From assembly GCA_030710605.1 (NCBI GenBank), contig CP092882.1, positions 18,100,316 through 18,164,315 on the forward strand: a DNA stretch of 64,000 nt, read 5' to 3'. The DNA is from Cordylochernes scorpioides. Its lineage: Eukaryota > Arthropoda > Arachnida > Pseudoscorpiones > Chernetidae. This document shows positions 1-64,000 of this stretch, one piece after another. The notes below the pieces were generated by a model. It was given only the letters and a program-made list of their open reading frames with translations. It had not been told where the DNA came from and made no database searches. Each line of letters starts with the position of its first letter. Within the stretch, counting starts at the first letter, position 1. Made by a program: the position numbers and the translations under genes.

Positions 1-1090
1 CAGTTGCGGTGGTAAAAATATTTGTAAACACTTTGCAAATATTTTAAATTTTGTAATTCAAGTATAATTATTTGCGACCATATATTTCAAGTAGGTAGCG
101 GTATTGTAGACAAAACTGATGAACCAAGGGCCGTCCAAATATTTTGGTCCTTTAATTGTAGGATAAAAAAAATAACGCGTTTAGACTAGCGAACTACTGG
201 TGTAATTTTTAACATGCAGATGTTCCGTTTTTAATTATGTAAATGCATAAAATTTGCATAAGAGTAAATAAATGGGACCGGCGGAATTGACAGAAAAAGG
301 CGTGTGGCCAGGATTGAACGAGTGCGCTTGCGCAGATAAAAATTATTCTTTAAGGGTATGCGCCATGTTATTGGTACAAACCATATTTGAAAATCTTGAA
401 CTCTGTCTTTGCTTTTTGCTCTATGAACTCGGAATTATAAAGCTTTTATTGAATTATCAAATATTTATAAATTCTAAATATAAAATCTTTTATTGAAATA
501 TTTTTATAAATTCTGTATTAAGCCTTTGCTTGTATTATCCATTTTAGTATATAAAGACATCTAAAATGTTTAGAAGGAAGCCCGAAATATGACTTCTATA
601 AATCAGGGCAATGTGAATGGCTAGGTTGGGGAAACAATATTGGATATGGCACAATGCCAATAGATATTGTATCAATGGGTGTTGGAGCAAGTCGGTGTGT
701 TGTCCGTACCCCATACGGCGTGTTGCCGCTGACTTGCGTGTTTTGGTCAAGAGGGTTGCGTGCACGAGCGCTGAACGAAGAAATTGCTGGGTCTCTATTC
801 TGGCACGAAGACATTAACTTTTAAAGAGGATAACGACGTATTCAAAGTTTTAGAAAAATCTACCCAATGAAACTATTTTTACGAATATGAAAGCTAGTTA
901 ATAATTCTTAAGAATCCTCTGTGCTAATAGATTTATTAATAAATCTTTTGGATATTATGAAGCGATCGGCTTACCTCAACCAGGACATCTACCTTTCAAG
1001 AATGTCAGATTGAAGAGGAGCAATAGTTTATATCGAAACTACCTCTTAATTCTTCAACACTATCAATTTCTGTAGAATGGCCTAATTTCT
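1..1090. other. No gene recognised
   Basis: AT-rich sequence with a moderately GC-richer patch at about 660-790 that has short overlapping ORFs on both strands and no recognisable product. It lies 3' of boule and could hold its 3' UTR; I see no convincing terminal exon. Confidence 0.4.
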
Positions 1091-1094
1091 CCAG

Positions 1095-1340
1095 TCCAGT
1101 CTTCATATATTGCTACCCAGACTGCTGGCGTTGTCTTCGAACAGTCTACTAGATTGCACACTGTTAATGGTGCATCAGCTTTTCTTTCTTATTTCCACTC
1201 AATCGTGTTAAGGTATCAAGCTTTGACAACCATCATGACTGGGTGAAGTAGAATGTGTCTGCCTTTGTCATTAAGACTGGGAGCACTACTCAGTGGCAGG
1301 CCGACTTGGTTCCGCATCAGCTTTTAAGTACAGAAGAGGT
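1095..1340 (+). repeat. Dispersed repeat family R1, copy 1
   Basis: Shares a block (CACTCAATC, then ATGACTGGGTGAAGTAGAAT, GTCATTAAGACTGGGAGCAC, CTCAGTGGCAG) with 24475-24840 (+), 45130-45490 (-) and the tail at 58990-59120 (-). The reverse-complement end reads ATTGAGTGGAGATAA followed by AAGAAGAAG, a simple-repeat tail suggesting a LINE 3' end or SINE in minus orientation. Confidence 0.6.
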
Positions 1341-1678
1341 ATACACTTTAGATAAGACATCCTCTCGGCAAAAATTCACTCGATAGTTTGTTCCTGAAGA
1401 GGATTTAAAATGTAATATAGAGTTCCATCATGTATATAGTTGCTTTTTTTAAATTTCAAACTAAATTGAACTCTGAATCTTGTTAATACCCTACTTATAA
1501 TTTTAAAATACGGGATATAATTTGCAAGTTAAAAGGTTTCACTTAACCTCGGAATTAAGTCCAAATTGGAGTTCTGCCAAAGACTTTTTTTACCCATTTT
1601 ATCCATTGTAGACTACCAAATGCATTTTTTTTTTGTTTTGGTATTCGAGAAATTTTTACCATTTTTCCTATCAATTTT

Positions 1679-1846
1679 CTACATATTTACGAGAAAAATA
1701 AAGTAACAACAAACCTCCATCTTATCAGATTCTCCCATCCCATGGCGAGGGGAGAGGGTTACATAGGGGCTGTAGGCGTAAACATGGCCTCCCGAAGAAG
1801 GAAACATGTAGGGGCCGGTTGCATAGCTGGCGGCCGGAAAGGAGGT
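1679..1846 (-). CDS. boule: boule exon 9: C-terminal exon
   Basis: Acceptor ctgcag. Encodes TSFPAASYATGPYMFPSSGG, HVYAYSPYVTLSPRHG and a short acidic tail, ending at TAG (1681-1679). The last dozen residues (VCCYFIFLVNM) come from intron-like sequence after GAG|GTTTGT at 1715. The exon may therefore end at 1715 and splice to an exon I could not find; or the protein ends here. Confidence 0.75.
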   Translation of the reverse strand, partial: TSFPAASYATGPYMFPSSGGHVYAYSPYVTLSPRHGMGESDKMEVCCYFIFLVNM

Positions 1847-4800
1847 CTGCAGGTCACGTGTCCATTAACGACCGTTAAAGACTAGCCAATGAGGAAGCTT
1901 ACCCCAGCAGCCGCCGAATAGCACGCAGCCTGATTGGCCGGAATCAGAATGGGGTGAGCGTACATCACGGGGTATCCTCCCTGCTATATACAAACCGACC
2001 ATCAGTCTCTTTTGATATAAAAACTCAAGTTTAAAATATATTTATAAAATAAGATATATTTAATCACCTTAATTGTAACAACGAAAGTTGATTTATGCTC
2101 AATCCGGCGCAAAATCAAACACTTCATACATATCTCCATTTTTTATGGATACACACGTATGGTATTGAAAAATACAATTTAATATCTTCTGGGCGAATAT
2201 TACAAAAAAAAAAGGCATTTAAAAGTCAAAACATATTCAAAAGAAAATTTGTGCCGCAGCAAAACTAGCAACTCTTCGCGAAGAAAAAATTGTCAAGACA
2301 GATTGCGCCTTTTTTTATCCCAGATTAAACTAATAGGATTAATGAAGAACATTTCTTTTTAGCCCAGTAGAACATGAATTTTAAAACAGGAGATCCTTTT
2401 AAGACAAATTTTACTCAAGTAATGTACCCTTCTAGCAAAGATAAATTTACTGATACGATTGTAAAAAAAATCCTGCTAGAAGTTAACAAGCTCGTTTTCA
2501 GAGATTTTGCCAATATTGATTAATCACCTTGAGGAAGATCTTAATTCTTGAAATAGAAAACTGTAGGATTTTGTATAATCTTGATAAATTAAGTTTCCTT
2601 GATATATTGAATATTACTTTTCAATCCCAAAAATTAGAACATTAAACTAGGAAAAAAAGTTTGGCTGTAAATTTTTTGAAAAATTTAAGATCTCGCTGGG
2701 AGTATTGTTCTGCGCCACTTAGGCCATCTGATCTACTTTATATATACTTTCATTTCTAGTCTAGTTAGCGCATTTGTCCCCATTGTATACGTAATAAACA
2801 TAGCTTATAGTTCATATAGTTACTGTAGGACGACTGTTAGCGCGTCTATAGCAGAAGATTCCTGGCCAAAAGTTCAAATCCGGGCATTGTGTTTTTAAAA
2901 CAAAAATTTCAGCAAGTTTAAGGGTTACCTCTTTTAACCTATTTTAATGATTTCGCAACATTTTGGCGACATTTCCATGGCACACGACAGCTTTAGTCAT
3001 CGCAAGAGAATGTGCCATGCTACAAAGAGGAGCATCAAAGTTCTGGCAGAAAAAGGCCCAGCCTGACTACTCAAATAAGTAGTAAAGATGACAAAACGCT
3101 ATCTACTATAAAAAACCTATATAAATTATAACGCTAGCTTGTAAATATATTCATTAAAATTTCTACATTATACGGCAATATAAATTGAAGAAAGAGCATA
3201 GCTCATCGGTTGTGAATCCTTCTAGTGGTTTCGCCAGTTTAAAAACCAGACAGTTCTATTGTATTACTTGTAATATAGTCCATTATAGAATATAGTATAT
3301 TGTTGGTTAAGAGAAGTATGGACATATGCTTCTAGGACTAAAACATTATACCAGAGTTATGTAAATAAGTTACCTGTGAAGCCACGTAGTAGTGGCCGGC
3401 TTGGGGTGACGGGGGACAGCTCAAAGATGATTCACTGGAGGAAGCAGAGCTCAGGACGCCACTGGAGTAAGATATAGGGCTGACGTCTGACAAAATAAAC
3501 CACATCACCTTCTGTTCTACGAATTTTCGAAGAATAAATTGTTCTTGATCAATAATAATCCTTTAGAATAAAATTGTGTTAAACTTAAGGTTATGTTTAA
3601 TCTATGTATACTCCATGTAAGAAAATAAAACGATATTTGTACTGTGAAAATAGAATAAAAATGAAATTGTACAGGGATCAGGTGAATAAATTAAGAAAAA
3701 GGCATCAAACGATTAGGAGATGGTATTTTTCTTAATATTTGTACTGTTGTATGAAATGTGAAGAATGTTCTTAATAATAATAATTTAGATAAAATTGTTT
3801 TAAAACTTAAGCTTATGTTATCTATGTATACTCTGTGCAAGAAAATAATAATATAAAACTATATAATTAAATATAAAATCTGTTTAATGTTTGCTTTTTA
3901 GTTTTAACTAATGCTTTAAAGAAATAGAACCTTTCACCATTCAATATATTTCGTGCAGTTCAAGTTTCGTACTATCTTTTCTATATATCACACAAGTGCG
4001 CACAAGTGCGTAAAATAAACTACAAATAAATGACAAAAATAAATGTATTAAAAATCAAACAATGTTTAAAATGTAGATGGAATTAAGATTAATGAAAAAA
4101 AATTATTGAAAAAATAATGGTATTAATAGGACGTTTCTCAAATTGAGATATGTATATATGGTAATTTAAACCAACAACCCCATATTGTATATAACTTATA
4201 ACAATATTTTCATGTTATATAATTGAAACACATCTGTAAATGATTATACGCATTATTGACAGGTGTCACTACATCATCATATGTAATGTACGGTGTACAA
4301 ACTGAGGATAAATACATAAAACTCTAATAGATTAAGAGTTGAGCTGAAGCAAGAGATAGAAGTCAGAAACGTCTAAAATCGAGATAGATGTAACAGTTAC
4401 AAAACAACAAAGGTCTAAAGATGGAAACTGTCAGGACGGCGCCAGTTTTAGAATTTCACCAGACGATGATCCATCCTCTTCACATCTGGTGAAATGCAAT
4501 GCTCCCTTTCTCAGAAAAGGTATATAAAAGGCCCCCGTCTTTAACCAAAAATACAGTCACTTGACAGTCACTTCATCTGCGTGAGCCCTCGTCGGTTGTA
4601 CCCCAGGTCCTCCTCATCCACCATGTAGTCAGTAAGAACTCTTCCATCTCCATCTTTCGCTCCTAGCTCAACTTTTATCCGTTCACTGAACTTTCTTAGT
4701 GCAACTGTGTCTTCGTTTTTTGTGTGGACATTCCCAGCTTTCCACTCTGCCTCGACCACGACTGCCTGTACTTTGTGAGAACTATTAAAGGTCTTCCAAG

Positions 4801-7800
4801 GTGCAGAGAGGTACTGGAAAACTCCACGTCCTGACTGTTCCTCTCGGTCAACACAGTATAGCGAAAGTTGACAGGGACTCACACCACAGTTTAAGTCGAC
4901 TGGATACCTCATTACAGATTTAGTCGACAGGATTCTACAAGAGTCAACAGTAACTCATTACATATATAAAAATATTTTTATTACTCTTATTAAAAATAAC
5001 GCTAATTTCTATAGAAAAGCGAATTAAGAGTCAGGCATGCTTTTTAAGAGGTATATATGTGAAAATAAGAAAAAGGTACATAGAGCATTTAAATAGTTTA
5101 AAACTATACAAAATTCAATTTAAACCGAATTTCAATCTCTAATATGTAGTCTGAAACTAACGAGAAAAATCCAACATTAGTTACATCTTTTACCAAAATA
5201 TTAATTTTTCATACCTAAAAAAATAACATTTAAAAATTCATTGAAAAATTCCAAATTATATGGCCTTTTATATGGACAAAACTTAAGTTGTACCTTTTAG
5301 TATGAATATCGGGATTCTAACAATAACTGAAAGAAATTTGATACAGTGACCTTTATTGAAGACACGAGATAACCAAGTGTGAACAAAATTAACAGTCTCA
5401 AAAATAGACAACCGGCGGACAAAGACTTTCCACTTAAGTTTTGTTCATGTGTGAGTGTATATAATGAATTTAGGAATTATAAAAGTTAAGCATACCGCGT
5501 TAGTTATTTCTAAATATTAGGAGATATTGGAAATGCTAAAATAATAGCTAGACCAATAAATAAAACTATACCCATTTTAAGCGTCATAATTAGGACGTGT
5601 CAAATCAAATTACAAAGTTGACAATTTAGGGAGAAAAGTATTTTTTAGGAAAAACTTATTAAAAATTGTGTTAACTTTATAAATTTCAAAATTTTATTTG
5701 TTTTCAAGCACAAATGTAATATTTTACCTATAGCTATAAATGAAGTTATACCTTTTTAAAAATAAATCGCTTTTTTAAGTTGCAAAAATACCTTTAAGGT
5801 ATATTTTTTAAAATATCTTAAGTAAAAGTCATTCTTCACAATTAGTAATAATTTTGACAAAACTATAAAAGAATTTATATATTAAATAGACCATATAAAA
5901 AAAAATAGGCAAAATAATATAAATTAATATTCTAACGATATGCTTTAACTTAATTTTATAAATTCAATATATAAAATAACAAATTTCAGGATATAATATT
6001 TTCATTGAATATCAAATTAAAATATTAAAAATAGGTATGCGGAAGAGTAAAATAAATCAGCTTGAAAATATAATTAAACATTTTTTAATGAAATAAAAAT
6101 GAAACATTTTAAAACAATATTGTAAAATATATTAAAATGGTCTGAAGAATAAGCATGGGGGGAACTGAACGCACACAAATTTCAAAATTATGTATTTAGG
6201 CAAAGTAAATATTTAAAAGTGAATCAAGTGTGCCAAAATTGGTACGTGGCTTTGTCTAGAAGGGTCGCAAAAGATCAATTTTGACACAATTAAGTTTTGT
6301 CTGATGGAAACCAGTATGGCACGCTACCTGGGAGGGTCAGGCGGTGAAAGTTTTTTTTTTTTTTTTAATCTACAGAATCTTGAATTTTAAAAATATGAAC
6401 CATTATAATAAGCAGAGATTATTGTAAAGCAAAAAAAAAATGTTGCTGTACTTTAAAAAAAACTCACTTGGCCGTTTTAAACAAATCAAATATTTTTGAT
6501 GACCCAATTATGTCTTGTTAAAAATTTTTAAAAGCTTTAGACATTTTTCTAAAAAATCTATTTTTAAAAGAATAATTAATTTTGACTTTGAAAATTTCTT
6601 AATTTACACACAATTTTGAATAAAACAAACTAAAAAAAATCTATAAAGTTCTAAATATATTTCAAAGGTCTTATGAAATTCTATTTCATAGGGATCTAGA
6701 AGTTTAAAACGTTTTGAAATAAAAATTATAAGACGCAATTGATATATTTACTATACCCCAATATAAAAATCGAACACTTCCACCTAGATAAGTAGTTGAT
6801 ATATATAAAAAAAAACTAAACACGCGGGAACGTCCACGGGAAATTTAAAAGGTTAATATGGCGCGCGCGCGCCGGCCAAAAATCAAAAGAACTTTTACTC
6901 AATAGCTTACCTCCTGCACTACTTTTCGGCATTGAGCTCTGTTGAACACACGCACAACCTTTTCAACCAAGTTTCTATACTACAGGTTAGTATGAACCTA
7001 AAATAAAAGTTTAAATTTTATAGATTTTATTCTCTTTATTTTCTAAATAGAAAGTTATTCCCGAGAAAACCTCATCGCTTTCTCTTCTCAGGGTAAAACT
7101 AGACAAGATCGCGTTTCCCCGGGGTAACCTCGACTGTAGAAAACGGGGATAAACCAGATTAGAGGATAAAAATGAAGTGAAACGAGGCATCAAAGCGTGA
7201 CGCCAGCTGCTATTTTTTTTTCCTTAGTTTTTCCTCCCTTAGCCTAAATTGGATTTTTTGTTAAATGTCCAAAATGAAATGTTTGGACTAAATCCTTGTA
7301 AGTTTCGTACTGTGCTTCAAAATTTAAACCAGTATAGGCAATATATATGGGGAAACAATTTCTCACTTTATAATTTATTTTTTTTATGATGTCCAACAGC
7401 TAATGTTGGAATTCAAGCACTTTCACACGATTTAAGAATTTTTGAGGAAATATTTAAATTTCAAAAATAATTACAGAAATCAAGCATTGCTGTATTTTCA
7501 TAGTCTATGAAAACGACATAGCAAATATCAAGGCGAGAAAGGAATTTTAATTTACCTCCTAATAGCTTTATAGATTATATACTACACTCGTGGACAACTT
7601 AAGGGAAGTTGTACCTTTTAGCAGGTAATCAGGATTCAGACAATAACTCTGAATATATTTGATACTCAGTTACCTTTATTGAAAGCACACGAGATAACTA
7701 AGTGTGAACAAAATTACCCGTCTCAGGAAAAAAAAGTGCCACATCAAAGCCTTTCCACTTCAAGTTTTTTTCTTCCATTAGTGTATATATACCCTTTATG

Positions 7801-10800
7801 TGTAAATAAAATAAATATATTGGAAAGGGGGAGGGTTTTTTTTTTCGTAAGCATACAGTTCATGTGTATCATTTTTGAAAACACCAAAAATTTTCCTTTA
7901 TAAACAAATCTGAAAGAAACAACCTTGTAGTGGTTTGAGGTAGGTTTTATCCACTGCAAGATTGTTGATTTACAAAGGTCCATCCAACTTACAAATATAT
8001 CTTAACAATTTAACATTAAATCTATAGCACTGATAGACAAAACTTAAGGAAGTTGTACCTTATAGCATATATATATCGGGATTCAGAAAATAACTCAGAT
8101 ATTTTCTGAATCCCGATATATATATGCTATAAGGTACAACTTCCTTAAGTCTTGTCTATCAGTGTAGTTAGAGAGATAGGCCAATCTGAGAGAAGCCATT
8201 TTGAATATTAACCTGAAAAAACTAGAGATAGGCTGTAGATTTTATTTTAACAAACAGAACCCAGTATGGAATCCCGAATTGATCATATTTTGATTATTTC
8301 TAAATATAAAAACTGCTTCAAATTGCGCTCCCTATTGGCACGATTTTAATCCCTACAGAATGCAAGTAACCAAACTGGGGTTTCTACATTGTAAGTGCAA
8401 ATTTCAAACTATCTCTACAAGTTTAGACCTATGGTACACTTGCACTATACCCAGCAGTCAATTCAACATTATCATAGACAGTGTACTTTGAGACAAGTAC
8501 ACTAACAAATATTATGAACCATGCTTTATACATTTTTCGTCTTAAAGAATAGATTCTACAACCATTATCCAAATATTTTATGGACTTCCAGTAAAACAGA
8601 CATTACAAAAGAAATAGTTTTAAATCTCATTTTAATAATCAAAGTAAATTACTATGATGCATTAGGGCGCCATCTATTATAATAAATTTAAACTTTTTGA
8701 TGCGGATGAATCTCAAATCAATTTTCTACTGCCCTTACTGCTCTTCCGTTATTTGATCATTGCAGTAAGGGTAGTAGAAAATCGATTTATTTTAAAAAGA
8801 ATCATACGCGTCAAAAATTTGAATTTCTTATAAAAGTAAATTAGTTTACAATAACATTGTTTTTTTTTTTTTTTTGAGATTACGAAGTTCAGTGAGGTGT
8901 TCTTGGAGGTTATTCTTAAAGGGTGAAGAGAGGAAAACCCAGAATATTTGACTGATTAAATTAGACAAAAATCACAGGACTGACAACCCTCGAAGAAACA
9001 CGAAAAATAACTATCAGTTGCATATATATTTAAATTTTAATTGATTATTTCCACAATGTGTTGCAAGATCACATGTAAATAGGCGCTAACCGTTAGGAAA
9101 AAATAAGGCATATCCTGACCAGGAGCACATGTGCTTTTTCAGAAGGCAGAGCGCCATCTGGTGGAACAGAAATCAACTAAACATTAATTTAGCCTGTTCC
9201 CTAATATTCGGCCAACCCAATTTCTTGATAAAGGTTAGGAAACAATTCCATTGTTTAATACAAGTAATATGTTATTTTATATTTTTCTCTCTTGTAAATC
9301 AATAAATATAATGTTTGATTAATATTCTTGGAATCGGTTTCTTTAAAAATTCTAAGCATAGTCAACATTATCAGTGAAAACTTCCAGTACTGAAAAACTA
9401 AGAATAAACCATTAAATTATGCATCAGTTTATTATTTTTAGATATCGACTAAATAATATTCATTTAATGATGTTGAAAAAGATTAGTGGATTGATGTAAA
9501 AATATTTAGAAAAAAATTAAGTTAATTTTTAAAATATAGGATTACCTTTAACTAGAAAATATAAAAATTTTAAATCCCCTTTTAAAATTACTTTTAGACA
9601 CTAATCTCATGTTTAAAACCCATTACAATTTTTGGCATTAGAAGTTTATAGAGTGCTTTTTATTTCCAAAAAATTATTAAGACTTTATACAGCAGTATAT
9701 CTGGAGGACACATAATTAAGTTAGAATTTTTAAATAAAGAATATTTAGGATATAGATTCTATTTGAACGTTAATATGTAAATAAGTGGTTTAAGCTTTTA
9801 CATTTTCTTACAACGAAATATTGAACTTTTGGTAAATATTAAGATTCATAATCGAATTCATAAACTTATTAACGAAGTGGTGTCTTGACTTTTTTTCACG
9901 AATGTCGTTTCCAAAAATATTTTTTTAATAAAATGCTGTTAATATCACTATAAAGTGTTTAATTGCTTTACATTTCAAGAATTTTTTAAAGCTTTTAATA
10001 TGATTCATAACACGACCAAGTTAAAAAGAACAAAATATGGTTGATTTTTTTTCATTAATCAATAATATTGAAACTTTCTAGTTATTTGTTTAATTTTATG
10101 GAGTACCGATTCTTGTAACAAATATCTTAAGAGAAAAATATCAATTTCATAAATATTTAGAAATAGAATTTGCATTAACTACGAGGGTAACAATAACTTT
10201 ACCTGTCTTTTGATGGCGGGGGCAACATTAAGAATTCTGTCCTTAAAGAAAATACAGCCCTGGAGACAACATAATGAGTGTCATTGTCGAGAATCCATTG
10301 ATCGGTACTTACTTGTGCCAACACTCTCTTGGCTTGGTCCTCTTGTTCGAAAGTCACAAAGCCGTACCTGCATCAACCACCGCAGCTATACCACTAAACC
10401 AACAACAGTTGGTCTTCTCACCTTTTGGAGATCCCATTCTTGTCATAGATTATCTTGGCTGCTTTGACTGTCCCATACTCTGAGAAGATGTCTCTTAGGT
10501 CTTCTTCCTTTATCTAGAACAACCATCTTCACCTTGTATGCATATATATATAGTAATATGACAAAATACACCTTTTCATACGTACCATAATTATAAATAG
10601 TATAGCAATATTATAACAAAGTATTATTTTTTATGTTTATATTTTGCTATACTCTGTACACTTCCCTCTTTTGCTTATATTTTGTTCATCACTCTTAGTT
10701 TGTTCTTGTCTTAAATAAATTGCTGTCATCCTGTGACCCATTGTATTACATCCCAAACACAATGTGATGCCAGCCATCTACTTGGTAAAACATATCAAAT

Positions 10801-13800
10801 ATATCAAAAAGTATAACAACCCCAAAATGTAGATGAATTTAAACGTCGCCAGCTTGGCCATCGGGTAATCACAAACAAGACAACAAAGTTTTATTGAGAG
10901 CCAGCCACACCCAGGCAAGGCGAGATCCAGTTTCGTCAAGATTACGTCATTCCTTCAGTGGAACTTAAGTCGTGTTTAGCGACCAGCAGCGGACACCAAC
11001 AAATCATCCCTCTTCGGCGTCTTCGGCCGCTGGCCTCTTAGGTGACATCCAACCTACCTCGTCCTTTGCGTTACCCATAGACACCTGAACCACTTGGCCC
11101 TATGACTGCTAGTTCTTGTGGTAAGATACTTAAATTAAAATTAGGCAGTGAGGATAAACCCTAAAATGAAGGTCGCCTCTCCCGTCTAATAAAAGTTTCT
11201 CAGTTTGCCAAAGCGGGTGTGGCTTTGTCACCGACCTGAGCCCGCTAGTTTACGCGACTACCATTAGATGGTCTTTTTAAGAAGTCTATTTTGACGGGAG
11301 ATGCGACCTTTTTATATACAGTATGCAAATGCAAGTAGAAATTTTCTTAGGATGTCCTATATCTAGAACAACCATCCCAACAATGTATGCATGCATACTT
11401 AATACCTTACTCAAATTCATTTAGAATAGGTCTTTTGGTATTCTAACTGGAACAACCATTTCTCAAATATGCAGATAATGCAGAACATTGTGAAATGCAG
11501 AATATTTAATGCTATGCAATTGTACGAACATTTACATATCTACACAACTAGAAATGAACTTGGCCCACTTAACAGGATACCTACTTGACATTAAGTGAAG
11601 AAAGCTTGAACTTTTTTACAAGTAGTTCCATCCAAATTTTAAATTTCATCAAAATTCTGCCTTTACTCTGGATTAAATCTAGTTTATCGAAGCCAATGAC
11701 AACTTGGATAACTTCCAAAGAAGAATAATCCCAATACGCGTCTGGAAACCAAAATATTTTCCAGAATAAGCCCAAGAGAAAAGAATATTTTCTCGAAAGG
11801 AAATTACTAAAAGAGCAAACAGAAGAATGTAGAAAAGCAAAAGAAATGCCTCAGTGCAGAAGTAGAGATGAACATAAAAAAAATAAATTGACAATATGCC
11901 TATATGGTAATCCTCAATCTGGATATGCAACTTCACAAGTCCATAGTTCAATGTGATTTACTCCAAGATAAATAGCTTAAACCGAGTGTGGTGTGAAACA
12001 AGTTTCACAAGTTCAGATAATTAGTCTTTCTAAAATGAACTATAATTTCCTTATAAAATATGCTTCAGTGCCAAAATTTTCCTTTCATTAAAATATGTAG
12101 ATTTTTGCAACACTAACAATAATAGAATCTTTCAATTATCTAAATAGAGCCATATATGGTTTAAATATATATTTAAAACAAAAATTGATAAAGCGGCTAA
12201 GTAAAATTTCAAACAAACCCTTACTGCAAAAGCTCGATCAACCACAGCTTATTTAGGATGTTAGAATTGTCCAAATACACAGGTTTCACGTATACTTGTA
12301 TTAGCCTAACTATTTTATTGATAGCTTAAGATATTTGCATAAGTTTTTTAATAATTCATATATAGATACGAACAATTTCTTTTTTTTACAAGTTCGTAGT
12401 TTCTAATAGTCTTAAAGGTCATTTTAAAATTATGCAAATTTTAGTTAGAATTAAAATTGTCTTATTGACAAACATTTTAGACTTGCGACCAATTGACGTC
12501 TAGAAACACTTACTCAGTTCCATTTAATTGTCTTATTACAAGAGAATAGTCCTAACAAACATGTTTATCATGACGACTTTAGTAAACTATTGCTTTTTTC
12601 TTAATATGAAAGAACCAATTAGTGAAGGGAATATGCAAAATTGAAAAGGCTTATCAATGATGAGCAATTTCATCAATTCAATCGACCAGATCGCAAAACC
12701 TATTGATATGTTGAATATTAAATAGTCTACAGTTTAAAGATTTATTCTTAGTGAATATTTTTCATGAAATGTGTAAAATATGCTTCAGTAATTGTAGATA
12801 ATTCACAGTAAAACTCATCTTAAATCTGACATCCTAGAAGCAGATGGCCACCCAGACCTTAAGTCCATAAGCCGGCATGCAATCTTAAATCTGATAGTTT
12901 TCAACCGACATGCCACATTGTCCTATAGTAACCCATTTTACATATCCTTTAACCAATGTTGAGACAATCTGTATTATCCAGTTATTTTGTCTTGGTTTTC
13001 CGAGTGTTTGAAGTTTAACTATTCAAATTGTAAAGATTCATTTAAAGATTTTCGTATGTTTATTAGGCATATGATGTTCGCCACCTATGCCAATGTCATG
13101 CACGATTCTTATATTTGTAGAATTGTATGGTAACTAGTCTACTGGGTTTATTGAACGTTTTCCAGAGGTCACCTGCTAGCTGTAACTCCACACTGATTAA
13201 TTTTATAATTATAGACAATATAATATATATATGCCAACATTTTTTAAATACACTCATTAACAAAACCTAAGTGGAAAGTGATGTCGCTTTTTTTTATGGA
13301 GACAGGCAACTTTGTTCACACTTGGTTATCTCGCGCGTCGTTAATAAAGGTTACTGTATCAAATATATTTCAGAGTTATTGTCTGAATCCCGATATACAT
13401 GGTAAAAGGTACAACTTCCTTAAGTTTTGTCCATGAGTTTAGATACGCTATGTTGAGATAACACAAGTTCAACTGGAGTTTGCATAAGAACATGTCAGTT
13501 TGCATTTTTTCAATTATACTAAGTGTGGCATTAGTGGTTTCTAAGGTTTAGAAATTATGAATAACTTATGAGGGCTGGACTAAAAAAATTGAAGTTTTTG
13601 AAATGTGACTTAGAACTACTGAGATTGTCATGAATTAAAGGTCAAACCTTTTAATCTTAAATGAAATTAATCCTGGTAGATCCCTAGAATCTCTGTAAGC
13701 AAAGACCGACCTACTTCAGACATGAGAGCAAATAATTTAGAAATGATGATGGGAAAAAATGGAGAATAAGAGGACTACCAATGAGCTAGCTAGGTATCAA

Positions 13801-16117
13801 GGAAGCTACAAGGAGGTCACTAGCTTGAGAGTGATCATTAATTGATCAAATTGGAGGATATTTGTACATAGAGGCACCAAAAGTCGAACTCTTTGGACAC
13901 CAACAAGGTTTGGAACAACCAGTTATGCTAATGTAAACAAGGTGGATTAGTTAAAATTTCGGGGAGAAATAGGAAAGATCTAAAAGTTTTATGTCCTTGT
14001 AGGCGTACTTACGTTGGCCGATATCCCTCCGATAAAGATCCGGTTGGGGATGACGAACCCATCCTTGGGGAGAAGGGAGGCAAACTTGGAGTTATATCCT
14101 TCCAGTGGCTCTGTTGAAGTACCCTGTCACAGGCAAGTTTTCAATACCACTAAAACTTACGCCTAATTCGTTCGGCACACACGCCTTATTTACAATTGTA
14201 TACATTGGAGAGGCTTCGCCAACACCGAAGAGGTTTCCAGATAATCAGGGAGGTCTTCGTTATCTCCCTCACTTCAAGGCTCAAGAAAAACTGACGCCTT
14301 TGTTGACGCGGGAATGGCGTACTCATCCATTCCTTGTCCGAAGAGCCAGCGCCGCAGGTCGGGTAGGTGCTGGGTGATAAGAGGTTAGCGGCACTACTAC
14401 CGGTACCAGCGACAGATCAATTAAGCCATAGGCTACGCAGGATTCCCTGGTAGGATGTGCAGGTTGGAGACCATATACGAAAGATATTTGACAAGCTTAG
14501 TCTTACGAAAAAAAAATAGGCCAAAGGGCCGCAGGTCGGGGATGTTGAAGGCCATCCGTATGAGAAGTCAACATGACTACCGGTGGACCAGCGATAGATC
14601 AATTAAGCTACAGGCTACGCAGGATTCTCGAGCATGATGTGCAGGGTGGAGGCCATAGACGAAAGATATTTTGCAAGCTTAGTCTTATGAAGAAATAAAC
14701 CAAAGCGCCTCAGGTCAGGTGGCGGCTGAGTGATGTTGAAGCCATCTGGATGAGATGGTCAACATGACTACCAGTGGGCCAGCGATAGATCAAGCCATTG
14801 GTTACGCAGGATTGTCAGAATGTGCAAGTTGGAGACCATACACGAAAAAATACTTGGCAAGCTTAGCCTTATGGAGAATAGGTCAGGTCGAATATTTAAT
14901 TCAAAAGCTAACTTAAAAAGGTAAAGATACCCGTTGCAATTATATTTCAACTAGAATCTTATTGTACAGCTTAGTATCCTCTAAGAGTTACAGAGTACAT
15001 CACCTGTTGTGTCATTTCCAATACAGAGGTCAGCCATCAAAGAATGCCATTTCATAGTTACATAGGCTTCGTACGGGTATTAGTAAAAAAAAAAAATCCA
15101 TGTTCTTAAAAATCAAAAATATACGAAATTACAGTCAAAGTTATTTTTACTATATTTTTATCCCAAATAAAATTTTTCTCTCAACTTTGAATAGTTTTAA
15201 AAATTGTAATTTATGTTAATTTAAAAATATTTATTCATGTATTTATTTGATATCAAAAACTTGGCCAATTCTCTAAATTTTGGTAGTCAAAAGTATTTTA
15301 AAATGGGGAGTTGTATAAAGCACATCAAGGAAAATACATATTGTAAACATTAAAATAGCTCAACAAAACTTGCTAATATAGTATGAATTTTTAACGATTA
15401 ATAAGTTTAAAAATTGATTATTATCCAAATATTTAACAGCAAAAATAATTTGATCAAATAAAGAAAAAACTTTTAGCTAAAATGTCAGTTTTAAAGAGCC
15501 TAAGTTGTATCAAAGTTTTAATCAATATTCAAAAAATAATTTTGCGAATATATAATGCAATAAAATAGATACAATTAAAATGCATTGCACTAAAAAAATC
15601 AAAACAAAGTACATGTAAAATTTGATGTAAAATGGCGTGAAAAATCTGAATATTGTAAACAAAACCTGAGAGATATTTACCATGATTAGAGAAATCTAAA
15701 ACAATTTTGTATTTTCAATGAAGATTAGAAAATATTACAACCAAAAGAAAATACATTAATCACAAGATTTTATTAATTGATTTTTATAAATCATTGAATT
15801 TTAAGGTAAAGTTTAAAAACTTTAAATTACACAGCTATACGTAATTATTTTTCGGCAATTTAAAAAAAAATCAATAACCTTATTAAAATAATTCTAAATT
15901 CAAAATGAAATTGTTTAAAATTCATTTGAAAAATGATCGTATTGAATCACAATTAGCAAACAAATATCGCTATAAAATAATATTTAAGAATGGCTAAATT
16001 AGACAAACTTTATAAACTACAACATGGTAAAACAAATTCAAAAATATTTTAAAATATATAAATATATTTTTAAAGATAGACTGCCCAAATATAAAAAGTA
16101 AACAAACTTACCATCAT
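1679..16117 (-). CDS. boule: boule (BOLL/DAZ-family RNA-binding protein), 9 exons
   Basis: Joined exons: 16117-16112, 14123-14013, 10513-10422, 10367-10313, 10259-10203, 6938-6911, 3486-3374, 1983-1903, 1846-1679. All internal junctions are GT-AG and phases agree, giving about 236 residues; family members are about 230-290. The single RRM spans exons 2-5, with RNP2 IFIGGI and RNP1 RYGFVTF, and ends NVAPAIKRQ as in arthropod boule. The C-terminal part is rich in Tyr, Pro and Ser (GGYPVMYAHP, VYAYSPYV), like the DAZ-repeat region that recruits translation factors. The family is a cytoplasmic germline translational regulator needed for meiosis. The start is set by two tandem ATGs just before the exon 1 donor, with an in-frame TAG upstream. 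The only doubt is whether the last exon is terminal. Confidence 0.9.
1903..1983 (-). CDS. boule: boule exon 8: Tyr/Pro-rich region
   Basis: Encodes (Q)GGYPVMYAHPILIPANQA and then ACYSAAAG. The acceptor is tatag or, 3 nt later, tatagcag, so one Gln is optional (high end 1983 or 1980). Donor GTAAGC. The GGYP..Y wording is typical of the DAZ-motif region. Confidence 0.85.
2828..2890 (+). repeat. Possible tRNA-derived SINE head
   Basis: An A-box-like TGTTAGCGCGT is followed about 40 nt later by a B-box-like AGTTCAAATCC and CGGGCA. Clover-leaf arms are not convincing. Could be a degenerate SINE or chance. Confidence 0.3.
3201..3252 (-). ncRNA. Permuted hammerhead repeat, relic copy
   Basis: On the minus strand: TCTGGTTTTTAAACTGGC, GAAACCAC, then CACAACCGATGAGC. 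The core is decayed (CCGATGA), but the order and spacing match the family described at 23908. Confidence 0.5.
3374..3486 (-). CDS. boule: boule exon 7: Ser-rich linker
   Basis: 113 nt, acceptor tcag, donor GTAACT. It completes Asp and encodes VSPISYSSGVLSSASSSESS and then LSCPPSPQAGHYYVASQ. It is open through both splice sites, clearly GC-richer than the flanking intron, and leaves phase 0. Confidence 0.82.
4568..4912 (-). CDS. Unidentified 114-residue ORF in boule intron 6
   Basis: ATG to TGA, open for 114 codons in a block noticeably GC-richer than the flanking intron. The product is hydrophilic and begins MRYPVDLNCGVSPCQLSLYC. The centre reads HKVQAVVVEAEWKAGNV and the end is acidic then basic (DEEDLGYNRRGLTQMK). 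No signal peptide, membrane segment or domain I recognise. It lies on the same strand as boule. It could be a small intronless gene, a retrogene or an old transposon ORF fragment. Confidence 0.3.
   Translation of the reverse strand: MRYPVDLNCGVSPCQLSLYCVDREEQSGRGVFQYLSAPWKTFNSSHKVQAVVVEAEWKAGNVHTKNEDTVALRKFSERIKVELGAKDGDGRVLTDYMVDEEDLGYNRRGLTQMK
5271..5456 (+). repeat. MITE-A copy (Tc1/mariner type)
   Basis: Begins TGGACAAAACTTAAG and ends CTTAAGTTTTGTTCA, the inverted termini of a roughly 190-bp family. Internal consensus has TTGTACCTTTTAGTATG, TCGGGATTC and CGAGATAACCAAGTGTGAAC. Flanked by TA. Confidence 0.75.
6911..6938 (-). CDS. boule: boule exon 6: 28-nt microexon
   Basis: Acceptor caacag, donor GTAAGC, 28 nt encoding SSMPKSSAG plus one base. 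Supported mainly by phase: it enters at phase 0, leaves one G, and that G plus AC from exon 7 makes an Asp codon. The wording resembles the PRSSIMPA segment after the RRM in vertebrate BOLL. Confidence 0.75.
7584..7785 (+). repeat. MITE-A copy, degenerate 3' end
   Basis: Matches the 5271 copy: CTCGTGGACAACTTAAGG at the left, TTTATTGAAAGCACACGAGA inside, TTCCACTTCAAG at the right. Confidence 0.7.
8028..8164. repeat. MITE-A perfect-type palindrome
   Basis: 137 bp in which CACTGATAGACAAAACTTAA pairs with its inverse copy at the right end. The first ~65 bp of MITE-A is duplicated head to head around the centre near 8096. Confidence 0.85.
8660..8835. repeat. Foldback of permuted-hammerhead family 3' ends
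   Basis: CTACTGCCCTTACTGC and GCAGTAAGGGTAGTAG face each other, with GATGCATTAGGGCGCCATCT at the left and AATCATACGCGTC at the right. These are the 3' parts of the ribozyme-bearing unit described at 23908. The ribozyme core itself is missing. Confidence 0.65.
9106..9235 (-). repeat. Penelope-type repeat (family P2), no ribozyme retained
   Basis: Contains GGCATATCCTGACCAGGAGC, AGAGCGCCATCTGGTGG and GGCCAACCCAATTTCTTGAT. These are shared with the hammerhead-bearing copies at 25855, 41735 and 42350, but this copy stops before the hammerhead. Confidence 0.6.
10203..10259 (-). CDS. boule: boule exon 5: end of the RRM
   Basis: 57 nt, 19 codons, phase 0 at both ends. It encodes FKDRILNVAPAIKRQ, the conserved last RRM strand and C-terminal extension of boule (compare KLNIAPAIKKQ in flies). 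Confidence 0.92.
10313..10367 (-). CDS. boule: boule exon 4: RNP1 of the RRM
   Basis: 55 nt completing a split Arg codon, then YGFVTFEQEDQAKRVLAQ, donor GTAAGT. This is RNP1. Position 2 reads Arg (KRYGFVTF) where most family members have Gly (KGYGFVTF). Confidence 0.93.
10422..10513 (-). CDS. boule: boule exon 3: RRM helix 1 to strand 3
   Basis: 92 nt: 30 codons plus AG, acceptor ctag, donor GTGAGA. It encodes EEDLRDIFSEYGTVKAAKII and then DKNGISK, matching RRM helix 1, strand 2 and the loop before RNP1 in boule/DAZL. Confidence 0.93.
10870..11117 (-). pseudogene. Possible 3'-end fragment of a retroposed transcript
   Basis: On the minus strand a short open stretch (VQVSMGNAKDEVGWMSPKRP, then AAEDAEEG and TGA at 11006-11004) is followed about 110 nt later by AATAAAA and TTTGTTGTC. 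It is GC-richer than the surrounding intron. It looks like a C-terminus plus polyadenylation region of a LINE or gene copy; identity unknown. Confidence 0.3.
11166..11310 (+). repeat. TIR element family T1, complete copy
   Basis: AGGTCGCCTCTCCCGTC at the left is the inverse of GACGGGAGATGCGACCT at the right, about 140 bp. Internal GTTTGCCAAAGC and GGCTTTGTCACCGAC recur at 21480-21600. The right flank reads TTTTTATATA. Confidence 0.75.
13250..13443 (-). repeat. MITE-A copy, minus orientation
   Basis: ACTCATTAACAAAACCTAAG at the left, TTGTTCACACTTGGTTATCT inside, ACTTCCTTAAGTTTTGTCCA at the right. Inverse of the 5271 copy. Confidence 0.8.
14013..14123 (-). CDS. boule: boule exon 2: N-terminus and RNP2 of the RRM
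   Basis: 111 nt, 37 codons, phase 0 at both ends. It has a cag acceptor at the high end and a GTAAGT donor at the low end. It encodes the lead-in VIPNRIFIGGISAN; PNRIF(I/V)GGI is the hallmark start of the DAZ/boule RRM, including RNP2. Confidence 0.93.
14130..16105 (-). other. boule intron 1
   Basis: Contains a short tandem array (14340-14890) next to exon 2. The rest (14900-16100) is AT-rich with nothing recognisable. Confidence 0.7.
14340..14890 (+). repeat. About 182-bp tandem repeat, 3 copies
   Basis: GACCATATACGAAAGATATT recurs with variation near 14469, 14651 and 14833, with CAGCGATAGATCAATTAAGC, CGCAGGATT and AAGCTTAGTCTTA in each unit. The period is about 182 bp. Short ORFs across it are by-products. 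Confidence 0.75.
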
Positions 16118-16200
16118 TTCGTGAACAGCTTCAAGAATCCACTGGGCGACAAACCTCCTGCGATATTTTCCTAGCAGACGCTACTGCCAAAAATTCTTCT
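16112..16200 (-). CDS. boule: boule exon 1: 5' UTR and start codons
   Basis: On the minus strand two consecutive ATG codons (16117-16112) are followed directly by a GTAAGT donor. The ATG frame has an upstream TAG near 16172 and no earlier ATG, so this is the likely start (Met-Met). It joins in phase 0 to exon 2 (GTSTEPLEGY). The 5' limit is unknown; 16200 is only an approximate edge. The coding part is 6 nt. Confidence 0.65.
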
Positions 16201-16360
16201 TTTAAGATTTCGTCATACAAATTTGCATACCTAAATTCATAACAAAATTTAGTAGGCAATACGTTAAATCTACATGATTGTCTAAAATTTAACGGCTAAA
16301 TTTGCTTTAATTTTAAATCTATTTATAAACATAATTTGCATAAATAGAAATTTTTTGGGT

Positions 16361-16439
16361 ATGTATTGCCTCAACGATCTTGAAGCATTTAATTTTGATA
16401 AAGAAGAAAGTGAATCAAGAATAAGCGAAGACGAAACTG
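16361..16439 (+). CDS. Candidate first exon divergent from boule
   Basis: ATG followed by 26 codons (MYCLNDLEAFNFDKEESESR, then ISEDET) and one base before a GTAAAT donor. The peptide is acidic and codon-like in a very AT-rich setting. It starts about 245 bp from the boule start on the opposite strand, as expected for a shared bidirectional promoter. No following exon was identified, so it may be chance. Confidence 0.3.
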
Positions 16440-16664
16440 GTAAATATGCTTATAGTATTACAAATATAGTATCATGATATAGAGGCTGTTTAAATGTTTA
16501 TTAATCTTATTTTCATACACACTATTTAATTTTTTTTTTCAAAAACTTGTTACATTTATTTTCATTATCTTTTTTAAATATAACTAAATAAATTTTATTG
16601 TAAATTTTGTGTATTTGATAAATATTTACATGCTGTAAATCGAAATATTGGTGTAAAGAAAATA

Positions 16665-16837
16665 CAGTAGAACTTGGATAATTCGAACTTCTTTAATTCG
16701 AAAACTTCTTTAATTCGAATATTTATCTTGGTCCCTAGAACCTTGGTCCCTTTATTCAAAACATCTTTAATTCGAATTTTTGGATAATTCGAATTTTTTT
16801 ATGGTCCCTTGGGGTTCGAATTATCCAAGTTCGACTG
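16665..16837. mobile_element. Pogo/Tigger-type MITE
   Basis: 173 bp bounded by TA. CAGTAGAACTTGGATAATTC at the left is the inverse of the right end (GAATTATCCAAGTTCGACTG). CAGTAGAAC termini with TA duplication are typical of pogo-like elements. Confidence 0.85.
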
Positions 16838-16859
16838 TATTTTAATGCAATTTCATATG

Positions 16860-17925
16860 TAACTAAATATTTGAGTAGTACACTAAAAATGGTTAATTAG
16901 GGCTTTGTTAAAAGTGTTTATTTTTTATAAGTTGTGATTTATATTTTGTCGTGATTTAGATATGTATTTAAATATTTTTAAAAACACATTTGGAAAGATA
17001 TTTACTTTTAAAACTTATTTTTGTTTCTAATTGTTTCTACAAAATCGTTTTCTTAAATAATGTGATGAAATCACATGTATTAGAAGTTAAATGAAATATT
17101 TTAAACATTTGTGTATAAATAGATTTTTAATATTTTGTTTGGTTTAATAAATGGATTTTTTAAAAAATACTAATGTTTTACAACTATATTATCTCAGAAA
17201 TTAAAGGTTAGAATAAATTATATTTAAATATTTGACATATCAAACGCGATATCCCAGTTTGGGCTATGTTGTGTTGTTTATCTTTTATAAACTACAACTT
17301 ATATATTTATTATTTAATTATTTATTTATCACACACATTTAACTTTAGTAAAGATTAATTATATGTTTACAAAACACCGTCAGTCTATTGTTCTTCATTC
17401 CCTTTTCTTATATTCACATCACTTATATATTTCACACTATTCTACAGGCTATTTGCGCTTAAATACATTTTATCAGCTTAATTTTTATAAACAAGACAAA
17501 ACAAAATTAAAACTAAAAGGTTATTTTCTCAAACAGAAAATCTAAAATGAATTTACAAAAATTATTGAATTTCACATAGGTGTCTTTGTTATATATAAAT
17601 TCGTACATATCTTCGATGTGGAAAAAAAAAGATTATTTCTGTAGCTGTGAAAGATTGGGTATTCTATCAAATGTATTGAGTCTCTTTGTTTCTTCTTTTT
17701 TTTTTACTTTGCTTAGAATTTTTTAATGAAACTGATTCCAAGAAAATATTAATTAAACAATATATTTATTGATTTACAAGAGAGAGAGAACAAAATATAA
17801 AAGAGAAACTTATATTCAACCAAGGAACTTTTTTCTTCCGTAAAACGCCTATTTACCTGTGAGTTTACACACACACTCTGTGGGAACAATTAATTAAAAT
17901 ATATATACAACTCTTTTCCATATAT
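16860..17925. other. AT-rich stretch, nothing recognised
   Basis: More than 1 kb of AT-rich sequence. The 60-codon ORF at 17363 is Lys/Leu/Tyr-rich low complexity without support. Confidence 0.5.
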
Positions 17926-17930
17926 ATGTA

Positions 17931-18325
17931 CTAGCCGAATGACCCGGGCAATGGCCGTGTTTTACCCGATTGAATGTTTTGATTCAAATACTATTTGTTA
18001 CAATTATAAATTGGCGCCTTAAATAAATGCATATGTTAGTTAATAACTATAGCCTATGTGCTTTATCTGTCTATGTACTGTTGGCTTCCGTAGGCGTCTC
18101 TTACTGGGAAAAAGAAAGAGAGGATTCCATTTGGTTACTAACTAATATATGCATTTATTTAAGGAGCGACCCGCTCCAACACAATGGTTACAAAAACGAA
18201 AAAGCGAGTGGGGGGGCAAAGGTGGCGTATGTATATTTGTACTCCTGTAGAAGGGCTACGAAATCTAGAGTTGGCAATAAAAAGAAACTCATCTCGGGAG
18301 ACATTTTGACTTGTTTAATATATAT
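17931..18325 (+). repeat. RTE-like non-autonomous retroelement, copy 1
   Basis: Begins CTAGCCGAATGACCCGGGCA, then TTTTACCCGATTGAATG and AATTATAAATTGGCGCC. A second copy follows at 18331 and a third at 45795. The head hairpin CCCGGGCAACGCCCGGG and the A/CATA-rich tails match short RTE-derived retroelements. The overlapping 126-codon ORF is not a gene. Confidence 0.65.
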
Positions 18326-18330
18326 AGTAA

Positions 18331-18716
18331 CTAGCCGAATGACCCGGGCAACGCCCGGGTTTACCCGATTAAATGTTTTATTCAAACACTATTCGTTACA
18401 ATTATAAATTGGCGCCGTGGATGTCACTCTTGTGAAACGTCCCGCTCCAAACTTTACATGTAAGAGGGGTACATTAGGTCAGCTGATATTACCTCTCATC
18501 TTCACCGCTAGAGGCGCTGCTCGCGAGCTGAGTAGAATAATTAGAATATATAGTTTTAATAATTGATTTATATATATTTTTTAAAATAGCCTATCGTCTT
18601 CCCCGTATTTTTTTACCTATGTATGGAAATTTTGGTTTGAATTAGTGAACTACTGCGAATTTGTATACCGGACATACAAACAAACATACAAACAAACATT
18701 TATATATATATATAGA
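18331..18716 (+). repeat. RTE-like non-autonomous retroelement, copy 2
   Basis: CTAGCCGAATGACCCGGGCA, CCGTGGATGTCACTCTTGTG, GGTCAGCTGATATTACCTC, CCGCTAGAGGCGCTGCTCGC. It ends GGACATACAAACAAACATAC then ATATATATA, a typical RTE-type 3' end. Confidence 0.75.
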
Positions 18717-19013
18717 AGATATTTTATGGAAGAAAATAAAACATATTGTAGGTGGAAAAATTTTCTTGAATATTAGTTGTACGAACAGAGAAGACAAAAA
18801 AAAATTCTAAAACAGATTTTCTTAAGAGAAAACCTGTTATATGCAGCTAAAATCACATGTTCCTATAATAACCTAGTACATGGGTGTTTGTGTTATCCAT
18901 ATATTTTATCTTTGTTCCTTAGGTAAGCGGCTGTTTTATAAGTAAAAGTTGAAATTGAAAAAAAGTAAAACTTTTAAACATGTCTTTATATTACGGTGGC
19001 AAATATGTATATA

Positions 19014-19318
19014 TTACGGGGCTCTGTGTACGAATGATCTAAACCGTTGAATTTCGACTGCTCCGACCCGGGATCGAATCCTGCCACATTGGGCACTTTT
19101 TTTCTAGTACAAAAAAAAAAAAAACGCTCTAATGGCCCCCGATTCAAAGTCCAACCTGACCAGCGAGTGCAAGTAACTAAACGGGGCTCTGGCACATTTG
19201 TAAGTTCAAAAGTCGAACTGTGATGTTGAACATGTGGTATAATTACAGTAAAAGCAGTCGCTAACTACCCACCATGATTATCATGGCCTGTACCACGTGA
19301 ACTAGGGATAATAATAAG
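19014..19318 (+). repeat. tRNA-derived SINE-S, copy 1 (degenerate)
   Basis: The tRNA-like head has a B box CGGGATCGAATCCTG; then CATTGGGCAC, an A-run, CAGCGAGTGCAAGTAACTAA, and the tail GATTATCATGGCCTGTACCA then TAGGGATAA. Same family as 58537, 59545, 61463 and 63917. Confidence 0.75.
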
Positions 19319-19624
19319 AAAATTTCAAAATTTTACGATGAATTAATCTACAGGTTGTATTGTAGATATAATTTTAAATCAGTATGTGTGTGTGGTCACA
19401 AGGTTTTACTTAGAAAAATAACACAAATCATTTTTTAAATCTCTCTACACAGAAATTTTTGATTAAATAAACGAATTTCCTTTAACATCAGCCTTATGTA
19501 CAAGTGATCAGTACAAGAAAACTTAGAGTGGGTGGTGATGATGTTTATCTCCTTAAATACAAAGTAATTGGGTAAGTTTCCTGTTGGTAGGAACATCTGA
19601 AACACACAAAGATAAGAATTTGTA

Positions 19625-19760
19625 TGTTAACATTTAGCTTGGGCTTAGTATGTTAGCCTTCATGCCTAGAGTGGTCCTACCAGGAGTACAAAACATACTG
19701 ACCTGCCCAAGATCACCTCCCCGCCATGCTGAGGCAGTTAACAGGACTTGGAAATACAGC
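19625..19760. repeat. Dispersed repeat shared with 63768-63890
   Basis: TTAGCCTTCATGCCTAGAGT, GGTCCTACCAGGAGTA and CACCTCCCCGCCA recur with changes near 63800-63875. Class unknown. Confidence 0.5.
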
Positions 19761-20206
19761 TTAGACTTCACTACGGAATAGTTTTTAATTGTTTTATGTA
19801 TGGTACAGGATTGAATTTCTATGCAATAGTTCTTTTTTTTTTTTCTGTATTGAGGGCATATCTCAGTCCCCATCTCCCTTCTCTCTCTCTCTGAGTTATT
19901 TCGTCCAGAATAGCTTAGAGTTCATGATATCCTACAAGAGGCTATGAAAAGTTCCTAATTTGTAAAGAAAAACAGTTTCTGTGAGGTAAAAATGTCTATT
20001 CCAAGTAAAAATATCCTGTAATTTTATATTAGAAGTAACTCATGTGCATATTTCCCATTAAGAACGGAATTCTTTGCATATTTTTGAATTAAAGGTATAA
20101 CGCACTATCTGTTAAGGATTGTTAAGAAAATATTTCTTCAATATAAAATAATGTCCTTCTGCCTTTTCTGAAATGGATAAAAATATTAGGAGAGTCTGAC
20201 TTATCC

Positions 20207-20310
20207 ATTGATTTAAACTGACGAAACTGCTGGAAGGGTTCTCCACTGATGAGCCAGGCCCTCCCAATAATTTTTCCATCACAGAAAAGACAGTAGGAAA
20301 TTGATTTAAT
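20207..20310 (+). ncRNA. Permuted hammerhead repeat, relic copy
   Basis: ATTTAAACTGACGAAACTGC, GGTTCTCCACTGATGAGCCA, GGCCCTCCCA. Core CTGATGA and GAAA are intact but there is no GCGGT upstream, so helix III cannot form. Confidence 0.65.
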
Positions 20311-20539
20311 ATTTATTTAATAAATAAAGATGTACTTTACCTTACGTGTTTTTATATCGATATGTTAGGTGATTACCCCTCTTATTAAATTGTACTATTT
20401 TGAAAAAAAATTGCGTTAAAAGTTTTAATTTTTTTATTTTGATTTTTACGAAATAATCAAAGCTAACTTTCAGCAATATCATTTCATTAACAAGATTATA
20501 AAAATTTTTAAAATATTTCTGAGAACTAATTTTTTATTT

Positions 20540-21140
20540 TGTACCAAAAGTGGCTGCACTCTCTTTAAAAATGGTTGGCTTTTTGCCTGAATTTACCCAA
20601 ACTGTGGCTCATTCTTTATTCCCACTATTACATTTTGTACTGAAGAATAAATGAATTGTCTACTTAAAGGGAAAGGTGCCACTACTTGAATACCATTCTT
20701 CCGAAACATTTTGTCGTACAAATTAATTTGTGTGAGCAATAGTTACCCAGAAATTATTTGAAAAGTAAAACTTGAATCAGGTAAAAAGTTTCTTTTTATT
20801 TATATTTGCTAGCTTTCGAGCAAATTTAACATGCTAATAACAAAATATTTTCAATTTTACTATGTATAAATATTATTTTGAGTTTGTATAAAGAATATCA
20901 GCCCGTTGAAGAGCAGTTAATTTGCTCGAAAGCTAGCAAATATAAATAAAAAGAAACTTTTTACCTGATTCAAGTTTTACTTTTCAAATTAATTTGTAAT
21001 CAAAAATCGGCAATTTAAAAAACTTATGAGTTTTTAAGCGAATGTAAAAATATTTCTACGATGTACATTACGTAGATATAGAGATAATACGCGGGTTAAA
21101 TGTTAATATACATGTGTACTGAAAGTGGCACCTCTCCCTT
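20540..21140. mobile_element. TIR element family T2 with nested foldback
   Basis: Termini related to AAGTGGCACCTCTCCCTTTA occur at 20550, 20670 (inverse), 21120, 29525 and 30125 (inverse), with AATACCATTCTTCCGAAAC beside them. A nested foldback lies at 20758-20988. Confidence 0.55.
20758..20988. repeat. Long inverted repeat with hammerhead-like arms
   Basis: About 73-bp arms: left AACTTGAATCAGGTAAAAAG ... GCTAGCTTTCGAGC; right is its inverse. The right arm on the plus strand reads CCGTTGAAGAGC ... GCTCGAAAGCTAGC. GAGC/GCTC pair as stem II before GAAA, and GCT|A resembles a minimal stem III and cleavage site; the CUGANGA box is degenerate. Confidence 0.7.
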
Positions 21141-21184
21141 TAAAATGCAATGTATTTTAGGCTATCGCCCCAGTATAAAACGTG

Positions 21185-21605
21185 AGGTTGATGGTAACGA
21201 ATGAGCTACAACACCAGTTTTCGCCATTTATTAATGGCGTCTGGCTTTTACGTCTATTTTGACGGGAGAGGTGACATTTATCTTTACAGATCAATATCCT
21301 CCCGGCATAATTTCGATCTATACTCTGACCATAGATTTGGCCCAGCCACTTTTCCAGCTAAACACCTCTTTGGTGGATTGTGAATATTCCATTGGATCCC
21401 GTGTGGATCTCGTGGAATAAAGTCCGCCCTGGACTGACGAAATTAGCCCGAAACCATGGTCTCTAGGTGGACGCTTCTCAGTTTGCCAAAGCTGGTGTTG
21501 TGGCTTTGTCACTGACTCGAGGCCGCTAGTTTGCGGCGACGGTCATTAGAAGGCGTTTAGTTAAGACCTCTATTTTGACGGGAGAGACGTCCTTTGCTTT
21601 TATAT
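21185..21605 (+). repeat. TIR element family T1, partial tandem copies
   Basis: Two copies of TCTATTTTGACGGGAGAG (21253 and 21567), with GTTTGCCAAAGCTGGTG and GGCTTTGTCACTGACTCG between them, as in 11166-11310. The left terminus is not clear. Confidence 0.6.
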
Positions 21606-21705
21606 ATCCCGCAATTTTGTTATATTATACCATTAAGAAATTAGAGTGAACACGTGATCACGATCTTAGTTTAGATCCAAACTCAATCTTGCAATCATGG
21701 GTAAG
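21600..21705 (+). promoter_or_regulatory. Candidate promoter and first exon (TATA, ATG, donor)
   Basis: TTTTATATATCCC at about 21600 is followed about 95 bp later by CAATCATGGGTAAGT, an ATG placed one base before a consensus donor. The TATA-like string also follows the T1 element at 11310, so it may derive from the repeat. No downstream exon was found. Confidence 0.2.
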
Positions 21706-21719
21706 TAGAATTGCTGCTA

Positions 21720-22760
21720 GAAAGACTAGCTCTTTCTGATAGGATCTCTCAACTTTGAATATTCACAGAACGTCAACTTTTTTCTTGAGAATATTCTTCA
21801 AAATAATAATGATTCAATAGATTTAACACTTTGAAAAGTGAATCCATGAATTTAAAAAAAGAAAAAGTAAATTTTTGTTATAAAGTGATATAAAATGTTG
21901 AAAATGTTAATACCAGATTTGATCTTTCAAATATATAGTCAAAATGGGTATTGATCTAGTTGCTAAATCTTCGCTTCGGAAATATTTGAGTTCAAATCTT
22001 GCGCTTGAAACTTAACTTTTCAAAAATGGCTCTAAAGGCTTGCATGTATCTTGTATAAATCCAGAAGAGGACATTCATACGGACAAGGTACCTCAGTTGG
22101 CCGGTATTATGATAAGGGTGCATGGACCGATCTGATCTGCTCCATGGACAAGACACCAGCACCACCATGGATCTTGTATAAATCCAATCAAATAAGTGAA
22201 TGGAAGTGATTAAAAGGTTCCGTTACCTTTTAAATGCAAAGTTTAACTGTGTTTTCATTCGTAAGCATGTGTGCTTACAGTACAAAAAGAATACAAGATG
22301 GACTAAGTGCGATGACAAATTTGCACACTCCAGCTAATAATCGAGACATTGTCGTACATGATATGTCGCGGAGATAAATAAAGCAAGGGCAAATTTGGGA
22401 ATAATTAATTTATTATAAGGGGTATTTATAGGGAGAGAGAGAGAGAGTACAACTTACCCCAAGTTAAAAGATAAATCCTAATGCGCGGCGTCAGCCACCG
22501 TCCCGTTTTCCTTATTTACATATCAGCTTCCGAGAAGCCCTCACACCTGTGGTCCCCCCCGAGGTCCAGGGATGATTGACAGGTGTGCCATCTGGATGGA
22601 GCTACTTGGCAATATTGTTCGTTCCTTTTGGGAACTTTTGACGAAGAACTCTTGGTACGTTGCATCCTTGAAGCATGCAGAAGAACACCTAAGAGAGCCA
22701 TGAATAAACATAAAAAAAAAAGAAATAATATGATACATTAGCACCATTTGTTATGAGGAT
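21720..22760. other. No gene recognised
   Basis: Contains (GA)n near 22432-22448 and a GC-richer patch at 22480-22700 with short minus-strand ORFs that lack similarity or splice support. Confidence 0.4.
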
Positions 22761-22769
22761 TCGAAACTA

Positions 22770-23030
22770 TTATGGACGCGTATGATTCTTCTTTAACAAT
22801 CTTCAAACAAATGGTAGATTGGAAATTAGAAACTATTATAGACGCGTAAGATTCTTTTTGAAATTAAACAATTTTTACTGCCCTTACTGCAATGGAAAAA
22901 TTAATAGGAGGGCCTGGCTCATCAGTGGTGAACCCTCCCTTCATTTCCCATTGCAGTAAGGGCAGTAGAAATTGTTTAATTTCAAAAATAATCTTACGCG
23001 TCTAAAATAGTTTCTAATTTTCATAACAGA
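22770..23030. repeat. Inverted dimer of the permuted-hammerhead unit
   Basis: TATAGACGCGTAAGATTC on the left is matched by AATCTTACGCGTCTA on the right. Inside, CTACTGCCCTTACTGC faces GCAGTAAGGGCAGTAG. The minus strand carries GTTCACCACTGATGAGCCAG; the GAAA strand is missing, so the core is incomplete. Confidence 0.7.
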
Positions 23031-23057
23031 TGGCGGGCTAGTGCATCGTTATATAAA

Positions 23058-23225
23058 TGGTAGATTAAACTGGTGAAACTGCTGGGAGGGCTTACCACTG
23101 ATGAGTTAGGACTTCTCATTAATTTTTCACATTGCAGTAAGAGAAATAGAAAATTGTTTAATTTTTTAAAAATTATCATACGCGTCTATAATAGTTTCAA
23201 ATTCTCATATAAAAAAGAATCCCTT
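23058..23225 (+). ncRNA. Permuted hammerhead unit, 5' end at the predicted cut
   Basis: Starts TGGTAGATTAAACTGG directly after unrelated sequence (TTATATAAA), then TGAAACTGC, TTACCACTGATGAGTTAG. Stem II pairs CTGGT with GTTAG through wobbles. The GCGGT strand is absent, so the copy begins where the family's predicted cleavage falls. Confidence 0.7.
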
Positions 23226-23269
23226 GCGCCATAATATTTGTCAGAATATCGTCCAGAGATATGTTTCTT

Positions 23270-23390
23270 TAAACTATTATTTTATTATGTCTAGCTTTCG
23301 GTCTTTTTCGCCCTTCTACAGGAGTATTTTCAACTGTAAAAAGTTAAAATTACTCCTGGAGAAGGGCGAAAAATCCTAAAAAGATAATGG
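23270..23390. repeat. Hammerhead-like foldback, degenerate
   Basis: TAGCTTTCGGTCTTTTTCGC and CCTTCTACAGGAGT face ACTCCTGGAGAAGGGCGAAA. Same family as 34299-34503 and 61975-62120. Confidence 0.55.
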
Positions 23391-23394
23391 TAGT

Positions 23395-23830
23395 ATTGCT
23401 TATCTCCATGGTTAAACCAATTCCTGTAGTCCACTCCTCTCCAATTTTGCCATGGTAGTTATAGGCCTGGAATATTGAGGAACAAACCTCAAGACATCTA
23501 CTGATCGATTGCCCAGCATTTCAAGATTATAGAATGAAGAATGAACTAGTTGTTTGTGAACTTAACGTTTTGATTTCCGATAAAAAATCATATTTAAAGT
23601 TCAATTCATTTTGTAAATACATTCTAAAGTTTTTATGAAATCTGGATCTCTAGTGTTTTCATGCGTTGAATAATGTAAATAACTTATGTAAATAAACTTT
23701 TCTCCTTGTTTGGCGCAAGTATCCCTTGCGGGATATAACGCTTTGGAAATAAAATAATTGTAATTGTAATTATAGGCCTGGAAAATAGGTCCTCTATTGA
23801 AAATATAATAAAACTAATATAAAGAAACTT
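23395..23830. repeat. Dispersed repeat split by a LINE fragment
   Basis: ATCTCCATGGTTAAACCAAT, CTCCAATTTTGCCATGGTAG and AATAGGTCCTCTATTG flank the insertion at 23473-23769. The uninterrupted inverse occurs at 42035-42135. Confidence 0.65.
23473..23769 (+). mobile_element. 5'-truncated LINE tail with 14-bp target duplication
   Basis: TTATAGGCCTGGAA occurs at 23459-23472 and 23770-23783. The insert starts in a LINE C-terminus (EEQTSRHLLIDCPAFQDYR, a zinc-knuckle HLL..CP motif), runs to TGA near 23638, and ends in GTAATTGTAAT repeats. Target duplication, 5' truncation and a simple tail mark target-primed reverse transcription by a CR1/Jockey-like LINE. Confidence 0.85.
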
Positions 23831-23907
23831 GGTTCTTCTGGAATACCCATTCCAAGAGTCTTACAACAGTCACCTATAAAAGAAAGTTCCAAAAATGCAA
23901 TATAACA

Positions 23908-23973
23908 GCGGTATGGTAGATTAAACTGGCGAAACCGCTGGGAGGGTTCACCACTGATGAGCCAGGCCCTCCC
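23908..23973 (+). ncRNA. Strand-permuted hammerhead ribozyme, C-G subfamily
   Basis: Strand order is GCGGTA^TGGT, AGATTAAA, CTGGC-GAAA-CCGC, TGGGAGGGTTC, ACCA-CTGATGA-GCCAG, G, CCCTCCC. Stem I is TGGT:ACCA, stem II CTGGC:GCCAG, stem III ACCGC:GCGGT. These surround all conserved hammerhead core bases (CUGANGA, GAAA, A15.1-U16.1, H17 = A). Canonical hammerheads join these strands in the opposite cyclic order, so this fold is pseudoknotted. A fourth helix, GGGAGGG:CCCTCCC, also crosses. Catalysis is inferred; the caret marks the predicted cut at 23913/23914. Confidence 0.6.
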
Positions 23974-24060
23974 TTTAATTTTTCCATCGCAGTAAGGACA
24001 GTAGAAATTGTTTTATTTTAAAAATAATATTACGCGTCTAAAATAGTTTTATAAAATAAA
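23974..24060 (+). repeat. 3' part of the permuted-hammerhead unit
   Basis: TTTCCATCGCAGTAAGGACA, GTAGAAATTG, AATATTACGCGTCTAAAAT. Other copies continue to AGATGGCGCG(T/C)TA(T/A)TGC, giving a unit of about 200 bp after the ribozyme. Confidence 0.65.
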
Positions 24061-24133
24061 TAAACTTATAGGTTTTTTTCCAAATAAACATGAAAGGTTG
24101 GATATATAATAAAACAGTCTACTACAATAATAG

Positions 24134-24210
24134 AGCGTTCTGGAGATTAATTTGGCTAAACCACTGAGAAGGTTCACAACTGATGAGTTAAGCCCTTTTA
24201 TCTAATAATT
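24134..24210 (+). ncRNA. Permuted hammerhead repeat, relic copy
   Basis: GAGCGTTCTGGAGATTAATT, TGGCTAAACCAC, CACAACTGATGAGTTAAG. GAAA has become TAAA; presumably inactive. Confidence 0.5.
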
Positions 24211-24474
24211 TATATCATCGTGGTAAGATATGCAGAGTTAATTTTGATAAATCATTCCATAATTAAAAATTCCAAATTAGTTTAAAATATATCGATAGAT
24301 GGTATTTTACAATATAATATTTTAATATTTCTAAATACACAGATGTGTGACGTACTTTTGACTTGTAATTAGTCTATATTAATGACTGTGCTAAGTAATG
24401 AGTCCTCCTCCCTATTTGACAACTCTGATCAGCCCTAGAATCTGATTGATATAAGTTGAAGCTAGATGATGTCT

Positions 24475-24840
24475 TCTTCTTCTTTCTTATCTCCACTCAA
24501 TCATATTAGGGTATCGAGATTGTAAAGCTTGAGATCATGACTGGGTGAAGTAGAATGCGTCTACCTTTGTCATTAAGACTGGGAGCACTACTCAGTGGCA
24601 GGTCGACTTAGCTCCAAAAGAAATAGCCGCCTCTGGCATGAGGAACAGACGCCATGTGCAGCCGCTCCTAACATAGAGTACAGACGCTGCTCATCCTGTA
24701 TCTCTGGATTAGGAGCCCTTACAGGGTACTATCAGCCGGGCCAGCTGAACCCAGGTTTTTTAGAGAGTTTGTTACTGCTCCCCCTCCTCCTTTTTTATCC
24801 GGGCTTGGACCGGCAAAGGCGGAGTTGCTAGATGATGTGA
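24475..24840 (+). repeat. Dispersed repeat family R1, fullest copy
   Basis: Runs from TTATCTCCACTCAATCATAT through GTCATTAAGACTGGGAGCAC, AGGAGCCCTTACAGGGTAC and CCAGCTGAACCCAGG to TTTATCCGGGCTTGGACCGG then CAAAGGCG. The inverse of 45130-45490. The 78-codon ORF inside is a by-product. Confidence 0.7.
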
Positions 24841-25429
24841 TAGTAAAAAGAAGTAGTTAATTATCTCACTATATAATCTGATTGAAATGGATATAGTTGA
24901 AAGCACGCGGAGTCGACGTAAACAACAGGCAAGGGTTAAGCTCCTTTTATTTAGACTGATAGCAAAGAGGAGAGAGACTGCCGCCTGGGCAGCACTGTGA
25001 TTGGCTGGCCGGGACATATTGGTGACGTAGGTCCTCACCGGTGGAGAAGTAGGCATATTTTCAACATGTCTTCAGAATCAAAATACAATGGAATATCACA
25101 CATATCATTGTGATGCATAAATAAATAACTTGGAATTCCATCAGATCGAAGTTGTTTACAAACTGCGCCAGCGGAAGGTATTGTGTAAATATGCAAATAT
25201 TATTTCCAATATTCGCTATGTATTGTAGATTTAATATTGTTGTCCATTGGGAGAGAAATTTCCCACAAAATAAACATTGATTTATATTATAGAATTCTTA
25301 TAACACTTTCCTTCCTTCTGAATAAAATAATGATGATAACACCTTCCTAAATATATTTAACCTTGTTAATTAATTGAAAATACAATTAGCAATGTGATTT
25401 AAATAAAGTAATTTTATTTATTTATATGA

Positions 25430-25625
25430 AAATTCGAAACTATTATAGACGCGTATGATTATTTTAAAAATTAAACAATATCTACTGCCCTTACTGCATT
25501 TGAAAAAAATTAATGGGAGGGCCTGGCTCATCAATGGTGATCCCTCCCAGCGGTTTCGCCAGTTTAATCTACCATACGCGTCTATAATAGTTTCGAATTT
25601 TCATAAGAGATGGCGCGCTAATGCA
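25430..25625 (-). repeat. Permuted-hammerhead unit, head-to-head dimer
   Basis: Core on the minus strand at 25576-25514 (TGGTAGATTAAACTGGCG, AAACCGC, ATCACCATTGATGAGCCAG, GCCCTCCC). Here C3 is T and the GCGG strand is replaced by the 3' end of another unit (TACGCGTCTATAATAG). The junction lies at the predicted cleavage position. Units end AGATGGCGCGCTAATGCATC. Confidence 0.7.
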
Positions 25626-25661
25626 TCATAATTTATATATGTGTTATAATATTTAGAAATT

Positions 25662-25840
25662 AAAAAACGAAAGAAAAAAATAAAAGATAAAAAGATCAGG
25701 TGTTGAAATCAATATTAAAAATGGCATATCCTGACCAGGAGCACATGTGCTTTACAGAAGGCAGGATATGCCATTTTTAATATTGATTTCAACACCTGAT
25801 TTTTTATCTTTTATTTTTTTTCTTTCGTTTTTTTTTAATG
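25662..25840. repeat. Palindrome at the edge of a Penelope-type repeat
   Basis: About 75-bp arms (AAGATAAAAAGATCAGGTGT ... AATGGCATATCCTG and its inverse) around CAGGAGCACATGTGCTTTAC. The same GTCAGGTGTTGATATT segment sits beside family P2 at 42320 and 42970. Confidence 0.8.
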
Positions 25841-25854
25841 TGCTAAGCGTATTT

Positions 25855-26130
25855 ACGCAAGTTTGGCCTTAAATACCCATTTCTTGGTTTTTCAGGAAGC
25901 CACTGGAACCAAAAAATATTTTTTGGTCGCAGTGGTTCAGCCTACTCCACACTGACGAGCGCCAAAATCGCGAAACGCGTTCGTGGATGGCTTTTCTTGA
26001 TTTATCAAGAAATTGGGTTGGCCAAATATCAGGGAACAGGCTAAATCAATGTTTAGTTGATTTCTGTTCCACCAGATGGCGCTCTGCCTTCTGTAAAGCA
26101 CATGTGCTCCTGGTCAGGATATGCCAATTT
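25855..26130 (+). mobile_element. Penelope-type terminal repeat (P2) with hammerhead
   Basis: TTTGGCCTTAAATACCCATT, the hammerhead at 25946, GGGTTGGCCAAATATCAGGG, CACCAGATGGCGCTCTGCC, GTGCTCCTGGTCAGGATATG. Penelope-like elements are the animal retroelements known to carry minimal hammerheads in their terminal repeats. No Penelope RT or GIY-YIG ORF is visible in the window. Confidence 0.6.
25946..25986 (+). ncRNA. Hammerhead ribozyme, canonical order
   Basis: CCACA-CTGACGA-GCGC CAAAAT CGC-GAAA-CGCGT-T^CGTGG. Stem I is CCAC/GTGG, stem II imperfect, stem III the two-pair ACGCGT, cleavage site U17. One stem I mismatch (A2.1) distinguishes it from the 41873 copy. Confidence 0.75.
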
Positions 26131-26139
26131 TAATATATT

Positions 26140-27000
26140 TAGAAATATATAAATAAAATGGTCTGTGTGGGAGTATGAGGAAAGGGAAGATAAAATAGCC
26201 TGGTCAAAACATTCCCTTGGTCACCAGATGTCAGCCTTCACTCCCCTCCCCCATCGGGAATAATTTATCTTACTCAAAGCAGTTTAAAAGCACCTGGATG
26301 TATTGATCAAAGGAGTTCGCACCGAGATGGTCAGGACACCAGTTGTTCCCAGGGTAGTCCTCGGACCTTCTCTTTCCTCTCGATCTAGGCTTCACGGGTT
26401 TTTACCTCTGGATTCTGTCTCTTGTGTACGCCTTACCACTCACCACACAACTACCACTTCACAAATCACCACATATATATATAATATCAAAATGAAGGAA
26501 ACACGTGGAGGTATCACACCTCCGATAAACAATTTTTTTTTTAAGGTTTAGGGGAAAGGTCTATTCACACAGAGCCGCTATGGGGAGTATAGAGAAAGAG
26601 AATGAAAAATAAATACAACTATAGTAGCTATATACTCATCGAGTTTTTTAAATTAATATATGATATCCATATGTTAAACCATACTTCTGATTATATTCGT
26701 TCACTCTTATTTCGTTCTTTAACTTGTTAAAGGAGCTAAGTTTGAAATCTATCAAATTTTGATTAATAGAAAAATAAATGACGAAAGATTTTGACACATC
26801 TTTTAAATCATTTCATAACAGTTATCGAATATAAAAATAATAATGATTATATAATGAGTGATTTATAAGCCAACTTATAATTCGGAATTCAAATAGCTTA
26901 TTTAAATTTTGATTAAAAAAAAACGAGTTCTATTCTATATACATTGTGTAAAAATGATAAGACACAATTTGAATTATAGATTATAAACACAAGGTAATAA
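26140..27000. other. No gene recognised
   Basis: A GC-richer patch at 26200-26460 gives a short ORF without homology or splice support. The rest is AT-rich. Confidence 0.4.
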
Positions 27001-27004
27001 GACC

Positions 27005-27170
27005 AAATCCAAATAAATAAATAGTATGTGATGTTTTGGTAACAGCATTGTTACCATCTTGTTATCGAAACGTCACACATTCAGTACTTTTTGTCTGAAG
27101 ATGGTGACAACGCTGTTACCGAAACGTCACACACTATTTATTTATTTGGATTTGGTCTTATTACCTTGTG
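27005..27170. repeat. Inverted pair of hammerhead-like repeats (P3)
   Basis: AAATAAATAGTATGTGATG and its inverse CACACACTATTTATTTATTT flank two facing motifs. Same family at 59425-59500 and 62515-62715, always next to TTTGGATT(T/A)(G/A)GTCTTA. Confidence 0.75.
27092..27132 (+). ncRNA. Hammerhead-like motif, P3 type
   Basis: TGT-CTGAAGA-T-GGTGAC AACGCT GTTACC-GAAA-CGT-C^ACA. The core fits CUGANGA (N = A) and GAAA; stem II is six pairs, stem III the minimal ACGT, stem I three pairs (TGT/ACA). One extra U follows A9. Confidence 0.55.
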
Positions 27171-27535
27171 TTTGTGTAAAAATGTATTCGGGGGAGGGGG
27201 GGACTCTGGCGTTATCCAAGTCATTCGTGGAGCGTATCTAATAAAAATTCTTAAAAATAACAAGAAATAGTAAGAAATATCACACTTACCAACATCACAG
27301 GTTTCAATTGGAGTGACTACGAACAACTGTAGCTAGCTAAAAGTTGCTGAGTGGAAGACAGGATGTAGTGTAGAAGTGAGATGACGTAGGCAGACCTGGA
27401 GTTCCAATTCAACTATACACTCCAATAGTCGGGATGTAAGAAGGTTTAAAGTTAACATATACATTCATGGACAAAACTTAAGGAAGTTGTACATTTCACC
27501 ATGTATAACGGGATTTAGACAATAACTCTTATATA

Positions 27536-28793
27536 CAGGGTGTACCAGGTAAATTGGGACTAACTTTGACAGTCCATAAAACAAAAACTACTTGAGATTA
27601 AAAACTTGTTTTTTTTTTCATTACGTAGCCATATTCATGTAAAATGCAACAGTACATGTGTGCGCAGTGTAGTGATGAAGAGTAACCGAGAATTTGAAAA
27701 TCGAGCTGCCATCATCGTTGCTCTGCGCGCCGGAAGGAGCCCCAAAGAGATAGTGGATTTTCTTAAGTTGCCCAAAACCACTATTTATCGTGTCAAGAAG
27801 CAGTTTGATGAGGCCGACAGTAACAAAGAGGGGATAGCTACAAGGAAAAAGCACTCGCGTCGATCGGACAGGGTAAGAGGCGAAGAATTTGTCAAAAATG
27901 TCAAGGAGAAGATTGATGGAAACCCTGGGAAGAGCATGAGGGCCATAGCCAAGGAAATGGACGTTGGCTCTATGACAATTGTCAGAACTATCCATGAGGA
28001 CCTTGGTCTCAAGTCTTATGCCCTTCGGAAAGGCCAGTTGCTGACTGAGAATATGAAGAATAACAGAAAAGGAAAGGCTGCTGCCCTCCTCAACAACCTG
28101 AAACACGACTCTTTTGGCATGCTAAGGTTCTTCTCTGACGAAAAGAACTTTGACGTGGACCAAAAGGTAAATCCCAGGAATGATCGCTGGATCTGTAAAG
28201 ACCCCTCAGAGATACCTGTCGTGATGCACACGAAATTTCCTGCCTCCGTAATGGTCCTTGGCGTTATCAGCAGTGAAGGTGATTCATGCCTCCCCATTTG
28301 TTGTGAAGCCTTGGATGGACATGGTGGCCGCAGGAAGGAAGTATGTCTTCCAACAGGACTCAGCTCCAGCCCATAAGGCAAAAAAGACACAATCGTGGCT
28401 GACACTTAACGTCCCTAGTCACTGGGGTCCTGATATTTGGCCCCCTAATTCTCCAGATTGCAATCCCCTCGACTACTATGTATGGGGCGTTGTTGAGAGA
28501 GATGTCAACAAAGCTCCTCATACAACCATCCAGTCTGTCAAGAAAGCAGTTCACACGGTGATGACCCAAATGGACAAGGTCATCGTCGCCAAGGCCTGTG
28601 CTTCATTCCGCACTCGCCTCGAGACTGTTGCAGCTAATAATGGAAACTACATTGAATAAATAAAAACTATATCCTTTTATCTACTACTGTGTCAAATTTC
28701 ATTCGGATATTTTAATTTTTACTTGCAAAAAATTTCAGTTAAAATACCATTGTTGAAATTCCCAATTTACCTGGTACACCCTGTATATTTGAA
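27536..28793 (+). mobile_element. Mariner element (DD37D, maT-like), 1.26 kb
   Basis: Bounded by TA. Inverted termini CAGGGTGTACCAGGTAAATT and its mirror at 28769-28793, about 24 bp. It holds one transposase reading frame broken by an internal deletion. Confidence 0.93.
27675..28659 (+). pseudogene. Mariner transposase, frameshifted
   Basis: The product starts MKSNREFENRAAIIVALRAG with a paired helix-turn-helix region, then the catalytic domain. The three acidic residues are visible: FFSDEKNFD, FQQDSAPAH and PDCNPLDYYVWG. Thirty-seven residues separate the second and third, so DD37D. The first frame fails after GVISSEGD (about 28278). The second resumes at VVKPWMDMVAAG (about 28308) and runs to TAA at 28659. 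About 25-30 residues between are missing compared with relatives, so a deletion caused the shift. Non-functional. Confidence 0.92.
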
Positions 28794-28974
28794 ACACAAT
28801 GACCTTCATTGAATACACACGAGATAAACAAAGTGTGAACAAAATGTCTCTGTCTCCATAAAAAAAAAGGACGATCGGCGACATCAAATATTTTCCAATT
28901 AGTTTTGTCCATGAGTGTGTACATATAACAAACACGGCTATTTTTTAAGAGAGAAATTTATAAAAAAAATTATC

Positions 28975-29100
28975 GTGAAACTATTTTGCGTAATTTATTT
29001 TTTACAGATAAAAAAACTCAGCTGTTCTTACTGTGGCGAAAAAAAAACGCGAAGACAGTAAGGATGGGGTAGGAAATAGTTTTATCTGTAATAATACTAA
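28975..29100. repeat. Imperfect inverted repeat
   Basis: TTTTACAGATAAAAAAACTC and GAAATAGTTTTATCTGTAAT face each other with TTCTTACTGT and ACAGTAAGGA inside. Possibly an old foldback of the ribozyme-unit 3' end. Confidence 0.4.
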
Positions 29101-29257
29101 AAATAAAAAAAAATCGCGTTATATAGTTACCGTTTTCACTTACAGATAGCCCGTTATTTCATTATACATAAATTATTTAGCGCGTGGTTGTATGTTTCTT
29201 TTCCCTTCTTCATATAAAACAATTTCCTACTGTCCTATATAGCAATGAGAAAAGCAT

Positions 29258-29320
29258 TGAGATCCTCATCAGTAGTGAACGCTCCCAGCGGTTTCGCCAC
29301 TTTAATACACTATACCACTT
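29258..29320 (-). ncRNA. Permuted hammerhead repeat, relic copy
   Basis: The minus strand reads TTAAAGTGGCGAAACCGC and GTTCACTACTGATGAGGATC. GAAA and CTGATGA are intact, but stem II and the GCGGT strand are lost. Confidence 0.55.
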
Positions 29321-29514
29321 TAATATTGTGTTGAGTTATACTGCATATATATCCTGTACCATTATATCAATACTTGGTGATTGCATTTAAAGACATTTTT
29401 GACATAATGCTTTTAGCCAGACCCTCACAATATTCTTCCTATTGCTGCTTATTGCTTCTTGCTGTATTGGTAGTAGATAATTATTTTATTTTAAAAATAT
29501 ACTCGTTAAATAGC

Positions 29515-30170
29515 TTGTATTGTAAAGAAGGTAGCACCTCTCCCTTATAAACTCTATCCAAATACAAGATAATCAAACAAAAAATAAGAAAAGATCAAAT
29601 ATGTGAAATAAACTCTGAGAGAAAACTGACAAAAACTATAACAAGACTTAGAACAAAACACTATAAAGGAATGGCAATACATCCGAATGGCACAAGAACC
29701 TATAGGACATGCAACAACTGTCCTGGTGTGTAACTAACACCTACTCACATATTCTCATGTCCAGCAATGGCCGCAGCCTTGCAGAAAATTGACTTAGACC
29801 CAGAGCAGCAGCTTTACACACCCAAGATAGTGGTTATTGCTGATGCTGTGATGGAGATGCATGTAGACATCTGAGACTCTTCTTTGGACACGACAACAAC
29901 AACCTCTCCCTTTGAGAATGCATAAAAATAATGCATTTATAATGCACAAATAATGCATTATCACCTCAGTACATAGCGTAAAGTGATAATAAAGAATAAG
30001 TCACAAAATACAGATTGCCTTTTTGTCTAAATTCGCCAAAACTGTTGTAGTAGGTCATTCTTTTAGCACAACCTTTGTGTGTTTGTACTGGTGTCATAAA
30101 CCAAATGCATTGTTATAATGCATTTTTAAAGGGAGAGGTGCCACTTTTGGTACATGAATACCATCCTCCC
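29515..30170. mobile_element. TIR element family T2 enclosing a LINE fragment
   Basis: GCACCTCTCCCTTATAAAC at 29530 faces AAAGGGAGAGGTGCCACTTT at 30125; CCTCTCCCTTTGAGAATGCA lies at 29898. Confidence 0.5.
29560..29873 (+). pseudogene. LINE C-terminus (RNase H/tail region), inactivated
   Basis: Readable as KGMAIHPNGTRTYRTCNNC, a stop (TAA), then LTPTHIFSCPAMAAALQKID and EQQLYTPKIVVIADAVMEMH, ending TGA. This resembles the end of Jockey/I-group LINEs with an RNase H domain that abound in chelicerates, recalled by eye only. The in-frame stop and missing 5' part make it a relic. Confidence 0.65.
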
Positions 30171-30197
30171 AAAAATGTTAAGTTTAGTGTATATTAT

Positions 30198-30245
30198 TAC
30201 TAGACAAATGACCCAGGCAATGACCGAGTTTCCCTATGTCCATTA
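30198..30245 (+). repeat. RTE-like retroelement head fragment
   Basis: CTAGACAAATGACCCAGGCA and GACCGAGTTT match the start of the family at 17931. Confidence 0.5.
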
Positions 30246-30359
30246 AAGAGAGCTCACTGCATAAAACAAAATAGACGACAACAAAGGTCCAAAAGAAGGT
30301 TTTGAAGCATATTAAAAAGTTTGTGATAGTGAGGTGATAATTTTTTTTAAATGTTTGAT

Positions 30360-30755
30360 GAAATTGTTTTTTTTTTTAAGAGTCCATGCATCACCAGACC
30401 AGGTTATGAATATTTCGCAAAGGGTTTCCACGCCACCCAGGAGGTACCTGCTCAGCGCGTTAGCCTTTGTTTATAGTGGCGCTTCGCCTCCCGTAGAAGC
30501 CCTATTCCACTCTTCTGGCACAACCAGAGCATCCAACTCGCTCGAGATAACTCGGCCGAGCTAATGATCCAGGCCCTGCCAGGAACTGGTCTGCCGGTGC
30601 TATGGACTCCGTCTCAAAGAGTCAGGGGAGGGGATGGATATCTGAGGAAACAAACGGACAGAGTCTCAAAGCAGACCCGCCTTCTACCTCACTTCCCAAC
30701 TGACTGGCCCATTGTTGGACCGTTGGAAACGAGATCTCATAGAGGGCCCTGATAA
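30360..30755. other. GC-richer island of unknown nature
   Basis: About 400 bp distinctly GC-richer than its surroundings, with two short plus-strand ORFs (30334-30564, 30564-30752) abutting in different frames. No domain recognised; possibly an old transposon fragment. Confidence 0.35.
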
Positions 30756-31360
30756 TTTTATATATTTCTATAAAATGATCATTTATATAGATTTTTTAAC
30801 GATATTTATTAAAATATAAATAAATATTTTTGAATAAATATTAACATGAAAATAAAAATTGATTCAAGAAATTTTAATTGAAAATAACGAAAAAAATAAT
30901 AGATGAAAAAATGATCTTTCTAAGCTTTAGTATTTATATATGAAACATTTTTCAAATATACTCATTTATATTTTCTGAAAATATTCCTTTTACAAATATT
31001 TAAATAACAAAAATTCCCCAATTTTAATAGGTGGCTCATTTTAATCATCAAATAAGTCTTTATTCCTATATATTGTCTTTATTTAACTTTATTCAACTAT
31101 AACAACAAACCGCGATGTCCTGCTAAGGACACTGGCGCCCAAAGAAAAAGAGAGAAAAAAAAGAATACATATATTTATACAATATAATACACTGCGGCCT
31201 GTGATTGTAAAACGACACTTGAAGTTACACCGCATGAGTTTCTTTTCAGCGAAAAATCGAAATTTTATTTCAAGGTGAAATATCAACTATTTCAATCCTT
31301 TTTTGATGAGGTATGAAAGGGTGAATTATGAAGAGTAATGATGAACGGAAAAATAAAAGT

Positions 31361-31434
31361 GTCCAGGGATGGGAATCGAACCCACAATGTTCCCCTTACC
31401 GGGCAGATGTCATGTCCACTAGGCTACCCTGGAC
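31361..31434 (-). tRNA. tRNA-like sequence, probably pseudogene or SINE head
   Basis: 74 nt on the minus strand. TCCAGGG pairs with CCCTGGA as an acceptor stem; GTGGG-TTCGATT-CCCAT is a perfect T-arm with B box; TAGCCTAGTGG is a good A box. The D and anticodon stems pair poorly, and the loop CGGTAAG gives no clear anticodon. ACGGAAAAATA and TATTTTTCCGT face each other just outside, suggesting a foldback mobile unit. Confidence 0.5.
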
Positions 31435-31524
31435 GTATTTTTCCGTTCGTAAATGATACATAAAGTAACTTATAATACAATATAATACACTGCGGCCTAT
31501 GATATATCTAAACATACTAAATAA

Positions 31525-31592
31525 AAAGGCATATATTGGACCAAAATATCATTTATTTTACCAATATTTCAGTTGGCTGAACGCGGTCAAGC
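31525..31592 (-). repeat. Hammerhead-like repeat P4, left piece
   Basis: GGACCAAAATATCATTTATT and ACCAATATTTCAGTTGGCTG are the inverse of 32395-32470. The LTR element inserted close by. Confidence 0.6.
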
Positions 31593-31611
31593 GTATTATA
31601 ATGATTAATAT

Positions 31612-32382
31612 TGCCACGTGGAAAAGGAAAATTAGGGAAGACAAAAACTTCAGGAGGAAACAAAATTTATTTCAGCGAAGGACAAACTAAGAACGGTAAA
31701 CAAAAGATAAGCCACGAGGGAAATTTTCAGAGTCGCCAGATATAAAAATAAAAATGACCACTCTGTTAAATAAAAAATAATGAAATTAAGAAATACTATG
31801 TTACATAAATTAAATTAATACATACTATGTTACATAGCTTCTTCCCTATGGGAGCTGTGACCCACAGCTAGCAATTATTGTAGATACTGACATGGATCTG
31901 ACGTGCTTCTGCCAAGGATTCCATCGAAGTCTTGGAACTTTGTCCCTAGTACCTTTGCGTCCTTTTTCTTGCGGCGTGAAGAGCGGCTGTGTCGTCGTAT
32001 CGTCTATAGGGACATCGTCATCTTCGAGGGAAGTCTTGGCTTTAGCACGTGGTGGAATCCTGGAGCCAGTCTCCGAAAATGCAGATCACAGCACCCATGG
32101 CTTCAAGGTCTTCTCGGCGGTGTTCAAGTTTGTCTTCCCTAAATTACCCAGCATCTCCACCAAAATGCCACGTGGAAAATTAGGGAAGACAAAAACTTCA
32201 GGAGGAAACAAAATTTATTTCAGCGAAAGACAAACTAAGAACGGTAAACAAAAGATAAGCCACGAGGGAAATTTTCAGAGTCGCCAGATATAAAAATAAA
32301 AATGACCACTCTGTTAAATAAAAAATAATGAAATTAAGAAATACTATGTTACATAAATTAAATTAATACATACTATGTTACA
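31612..32382 (-). mobile_element. TRIM-sized LTR retrotransposon
   Basis: Direct repeats of 223 bp (31612-31834) and 217 bp (32166-32382) differ mainly by one 6-bp insertion. On the minus strand each starts TGTAACATAG and ends CCACGTGGCA. ATAT flanks both ends (4-bp duplication, Gypsy-like). The internal part is only 331 bp. A primer-binding site TGGTGGAGATGCTGGG (32162-32147) lies 3 nt inside one LTR, and a purine tract AGGGAAGAAG lies before the other. Confidence 0.85.
31835..32165 (-). pseudogene. Internal coding remnant of the LTR element
   Basis: The minus strand carries KAKTSLEDDDVPIDDTTTQP and LFTPQEKGRKGTRDKVPRLR between stops. No gag or pol domain recognised. Short plus-strand ORFs over the same bases are not supported. 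Confidence 0.4.
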
Positions 32383-32394
32383 ATATGTTATAAT

Positions 32395-32470
32395 ACCTTG
32401 ATAAAGGTTGGCGTTCAGCCTACTGAAATATTGGTAAAATAAATGATATTTTGATCCAATATATGCCTTA
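32395..32470 (+). repeat. Hammerhead-like repeat P4
   Basis: ACC-TTGATAA-A-GGTTGGC GTTC AGCCTACT-GAAA-TAT-T^GGT, then TATTTTGATCCAATATATGC. Stem I ACC/GGT, stem II GGTTGGC/AGCC(T/A)ACT, minimal stem III. The core deviates at C3 and G8. Further copies at 32939-32980 (-) and 33006-33080 (+). Confidence 0.55.
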
Positions 32471-32699
32471 TTAATTAAAGATTTATTTATGGATTGCTCT
32501 ATTTTCAAAACGATATCTAAACATGTATACACTAAATTACATTATGCTTTAAATAGGTTTATAATAAAAGCATATACCATATATATAATTTTTACTTCAA
32601 ATTTATATCAAAATAGTGAACAAATATAGAATAATTATACAATAAAATAAAGGAAATTTTAAACTATTTTTGACGCGTATGATTCTTTTTTAAATAAAA

Positions 32700-32785
32700 C
32701 AATTTTCTATTGCTCTTATTGCAATGATAAAATTATCTATTTCTATCTTCACGATAAAATAATGGGTGTCGCGCTAATGCATCAA
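32700..32785 (+). repeat. Degenerate 3' end of a permuted-hammerhead unit
   Basis: GACGCGTATGATTC, TTTCTATTGCTCTTATTGC, TCGCGCTAATGCATCA. Core absent. Confidence 0.45.
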
Positions 32786-32938
32786 AATAAAATATACTTA
32801 ACACAATTAAGATTATTTTAAAAGTCTGATAAGTATTTACAAAAATCTATTGAATTTAATTTTTTTTTTAAATAGAGCAATCCATGAATAAATCTTTAAT
32901 TAAAAAGGCATTTTTTGGATCAAAATATCATTTATTTT

Positions 32939-33085
32939 ACCAATATTTCAGTTGGCTGAACGCCAACCTTTATCAAGGTATTATAACATATTAAATATAT
33001 TATAACACCTTGATAAAGGTTGGCGTTCAGCCAACTAAAATATTGGTTAAATAAATGATATTTTGATCCAATATATGCCTTTTTA
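32939..33085. repeat. Head-to-head pair of P4 repeats
   Basis: CAATATTTCAGTTGGCTGAA with CGCCAACCTTTATCAAGG faces CCTTGATAAAGGTTGGCG with TTCAGCCAACTAAAATATTG. The plus copy has TAAAA instead of GAAA. Confidence 0.6.
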
Positions 33086-33327
33086 TTTATTTAATTTAAT
33101 GTATGAGACTTTGCTAGATATATTAGTTGTCTTGGATCAATGCGTTACATCCACAGAAACAGATTCGAATCATCCACTACATGAATTCTTTCAAGAAAAC
33201 TCTTGAAATTACCATGATTGGTTATAAATTGAGTGTTATAGATATTAGGTCGAAAATAATCTGGAATACCTTGTGAAAAAATAGTGCAAATGTGATATTG
33301 TACTGGGGTAAGGTGCATAAATTAAGA

Positions 33328-33580
33328 AAAAGGCATCTCCTTATCGTGCAACTGAAAGTTGCTGATGGCTGATGGCGTTGAGGTACAGCTTGCAGCACGC
33401 TGATGAGGGCCAACAGCCCGAAACGCGTCCGTGGTTAGCTTTTCTTGATTAATCAAGAATGGGTATTTGGCCAATTCTGGAATAATTAAAAATCAACGAG
33501 AATAGTTGATATTTATTCCGATAGATGGTGCAAGCCATCAGCAACTTTCAGTTGCACAATAAGGAGATGCCTTTTTCTTA
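33328..33580 (+). mobile_element. Inverted-repeat-bounded element carrying a hammerhead
   Basis: AAGGCATCTCCTTATCGTGC and AACTGAAAGTTGCTGATGG at the left are the inverse of CCATCAGCAACTTTCAGTTG and CACAATAAGGAGATGCC at the right, about 40-bp arms. The interior has the hammerhead at 33391 and TTTTCTTGATTAATCAAG as in P2. TAAATTAAGAAAAAGGCAT also occurs at 3690. Confidence 0.7.
33391..33436 (+). ncRNA. Hammerhead ribozyme, canonical order
   Basis: GCACG-CTGATGA-GGGC CAACA GCCC-GAAA-CGCGT-C^CGTGG. Complete core, perfect 4-bp stem II, stem I CACG/CGTG, minimal stem III ACGCGT, cleavage site C17. The best canonical example here. Confidence 0.85.
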
Positions 33581-33922
33581 ATGGAATACCTTGGTTGAGG
33601 AAATCTTTCAATGTATCATTAGTATTATTCAATAGGAACGACATTCTTGATACAAATATTTACATGTAATACTACTATCCTCTCATTATATGTCCATATA
33701 GTTAATGGCTCTTTAGATGAGTGAAATTTTCTTGCATTCTCATTTTCAGGAATATTATTTGCGTTATATGGTGAAATAAAGAGCCATCAACTACCTTAAG
33801 GAGACATCAAACTGAAAATATGTCCATATAGTTCAATTAAATACCATAACACTAAGAGTCAACCCTTCAGTTCTCAATATATATAAACAGAAGTATCCCA
33901 TATAATTTTAGAGCTCTAAAAA

Positions 33923-33989
33923 GCGGTATGGTAGATTAAACTAATGAAACCGCTGGAAGGGTTCACCACTGATGAGCTAGGTCCTCACA
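33923..33989 (+). ncRNA. Strand-permuted hammerhead, decayed stem II
   Basis: GCGGTA^TGGT, AGATTAAA, CTAAT-GAAA-CCGC, then TTC-ACCA-CTGATGA-GCTAG. Stems I and III and the core are intact. Stem II reads CTAAT against GCTAG, consistent with CTAGC/GCTAG decayed at a CpG, a further compensatory state versus CTGGC/GCCAG. Preceded by the family leader TTTTAGAGCTCTAAAAAGCG. Confidence 0.55.
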
Positions 33990-34064
33990 ATATTTTTGAT
34001 AGCAGTCAAGGACAGTAGGAGATGTGTTTTATTTGAAAATAAAATATAGATGGTGTGTTATTGC

Positions 34065-34135
34065 CGTGTGCTCAGTACAGAGAATGGTGGACCATATTGC
34101 CAAAGACTGCGGAAAACCGCTCAACGAGTGGACCT
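34065..34135 (+). pseudogene. RLE-LINE zinc-finger fragment
   Basis: VCSVQRMVDHIAKDCGKPLN is readable and aligns with VQRTVDHLATNCGRLLP of the element at 43361-44753. It follows directly the 3' end of the ribozyme unit (AGATGGTGTGTTATTGC). Confidence 0.65.
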
Positions 34136-34298
34136 AGAACTGCCATCAGTTTTAAAATGTATTAAAATTCTATCTTAATGAAACTCAATGATAAAATATA
34201 TGTGGGATTACACCTGTCAATAAAAATATGATTTCAAATATACAACAACAAAAAGCCTTTTAAAATTAGATATAGAAGATTCTTCTTAGCAACATATG

Positions 34299-34503
34299 TA
34301 GCGATTAACAAAATGAAAGAAGACAAGTTTCTTTAATTATTTCGACGACGCAAGCTTTCGGACAAAAGCCCTTCAACAGGCAAGATAAAACGACACTATC
34401 ACATAGTGTCGTTTTATCTTGCCTGTTGAAGGGCTTTTGTCCGAAAGCTTGCGTCGTCGAAATAATTAAAGAAACTTGTCTTCTTTCATTTTGTTAATCG
34501 CTA
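34299..34503. repeat. 205-bp near-perfect palindrome with hammerhead-like arms
   Basis: Centre near 34401 (CACTATCACATAGTG). Arms run from TAGCGATTAACAAAATGAAA to its inverse. Each arm carries TTGC-CTGTTGA-A-GGGC TTTT GTCC-GAAA-GCT-T^GCG, a hammerhead layout with A6 changed to U. Confidence 0.85.
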
Positions 34504-34505
34504 CA

Positions 34506-34700
34506 AAAAGTCTTTTATTGGAGACCTATTGCCCTACATAAGTGCCCAGAAAAAATATTTACAGGTGATCGTTTATTTATATATCTATTTACACACGGCT
34601 CTCTTTCCTCAGTGTTTCTTCTCTTACACAGCCTTGTAAAACTTGTACAGGGACAATGCATTGGATTTATTTTTGTCATCCTAAACAACAGAGCCTCCAG
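34506..34700 (-). repeat. LINE 3' end, family L3
   Basis: AAAAAGTCTTTTATTGGAGA and CCTACATAAGTGCCCAGA correspond to 40640 and 40795 (AAAAAGCCTTTATTGAGGAC), the inverse 3' end of the LINE whose C-terminus lies at 40887-41330. Confidence 0.5.
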
Positions 34701-35047
34701 AGCAAGATGATATGATCCTTTTTTTTTTTTGTAAAAGAAGTTCTCTTTCACTTCTTAACTTTAAGCATAAGAAGATTTCAAATATACTATTAGTTATTCT
34801 TGCCCATCACGTAAGGTTTCTGAACAAAACCCGCTTGAAATTTGAGGCAAATATTCATTTTAATACCATATGCCTATATGTCAAAATATTTATTTTCTTG
34901 AAAAGTAGTGAAAGAGGATATTATGCTATATTTTACTCGTGGAACATCAATTTTGAGTGTTCAGAAGTAATGAACAAGGATGCTGGTACTCAATTTGCCT
35001 TGATATTGTCTCTCCATGCTTGATATATCCTGATGTAAATTCTTACC

Positions 35048-35309
35048 ATGCTTATTGCTAACTGCACCAAGATTGTCCGGAAAGTAATCCAGATGTGAAT
35101 TCTGGAAAATGATCTTGAGAGACGCAAGTTACAGTCCAGTGCTTTGTAGAAAAGAAAGAGCTCGTTGACTGAGTCACTCAAGTTTTCAGCTCTGATATTT
35201 TCGAGAAGTTTCTGCAAATATTTATAAATAAACTCCATATATTGCTCCTTCAACTTCATGTAAGCGATATTCAGAATTTTCAATCTTGCAGGAATACTCA
35301 AATCTGTGG
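35048..35309 (-). CDS. Candidate coding exon, possible membrane/receptor protein
   Basis: Between a cag acceptor (high end) and GTAAGA donor (low end), the minus strand is open for about 87 codons. It begins LSIPARLKILNIAYMKLKEQ, then QKLLENIRAENLSDSVNELF, FYKALDCNLRLSRSFS and FRTILVQLAISM. The helical, Leu/Ile-rich wording faintly resembles the last helices of arthropod gustatory receptors, but I cannot confirm it. No partner exons found. Confidence 0.3.
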
Positions 35310-36045
35310 TCTAATGAAAATTCCTTCTTCAAAGTTTACATTATTCTAGGAAATTTAAGTATGAAAATCCAGCATCATTTTGATTCATTTCCTTGACAAA
35401 GTTATTTTTTAATCCCTGTTTAATATGTAATAGTCGTAAGTAAGTAGACCAGTGAAGGATCTTGGAGTAATAGTATCATGGCTTGTCTAATTCTTTCTCA
35501 TGTAATGCCTTTTCCTGTCTATTCTATCCCACTCGTACAGAAAACAATTTTGTAAATCCAAGTTGTAAACCAAGAAAGAGAGCAATGACTTCCAATTTAC
35601 CACCGGTTTTCCAACTGTAGCTGATATACTCTCTTTTCAAAAGCAGCTTCAAAAATCTTTCAAATTTTTTTCAAAAATATTTTCAATCCATAACAAATGT
35701 GTAATTTTTTCTGCTAAAATTAAAATGATAATAATCTTGTAAAATATTTCTACTTTTTTTTCTTATGTAAATTAATATACATTTATATGATTCTATCCTT
35801 TAGTTTGTTGTATTCGCATTACAGCCTGTTAAAGGATGTTATTGTCCGAAATTTCGCCAAGATTATCTCTCTTTAAGAAAGAAAATCGTCGCTGTTAGCT
35901 TTTGTCTCTTCTTAGCAATTATATCTGCCGATTCCTCTTGTTGTAATAAGCCTTGTGGGTCTAGCTCTTTCAGATTGAAGTTACCTATTTAAATACACTT
36001 TGATCATAGTCAAAAGTCCGATAATTCATAATATTGATAGTTGTA
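35310..36045. other. No gene recognised
   Basis: AT-rich sequence with no convincing exon, repeat or RNA. Confidence 0.4.
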
Positions 36046-36050
36046 ATATT

Positions 36051-36270
36051 CAGAAAATAAGGATAAGAGGGAAAGAGAAAGCAAGAAATATCGGTGACGC
36101 TGTTCAGGAAATCTATGAAGTTGGGCTTTTTTAGCTTCCTTATATACTACACGTTGGTGTAGTTACAAAGATAATATGCATATAAGGAGACAAAAGTCCA
36201 TCTTGATAGATTTCCTAAACAGAGTCACCTTGATTTCTTGCTTTCTCTTTCCCTCTTATTTTCTAAATCT
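36051..36270. repeat. Foldback element, about 74-bp arms
   Basis: AGAAAATAAGGATAAGAGGG and AAAGAGAAAGCAAGAAAT at the left face ATTTCTTGCTTTCTCTTT and CCCTCTTATTTTCT at the right, around a roughly 70-bp centre. Confidence 0.8.
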
Positions 36271-36779
36271 TACAGATATTCATTCATAGCATTTTGGCGT
36301 AGATAAAAGTGTAGTCTCTCCCAATATTACGCATTGATACTAAATATAATATATTAGGGAGTTTAAATTGTCCTTTTGGTATCATTATGGTTCTTCGTCA
36401 CTTTACGTCCTTTCTGCCGCGCCCCCTCTGATCGAGGAATGACCGCGCCGTCTACAAGGCGGCCCTCACTTAGAATTTTAAAAAAATCTTTCAAACGCAG
36501 ACTGTTTATAGGGAATATATGTATAATAATATATATAATTATATAATAAACAAAACAATAGTCTTGATCACCTGGTAGATTAAAAACTAACGAAACCTCC
36601 AGGTTTCCCTTCTTTTATATTTATCGCTTAATAATTTCCGAAATGCGCGTCTTGTATAAATTAAGTTCTCTCTAAAAAGTAATGTTTTAAAATGTTTTTA
36701 TTCTTAAAGTTGACCTTAAAGTATATTTGACCAATCCAAGTCCACGTTGGTCAATGGTTCAGTGTCGGGCGGTGTCCAG

Positions 36780-37256
36780 AGAGCGACAAAGTCCGTCGGC
36801 CACCCAACGCCTTCATGATCTTCGCGCAGGAGCACCGGAAGCGGCTGTGCCAGGAACACCGCGAGGAGAGCAACAAGGCCATCAGCGTGCGACTAGGTAT
36901 GATGTGGAGAGGTCTGCCAACCTCGGTCCGTGAGCGGTACTTCGACCGCGCGCGCCAGGCGACGCGAGAGCACCGCCTGAGGTACCCCTGGTATGTGTAC
37001 AACCCCCGGGAGGCGCGGCTGAGGAAACAAGGACTTCTGGGCGGGGCCAGACCACCGTCTACGAGAAGCTCCTCCCCTCCGCGCCGTCAGCCCACCCCCG
37101 TCCCGCCCCCTCCGCCGCCGGAGGTGGTCCTAACGGAGGACACACGCCGCAGTATTCGGGACGCCGTCGCTCTAGGGCTGGGCTTTGTCGGCCCTCAGTC
37201 CGCCAGTCACGTCACGCCCCTGGGGGAGGAATGGACGTCGCAGATCTATTTCATTG
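36780..37256 (+). CDS. SOX-type HMG-box exon (SoxH/Sox30-like)
   Basis: Acceptor gtccag; frame starts SDKVRRPPNAFMIFAQEHRK. A complete HMG box of about 75 residues follows: MNAFM-like PNAFMIFA, ISVRLGMMWRGLP in helix 2, REHRLRYPWYVYNP and REARLRKQ at the end. The RYPWYVYNP ending recalls Sox30 (FPGWVYQP) more than SoxB-F (YPNYKYRP). A Pro/Ser tail (PTPVPPPPPPEV) and LTEDTRRSIRDAVALG follow. The exon ends ATT-G|GTAGGT, phase 1, so more exons exist. SOX proteins bind the DNA minor groove; Sox30 acts in spermatogenesis. The exon is very GC-rich against the background. Confidence 0.85.
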
Positions 37257-37328
37257 GTAGGTCTCCCTCTTACCTCTTATTTACAATATTGTCTGGACAA
37301 TGTTTGGTATATTACCTCCCACTATCGA

Positions 37329-37760
37329 CTATCTTTGTAAACTCAAACCTCCCACTAGCGACCACCTTTGTAAAATTCAAACCTCCCACTAGCAACCACC
37401 TTTGTAAAATTCAAACTTCCCACTAGCGGCCCACTTTTGTAAACTCAAACCTCCCACTAGCGAGCACCTTTGTAAAATTCAAACTTTCCACTAGCGGCCC
37501 ACTTTTGTAAACTCAAACCTCCCACTAGCAACCACTTTTGTAAAATTCAAACCTCCCACTAGCGGCCCACCTTTGTAAAATTCAAACCTCCCACTAGCGG
37601 CCCACTTTTGTAAACTCAAACCTCCCATTAGCGACCACATTTGTAAAATTCAAACCTCCCACTAGCGGCCCACTTTTGTAAACTCAAACCTCCCACTAGC
37701 GACCACCTTTGTAAAATTCAAACCTCCCATTAGCAATCAGTTTTGTAAAATCAAAATTGA
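37329..37760 (+). repeat. 34-bp minisatellite in the SOX intron, about 12 copies
   Basis: The unit is CAAACCTCCCACTAGCG(A/G)C with CACCTTTGTAAAATT or CCACTTTTGTAAACT. Two variants, GACCACCTTTG and GGCCCACTTTTG, alternate over much of the array, so the higher-order unit is 68 bp. It starts about 70 bp after the exon donor. Confidence 0.9.
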
Positions 37761-37764
37761 CTCG

Positions 37765-38420
37765 GAAATATACTCCAACCTCCAATGAAACCATCTCCAG
37801 AAAAACCAAGAAATATCTCTTGTTTTCAGATAGTGTCTCATAGGTGATTCTGCCATATTTGCATATTAAGATATAAACTTTAAGATTAAAATATTAGCCA
37901 GCTAAACTCTTAAGAGAACCTTAATTATCAATGGATAAAAAGTGATATAGTGACCTCTTTTGTTCTGATATTAATTAAAATCTACAAGAAGCGAATATGA
38001 CTACAGTCGATTCCCCATTTAAGACTGGGAGACCATAAATGGCATGTCTTAAATCCGATTCACCTCTGATAAAAGAGACCCTCTCCCAATTTCAATTTTC
38101 ATCATTGCGCAGAATGAATAGTTTTTAATTATATATTAAATAGGGCGATACAGATAAATAAATCTTGATTTTATTAATTGCATATATATTGGATAAAAAA
38201 AAAAAAAGAATTAAATTTTGGTTTAAAAAAATCTTTTTGGCCCAATATAGCCTTTTTATATAAGAATTATGAATATATATATTCCTGTAAAAATATATTA
38301 AAACAGTGCATTTTGGTTCATCAGCCTGCCCGGTAATGGTAAAGCCACAACTCCAGAAGGCATCTCTTTTTGTATATACATGAATACTATCCACTCGCAA
38401 CTTTGTTATATGGATATATA
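37765..38420. other. No gene recognised
   Basis: AT-rich, presumably SOX intron. GCCCAATATAGCCTTTTTAT at 38240 is a P4-like trace. Confidence 0.4.
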
Positions 38421-38423
38421 TAC

Positions 38424-38650
38424 ATTCATGGACAAAACTTAAGGAAGTTGTACCTTTTAGCATGTATATCGGGATTCAGACAATAACTCTGAAAGATATT
38501 TGATACACAATAACCTTTATTGAAGACACACGAGATTATCAAATGTGAACAATATTGCCTCTGTCCCCCCCCCCCCCCCCCCCCTTCAAAAAAATAGATG
38601 ACCGGCGACATCAAAAATGAAAAAAACTTAAGTTTTTTTAAATGAGTGTA
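38424..38650 (+). repeat. MITE-A copy with poly-C tract
   Basis: CATTCATGGACAAAACTTAA, TATCGGGATTCAGACAATAA, then a run of over 20 C at about 38562-38584 where relatives have CTGTCTCCATAAAA. The right end, CTTAAGTTTTTTTAAATGAG, is degenerate. Confidence 0.8.
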
Positions 38651-38869
38651 TATTTATATATGTACCTAGAGAGGAATCTATCCCTTTAATTATAAATCAG
38701 AACTATGTCCATCACACCCCAGTAAAACACTTTACTAGTGATGATGAAGAATGGCCACAACACCATTTTTAACAAATCTAGCCAAAAAAAAAACAACCTC
38801 TTAAGTTATTTAAATCTCCTGGATATCAATCAAACAAATGCCACAAATTTCTAGAAATGAGTTTCTTTT

Positions 38870-39080
38870 TATCTTTATTTAACGTAATCTCGAGATTTCG
38901 GGCATCTCTACCCTTATATATAAACATTTAATGAAGATAAAAGAAACCCATCTCCAGAACCTGTGGCATTTGTTTGAAAAAAAAAAGCCAACAACCAGTA
39001 TACCATGGTTTCGGGCTATGGCTCTCATCAGTACAGGGACGGCTTCATTACATCCTACGAGAGGGAGTATGAATATATAT
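38870..39080 (-). repeat. Penelope-type repeat P5 with hammerhead
   Basis: CTCGAGATTTCGGGCATCTC and the hammerhead at 38994-39039 lie in a foldback-like segment containing ATGAGTTTCTTTTTATCTTT and AAAAGAAACCCATCTCCAGA. Confidence 0.5.
38994..39039 (-). ncRNA. Hammerhead ribozyme, canonical order
   Basis: Minus strand: CCCTGTA-CTGATGA-GAGC CATA GCCC-GAAA-CCATGGT-A^TACTGG. Complete core, stem II with one mismatch, stem III ACC/GGT, stem I GTA/TAC then CC/GG, cleavage site A17. Confidence 0.8.
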
Positions 39081-39774
39081 GATATTGTCACAGTAATGAA
39101 GGTGACGAGTGTTTGGGTAGAATAAAATAATTATTTATTAGATGACTTTAAATAGTTAATAAGTTTGAGGGATAAAACGAAATAGAGGTAAACTAAGTTA
39201 AATGGATAAAAATAATGGTAAATTAAGGAAGTAATGTCAGAGACCCAAACGGCTGGCCATCGGCTACACCCTTCAAGATGGCGACTATTGTTTACAAACT
39301 TCCCGCCAAGCGCGCCCGCCACCTATCGGGGCTTAGGTACATAACATTCGCCAAGCTGTCGATGTATTATTCACAGTTACAAGCTATGTACATTTTTGGT
39401 TATGACAATATATATTATAAATAATTTTTAAAAGCCTATCTTGGATCAGTATTTTTTATTATAAGCCTCTACTGCCTACAACAAGGCAATTCACCCAAAT
39501 TCTAAATATATATATGTCGTATCCGTCGTGGTCGAATGGAAGGGCGCGACCGTTGTACATGTAAGCTTCGAAAAATAACTTGTTCCACACTCGTGAGCGC
39601 GCGCACGAGGCGGCGTGCCGTAGCATTCGCCCGCGCGCGCTGGCGCCCACGTTTATTTTGTACATTGTATTTATAGATGGGTGAATTTGTATTTACAATT
39701 TTAACATTCTAATTATGGCTGAAATAAATTATATCTCTTGGGCATTAGGCAAATTATGACATATACAATTTTTA

Positions 39775-39870
39775 AAAAGCCTTTATTAAGAACACTCGTC
39801 CCATTCAGGATTCTTCCAGATAGGTAAACAGAAGTAAAATAACAGTTATCTACAGAAAATACATATTGAG
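39775..39870 (-). repeat. LINE 3' end, family L3
   Basis: AAAAAGCCTTTATTAAGAAC and CTCGTCCCATTCAGGATTCT match 40640 and 40795. Confidence 0.55.
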
Positions 39871-40129
39871 ATCGACATTTCTTCAAGTTGGATTCATCAT
39901 TTGTGTTGCGTCTATTGTCTAGATTGTTTTTCAGAATTTGTGAAAAGCTAATGTATTAGGTTTGCTTTTTACTATTTTTGCCATTAAAACATATGGCGAC
40001 TTGTTTTTATAACCAATCTTTTAAGTTTTCAAAAGATTTTAAGTTCTTAAATTTCAGCAATAAAACATGATTGTTTAAATAGTAAAAAAAAAATTCTTAT
40101 TTGGGTAACTCAGCGCTACTTCAAAATAT

Positions 40130-40275
40130 AAATAAATGGCTTTTCTTGATTTATCGAGAAAATGGGTTGACCAAATATCAGGTAACAGGTTAAATCAACG
40201 TTTAGTTGATTTCTTTTCCACTAGAAGGCGCTCTACAATCTAAAAAGTTCATGTGCTCGTGGTCAGGATATGCCT
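40130..40275 (+). repeat. Penelope-type repeat P2, ribozyme lost
   Basis: ATGGCTTTTCTTGATTTATC, AATGGGTTGACCAAATATCA, GGCGCTCTACAATCT, CATGTGCTCGTGGTCAGGAT. It starts just after the position of the hammerhead in other copies. Confidence 0.65.
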
Positions 40276-40306
40276 CTTTTAATTTTAATATAAATAAATG
40301 TAGAAG

Positions 40307-40588
40307 TACACCTATCCCCCGATTTACACGGTACTTGATTTACACGTGTTCGCTTTTACACGGTTTTCCAAATATATATATATTTTTTTTATCGCACTAT
40401 ACTAAATGCTACTGTGCTTGAACACATGCGCTGTGTACACATCTCACGAGGAATCCCGAGCTTATGTGTTGACTACATATTTTAACCTGTCAATGCATTT
40501 TATTTTTATTTCTGTGTACACCTATCCCCCGATTTACACGTTTTTCTCAGGAACGTATCTACCGTGTAAATCGGGGGATAGATGTATA
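40307..40588. mobile_element. MITE with ACCTATCCCCCGATTTACAC termini
   Basis: TACACCTATCCCCCGATTTA occurs at 40307 and 40517; the inverse TAAATCGGGGGATAGATGTA closes at 40566-40585. Short tandem TTTACACG segments suggest a pogo-like internal-repeat MITE. Confidence 0.7.
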
Positions 40589-40635
40589 TCGTTGATACAG
40601 AGATACTTTGTATTTTCAGAGAGATAACAACAACA

Positions 40636-40700
40636 AACAACAAAAAGCCTTTATTGAGGACCTCTCGTCCTATAAAGGATTCGCCAGTTTACAGAGTAAT
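40636..40700 (-). repeat. LINE 3' end, family L3, with (GTT)n tail
   Basis: ACAACAACAAACAACAAAAA then GCCTTTATTGAGGACCTCTC. On the minus strand this is a 3' end with a GTT-rich tail. Confidence 0.6.
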
Positions 40701-40794
40701 TGAAGAGAAGAGAACTAAGAATACAGAGAGAAACCTATAAGTAGTAGGTATAGTGTAGTATTTTCTACACTGTGACTATATACAACAGCAGCAA

Positions 40795-41520
40795 CAAGCC
40801 TTTTACTAGAATCAAAGTCCCATACAGGATTCTTAATTCTAATCCTGACAAAGATTATTTACATATAATTATTTACATAAATTATATTATGTATATAACT
40901 TCCTTTTCTCTTCAGCCGTTTTCCAAAATTTGAACAACGCAAACGCTCCAGCTCTGTTTCTCACCACCTCATTCAACAGGAGCTCCAAAGAGAGTCCAAC
41001 AGGGCCTATTTCACTAATGAGCACTTCTCGTTCGTCTTTCAGCCCCATATATGAGAGTATATGGTGATGTAGCCCCGGCTCCATTCTTGTCCCGCAAATC
41101 TCGCATGTCCATCCGTCTGTTTTAAATATTTTGGGGCGATCATCAGTAAAGAGCACCGAGAGGATTCTCAGTCCGGCAATACACCGTTTGACCCGGAGCG
41201 GGAAATCGCTGGACAGATAGTGTTCCGGTAACGGAGTTGAGCAGATGTTTTTATAGTGTGGGTATAGTCTTGAATTTGTTATTCTTGTGTGATCCTTTTG
41301 CAGAGATTGATCTATTGCAGTCCTGATTATGTGGGGAATTTCTCTTTGTAATGTTTATAGTCTGTGCAGAAATTCAACCATTGAAATCCGGTGGTGTTTA
41401 AAATATTAACTATACTTCCTGTGAAACCTATACATTTTTTCGTTGCGTTTGAGATTTCCCACAGCTGGGACAAGCAGAGCAGCGGCAATCTAGTTTTACC
41501 CATTCCCAGCATTATTTTCA
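40795..41520 (-). pseudogene. LINE C-terminus, family L3
   Basis: Reading on the minus strand: ISNATKKCIGFTGSIVNILN, GFQWLNFCTDYKHYKEKFP, a frameshift near 41330, RLYPHYKNICSTPLPEHYLS, RCIAGLRILSVLFTDDRPKI, and a zinc-binding CEICGTRMEPGLHHHILSY ending at 40887. This is the arrangement at the C-terminus of apurinic-endonuclease LINEs; exact clade not assigned. 5'-truncated and frameshifted. Confidence 0.65.
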
Positions 41521-41729
41521 GAGAGATAAGAGATGTGTGTGGTCCCAGATGTGACGGAGAAGTACAGCGAGCCCTACACCCGCCGTCCACCCTCCATCCA
41601 CCACACAGCCTGCGAGAACTGGCTACCATTGACCTACTGCTATCTCTGACCACAGCTTCATGGAATAAATGGCTTCCTTTCTCCCTCTGTGTTTGGACCT
41701 TTAGCCTTGTAGAGTTTGCTATTAAAAAT

Positions 41730-42005
41730 AAATAAGGCATTTCCTGACCACGAGCACATGTGCTTTTTATATGGCAAAGCGCCATCTAGTGGAGCAAAAA
41801 TAAACTAAACGTTTATTTAACTTGCTCCGTGATATTTGGCCAACCCAATTTCTTAATAAATCAAGTAAAGCCATCCACGAACGCGTTTCGCGCTGTTGGC
41901 GCTCGTCAGCGTGGAGTAGGCTGTAACACTGCGACCAAAAAAGATTTTTGGTCCTAGAGGCTTCTTGAAAAACCATGAAATGGGTATTTAAGGCCAAATT
42001 TTCTA
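41730..42005 (-). mobile_element. Penelope-type terminal repeat (P2) with hammerhead
   Basis: Inverse of 25855-26130: ATTTCCTGACCACGAGCACA, AGCGCCATCTAGTGGAGCAA, GATATTTGGCCAACCCAATT, hammerhead, AATGGGTATTTAAGGCCAAA. Confidence 0.65.
41873..41916 (-). ncRNA. Hammerhead ribozyme, canonical order
   Basis: Minus strand: CTCCACG-CTGACGA-GCGC CAACA GCGC-GAAA-CGCGT-T^CGTGGATGG. Perfect stem II, five-pair stem I (CCACG/CGTGG), minimal stem III, site U17. Confidence 0.85.
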
Positions 42006-42034
42006 TACAATATATAATAATTTTCTATAGAGTT

Positions 42035-42135
42035 TTCTATACAATAGAGGACCTATTTTCCAGGCCTATAACTACCATCGCAAAATTGGAGAGGACTTCA
42101 GGAATTGGTTTAACCATGGAGATAAGCACCACCAT
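42035..42135 (-). repeat. Dispersed repeat as at 23395-23830, uninterrupted
   Basis: AATAGAGGACCTATTTTCCA, GGCCTATAACTACCATCGCA, GGTTTAACCATGGAGATAAG. Confidence 0.6.
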
Positions 42136-42349
42136 ACTTATCGATTACCTCAAAATCTCAGACACCACAAAAGATAAGCTTTTATTTTAAACAATACAAC
42201 GAAGCTTCACTGCACACACCTTATTGGTATCCTTTTTATATTTGCATAACCTTTCTTTTCTCTAATGCAAAATATTCATATTTACATATTTAGATATGGA
42301 AAAACAATAGAAAAAAAGTGGGTCAGGTGTTGATATTTAAAATAAAAAA

Positions 42350-42545
42350 GGCATATCCTGACCAGGAGCACATGTGCTTTTCAGAAGGCAGAGCGCCATC
42401 TGGTGGAACAGAAATCAACTATTCATTGATTTAGTCTGTTCCCTGATATTTGGCCAACCCAATTTCTCGATAAATCAAGAAAAGCCATCCACAAACGCGT
42501 TTCGCGCTGTTGGCGCTCGTCAGCGTGGAGTAGGCTGTTACACAT
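42350..42545 (-). mobile_element. Penelope-type terminal repeat (P2) with hammerhead
   Basis: GGCATATCCTGACCAGGAGC to GCGTGGAGTAGGCTGTTACA, inverse orientation, preceded by GGTCAGGTGTTGATATTTAA. Confidence 0.65.
42488..42530 (-). ncRNA. Hammerhead ribozyme, canonical order
   Basis: Minus strand: CCACG-CTGACGA-GCGC CAACA GCGC-GAAA-CGCGT-T^TGTGG. As at 41873, except 1.1 is T, a G-U closing pair in stem I. Confidence 0.85.
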
Positions 42546-42989
42546 TTACGGAATTTTTCTTCTTAAAAAAGAGAAAAAAATCAAAATATGGGGAATTTCT
42601 ACAAGTGTCTAGTATAGTTGTTATTTTAAAAGTATTTAAAAAACGTTTTAGGTTGTTGGTGAGAGACTCTCTAGTAATGAAACATCTTAGATTCGACACT
42701 AGAATTTATAGCTGAAAAACGCTCCACCAAGGGATTATCTACTACACCCAAATTAAGCTAAATTACAGACATGTTTGAGTTAAATGTAGTATATATGTGA
42801 AGACAGTTTTTATATATTTTTAATAGAGGTAAAGCCCGTTCTACGAACATATCTAAACGGTAGCCTGTCCCTCCCAAGGTTTAGTAAGGTTTTATTGTAA
42901 TAATATATTTATTATTATATCATATCTGCGCGCGCGTATATGAAAAAATAATTGAAAAAAAAATAAAAAGGTCAGGTGTTGATATTAAA

Positions 42990-43135
42990 AATAATAAACA
43001 AAACGGCTTCCGAGGATGCGAGTTTCTTTACTATATATTCACATCAAACTTTTTCAGGTTTTACAAACCCTTCTACCGGAGTATAGGGTAAAATATAAAA
43101 TAAAGCAAGTAACTCATTCTCGGAAGCCATATTAT
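42990..43135. repeat. Foldback at the 5' side of the RLE-LINE fragment
   Basis: AACGGCTTCCGAGGATGCGA and CTCATTCTCGGAAGCCAT face each other. GGGTAAAATATAAAATAAAG and AAACCCTTCTACCGGAGTAT resemble the hammerhead-like foldbacks, degenerate. Confidence 0.5.
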
Positions 43136-43299
43136 TTATATTATTATTGTACAATTTAGGTGTTCTAGAGGATAACACCAGCGCAGTCGTCCCAGAAAAT
43201 AAAGAGAGAATAAAAAGAGAAATAGTATCCAGAATGGAATCTTTAGCGGAAACCAAGCTGAACGCTAAAAAAACCTCTTCGCTGCTTTCAACGAATTTT

Positions 43300-44753
43300 C
43301 GCTCTCGCTCATAAACTACTACGTTGGAATCGTGGAGTTTAGTGAGCGAGAACTAGAAATGTGTTGGACCAAAAGGTGAGAACAACGCTGAGCAAATTCA
43401 AAATCCATCGTAAGCCAGCAAATAAAGAAAGATTATATCTTCAACGCGAAGAAATGGGAAGAGGATTGGTGAACTTGGTCCAAAAAAACGAAAGAATTCT
43501 GCTAAGCCTCTACAAGTATATATTTGGGGGGGGGGAGACAACAAAAAGAAAGGAAGCCATTAAAGCGTGTGAACAGGGCGAAAACACAATGCTCACACAC
43601 ATCCAACTAATTATAGAAAATAAGTACAAAATAGAAGCCCAAAACATCACAATGAAAACTCTGAAAGAAAAACAGATCGAAAATCTAAGAGGAATTATTG
43701 GCCAGAAAATAATCCACAGAACATTCTTTAAAAATGAAGACCAACCGCTATTGGACATGATAGAATCCTCACAGTGGCTCAAAACGGGAAACAACACACC
43801 ACAAAATGAAGGGTTCTACATGTTCATTCAAGATAGAAACGTGTTCCCGAAGGATAAAACCTGAAATGCCCTCACTGTGAAAAGGTACAGAGGACGGTGG
43901 ACCACCTTGCTACAAACTGTGGAAGATTGCTTCCTTACGACTACACTGAGAGGCATAATGAAGTGGTGAGATGTGTCCACTTCAACTTGGCTAGAAAATA
44001 TAATTTCACAGAGAACAAGAAGATAAGCTCCACAAAATAACGACTAAGATTGAAAATTCATACGCCAAGATAATAACGGACCTGCCAATGATAAGCGATA
44101 TCAATATCAGAGCTAACAAACCTGATATAATAGTATATGACAAAATAAAAAAGACATAACAATCATAGAGATAGGCGTTACCTCCCAAGACAATATCCAA
44201 ACTACGGAGCTGACAAAGAAAAGAAAGTACCAGCTACTGGCGAGGGAAATGGCCCAAACTGAAAAAAATGTCCGTAAAAGTAGTGCCGATAGTCTTAACA
44301 TGGGATGGAATAGTAACCAAATATAACAAACAATACAGGAAGGAAATAAACATAAGAAAAAGGGACTTTGCATATATTCAATCCCTGGTGCTAAAAAAGA
44401 CGATGGAAATTATCTCAACAGAAAAGAAGAATGAACCTCACGATAAGTTACAGAGAAATAAAGAAATGGAAGCCATGGATAGATTGTTGGAACGATGTAG
44501 GGAGCTGGCATGTGATGACGAGGAAGGTAGAACACCGGACATGGGGCACAGGGATACGACGACCATAGAAGAGATCCAGGAGAACGACCTAGAGCAGATG
44601 ACAGGAGACCTGACAGACAAGAATGGATCAAGGCTAGGGGACCATCTTATCGAGGAGCCACTAGGGAAGGCCATAGAAAGACTGCTGGAGAGCTGCAGGA
44701 CATCAGGGGACCATAACGGCAAGGGCCACAACACTGACCAGGAGTCAAGATAG
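43300..44753 (+). mobile_element. C-terminal part of an R2/NeSL-type (RLE) LINE
   Basis: The first frame (43361-43864) has NKERLYLQREEMGRGLVNLV, the RT thumb-to-linker region, and EDQPLLDMIESSQWLKTG. After a frameshift near 43864 comes the zinc knuckle CPHCEKVQRTVDHLATNC (about 43868-43920), then KPDIIVYDKIKKDITIIEIG (about 44110-44175). That is the PD..(E/D) core of the restriction-like endonuclease. A last frame (44268-44753) holds VPIVLTWDGIVTKYNKQYRK and a charged tail. Palm and finger RT motifs are missing. Multiple frameshifts; a dead 5'-truncated copy. Confidence 0.7.
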
Positions 44754-44920
44754 CAAATGTAAATATCTTTGTTTACTTTTACTGTTGTCATTTATTGAAG
44801 TTGTAAATAAAAATATGTAAATAGACTGACCATTCGCTACACTTTTTAGAGAAAAACTTGTAACCTTTTTGAAAAATAAATTATTGTACATATTATTGTA
44901 CAATATTAAAACTCTAAAAA

Positions 44921-44987
44921 GCGGTCTTGGGGATTAAATTCACAAAACCGCTGAGAGGGCTCACTACTGATGAACCAAGCCCTCCCA
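44921..44987 (+). ncRNA. Strand-permuted hammerhead, decayed
   Basis: GCGGTC then TTGGGGATTAAATTCAC, AAAACCGC, GGGCTCACTACTGATGAACC, AAGCCCTCCCA. GAAA is now AAAA and stem I is weakened. The leader AAAACTCTAAAAAGCGG matches the 33923 and 53586 copies. Confidence 0.5.
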
Positions 44988-45129
44988 CTATTTTTCATTG
45001 CATTAAGGACAGTAGAAAGTTTGCTTGTTTCTTTGTGAAAGAAACATTGTTACTTAATTTACAAATTTATATACATAATAGGTATATATAGAGCTATATA
45101 GTTAGTAGTAACAACTAGGTAACCCAACT

Positions 45130-45490
45130 GCGCCTTTGCCGGTCCCAAACCCGGATGAAAAAGGAGGAGGGGAGCAGTAACAAGCTCACTAAAAAACCTG
45201 GGTTCAGCTGTCCCGGCTGATAGTACCCTGTAAGGGCTCCAGGGATACAGAATGAGCAGCGTTTGTACTCCTTGTTAGGAGCCGCTGCACATAACGTCTG
45301 TTTCTCATGTCAGAGACGGGCATTTCTTTTGGAGCTAAGTCGACCTGCCAATGAGTAATGCTCCCAGAGTAATGACAAAGGCAGACGTATTTCACTTCAC
45401 CCAGTCAAGATGGTTGTCAAACAGACACCATCAAGGGTCACAACTTGATACCCTAATATGATTGAGTGGAGATAATAAAGAAGAAGACTA
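45130..45490 (-). repeat. Dispersed repeat family R1, inverse copy
   Basis: CGCCTTTGCCGGTCCC, CCTGGGTTCAGCTG, ATACCCTAATATGATTGAGT, GGAGATAATAAAGAAGAAGA. Inverse of 24475-24840. Confidence 0.7.
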
Positions 45491-45794
45491 GGTAACCCAG
45501 ACTCCTGGATCGTATCTACCAGGGCTTTCCTGCGGTTTAGGAGTCTGTCTTGGTAGCCTTAGTGAACCAATCCACTAAGTATTTTCAGGCCAGTTTCTTG
45601 GTAGATTCAACTAAAAATGCTGAGATAAAATCGTTTTGATATTATATACATAGAGGGGTTATATATATGTAGTATCCTGTTCTCCTTTTTATAAACAGGT
45701 TTATGTGTTTTGAAAATAGAGCAATCTATAAATAGATCTTCATTTAAAAAGGCATATATTGAAGGTTTATGTATGTTATAAAAATATTAAAATA

Positions 45795-46500
45795 CTAGCC
45801 GAATGACCCGGGCAACGCCCAGGTTTTACCCGATTAAATGTTTTTATTCAAATACTATTCGTTACAATTATAAATTGGCGCCGTGGATGTCACTCTTGTG
45901 AAACGTCCCGCTCCAAACTTTGTGTCAGAGAAGCGATATTTTTATAAAGAGATGATCTGGCTTTGTGTCTTCTGCTCGAATGAATGTTTTTCTGTTAGAA
46001 TTTTGTTCCTGCACACTAAAAGTGAACTGGCTTCACCCGTGGTCTCAGCTTTTTGGAATTTTTCCCGATATAATTTTGTATCTGATAATCAAACATGATA
46101 CAGCAATATTGTCATCATCATTTTCTGACTAAAAAAGCAACTATTTTTGCCCAGAACCTGTCAATTATATTTTTTATTGGCTAAAAATCCTATAAATATC
46201 TTTTCCAGATTTTTCTCTATGTCCTGTCAAAACACGTTTTACATGTACATTAGGTCAGCTGATATTACTTCCCATCTTCACCGCTAGAGGCGCTGCTCGC
46301 GAGCGAAAGGGCAAATTTGCAACGCAATTTGCAAATAACTCTAAGAATATTCGGAATGGAGACCTGAAATTTTCACTATAAGTTTTTCCAGATTCTACTC
46401 TATATACTGTTAAAATTTCAGTCAGATTAGTTACGTATTGTGGACCTGTATAGCCGACATAGGAACAAACACACATACATACATACATACATACATACAT
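45795..46500 (+). repeat. RTE-like non-autonomous retroelement, long copy
   Basis: CTAGCCGAATGACCCGGGCA to CCGACATAGGAACAAACACA and an ACAT microsatellite (46465-46500). It shares GGTCAGCTGATATTACTTCC and CCGCTAGAGGCGCTGCTCGC with 18331-18716. AAAATTTCAGTCAGATTAGT near the end is typical of RTE 3' UTRs. The 71-codon ORF at 45883 is a by-product. Confidence 0.75.
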
Positions 46501-46712
46501 ACACTGACCGTGCGGCCACGCGTCGCGCGAGCTCCGTGTATTTCGCCTTTTTCGCTTCCTAAAGTTAAGTTTATTTAACCTAATATATATCATCTTGTTC
46601 GCCTAAGTTCGGGCATCATTTCAATTCATATTTCATAAATTTTCATCAAGTTTCAAATTTTCTATTTTTCATAAATTAGCAAAGCTACAAGTTGTAGCTT
46701 TGCATCATCGTC

Positions 46713-47618
46713 ATGGCAACGGCCAAGCCGGTCGTTGCTTCATCTGATTCGCCATCCACCTCATCAAGTAATCACATCCCATCAAGCTCATCTCCTAATG
46801 AAACGGTGAAAATTCATCCTTCACAATCATCTTCAAAAAATCCAAATTCACAAAATTTGCATGCCCCAAAACGTCATTTCTCTATTGAAGAAAGAAAGAA
46901 GCACGATGAATTGAGAAAAACGACTTACGAAAAGAGAAGCGGAAATATTCATTCCGCTATACAATTTCAAAGCCTACCAAATTCCACCGCTGAAGAACAC
47001 CTGGCTGGAATTGCAGCGGTTGTCGGGTATGAAAATATTCACTCAGTGGGAAAAATCAATGGCCAGGCGATCGTCTCAGTAGCCAACGGAGAACTCGCCC
47101 AAATCCTAATCAATAATAGGTTTGAGGTGCAAAAAACGAAAATTTTTCCTACGCCGCTTTTCAACGTGCCTAAAAAATATATTTTATCAGGTGTCCTGGC
47201 GTTTATCCAGGATGCAGACATCGCCAAGGCCCTTGAGCCATATGGGCAGACCATCTCCATCCGCCCCCTGCCCTTCCCCACGGATAACCCCTTACTAAAA
47301 CACCTGTCATCCCTGAGGAGAGAGGTCGTATTTAAGAAAAAAGATTCGACTGACATGCCAGCATTGATCATTATAAATTATATGAACAGATCATTCCGCA
47401 TCTATGTCGGTGAGGATGTGATCTGCGCAGATTGCAGGCGCCACGGCCACAAAAAAGATAAATGTCCCTTCAACAAAAATATCAGGGATACCGTAACTCA
47501 ACTTGTCACCGTCGACATGTTAGAAGGAACTCCAACTACAGTCCCGACACCACCTGAAGGTGATGAACATAGAGACAAAGTCCACGAGCAGAAAAAGAAT
47601 CTTAGCAGAATTAACTGA
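46713..47618 (+). CDS. LINE ORF1, first part (zinc-knuckle protein)
   Basis: 301 residues. Ser/Pro-rich N-terminus (MATAKPVVASSDSPSTSSSN), a basic patch near 50-70, an RRM-like middle (VVGYENIHSVGKINGQAIVS, FIQDADIAKALEPYG) and a CCHC knuckle CADCRRHGHKKDKC at about residues 238-251. ORF1 proteins bind LINE RNA and chaperone it in the RNP. Upstream GCTTTGCATCATCGTC precedes the ATG. The frame ends early; the continuation overlaps from 47560 in another frame. Confidence 0.75.
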   Translation: MATAKPVVASSDSPSTSSSNHIPSSSSPNETVKIHPSQSSSKNPNSQNLHAPKRHFSIEERKKHDELRKTTYEKRSGNIHSAIQFQSLPNSTAEEHLAGIAAVVGYENIHSVGKINGQAIVSVANGELAQILINNRFEVQKTKIFPTPLFNVPKKYILSGVLAFIQDADIAKALEPYGQTISIRPLPFPTDNPLLKHLSSLRREVVFKKKDSTDMPALIIINYMNRSFRIYVGEDVICADCRRHGHKKDKCPFNKNIRDTVTQLVTVDMLEGTPTTVPTPPEGDEHRDKVHEQKKNLSRIN

Positions 47619-48153
47619 CGTCCCAACACCCCCTTATGCTTTAAACGACCTCGGAAAGAGACCAAAGTCCAACCCTCCTACTGAGGTTCTACCCAAGAAT
47701 GTAGAACCAATGCAAGAAGGAGAACCTAAAGAAGCGCAGGAACCTACGAGTGAAGACATCCTGCAGGTTTTGCCTAGCGAGGATGATTTTCCCAGGCGAG
47801 GGCAGGACGAACTATCAGAGGATAACGAATCTGTAGCGCTCTCAGAACTTTCTGTGGCATCCTCACAACTCGAGCGCGAATCTGAATTTTGTGAACTGGA
47901 GTTAAACCCTAAAATGGTGAAGATCCTCAAGGCTCTTTGTTGTAAATCTGGTCGCACGAGAAAAACCAAGATTCTTGAACAGATGGACAAGCACCCCAAC
48001 TTAAAGCAAGACCTCACAACTTTCCGCGAAGAAGTTCGTCAACGAAAGAATGCCTGGCACAAAGTGAAGCCAGATGAAAAGAAAGTCTATGAAAAATACT
48101 ATAGTAGAATCAGGGATCTCTTGAAAACAATGGAGGAAGAAAACCTTACTTAA
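47560..48153 (+). CDS. LINE ORF1, C-terminal part after frameshift
   Basis: 197 residues, acidic (VLPSEDDFPRRGQDELSEDN) then basic at the end (REEVRQRKNAWHKVKP ... YSRIRDLLKTMEEENLT). It overlaps the first part by 59 nt. The single indel lies in the overlap, so the intact protein was probably about 480 residues. Recoding cannot be excluded but no slippery site stands out. Confidence 0.6.
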   Translation: MMNIETKSTSRKRILAELTDVPTPPYALNDLGKRPKSNPPTEVLPKNVEPMQEGEPKEAQEPTSEDILQVLPSEDDFPRRGQDELSEDNESVALSELSVASSQLERESEFCELELNPKMVKILKALCCKSGRTRKTKILEQMDKHPNLKQDLTTFREEVRQRKNAWHKVKPDEKKVYEKYYSRIRDLLKTMEEENLT

Positions 48154-49255
48154 TCTACTTTCTCTTTTTTTTTTTTTATTATCACGATTCCTTTTACCCT
48201 CTTTTTTTTACCTTCTTTATCTTACCTTCTCGTTTTTATTTATTTGTATATATGTGACAATATCGTTGCGGATTTTCTTGTTGTTCGATTTGAATGGTGA
48301 GGATTGGTTGAAACGCAGTCGTTTGAGTGGAAGTTGAAGCATACAGTTAGGAATAATCAGGACACGTGATGGAGTTTGAAAATAAAAGGCAACTGGTTTG
48401 GAGGAAAGAAAGCTTGAGAAGAGCGGAGTGGGTTTTGATTGTTAATTATCTGATCACATGGCGGTGATTGACTTAGCTATGGGATGAGCGGGGAGGTCTC
48501 GAGAGCAGATGTTACCTTGTTGGGAGCGAAGGAGCCACTGTAGGTGTTGTTCCTATGGGAGCGAAAGCATTACTACATAGGTGTTGTTCCTATGGGAGCG
48601 AAAGCCCTACTACATAGGTGTTGTTTCTATGGGAGCGAAAGCACAACTACATAGGTGTTGTTTCTATGGGAGCGAAAGCACAACTACCAATTCTTGCTTC
48701 TCGATTTAACACCAAGAGTTGTCTTCTTTCCTATTGGTCGAAAGATGTCACATGACCTTTTTCTATTGGTTGACCTATTTAGGCGATACTTTCTAATTGG
48801 TCCTTACTGAGGTCTTTGTCGGAAGACACGCCCGATCTTGTCAGGAAGTATTGGGTGTTAGTTCGACTCTTATAACTTCCGCGGTTACCAGATACGTCCG
48901 GTCCTGTCAGGAAGTATTGGGCGTCTCTCAACTTTTATAACTTCTGCGGTTACCAGATACGTCCGGTCCTGTCAGGAAGTATTGACTATACAAGTTATTA
49001 ATAATTGTGCCCGCTTTAAGCCTACTTCCTATGTCTTGTTGCTACTTTCTGTCCTCCAGTTACCTTATTCTTTATTAAATCTTTGAAAATCATACATTGT
49101 ACATGTATAGTGGGTCGGGGGTGCATACAATTATATACAAATTATGACATATATTTACCTTTTACACTAACACGATTTATTTTATTTTACCTTCCTTTAT
49201 ATACTCTCCTTTACCAGTTTAAATTCTTCCTTACTTTATTTATTTTTTATTTTTG
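48154..49255 (+). repeat. LINE inter-ORF spacer with two tandem arrays
   Basis: Four units of about 38 bp (AGGTGTTGTT(C/T)CTATGGGAG CGAAAGC) at 48540-48685, then about 2.5 units of about 65 bp (ATACGTCCGGTCCTGTCAGG AAGTATTGGGCG) at 48830-48990. Such arrays in LINE UTRs or spacers can act as promoters; function unknown. Confidence 0.7.
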
Positions 49256-49257
49256 GA

Positions 49258-49772
49258 TGTTGGACTGTTCTCAGCCATCCTTCGACGTTTCTGAACACGA
49301 ATTTTTAGAAATAATCACGCTCAACGCCCGCGGTATATCTGGAAGAGAAAGAGAAGATTACTTCTGCAAATGGACGAAGAAGCTTAAAGCAGACATTTAC
49401 GCTATACAAGAAACAAACAAAGACCTATTATTATCGAGAAAAGAATTTGAAAACTACGACATATATGCAAATAAAAAAAGCAATTGCGGAAGCGGACAAT
49501 TTATTATTCTAAATCGCACAATTCCTAACGAAAACTTCAAAGTTATCAAAAGCGGAAAGATCTGTGCGATCGAATGCACCTTGAAAAGAAAACTCGTTTT
49601 ACTAATAAATGTACATGTTACGCACAATCCGGATGAAGCTTTTAACGACTTTACCTTGATTGAACGATATATTGAAAATTTCCCGAACGACACGTCCAAA
49701 ATTATACTTGGAGACTTTAACATACGAGATAAGCCTGGAAGAACGGACTCGCAGAGAAAGAAAAAATGCTAA
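49258..49772 (+). CDS. LINE ORF2, endonuclease N-terminal part
   Basis: Apurinic-like endonuclease start: ITLNARGISGREREDYFCKW, IYAIQETNKD, INVHVTHNPDE, KIILGDFNI. The catalytic Asn, Glu and Asp-Asn positions are present. The likely start is MLDCSQPSFDVSEHEF at 49258; an earlier ATG at 49083 would add hydrophobic residues from AT-rich sequence. The frame breaks at TGC TAA (49770); the +1 frame continues smoothly (KEKMLNDFKRK). Confidence 0.75.
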
Positions 49773-52570
49773 ATGATTTTAAAAGAAAATATAACCTAAT
49801 CGACGCATTTAGTTATCTTAATCCGGGAATTCACGGGGTCACGCACTTCGCGACTGTGAACGGCACACCTTTTGAAACACGCATCGACTATATCTTAACT
49901 ACGCCCGATTTAATAAGAAACTTGGAAGAATGCAAAACATTATCTTACTCGCTATCTGACCACAACGCTATCATCGCCCGTTTAAGCACCGAGAGAATGA
50001 AGTTAGTGCGAAAAATTGACAGACGAATATTTACCTCCCGCCTCTTCGATGACATATATGCTTTTGAACTTGAAAACTTTTATTCGAACTATATGAATTT
50101 AAACGCAATTGCTAAATGGAGATGTATAAAAAGACTTATTTTGGAAGTTGCTAATGCTTGTCTGAGGTATACGGTCCCAAGGCCGATGGGTCACAAGCCC
50201 GCTATTACTTCGCTTTTTAACGAGAACGACATACTGCTGACCGATAATCGAAATATTTTAAATTATATTTTTAAACACTACCGCGATCAATCTAGAGCCG
50301 ACGAATCTATCAATCTAAACGACACCGTAACGTATACAAATACTATCCCGCGCCTCGACATCGACTTCAACTTCGATGAACAACACTTTATAACGAGAGG
50401 CGACATAATTAATGCAATTAAGCAACTTCCCAATAAAAAGATGGCTGGAGAAGACAAGATTCCCGCGGAATTTTATAAAAAATACCCGAACGACGCCGCA
50501 GATCTACTTCTCACGATATTTACTAATGCTCAAGAGGAAGAAGAACTACCTGAACATATGAGAGTGGGGAGGCTGAATCTCCTACCAAAGAAGCCGAGCC
50601 CAAAGACGTTGGGTGAATGGAGACCTATCACGATGATGAACACAGATTATAAAATCTTGTCGAAATTATTACTCGCAAAACTTAAACCTTACTCCCCGCA
50701 AATTGTTCCTATTGAACAAAAATATGCAATTATGAATAGGTCAATATTCGACATACTCCCTGATATCGAATACAGCGTCTACGCGGCAAACCTCCTCAAC
50801 ACGCCCCTCGCGATTGTCGTCCTCGACCTACAGAGGGCGTTTGACTCGCTCAACAGAAACTTCCTAATTGCGACTCTTGAGAGAATCGGTATACCAAATA
50901 TATTTATCAAATGGATCAAGATAATCTTGAACAACAGTGCAATTAAGATTGACGTAAATGAAGAAACCTCTCCATCCATACAAGTGACAAGGGGAGTTCG
51001 TCAGGGCTGCGGGCTGTCGGCGGTACTGTTCTCGATCTCCACGACGGCTTTAATCTTTCACTTACGAGACAAACTGAGCTCCACGACCACGACGCACATT
51101 TACGCTGACGACCTGGTGTTCTTAATTAGAGACGAAAGCGACTTCGACCGAATATACTCCTGTCTCCAAGATTTTAAGCGGGTCTCCGGCATAAATATAA
51201 ACTTTGGGAAAAGCAAAGGGCTGTGGTGTGGCAGCTGGGGCAACAGAACCGACACTCCGAGAGAAATTAAGATGAGGAGAGACCAAATCAAAGTGCTTGG
51301 CATCTTAGTTGAAAACTCAAAAACGCCCTTCAAAACGGAGAAAGAAAACCTGCGCGAAGAATTTCAACAAGCGGTGCGTGTTGTTAAATCCCATATTTCG
51401 TCGCTCTCGCTTATACAGAAGACGCGATATATTAACGAAAGATTGATACCGAAATTTACATATAAAATAAACGCGACTCTACCTGAAGACGTAATCCTCA
51501 ACGATATACAGAAAGATATTGATGTCGCCTTATACCTAAATACAACCTGGACAAATTCCTCAATAAATTGTTTACCTATCGAGAACGGCGGCCTCGCTTT
51601 GCTCCACCTCGCCACGCAACGCGATTTATTCACGTTAAAACGTATACAAAAGCAAATTAATGGACATCAGAACGAAAACGAATTTCTATTTGAGAACAAA
51701 AATGCGACCAACTACTTCAATCTTTTTAATTACGATCTACACGGATTTTTCTCACCGCGAAGAAAACAAATTTTAGCAAGCTGGCGTAACATCGTTCATA
51801 AATTTAATATTGACTTCAAGCAGCTTTCGCGAAAAGATTATTTACACCTCGTTATACCGAAATGCCGCCTCTTACACGGCCTTTATCTACAGAACTCTGC
51901 CGTCTTCAGCACAAGAAACTTGAAACGCCTGAAAGATTTTATAGATACGAAAGACGAAATGCGCGAGGCAAATGATCTATTTTCCCATGCCACGCGAAAT
52001 ATCCGAAACGATCTACAACGAATTGCCGAGTTTTACAACCAGACGAAAAACACGACTTTTAAACTTCAAGACCATTCTTCCTGCGTGCATCTTCCCATCG
52101 TTTACGAATCACGCCTTTTCTCACGTATAAAGAGTAACGCACTACGAAATATAATTTTATCGACCAAATTTAACTTTAAACGCGCTGAAGAAAAAGCTGC
52201 AAAGTGGAATTTCAACACTGCGCCATCCTGGCATAAAAAACGTAACATCTACGACGATATCGCCTGGAGACTGAAATTAAGAGCCCTGCCACACCCGACC
52301 AGGAATGGAAGGCCCACCTGCACTGCGTGCGGAGGATCTCCAGACATACTACATCGATACCTAGAGTGTGAATTTACGAAAAAGAAAATAAAAGAAGCTA
52401 CTGAAGAATGTCGGATTGTCGACCGCTTATATATCTTCAGCCCAGCCAACTTCATCCTAGACCGCAGAAATCCAGAATTACGTCGAATTTTAAACAAGAA
52501 GAAATACGAAATTTACAAATATTTTATAGAGATAGATTTTAATTGTACCCCCTCCCCCACTAACAATTGA
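49766..52570 (+). CDS. LINE ORF2, endonuclease end, reverse transcriptase
   Basis: 934 residues. EN finishes with FETRIDYILTTPDL and SLSDHNAI. RT fingers GEDKIPAEFYKKYP; EWRPITMMNTDYKILSKLL; palm LDLQRAFDSLNR (first Asp at about 354); GVRQGCGLSAVLFS; IYADDLVFL at about 446 (catalytic Asp pair); thumb GLWCGSW. A C-terminal zinc knuckle CTACGGSPDILHRYLEC lies at about 851-867. The DYKILSK wording places it near L1/Tx1. No stop for 934 codons, so RT could be functional if the EN frameshift were absent. Performs target-primed reverse transcription in the nucleus. Confidence 0.92.
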   Translation: MLNDFKRKYNLIDAFSYLNPGIHGVTHFATVNGTPFETRIDYILTTPDLIRNLEECKTLSYSLSDHNAIIARLSTERMKLVRKIDRRIFTSRLFDDIYAFELENFYSNYMNLNAIAKWRCIKRLILEVANACLRYTVPRPMGHKPAITSLFNENDILLTDNRNILNYIFKHYRDQSRADESINLNDTVTYTNTIPRLDIDFNFDEQHFITRGDIINAIKQLPNKKMAGEDKIPAEFYKKYPNDAADLLLTIFTNAQEEEELPEHMRVGRLNLLPKKPSPKTLGEWRPITMMNTDYKILSKLLLAKLKPYSPQIVPIEQKYAIMNRSIFDILPDIEYSVYAANLLNTPLAIVVLDLQRAFDSLNRNFLIATLERIGIPNIFIKWIKIILNNSAIKIDVNEETSPSIQVTRGVRQGCGLSAVLFSISTTALIFHLRDKLSSTTTTHIYADDLVFLIRDESDFDRIYSCLQDFKRVSGININFGKSKGLWCGSWGNRTDTPREIKMRRDQIKVLGILVENSKTPFKTEKENLREEFQQAVRVVKSHISSLSLIQKTRYINERLIPKFTYKINATLPEDVILNDIQKDIDVALYLNTTWTNSSINCLPIENGGLALLHLATQRDLFTLKRIQKQINGHQNENEFLFENKNATNYFNLFNYDLHGFFSPRRKQILASWRNIVHKFNIDFKQLSRKDYLHLVIPKCRLLHGLYLQNSAVFSTRNLKRLKDFIDTKDEMREANDLFSHATRNIRNDLQRIAEFYNQTKNTTFKLQDHSSCVHLPIVYESRLFSRIKSNALRNIILSTKFNFKRAEEKAAKWNFNTAPSWHKKRNIYDDIAWRLKLRALPHPTRNGRPTCTACGGSPDILHRYLECEFTKKKIKEATEECRIVDRLYIFSPANFILDRRNPELRRILNKKKYEIYKYFIEIDFNCTPSPTNN

Positions 52571-52597
52571 AATGTAACGACGTTTTATATGACTGAA

Positions 52598-52603
52598 TAA
52601 AAA
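52598..52603 (+). terminator. LINE polyadenylation signal
   Basis: AATAAA 28 nt after the ORF2 stop, followed by a T-rich stretch. Confidence 0.6.
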
Positions 52604-53044
52604 TTGCTTTTGTTCTGACTTTTATATATGTTTATAGGAATATATTTATTTTATGGTCCCCTATTGAAAAAATCCAAAATGATATTTTTAATGCATTGTA
52701 CCTCACAAAATATCCAACTATCGATAATTTTTGTTATTTTACATCATCGACTCGTATATATTAATCTATTAAAGCTAATTTTCCAATAATTATCCCACTT
52801 ACAACAATGGTTTTATATTAAGAAACTTAAAGAAAAGTTATATTTGTCAGAACGATCTCTGGATACCGACTTTCCTTGCACAATATCTATTTGATTATAT
52901 TTGATTTTATTAAATTCCTGAATTTCTCCGCAAGCATTATTCTTATATTCTATTTTTATAAAATAAAAGGATTTAAAAACGCGAATGTTTCTTCTATACA
53001 TAAAACGAACTTCTACTGTCCTTACTGCGATGAAAAAAATATAT

Positions 53045-53111
53045 TGGGAGGGCTTGGCTCATCAGTGGTGAACCCTCCCAGCGGTTTCGCCAATTTAATC
53101 TACCAGACCGC
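53045..53111 (-). ncRNA. Strand-permuted hammerhead, U-A subfamily
   Basis: Minus strand: GCGGTC^TGGT, AGATTAAA, TTGGC-GAAA-CCGC, TGGGAGGGTTC, ACCA-CTGATGA-GCCAA, G, CCCTCCCA. All core positions are intact. Stem II is TTGGC:GCCAA, the compensatory partner of CTGGC:GCCAG at 23908. H17 is C. Confidence 0.6.
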
Positions 53112-53418
53112 TTCTCAGAGCTCTAATACTGTATTGGATCATTCTGCTTTTATATGCTACACTGAAGGATGGAATCTTAGAAATGGTTTTCAAGTAAACT
53201 ATGGACATAAGTTTATAGGACAGTAGAATTACATTCAAATATTTGCTTCGAGCAATGCTCTTCAGCAAACTATAAAGACAAGGCCATTAGGAATAAATTA
53301 ACACAAAGCAATAACGCGCCATCTATACATATAAAATAAAAGGATTTAAAAACGCGAGGATGTTTCTTCTATACATAAAACGAACTTCTACTGTCCTTAC
53401 TGCGATGAAAAAATATAT

Positions 53419-53466
53419 TGGGAGGGCTTGGCTCATCAGTGGTGAACCCTCCCAGCGGTTTCGCCT
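53419..53466 (-). ncRNA. Permuted hammerhead, truncated copy
   Basis: Minus strand begins TAGATAGGCGAAACCGC then TTCACCACTGATGAGCCAAG. The GCGGTC^TGGT strand is missing. Mirrored at 53803-53850. Confidence 0.6.
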
Positions 53467-53585
53467 ATCTAAACTGTCCTATAAGCTTATGTCCATAGTT
53501 TACTTGAAAACCATTTCTAAGATTCCATCCTTCAGTGTAGCATATAAAAGCAGAATGATCCAATACAGTATTAGAGCTCTGAGGA

Positions 53586-53652
53586 GCGGTCTGGTAGATT
53601 AAATTGGCGAAACCGCTGGGAGGGTTCACCACTGATGAGCCAAGCCCTCCCA
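53586..53652 (+). ncRNA. Strand-permuted hammerhead at the palindrome centre
   Basis: GCGGTC at 53586-53591, TTGGC at 53604, GAAA, CTGATGA at 53632, CCCTCCCA at 53645-53652. Complete core. It overlaps its minus-strand mirror copy, sharing the GGGAGGG...CCCTCCC centre. Confidence 0.6.
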
Positions 53653-53683
53653 GCGGTTTCGCCAATTTAATCTACCAGACCGC
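53617..53683 (-). ncRNA. Mirror copy of the central permuted hammerhead
   Basis: Reverse complement of this interval has GCGGTC^TGGT, the GAAA strand and GGGAGGG intact; its CTGATGA-side sequence is replaced by the inverse arm, so only part of the core can form. Confidence 0.45.
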
Positions 53684-53802
53684 TCCTCAGAGCTCTAATA
53701 CTGTATTGGATCATTCTGCTTTTATATGCTACACTGAAGGATGGAATCTTAGAAATGGTTTTCAAGTAAACTATGGACATAAGCTTATAGGACAGTTTAG
53801 AT

Positions 53803-53850
53803 AGGCGAAACCGCTGGGAGGGTTCACCACTGATGAGCCAAGCCCTCCCA
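53803..53850 (+). ncRNA. Permuted hammerhead, truncated mirror copy
   Basis: TAGATAGGCGAAACCGC, TTCACCACTGATGAGCCAAG; mirror of 53419-53466. Confidence 0.6.
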
Positions 53851-54099
53851 ATATATTTTTTCATCGCAGTAAGGACAGTAGAAGTTCGTTTTATGTATAG
53901 AAGAAACATTCGCGTTTTTAAATCCTTTTATTTTATATGTATAGATGGCGCGTTATTGCTTTGTGTTAATTTATTCCTAATGGCCTTGTCTATATAGTTT
54001 GCTGAAGAGCATTGCTCGAAGCAAATATTTGAATGTAATTCTACTGTCCTATAAGCTTATGTCCATAGTTTACTTGAAAACCATTTCTAAGATTCCATC

Positions 54100-54155
54100 C
54101 TTCAGTGTAGCATATAAAAGCAGTATGATCCAATACAGTATTAGAGCTCTGAGAA
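54100..54155 (+). promoter_or_regulatory. Candidate promoter/leader of the permuted-hammerhead element
   Basis: CATATAAAAGCAG (TATA-like) lies about 45 bp before GCGGTC, followed by CAATACAGTATTAGAGCTCT. The same layout occurs before the 53586, 53045 and 33923 copies (ATATATATAAACAG, TTTTAGAGCTCT), so the leader is part of the element. Confidence 0.4.
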
Positions 54156-54222
54156 GCGGTCTGGTAGATTAAATTGGCGAAACCGCTGGGAGGGTTCACC
54201 ACTGATGAGCCAAGCCCTCCCA
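54156..54222 (+). ncRNA. Strand-permuted hammerhead, U-A subfamily
   Basis: Identical in core and stems to the 53045 copy: GCGGTC^TGGT, TTGGC-GAAA-CCGC, ACCA-CTGATGA-GCCAA, CCCTCCCA. Followed by TTTTTTCATCGCAGTAAGGA, CAGTAGAAG and, at 54315, AGATGGCGCGTTATTGC. Confidence 0.6.
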
Positions 54223-54319
54223 ATATATTTTTTCATCGCAGTAAGGACAGTAGAAGTTCGTTTTATGTATAGAAGAAACATTCGCGTTTTTAAATCCTTT
54301 TATTTTATATGTATAGATG

Positions 54320-55440
54320 GCGCGTTATTGCTTTGTGTTAATATTCTATTTTAAAAAAGAAAATTTAGCGAAAATAGATAGTATACAAATATTCTGAACA
54401 ACTTCCAAGATTGGAGCCCAAACTATTTTCCAACTTCTATAATCCACAATGAATATTACATCACCAGGACTTAGACTCCGCTATTCTTTGAAATTGCAAA
54501 TCTTATTCGATTCAGAGTGAAAATTTGGCCAGCTATCATTCAAAAAGACATTTGTAACAAAGAGATGGACAATTGATTCGAAATCCTTGTAAAAATAAGA
54601 CATCAAAACCTTGTATTCAAAAAGTGTCATATCAAACTTTGGTAATATAACCCTTAAAAAAAGAAAAAAAAAGCACCACTAAACACTTATGATGTTTTCA
54701 ACAATTCGTCAAATTAATCGAATAATTTTTGGGGACCTTTATGAAATCAGTAGATTACGCGAAATATGATTTCTATTTGAAATTTCTTCAAAATCATCAC
54801 CAATTTTTGGCATGTTTAAAAACTGGAGGAATATGAAAAGTTCTAGGAATGTTCTAAAAAACCTTTTAATGGATCAGAATCTTTGCTCCACCGCATCACT
54901 ATTTCTTACCTCCTTTATCAAAGAATAATGGTCTCCTATTTACTCTTCCTAAACACTGACGCTCTATTACATATAAAGTTTAACAACTATATTCCAGGGA
55001 TAAAGTGGATGTGTGGTCGTATTAGTATTAGAACTATTTCTAATTTTGTATTGTAAAATATCGGAGCCACCTAAAAGTAAAATATTATGGAAAGAGCTTT
55101 ATATAACAAGTGTATTTAACATCAACTTTGGATAAAATTTTAAAACATATTTTCTTTCTTGATATTATTTTTTTAATGAAATGCACTAATAACGACACAT
55201 CAATTTATTACATTATAGCTGGTATTCCGAAGTTATAGCTTCCATTACGCTCAAATTTTCAGAAAAGTGTTTTACTATTTCCTGTCTGGCTTACATAAAT
55301 ATCATCAATCGATAATGCATTAGACTTTAGAGTATACAATATCATATTTTAGATTACATAGTGAAAATGTAAATTTTGAAATAAAATTTATTAATCAGAA
55401 TGTTTCTTTTTCAAATAAAGCCAACATTCTATTGGACTTA
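54320..55440. other. AT-rich stretch, nothing recognised
   Basis: No exon, repeat family or RNA identified. Confidence 0.4.
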
Positions 55441-55452
55441 GGCGATGAAATA

Positions 55453-55520
55453 TTGGGAGAGCTTGACTCATCATTGGTGAACCTTCCCAATAGTTTCGCC
55501 AATTTAATAAACCAGACCGC
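55453..55520 (-). ncRNA. Permuted hammerhead, older copy
   Basis: Minus strand: GCGGTC^TGGT, TTATTAAA, TTGGC-GAAA-CTAT, TTC-ACCA-ATGATGA-GTCAA. C3 is A and stem III is broken; leader TCTCTAAAAAGCGG is present. Confidence 0.6.
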
Positions 55521-55524
55521 TTTT

Positions 55525-56680
55525 TAGAGATTTAATACTATATTAGACAAATTTGTTTTTATATTTTTGACACTGAAGAGTAGAATTTCTTAGTTATGGT
55601 ATATAATCAAACAATAGACATAAGCTTTAGAACAGTGTATACTTAAATACAAATAGTAGATTAAGCACTGTGTGTCCAATAATTTTTAATATTCACATTA
55701 GATCTCAGCATACTGCGCGGGATTGTATAATTGCGTATAAGTAAAAAAATTCAATTTCTGTCTGACTTTGTTTGAAATTTTCAGCCATTTTGATAGCTAA
55801 CTCAAACAAAAGAGCCATTCATAGAGAAGTAGATTTTTTACATTCAAATTTTAAAAGATGAAGAAAGGACCTCTAAATGAATGATTCCAATCGATGAGTG
55901 TATGGTAAGGTAAGTAGATCAGATATTTTCCTTAGAATAGTGATATAATAGTTTTTGAATAGAAGAAATACATTGAACTATGATAAGCATACAAGAAGAT
56001 CAAAATCATCTAGAATATCTTAAATATAGAAAAGTGAATGAATTTGTGGCAAAAATCACTGTGCTTCACTTATATTTAGAGAAGTTATTTTAATCTTAAT
56101 CGCTGTAACAAATGTATTAAAGCTAGATGTGTTTATTAAAAAGATTTTTATTATATATAACTCTATATATAAATTTGAAGAAAATTTGCACATCAAAACA
56201 CTAAGTTATTATTTATTAATATTATTATATTAACCTTCAAGGGTGGTAACAAGCATATAAAAGTAAAATGGCTTGATGTTAAAAATATATACATTTTAAA
56301 ATAAATTATGTATAATGTAAACCACGTTTAAATAGGTTTTTAAAATGTTAATTTTACATTTACATATTACTAGATCTCTTGTTTCTCTTCTTGCACTTAA
56401 AAGAGAATTCAAATGATTTAGGTAGCCTTTGAAAGCAATTAAAAAAATAAATTGAACAATGCGAAAATAATTATTCTATGATTGTATGCACATAGCAATA
56501 TATAAAACATTTTAGGAAATTTTTAGCGAAGTTTTATAAATGAAAAATCACAACAGAAATAGCTTGAAAAAACTAGCTTGAATCTGGCAACCTTTCTTCT
56601 TTGTTTTGATTGCTGTTTTGAAATGATTAAAGTTTCGTTGTGCCCGATTTTAAAGCTTTTTATCAAATAAACTATACTTT
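55525..56680. other. AT-rich stretch, nothing recognised
   Basis: No gene or repeat recognised; presumably intergenic upstream of the 56688 gene. Confidence 0.4.
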
Positions 56681-56687
56681 GTGAAAA

Positions 56688-56732
56688 ATGTTTAAGCTAG
56701 ACGATGACGATCTATTTAATTTTGATGATCAG
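56688..56732 (+). CDS. HROB-like exon 1
   Basis: ATG, 15 codons (MFKLDDDDLFNFDDQ), donor GTACCT. Linked to exon 2 by phase 0 and by the way FDDQ-EFHEL reads like the HROB start; the 3.7 kb intron contains the Mutator-like element and SINEs. Confidence 0.5.
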
Positions 56733-59700
56733 GTACCTTTTTGGCTTTCTGCTTCAATTTTTGTTTTGATCGTCTGGTTTTATCTTGCACATTTGGCGCT
56801 ACTAATCTCATCATAAGGTCTTTCGAGTAGTCATTTTTTATTAGTTTATTTCTATTTCACGTTATATATTAAATAACACTTGCTTTAAAAATACGAAGAG
56901 ATACATATTTGCACTAGTTCTTAGACCCATTAAATTTCTATAGATCAGAGTAAGAGATCGATTTAATGGTGAGTTCCCAGAAAAGGTTAACTTTGGTAGG
57001 CGGCGCTGTACGTTGACACCGCCGTACCTTCGAGCCGTTTTACACGAGTTAAAGCGAAGATTTTGGACGTAGTGATTTTTACATTTCGATCTTTTATATT
57101 AATATATATATACTTACTATTTAGAATTATTTTCTAAAAACGAACATTATTTTTTTTTATTATCTGAAACTAACCTAATTCAACTTATCTAAAACTAACC
57201 TTATTTAGCGATTAAACTAACATAATTTAACCTATTTGAATCTAACCTCATATACACTTTTACACTACCTCTTCATTTCAAAATTAAATTAAAATAAGTT
57301 TTTATATTAAATAATAACATTTTTAAAAATCGACTTTCTGGTTCACACTTTTGTATCTAATCAATTATATATTTTTTATTTCTCTCTATAAAAAAAAATC
57401 TCATTATAGTTTAGATTAAAATTTTTCAAGTGGCATATTTTCAAGTCATATATTTATACACAAGTTTTATATTTATTTTACAAATATTGTATAATATGTG
57501 ATTAATAAACTTTATAAAATAAATATTACTACATTTTTAATAACATGACGTTATGTTATATTCCAATAGGTAAAATAGGTCAGTTTCAGACTGGTTATAA
57601 ATTAGGTTAGATTAAGGTGTGTTATAAAAAGGTTAGTTTCATTAATTAAAATAGATTAGATTCAGATAGGTTATATTAGGTTAGTTTAATCTCTAAATTA
57701 GGTTAGTTTTAGATAAGTTGAATTAGGTTAGTTTCAGTTAATTCAAAAAAATAATGTTCGTTTTTAGAAAAATTAGTTCAATATTTTATTTGTAAAAATT
57801 GTATTTTTTTAACTGTTAAATCTTTTTTAAAATTATAATTTAAACTTATATATTTAAATTGGTAAAATTCAAAGTATTTCACCGAAATTGTATTTTTAAA
57901 ACGTGTAAAACGCCTCGAAGGTACGGCGGTGGCAACGTACAGCGCCGGCTACCAAAGTTAACCTTTTCTGGGAACTCACCCGATTTAATAATATTCATAG
58001 TTAAATTTCATTTAAAATGTGCAACTTATATAAAAAAAATTGAATTAAATGACTAATTATATATATATATATTTTTAAAGCATTTAAGTGGCTTACTACC
58101 TATTATTCCAAGGAATTAGACATCCTGCAGTGCTGTGGCTTAGTCAAGATCTATAAAATAATGCCTTTTAAGTCACTAAGTCTTTGCCTACAGAAGCTGA
58201 CAAGCTGATAAAAGGATAAGGAAAATAAAAAGTGAGATACTCATTTCAGCTGACCATTGGCAATTGCATTATTCTACGCTAGATTTACTCGCAGTAAACA
58301 AAATTTATCCATTTCAAAATCAACCCAGCCTAACCTAAACTAACATTATTTAACCAAACTGAACTTAACCTAGTGTATTGATATACTCAGAGGCACATTG
58401 CCATCATGTGATCTGTAGAAATGAGTATCTCACAAAAAAAAAAAATTGTCATTTCACATTTTAATTATGTCATTCAACATCTTTGGGTTGTTGAAGTTTC
58501 AAAAATAATAGCAACTCAATCCTCAGAAGTTTTTTAGGGGGGTCGGTGGAAGGCTGGTATAAACCATTGGTTTTCGACCGCTACGACCCGGGTTCGATTC
58601 CCGCATTGGGCACTTTTTTTCTGATTAAAAAAAAAAATGCTCCAATGGCCCCCGATTCTTGCAAAAGTCCAAACCACCAGTGAGTGCAAGTAACCAAACA
58701 GGGCTTTGGCACATTTATTTGTAAGGGCAAAGTCGAACTGCTTTTCACATCTGTAGACATGTGGTGCACTTACAGTAAAAGCAGTCGCCTTCTTCTACCC
58801 ACCATGATTATCATGGCCTGTACCACGTGTACTAGGGATAAGCAAAAAAAAAAAGAAGTTTTTTATAATTAAACATCCAGGTAGTTAACAAAATCAATAT
58901 ATGTCAGAAGAAAGCTGTTGACCAATCTGTTGTAGCTGTAAACAACTTCTTTGATTTGTTGGTTAACTTTGATGATTCAGTTTAGCCCTATATTATTGAC
59001 TGTATTGACTCATCCATTGATGAGCACTACTCTTCCCTGGCAGACATAATCAAAAGTCTCAAGCTTTACAAGCTTGATACCTTAGTGTGATTGAGTGGAG
59101 ATAAGAAAGAAGGAGAAGAGAGTCTAGCCATTTAATTATATTTTCTTTACAGCAGAGACTTTCAAAATTAGCAACAATAAAAAAAAAATATTTATGATGT
59201 ACAATAAATGGCATTACAGTAGAACCTCAATGAGAGAACATCTCTCTACAAAAGACATTTTTATTATTTAATTGCTCTTCGGTAAGAAGACACCTCTCCC
59301 TAAAAGACAATTTGACCCCACAACTAGGTATTGTCTTTAATAGAAAAGTTGTATTGAGTAATAATGATTTAAAAAAAAAGGATTTAAACACACAAGCTAA
59401 TAAGACTAAATCCAAATAAATAAATATGTGAAGTTTTGGTAACAGTTTTGTTACTGAAACATCACACACTATAAAATTATTTGGATTAAGTCTTTATTTC
59501 TTATATCTATAATCCAAATTGTGCTTTATCATAATAGAGAAGGGGGGGGTCAGTGGAAGGATGGCCTAAACTGTTGGTTTTCAACCGCTACGACCTGGGT
59601 TCGATTCACGCATTGGGCACTTTTTTCTGATTAAAAAAAAATTCTCCAATGACCCCCGATTCTTACAAAAAAAAACCACCTGCGAGTGCAAGTAACCAAA

Positions 59701-62700
59701 CGGGGCTCTGGCACATTTGTAAGTGCAAAGTCGATCTGCTTTTCACATGTGTAGACATGTGGTGCACTTACAGTAAAAGCAGTTGCCTACTTCTACCCAC
59801 CATGATTATCATGGCCTGTACCACGTGTACTAGGGATAAGCAAAAAAAAAAAAATCCAAATTGTGCTTTATCATACAAGAGAGGTAGTGAGGGAAGTTTA
59901 CAGAGAGAGTAACAGAATATAAATATAAAAATTTGCTAATATTATAATCCCTTTGGTGTAAAATTATAAATAAAATACAATTCTCACTGAGGGAAGAGAG
60001 AATTTTTTTTATCACAACAATTAAAGCTTTTGGCTGTAACAGCTCTTCAACAGGTATTATTACTATATTAAAAAAAAGGTATTATGGTGTGTGTGTGTGT
60101 GTGTGTGTGATAAAAAAAAAAGAAATTTTTCTCTCAACAAATTGTATTTTATATATAAATCTAAAAATTGATACAGTAGAACCTCCCTTTAGCAGACACC
60201 TCTCTACAAAGGACAGTTTTCATTTTTAAAATTGCCATTTTTACAATTTAGCAACTCTCTGGTAAGAGGACACCTCTCTCTAAAGGACACTTTGGCTCTG
60301 TAATTAGGTGTCCTTTAAAGGGATATTCTACTGTAATCTGTTAATGAAATGATGAACATGTTTGGTACAATATATTTACTACAGTGTGTGTGTGTGTTGT
60401 TGAGCTCAGGAGTTCCATGAGTTGATCACAGCATCCTCTAAGTTGGCAGAAGACACCAACAAGGAGAATGCCAGAGATCTCCAGGGGAGAGAACAGTCCT
60501 CCAGATGTAATACCAAGGAGAGTACTTTGGGGCTGGGAATCCACAGTGCTGTGGTGAAAAAGACAGATTTAAATGATGCACCACCAGCATCAGCAAGGGA
60601 CAAACCTTTCAACTTCACCCCTCAGCCAAGAACTCCTCTGTACTCCCCCATCCACAGTGTGACTGTACAGCGCTCCAGCCTGGATGTCCTCCCACACACT
60701 CCTCAGAGAAAGAGAGCGTTCAATGAGCAGCCGTCAGCCACTCACAGTAAAGTACAGAGGGTGGACAGTTCCCCAGTTGTCAAGACAGTGCTGTCTCCCT
60801 TCAACCTCCCTGCAGTCAGAGCAGACACTCCCAAGAGGAAGTTTCCAGGGCCAGCCGGACTTCTGCCTCGGTTGGTAGGTTTGACTTGAGGTGTTTGACC
60901 CTGGTCCTAATCCCCCCTGTTGTAGCCATCTGGGAGCAGCCTGCAGTCTCTCCGCACCAAAGCATCCTCCACAGAACTTATCCCAGATGCACCTGCTCCT
61001 ATCCTAGAGGTAGGCCTTCTATTCTACCACCAAATGGCCTTATTTCATCACATCCCCTATCTCTAAAGTACCAGAACCCCACACCAAGAGCATGTGCAGA
61101 AAATGATCAATCCATTATGGAATAGCTAGGTAGATTTTAAGATATGAATGCGATACCTTTTTGTTTTCATAGAAATTTAGTGAAAGAAGTGGGGTATTTT
61201 TTTGCTAATGCAAAATATTGTTACACCAGGTTGTAGTTTTGAAAGGTCATCGACCTTGATTTTTTCCTCCTTTGTGTAATATAAGTTATACATTTATATG
61301 TTTCTTGACCAGGTTTCTATAATTAAAGAAAATGAAAAATACCTTATTGTTATGTTTATTTATTTGTTATTCTCCAAGTCTTTGCATCCATTCTCACGCC
61401 GACATTCAAAGTGGTTTGTCATCACCTTAGCATCAACAAGTGTATTTGCCAATAAACACACAAGGGGGTCGGTGGAAGGATGGTCTAAACCGTTTGGTTT
61501 TCAACCACTACGACCCGGGTTCGATTCCCGCATTGGACACTTTCTGATTTAAAAAAAAAATGCTCCAATGACCCCCGATTCTTGCAAAAGTCCAACCCCA
61601 GCTGCGAGTGCAAGTAACCAAACGGGGCTCTGGAATTAGTAAGTGCAAAGTCGAACTGCTTTTCACATGTGTAGACATGTGGTGCGCTTACAGTAAAAGC
61701 AGTCGCTAACTACCCACCATGATTATCATGGCCTGTACCACGTGTACTAGGGATAAGCAAAAAAAAAAACACACACATAGCTGTATACACTTTAATAATG
61801 ACTGGTATACTGCTGATTCCATTTTTTTTTGTTTGTTTCAATAAATATTTCTTGATCTAGGCCAAGGATTTTTTATAAATAAACTTTGAAATAGATGTGA
61901 ATCTCCTAGATATTAATTAAATAATGCAACAGGTTTCTGGAGATGTGTTTATTTTGATTTTTTTATTACATTCTCAAGCTTTCGGACATTTCTGCCTTAC
62001 TACAGGATTATGAAATGAACAATGATGAAACTCTGTCAGATGCTAACTAGCTCCTATAGAATCCTATCCTGTAGAAGGGCAGAAATGCCTAAAAACTTGG
62101 GAATGCAATGGAAAATCAAAAGAAACTCATCTCCAGAAGCTTGTTGTTCATCATTTGATCAATAAATAAACTTCATAATTATTTTGACAATACATATTTA
62201 TTATGATATATATCATCAAAATATTATCACTACATAACTTACTGAGGGTTCACCACTGATGAGCCAAGCCTTCAAATAATTTTTATCGTTTCAGTAAATT
62301 CTGTAGAGATGATATTTTGATAATATATATCATAAGAAACATTCTTCCAAAAAAAAAGGCAAATGGAATTATAATTATATTTTATTAATATGCAGTTCAC
62401 TTATTTAGCATAGTGTCTTGCTACTCCCCCACAATTATGATAATCACGAGTTTCTCATTATTTAGGGAAACCAGTGTTTCTTGAAATTTTGACATGCCTT
62501 CAAGAAAATAAGACCTAGTCCAAATAAATTAATAGTGTGTGACGTTTTGGGAACAACGTTGTTACCATCATCAGACAAAAGAATTAATGACTGGGTATAG
62601 GGATTGAAGTAAACATGGATTCATTGAATTTATTCTTTTGTCTGATGATGGTAACAACGCTGTTACCAAAACGTCACACACTATTAATTTATTTGGATTA

Positions 62701-63021
62701 GGTCTTATTTTCTTGTAACTATAATCTATAATCCAAATTGTATTTATCATTTTTGACATACCTTTTTTTTTTAAAGACAAATGATTTCAAATTTTAAAAC
62801 ACAGTAATAATGATCCTTTTTTAAAGATGCTAGTGATATTATGGAAACTGGGGATGGCAGACAGACAAGCTGTATGTTTTCAGCAACTGGCATCCTCCCA
62901 GAACCCAGAGGAATTGTTCCAGAGATCCCCCTGGCTGCAGATGAAGTCGGACTTGGATTTACAAGAGGATGATCCAGATGGACTGCTGGCCAGGTTCAAC
63001 ATTGCCTGGGTCCTGGAGCAG
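56688..63021 (+). CDS. Candidate HROB (MCM8/9-loading OB-fold protein), 5' half
   Basis: Joined exons 56688-56732, 60410-60874, 60926-61009, 62884-63021 are all phase 0 with good splice sites, giving 244 residues; the gene continues past the window. The acidic N-terminus (MFKLDDDDLFNFDDQ-EFHEL) resembles human HROB. A KEN box (NKEN) and many SP/TP sites (RTPLYSP, HTPQRKR, SSPVVK, LSPFNLP, DTPKRK) indicate a cell-cycle-controlled nuclear protein. The last exon, SPWLQMKSDLDLQEDDPDGL then LARFNIAWVLEQ, looks like the conserved lead-in to the HROB OB-fold. Assignment is from memory of the family pattern. HROB acts with MCM8-MCM9 in homologous recombination and meiosis. Confidence 0.45.
56968..57980. 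mobile_element. Mutator-like element, 1013 bp, 9-bp target duplication
   Basis: CGATTTAAT at 56959-56967 and 57981-57989. Terminal inverted repeats of about 79 bp (GGTGAGTTCCCAGAAAAGGT, TTTGGTAGGCGGCGCTGTAC, GTTTTACACG) with only about three differences. The interior is another long foldback of A/TGGTTAG-type repeats (CTAACCTAATTCAACTTATC versus GATAAGTTGAATTAGGTTAG). No transposase. Long termini and a 9-bp duplication fit a Mutator-type non-autonomous element. Confidence 0.88.
58232..58433. repeat. MITE with GTGAGATACTCATTTC termini
   Basis: GTGAGATACTCATTTC at the left and GAAATGAGTATCTCAC at the right, about 200 bp, with CTAACCTAAACTAAC-like interior similar to the Mutator-like element. 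Confidence 0.7.
58537..58855 (+). repeat. tRNA-derived SINE-S, copy 2
   Basis: Head GGGTCGGTGGAAGGCTGGTA (A box), B box GGGTTCGATTCCCG at 58590-58603, CATTGGGCAC, CCAGTGAGTGCAAGTAACC, ACATGTGGTGCACTTACAG, CATGATTATCATGGCCTGTA, TAGGGATAAGC and an A-tail. About 310 bp. Confidence 0.88.
58985..59125 (-). repeat. Dispersed repeat family R1, tail fragment
   Basis: AGCTTGATACCTTAGTGTGA, TTGAGTGGAGATAAGAAAGA. Confidence 0.55.
59217..59345. repeat. Pogo-type MITE, partial
   Basis: CAGTAGAACCTCAATGAGAG and AGACACCTCTCCCTAAAAGA match the 60174 element; the right terminus is lost. Confidence 0.6.
59395..59500. repeat. Hammerhead-like repeat P3, degenerate
   Basis: TGAAGTTTTGGTAACAGTTT and TGTTACTGAAACATCACACA, next to TTATTTGGATTAAGTCTT. 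The core box is lost. Confidence 0.5.
59534..59853 (+). repeat. tRNA-derived SINE-S, copy 3, with target duplication
   Basis: Same layout as 58537 (B box GGGTTCGATTCACG). AATCCAAATTGTGCTTTATC plus ATA flanks both sides (59511-59533 and 59852-59874), a 23-bp duplication. A-tail at 59842-59853. Confidence 0.9.
60084..60110. repeat. (GT)n microsatellite
   Basis: About 13 GT units; a shorter GT run lies at 60383-60397 just before HROB-like exon 2. Confidence 0.9.
60174..60333. mobile_element. Pogo-type MITE, complete, 160 bp
   Basis: Bounded by TA. CAGTAGAACCTCCCTTTAGC at the left, AAAGGGATATTCTACTG at the right, CTCTCTACAAAGGACAG and ACACCTCTCTCTAAAGGACA inside. Confidence 0.88.
60410..60874 (+). 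CDS. HROB-like exon 2
   Basis: Acceptor gagctcag, 155 codons, donor GTAGGT. Encodes EFHELITASSKLAEDTNKEN (KEN box), FNFTPQPRTPLYSPIHSVTV, DVLPHTPQRKRAFNEQ, PKRKFPGPAGLLPRL. Low-complexity, disordered-type composition. GC-rich relative to flanks. Confidence 0.8.
60926..61009 (+). CDS. HROB-like exon 3
   Basis: Acceptor gttgtag, 28 codons (PSGSSLQSLRTKASSTELIP, DAPAPILE), donor GTAGGC, phase 0. The 51-nt intron before it is unusually short. Confidence 0.75.
61463..61770 (+). repeat. tRNA-derived SINE-S, copy 4
   Basis: GGGGGTCGGTGGAAGGATGG, B box GGGTTCGATTCCCG, tail TAGGGATAAGCAAAA. Intronic in the HROB-like gene. Confidence 0.88.
61955..62140. repeat. Hammerhead-like foldback
   Basis: CTCAAGCTTTCGGACATTTC, GCCTTACTACAGGAT faces ATCCTGTAGAAGGGCAGAAA, TGCCTAAAAACTTGGGAA. 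Same family as 34299-34503. Confidence 0.55.
62200..62335 (+). repeat. Permuted-hammerhead relic inside a foldback
   Basis: GGGTTCACCACTGATGAGCC, AAGCC remains. ATATATATCATCAAAATATTATC faces GATATTTTGATAATATATAT around it. Confidence 0.5.
62515..62715. repeat. Inverted pair of hammerhead-like repeats (P3)
   Basis: Arms start GACCTAGTCCAAATAAATTA and end with its inverse. The plus-strand right arm reads TGT-CTGATGA-T-GGTAAC AACGCT GTTACC-AAAA-CGT-C^ACA; G12 is A. Confidence 0.75.
62884..63021 (+). CDS. HROB-like exon 4
   Basis: Acceptor tgttttcag, 46 codons (QLASSQNPEELFQRSPWLQM, KSDLDLQEDDPDGLLARFNI, AWVLEQ), donor GTGGGG. An alternative upstream acceptor at 62826 would keep the frame and add 19 residues, but the 62883 site is stronger. 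Confidence 0.7.
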
Positions 63022-63045
63022 GTGGGGATCCTTTCTTTCTTAGTA

Positions 63046-63228
63046 CAGCACAACTACCTCTCTGTAATGGACAACACCTATTTTCAGAGCCAGTGTCCTT
63101 TAGGGAGGCTCTTAGTAGGCCCAGTAAGAGGTCCTTACTGAAGAGTTACTAATTAGTAAAAAATGGTAATTTTGGTGATGAAAACTGTCCTTTGTAGAGA
63201 GAGGTGTCCTCTCATGGAGGTTCTACTG
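63046..63228. mobile_element. Pogo-type MITE, 183 bp
   Basis: Bounded by TA. CAGCACAACTACCTCTCTGT at the left, ATGGAGGTTCTACTG at the right, GACAACACCTATTTTCAGAG and TTTGTAGAGAGAGGTGTCCT inside. It begins 24 bp after the exon 4 donor. Confidence 0.75.
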
Positions 63229-63767
63229 TAATCATCAAGCTCCATTTTTAATAGGGAAGTTTAGTCATTGCCAACTTCCACAATCTCCTGCCAGTCTCTT
63301 GAGGTGGTGATGTGGTCTGCCCATCTTTCTTATTACTTTTCAATCATTCCATGGATCTTGAGCTACATTATTGAGAGAAGTAAAATGCCTATGCTTTAGT
63401 CATTTTTTCTCAATATCCCTAGTACTCATGGTATAGGCCATGTTAATCGTGTTGTTGTTGCTTATTCCTCAAGTCGTTTAAATGATATCCATTAGGTTCC
63501 ATTGTCTCAGCTTTTCTATTATAGTCCTGGGGTTTTCCCAGAGGTCTTTTTTGGAGGATTTGATACAATTCAATGGATGTTCAGGACTGGCTGGTTGGGA
63601 ATCGCATAAGACAGATGTAGACATCATGGAGAAGGAAAGAGGGGTGTACCTGCTGTTGGTCTGAAGACCTGAAAGTACCACTCAGTGTGACTTTGCTTCT
63701 TTTGGTCTCCTGACATGAAGTGCCCTTTGTAGCCACTCCTATGGAGAACAGACGCTACCAATTGATA

Positions 63768-63900
63768 CCTTCCTACATTAGCTGGGTATGTAGCAGTCTT
63801 CACACCTAGGGTGGCCCTACCAGGAGTTAAACTCCTGATGTACTTTGCCTGTGCTTCCCGTTTACACCCTCCCACCACTTTGAGGCTGTAGGATAGGAGT
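63768..63900. repeat. Dispersed repeat shared with 19625-19760
   Basis: TCTTCACACCTAGGGTGGCC, CTACCAGGAGTTAA. Class unknown. Confidence 0.5.
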
Positions 63901-63916
63901 TTGGGAGGGTAATGTT

Positions 63917-64000
63917 AATCATGGTGGGGGGTAGTAAGCAACTGCCTTTACTGTAAGTGCACCCCATGTCTACACAGGTGAAAAGCAATTTGACTTTTGT
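63917..64000 (-). repeat. tRNA-derived SINE-S, copy 5, inverse, cut by window edge
   Basis: TAATCATGGTGGGGGGTAGT, TTTACTGTAAGTGCACCCCA, CAGGTGAAAAGCAATTTGAC are the inverse of the SINE tail. Confidence 0.8.

Follow-up and report, generated by a model that had tools for sequence, protein, structure and literature searches.

Probable type-SGC hammerhead ribozymes in an abundant, retroelement-like repeat of the pseudoscorpion Cordylochernes scorpioides

An abundant repeat in the genome of Cordylochernes scorpioides carries a motif that is probably a type-SGC (non-circularly permuted) hammerhead, with genomic copies predicted to cut themselves. Our main reading, to which we give a probability of about two in three, is that this hammerhead processes the RNA of a non-autonomous retrozyme/Penelope-like retroelement whose monomer is about 373 nt long. 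The connectivity itself is already known; as far as the literature searched shows, what is new is that type-SGC hammerheads are placed in a chromosome, in a probable host lineage and in an element. In the mostly open-access journal literature searched we found no report of a type-SGC hammerhead in an animal genome. Below, the window is the whole 64,000-nt stretch analysed (contig CP092882.1, positions 18,100,316 to 18,164,315; GC 34.8%) and the sample is 30 stretches of 10 kb from the same genome (300 kb, L003-L032), so that window and sample together make 364 kb.

The core at 23908-23973 consists of three strand segments, GCGGTA-TGGT, CTGGC-GAAA-CCGC and ACCA-CTGATGA-GCCAG, and a further helix, GGGAGGG:CCCTCCC, which we call helix X:

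23908-23973, plus strand: intact type-SGC hammerhead core of 66 nt, subfamily A
23908-23912, plus strand: stem III, 5' strand
between 23913 and 23914, plus strand: predicted cut
23914-23917, plus strand: stem I, 5' strand
23926-23930, plus strand: stem II, 3' strand
23931-23934, plus strand: GAAA
23934-23938, plus strand: stem III, 3' strand
23940-23946, plus strand: helix X, 5' strand
23950-23953, plus strand: stem I, 3' strand
23954-23960, plus strand: CUGAUGA
23961-23965, plus strand: stem II, 5' strand
23967-23973, plus strand: helix X, 3' strand

Here and in the other intact window copies, stem I has 4 bp, stem II 5 bp, stem III 5 bp and helix X 7 bp, and the conserved nucleotides (CUGANGA, GAAA, UH at the cut, A15.1-U16.1 and G10.1-C11.1) are all present. 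The initial annotation had described a hammerhead in which the cleavage strand is followed by the GAAA strand and then by the CUGANGA strand, and most of that description holds. The three segments, H17 as A or C, both conserved pairs and stems I-III are found at 23908-23973 and again, intact, at 53586-53651 (plus), 54156-54221 (plus) and 53046-53111 (minus; given there as 53045), helix X is formed in all four, and the last pair of stem II is indeed U-A in these three copies and C-G at 23908. Stem III crosses stems I and II, stem I crosses stem II, and helix X crosses stems I and II; stem III and helix X do not cross each other. In pseudoknot-free folding of two copies only stem III and helix X appear.

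The same annotation took this connectivity to be undescribed, which is wrong: it is that of the type-SGC hammerhead, named and shown to self-cleave in 2023 (PMC10085705). According to the accessible parts of that paper, Eckert et al. predicted 583 sequences (the HRIMA-1 motif and variants) with the strand order S-G-C, two core pseudoknots and a further helix that joins stems I and II on their other sides; of the candidates assayed in vitro, the five predicted to be functional all cleaved, and for one of these, SGC-3, disruption and rescue confirmed every one of the four helices (PMC10085705). The repeat agrees with the published type, as far as those parts describe it, in block order, conserved core nucleotides, stems I-III and the joining helix; it differs in the linker between stems I and II, which has 8 nt in the repeat family (and 4 in the unrelated core L021, below) against typically 3 (PMC10085705). 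The setting differs as well: the published sequences come from environmental RNA, and the same parts of the paper report none from genomes of known organisms (PMC10085705), whereas here the motif lies in a high-copy repeat of a chromosome-scale genome.

We searched the window with a strict descriptor that allowed all six block orders and required 4-bp stems, with 200 dinucleotide-preserving shuffles of the window as control. It gave exactly four matches (23908+, 53586+, 54156+ and 53111-), all in SGC order as claimed, and none in the 200 shuffles. The canonical orders CGS, GSC and SCG had no match in the window with this descriptor, whose 4-bp stems make it blind to minimal type-I hammerheads. 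Altogether 18 sites in the window score at least 38/66 against the consensus; apart from the four intact ones, the other 14 are decayed, rearranged or truncated. Besides the 23908 core, the copies and their arrangement include:

53586-53651, plus strand: intact core, subfamily C, at the palindrome centre
54156-54221, plus strand: intact core, subfamily C
53046-53111, minus strand: intact core, subfamily C
52949-54317, no strand: palindrome of 1369 bp with its turning point at helix X; it holds five copies, three intact and two truncated at the 5' end
33923-33988, plus strand: decayed core with a G-C to A-U change in stem II
25515-25580, minus strand: decayed core, stem III mostly lost, CUGAUGA changed to UUGAUGA
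55455-55520, minus strand: decayed core
44921-44986, plus strand: decayed core, GAAA changed to AAAA
24134-24199, plus strand: decayed core, 226 nt 3' of 23908 in the same orientation
29253-29318, minus strand: decayed core, deletion within the stem II/helix X region
3190-3255, minus strand: decayed core
20213-20296, plus strand: copy without the cleavage-strand block
23058-23170, plus strand: copy whose similarity starts at the predicted cut site
22843-22939, minus strand: foldback copy starting at helix X
62244-62297, plus strand: foldback copy starting at helix X

Because the three U-A copies share the one 1369-bp palindrome, the window alone provides two independent intact sequences.

The family is abundant, as had been proposed. 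An nhmmer profile built from twelve copies gave 18 matches at E<1e-10 in the window; the first 28 sampled stretches (280 kb) had 32 at E<=1e-3, of which 23 reached E<=1e-10, or about one per 12 kb. Extrapolated to five contigs (864 Mb) this would mean on the order of 70,000 pieces, though so small a sample allows only a rough estimate. Against the consensus the sample contained 20 matches. Those at L010 7404+, L010 7777+, L024 6641- and L029 4502- (the last with one G-U in helix X) are intact, and L024 6937+ has a single helix-X mismatch. Two subfamilies have intact cores: subfamily A, cut after A and with C-G in stem II (23908, L029), and subfamily C, cut after C and with U-A (54156, L010, L024, L023). 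An older subfamily has GAGAGGG:CCCTCTC as helix X, and no cleavage-strand block was seen in its copies (L030 9221, L024 8731).

Rfam at gathering score returned one tRNA and no hammerhead in the window, and only tRNA and U6 matches in the 300 kb of sampled loci. The sub-threshold HH9 and twister-P1 matches of a permissive Rfam scan all fell outside the SGC repeat and were set aside; the twister-P1 pair at 24778-24831- and 45121-45172+ (37.7 and 33.4 bits; gathering score 67.2) are two copies of one repeat. Scans of viral and prokaryotic contigs found no relative of the SGC repeat, and two viral contigs that matched a third search pattern had no CUGANGA nearby and were taken as chance. Also in the window, a 34-bp tandem array at 37294-37802 overlaps the end of an ORF (36815-37426) with an HMG-box match; as a protein query this ORF had no match.

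Since the copies are related, covariation within the family gives modest support. Alignment A1 comprised 18 full cores (14 distinct), namely 10 of the 18 window and 8 of the 20 sample matches, with truncated, inverted and gapped ones excluded; alignment A2 comprised 23 copies (21 distinct) over stem II and helix X only. In A1, 86.4% of the cells were paired, a value reached by 0/500 shuffles, and the covariation score of 0.176 was reached by 5/500; the five pairs changed on both sides were matched in 92/500 shuffles, the count of further pair types in 363/500, and sliding the partners by +1 gave a higher covariation score (0.186 vs 0.176). A2 had 13 both-sided cells (reached by 3/500) and a covariation score of 0.259 (1/500); its four pairs with a both-sided change were reached by 352/500 shuffles. 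We counted both-sided changes at stem II pair 5 (U-A, C-G), stem II pair 3 (G-C to A-U, 33923) and helix X pairs 2 and 3 (G-C to A-U). Two both-sided cells of A1 in stem I were alignment artefacts from the one-base-shifted copies 24134+ and 3255- and were left out. The copy at 33923, which had been said to point to a third state, has one more both-sided change, in the third pair of stem II, but the same stem also has a mismatch and a G-U.

A second core, unrelated in sequence to the repeat family, was found only after scanning all 364 kb with a generic descriptor, and it lies on the minus strand of L021 (2039-1976). This descriptor gave 12 matches, 10 in SGC and 2 in canonical CGS order, and none in the reversed sequence used as control. 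The L021 core is in SGC order and reads GCAGUA^AUGGA, GUAA, GGGCC-GAAA-CUGC, UGCUCAGGU, C, UUCAU-CUGAAGA-GGCCC-ACCUGAGUA; its helices have 5 bp (I, one G-U), 5 (II), 5 (III) and 9 bp (X, one G-U), the outer pairs being extended by eye. Compared by eye with the family, most pairs of all four helices differ yet stay paired. The core is single-copy in 364 kb. Without helix X the descriptor had 8 chance matches in 100 shuffles of the 364 kb and 24 in 700; with the full stem I and a helix X of at least 7 bp it had none in 700. We take L021 as the strongest sequence evidence that the architecture, rather than the sequence of one repeat, is kept, and with it the strand-permuted hammerhead reading is well supported.

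The repeat occurs as head-to-tail copies with promoter-like and tail-like parts. At L010 7298-7961 a dimer of period 373 (99.0% over 292 nt) holds two identical intact cores, with 373 nt between the two predicted cuts and an 81-nt spacer between the repeats. Its 373-nt monomer has a GC content of 36.7%, and the longest open stretch in the doubled monomer is 74 aa. This is the one intact tandem dimer in the sampled 300 kb, and the window has one partial dimer. The corresponding window features are:

53797-54342, plus strand: partial head-to-tail dimer, period 372 (53794-53970 vs 54166-54342, 98%)
54081-54119, plus strand: promoter-like stretch, conserved upstream block (54081-54107) and TATAAAA (54113-54119)
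23838-23907, plus strand: stretch ahead of the 23908 core that still aligns with the upstream block and TATA of copy 54156
54315-54322, plus strand: AGATGGCG tail motif; also 53943-53950, plus, and 53317-53324, minus

The 27-bp upstream block and the TATA are kept between subfamilies A and C, the flanking sequence is not, and together they are likely a promoter. A snRNA-type promoter, as in newt satellite 2, would fit block and TATA but stays a guess, as the U6-like sequences sampled are promoterless tandem repeats; they form an array at about 3950-4570 of L004 (minus), four of them above the Rfam gathering score. At L005 4168+ the block and TATA stand with no ribozyme after them. The ribozyme is followed by a T-run that could terminate Pol III transcripts.

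Target-site duplications (TSDs) were found around two copies: 13 bp in L023, where the left end of the copy is an inverted piece of its own right part, and 9-12 bp around a composite inverted element in L024. At L010 7202-8686 a host repeat is present twice, once with the SGC dimer and once without, a natural empty site; comparing the two gave no TSD and a small loss. When we asked whether insertions begin at the cut site, one window copy (23058) did so, whereas nine others, independent of each other, had their first base 5-8 nt further into the predicted 3' cleavage product.

AGATGGC follows the C of CUGANGA in 10 of 25 SGC matches, at 110-115 nt in eight and 125 nt in two, three of the ten lying in one palindrome; it is absent within 220 nt in the other 15, the 23908 copy included. 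Minimal type-I hammerhead matches, in repeats with no other relation to the SGC repeat, have it 117-123 nt after CUGANGA in 7 of 12 cases, and this like distance suggests that SGC and type-I hammerhead elements may share their mobilisation. The full AGATGGCG occurs 70 times in 364 kb, against an average of 5.2 for 200 shuffled 8-mers, of which the highest reached 55; that maximum makes clear that repeats inflate such counts. The motif is strongly over-represented across the window and L003-L032, where several repeats, with and without hammerheads, have it at their ends, in many cases as inverted pairs.

The minimal type-I hammerhead-like motifs lie in repeats at 41909-, 42523-, 25952+, 33400+, 39031- and 21434+ of the window, and at L008 9706-, L008 9386-, L020 6862+, L024 4838-, L029 6790- and L030 8236- of the sample; most have a palindromic stem III (ACGCGU or ACCAUGGU), and those of L008 form a tandem array with a 320-nt unit. 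These repeats resemble the SGC repeat in their tandem arrays, in the short inverted piece that closes the L008 array on one side, and in a AGATGGCG-type tail at a similar distance after CUGANGA (L008 9386-, window 41909-). Unlike the SGC repeat they are in canonical CGS order, and they have only weak sequence matches to the SGC monomer.

In the retroelement account that we prefer, the TATA-bearing block that precedes each ribozyme would drive transcription of head-to-tail copies; the RNA would fold into the pseudoknotted hammerhead and be cut after GCGGUM, and the unit-length RNA between two cuts would probably circularise. A reverse transcriptase acting in trans would then copy it, starting near the AGATGGCG tail motif, and the copy would be inserted, in many cases together with tandem or inverted pieces and with target-site duplications of 9-13 bp. 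Candidate sources of the mobilising enzyme in the genome are Penelope-type RT/GIY-YIG proteins and LINEs. A LINE ORF at 49766-52570 of the window (first 500 residues as query) has its two best protein matches in C. scorpioides itself (86% identity over 72%; 48% over 100%), and L022, L008 and L004 have Penelope-type ORFs for RT and GIY-YIG, the GIY-YIG match of L022 being below the Pfam cut-off. The core, the many copies, the tandem dimer, the two TSDs, the inverted ends and the common tail motif are observed. We counted against the account the nine starts inside the cut product, the presence of only two clean TSDs, the T-run, the tail motif missing in 15/25 matches and the modest covariation, as well as the finding, in the available text on a lizard Penelope-like element, that hammerhead cleavage is dispensable for its insertion in vitro (PMC11167929).

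As the accessible parts of the source describe them, metazoan retrozymes are non-coding tandem repeats of about 150-450 bp with low GC and a type-I hammerhead, expressed as circular RNA (PMC7229834). Like these non-LTR elements, the SGC repeat has hammerhead-bearing tandem units that are short and non-coding, is poor in GC and lies dispersed in an animal genome; unlike them, it has a hammerhead of type SGC rather than type I, and its sampled copies are mostly single, truncated or inverted (PMC7229834). Penelope-like elements with pseudo-LTR hammerheads share with it, in the portions of the source available, partial tandems, inverted pieces and tail-like ends, and the inverted AGATGGCG pairs recall the 'tail' and internal RT start of the lizard element; they differ in having an RT/GIY-YIG ORF, which the SGC element lacks, and a minimal type-I hammerhead instead of a permuted one (PMC11167929). 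These likenesses, and the Penelope-type ORFs of L022, L008 and L004, with SGC pieces 0.9 to 1.8 kb away, would also fit a repeat that is a pseudo-LTR or derivative of an autonomous Penelope-like element, so that the ribozyme belongs there and not to an independent retrozyme. We consider this unlikely, since the 373-nt monomer has no ORF, the L010 dimer spacer is only 81 nt, and no SGC match adjoins a Penelope-type ORF in 364 kb.

The many palindromic copies, several turning at helix X, and the inverted pieces at element ends are what would be seen if the repeat were a foldback or MITE-like DNA element and the pseudoknotted hammerhead a fossil or inverted-repeat by-product. Yet the TSDs differ in length and sequence (13 bp; 9-12 bp), the ends are variable with no constant terminal inverted repeat, there are head-to-tail dimers, and intact cores occur in two subfamilies and in a second, unrelated SGC sequence, all of which makes such an origin distinctly improbable. 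That segments of a conserved repeat pair by chance and resemble a hammerhead by coincidence is highly improbable: the intact window copies do collapse to two sequences and the family covariation is modest, but the 200 window shuffles gave no match, L021 is an independent second core, and the architecture agrees with a described and tested ribozyme.

The retroelement reading has a broader form, that non-circularly permuted hammerheads are working processors of a class of animal retroelements, freeing unit-length, probably circular RNA from tandem transcripts, with one AGATGGCG-tail mobilisation machinery in common with the type-I elements of the genome; we put it forward tentatively, at somewhat less than even odds. 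If it were true, such animal elements, and not viroid-like agents alone, could be the source of some type-SGC sequences in environmental RNA. Type-SGC hammerheads were the earliest natural case of a non-circular permutation in RNA. Their presence at high copy in a chromosome places them in a host, leaves a record of their evolution in copies both intact and decayed, and offers a role in retroelement processing that can be tested; the occurrence of two unrelated SGC cores in one genome bears on whether such permutations arose once or repeatedly.
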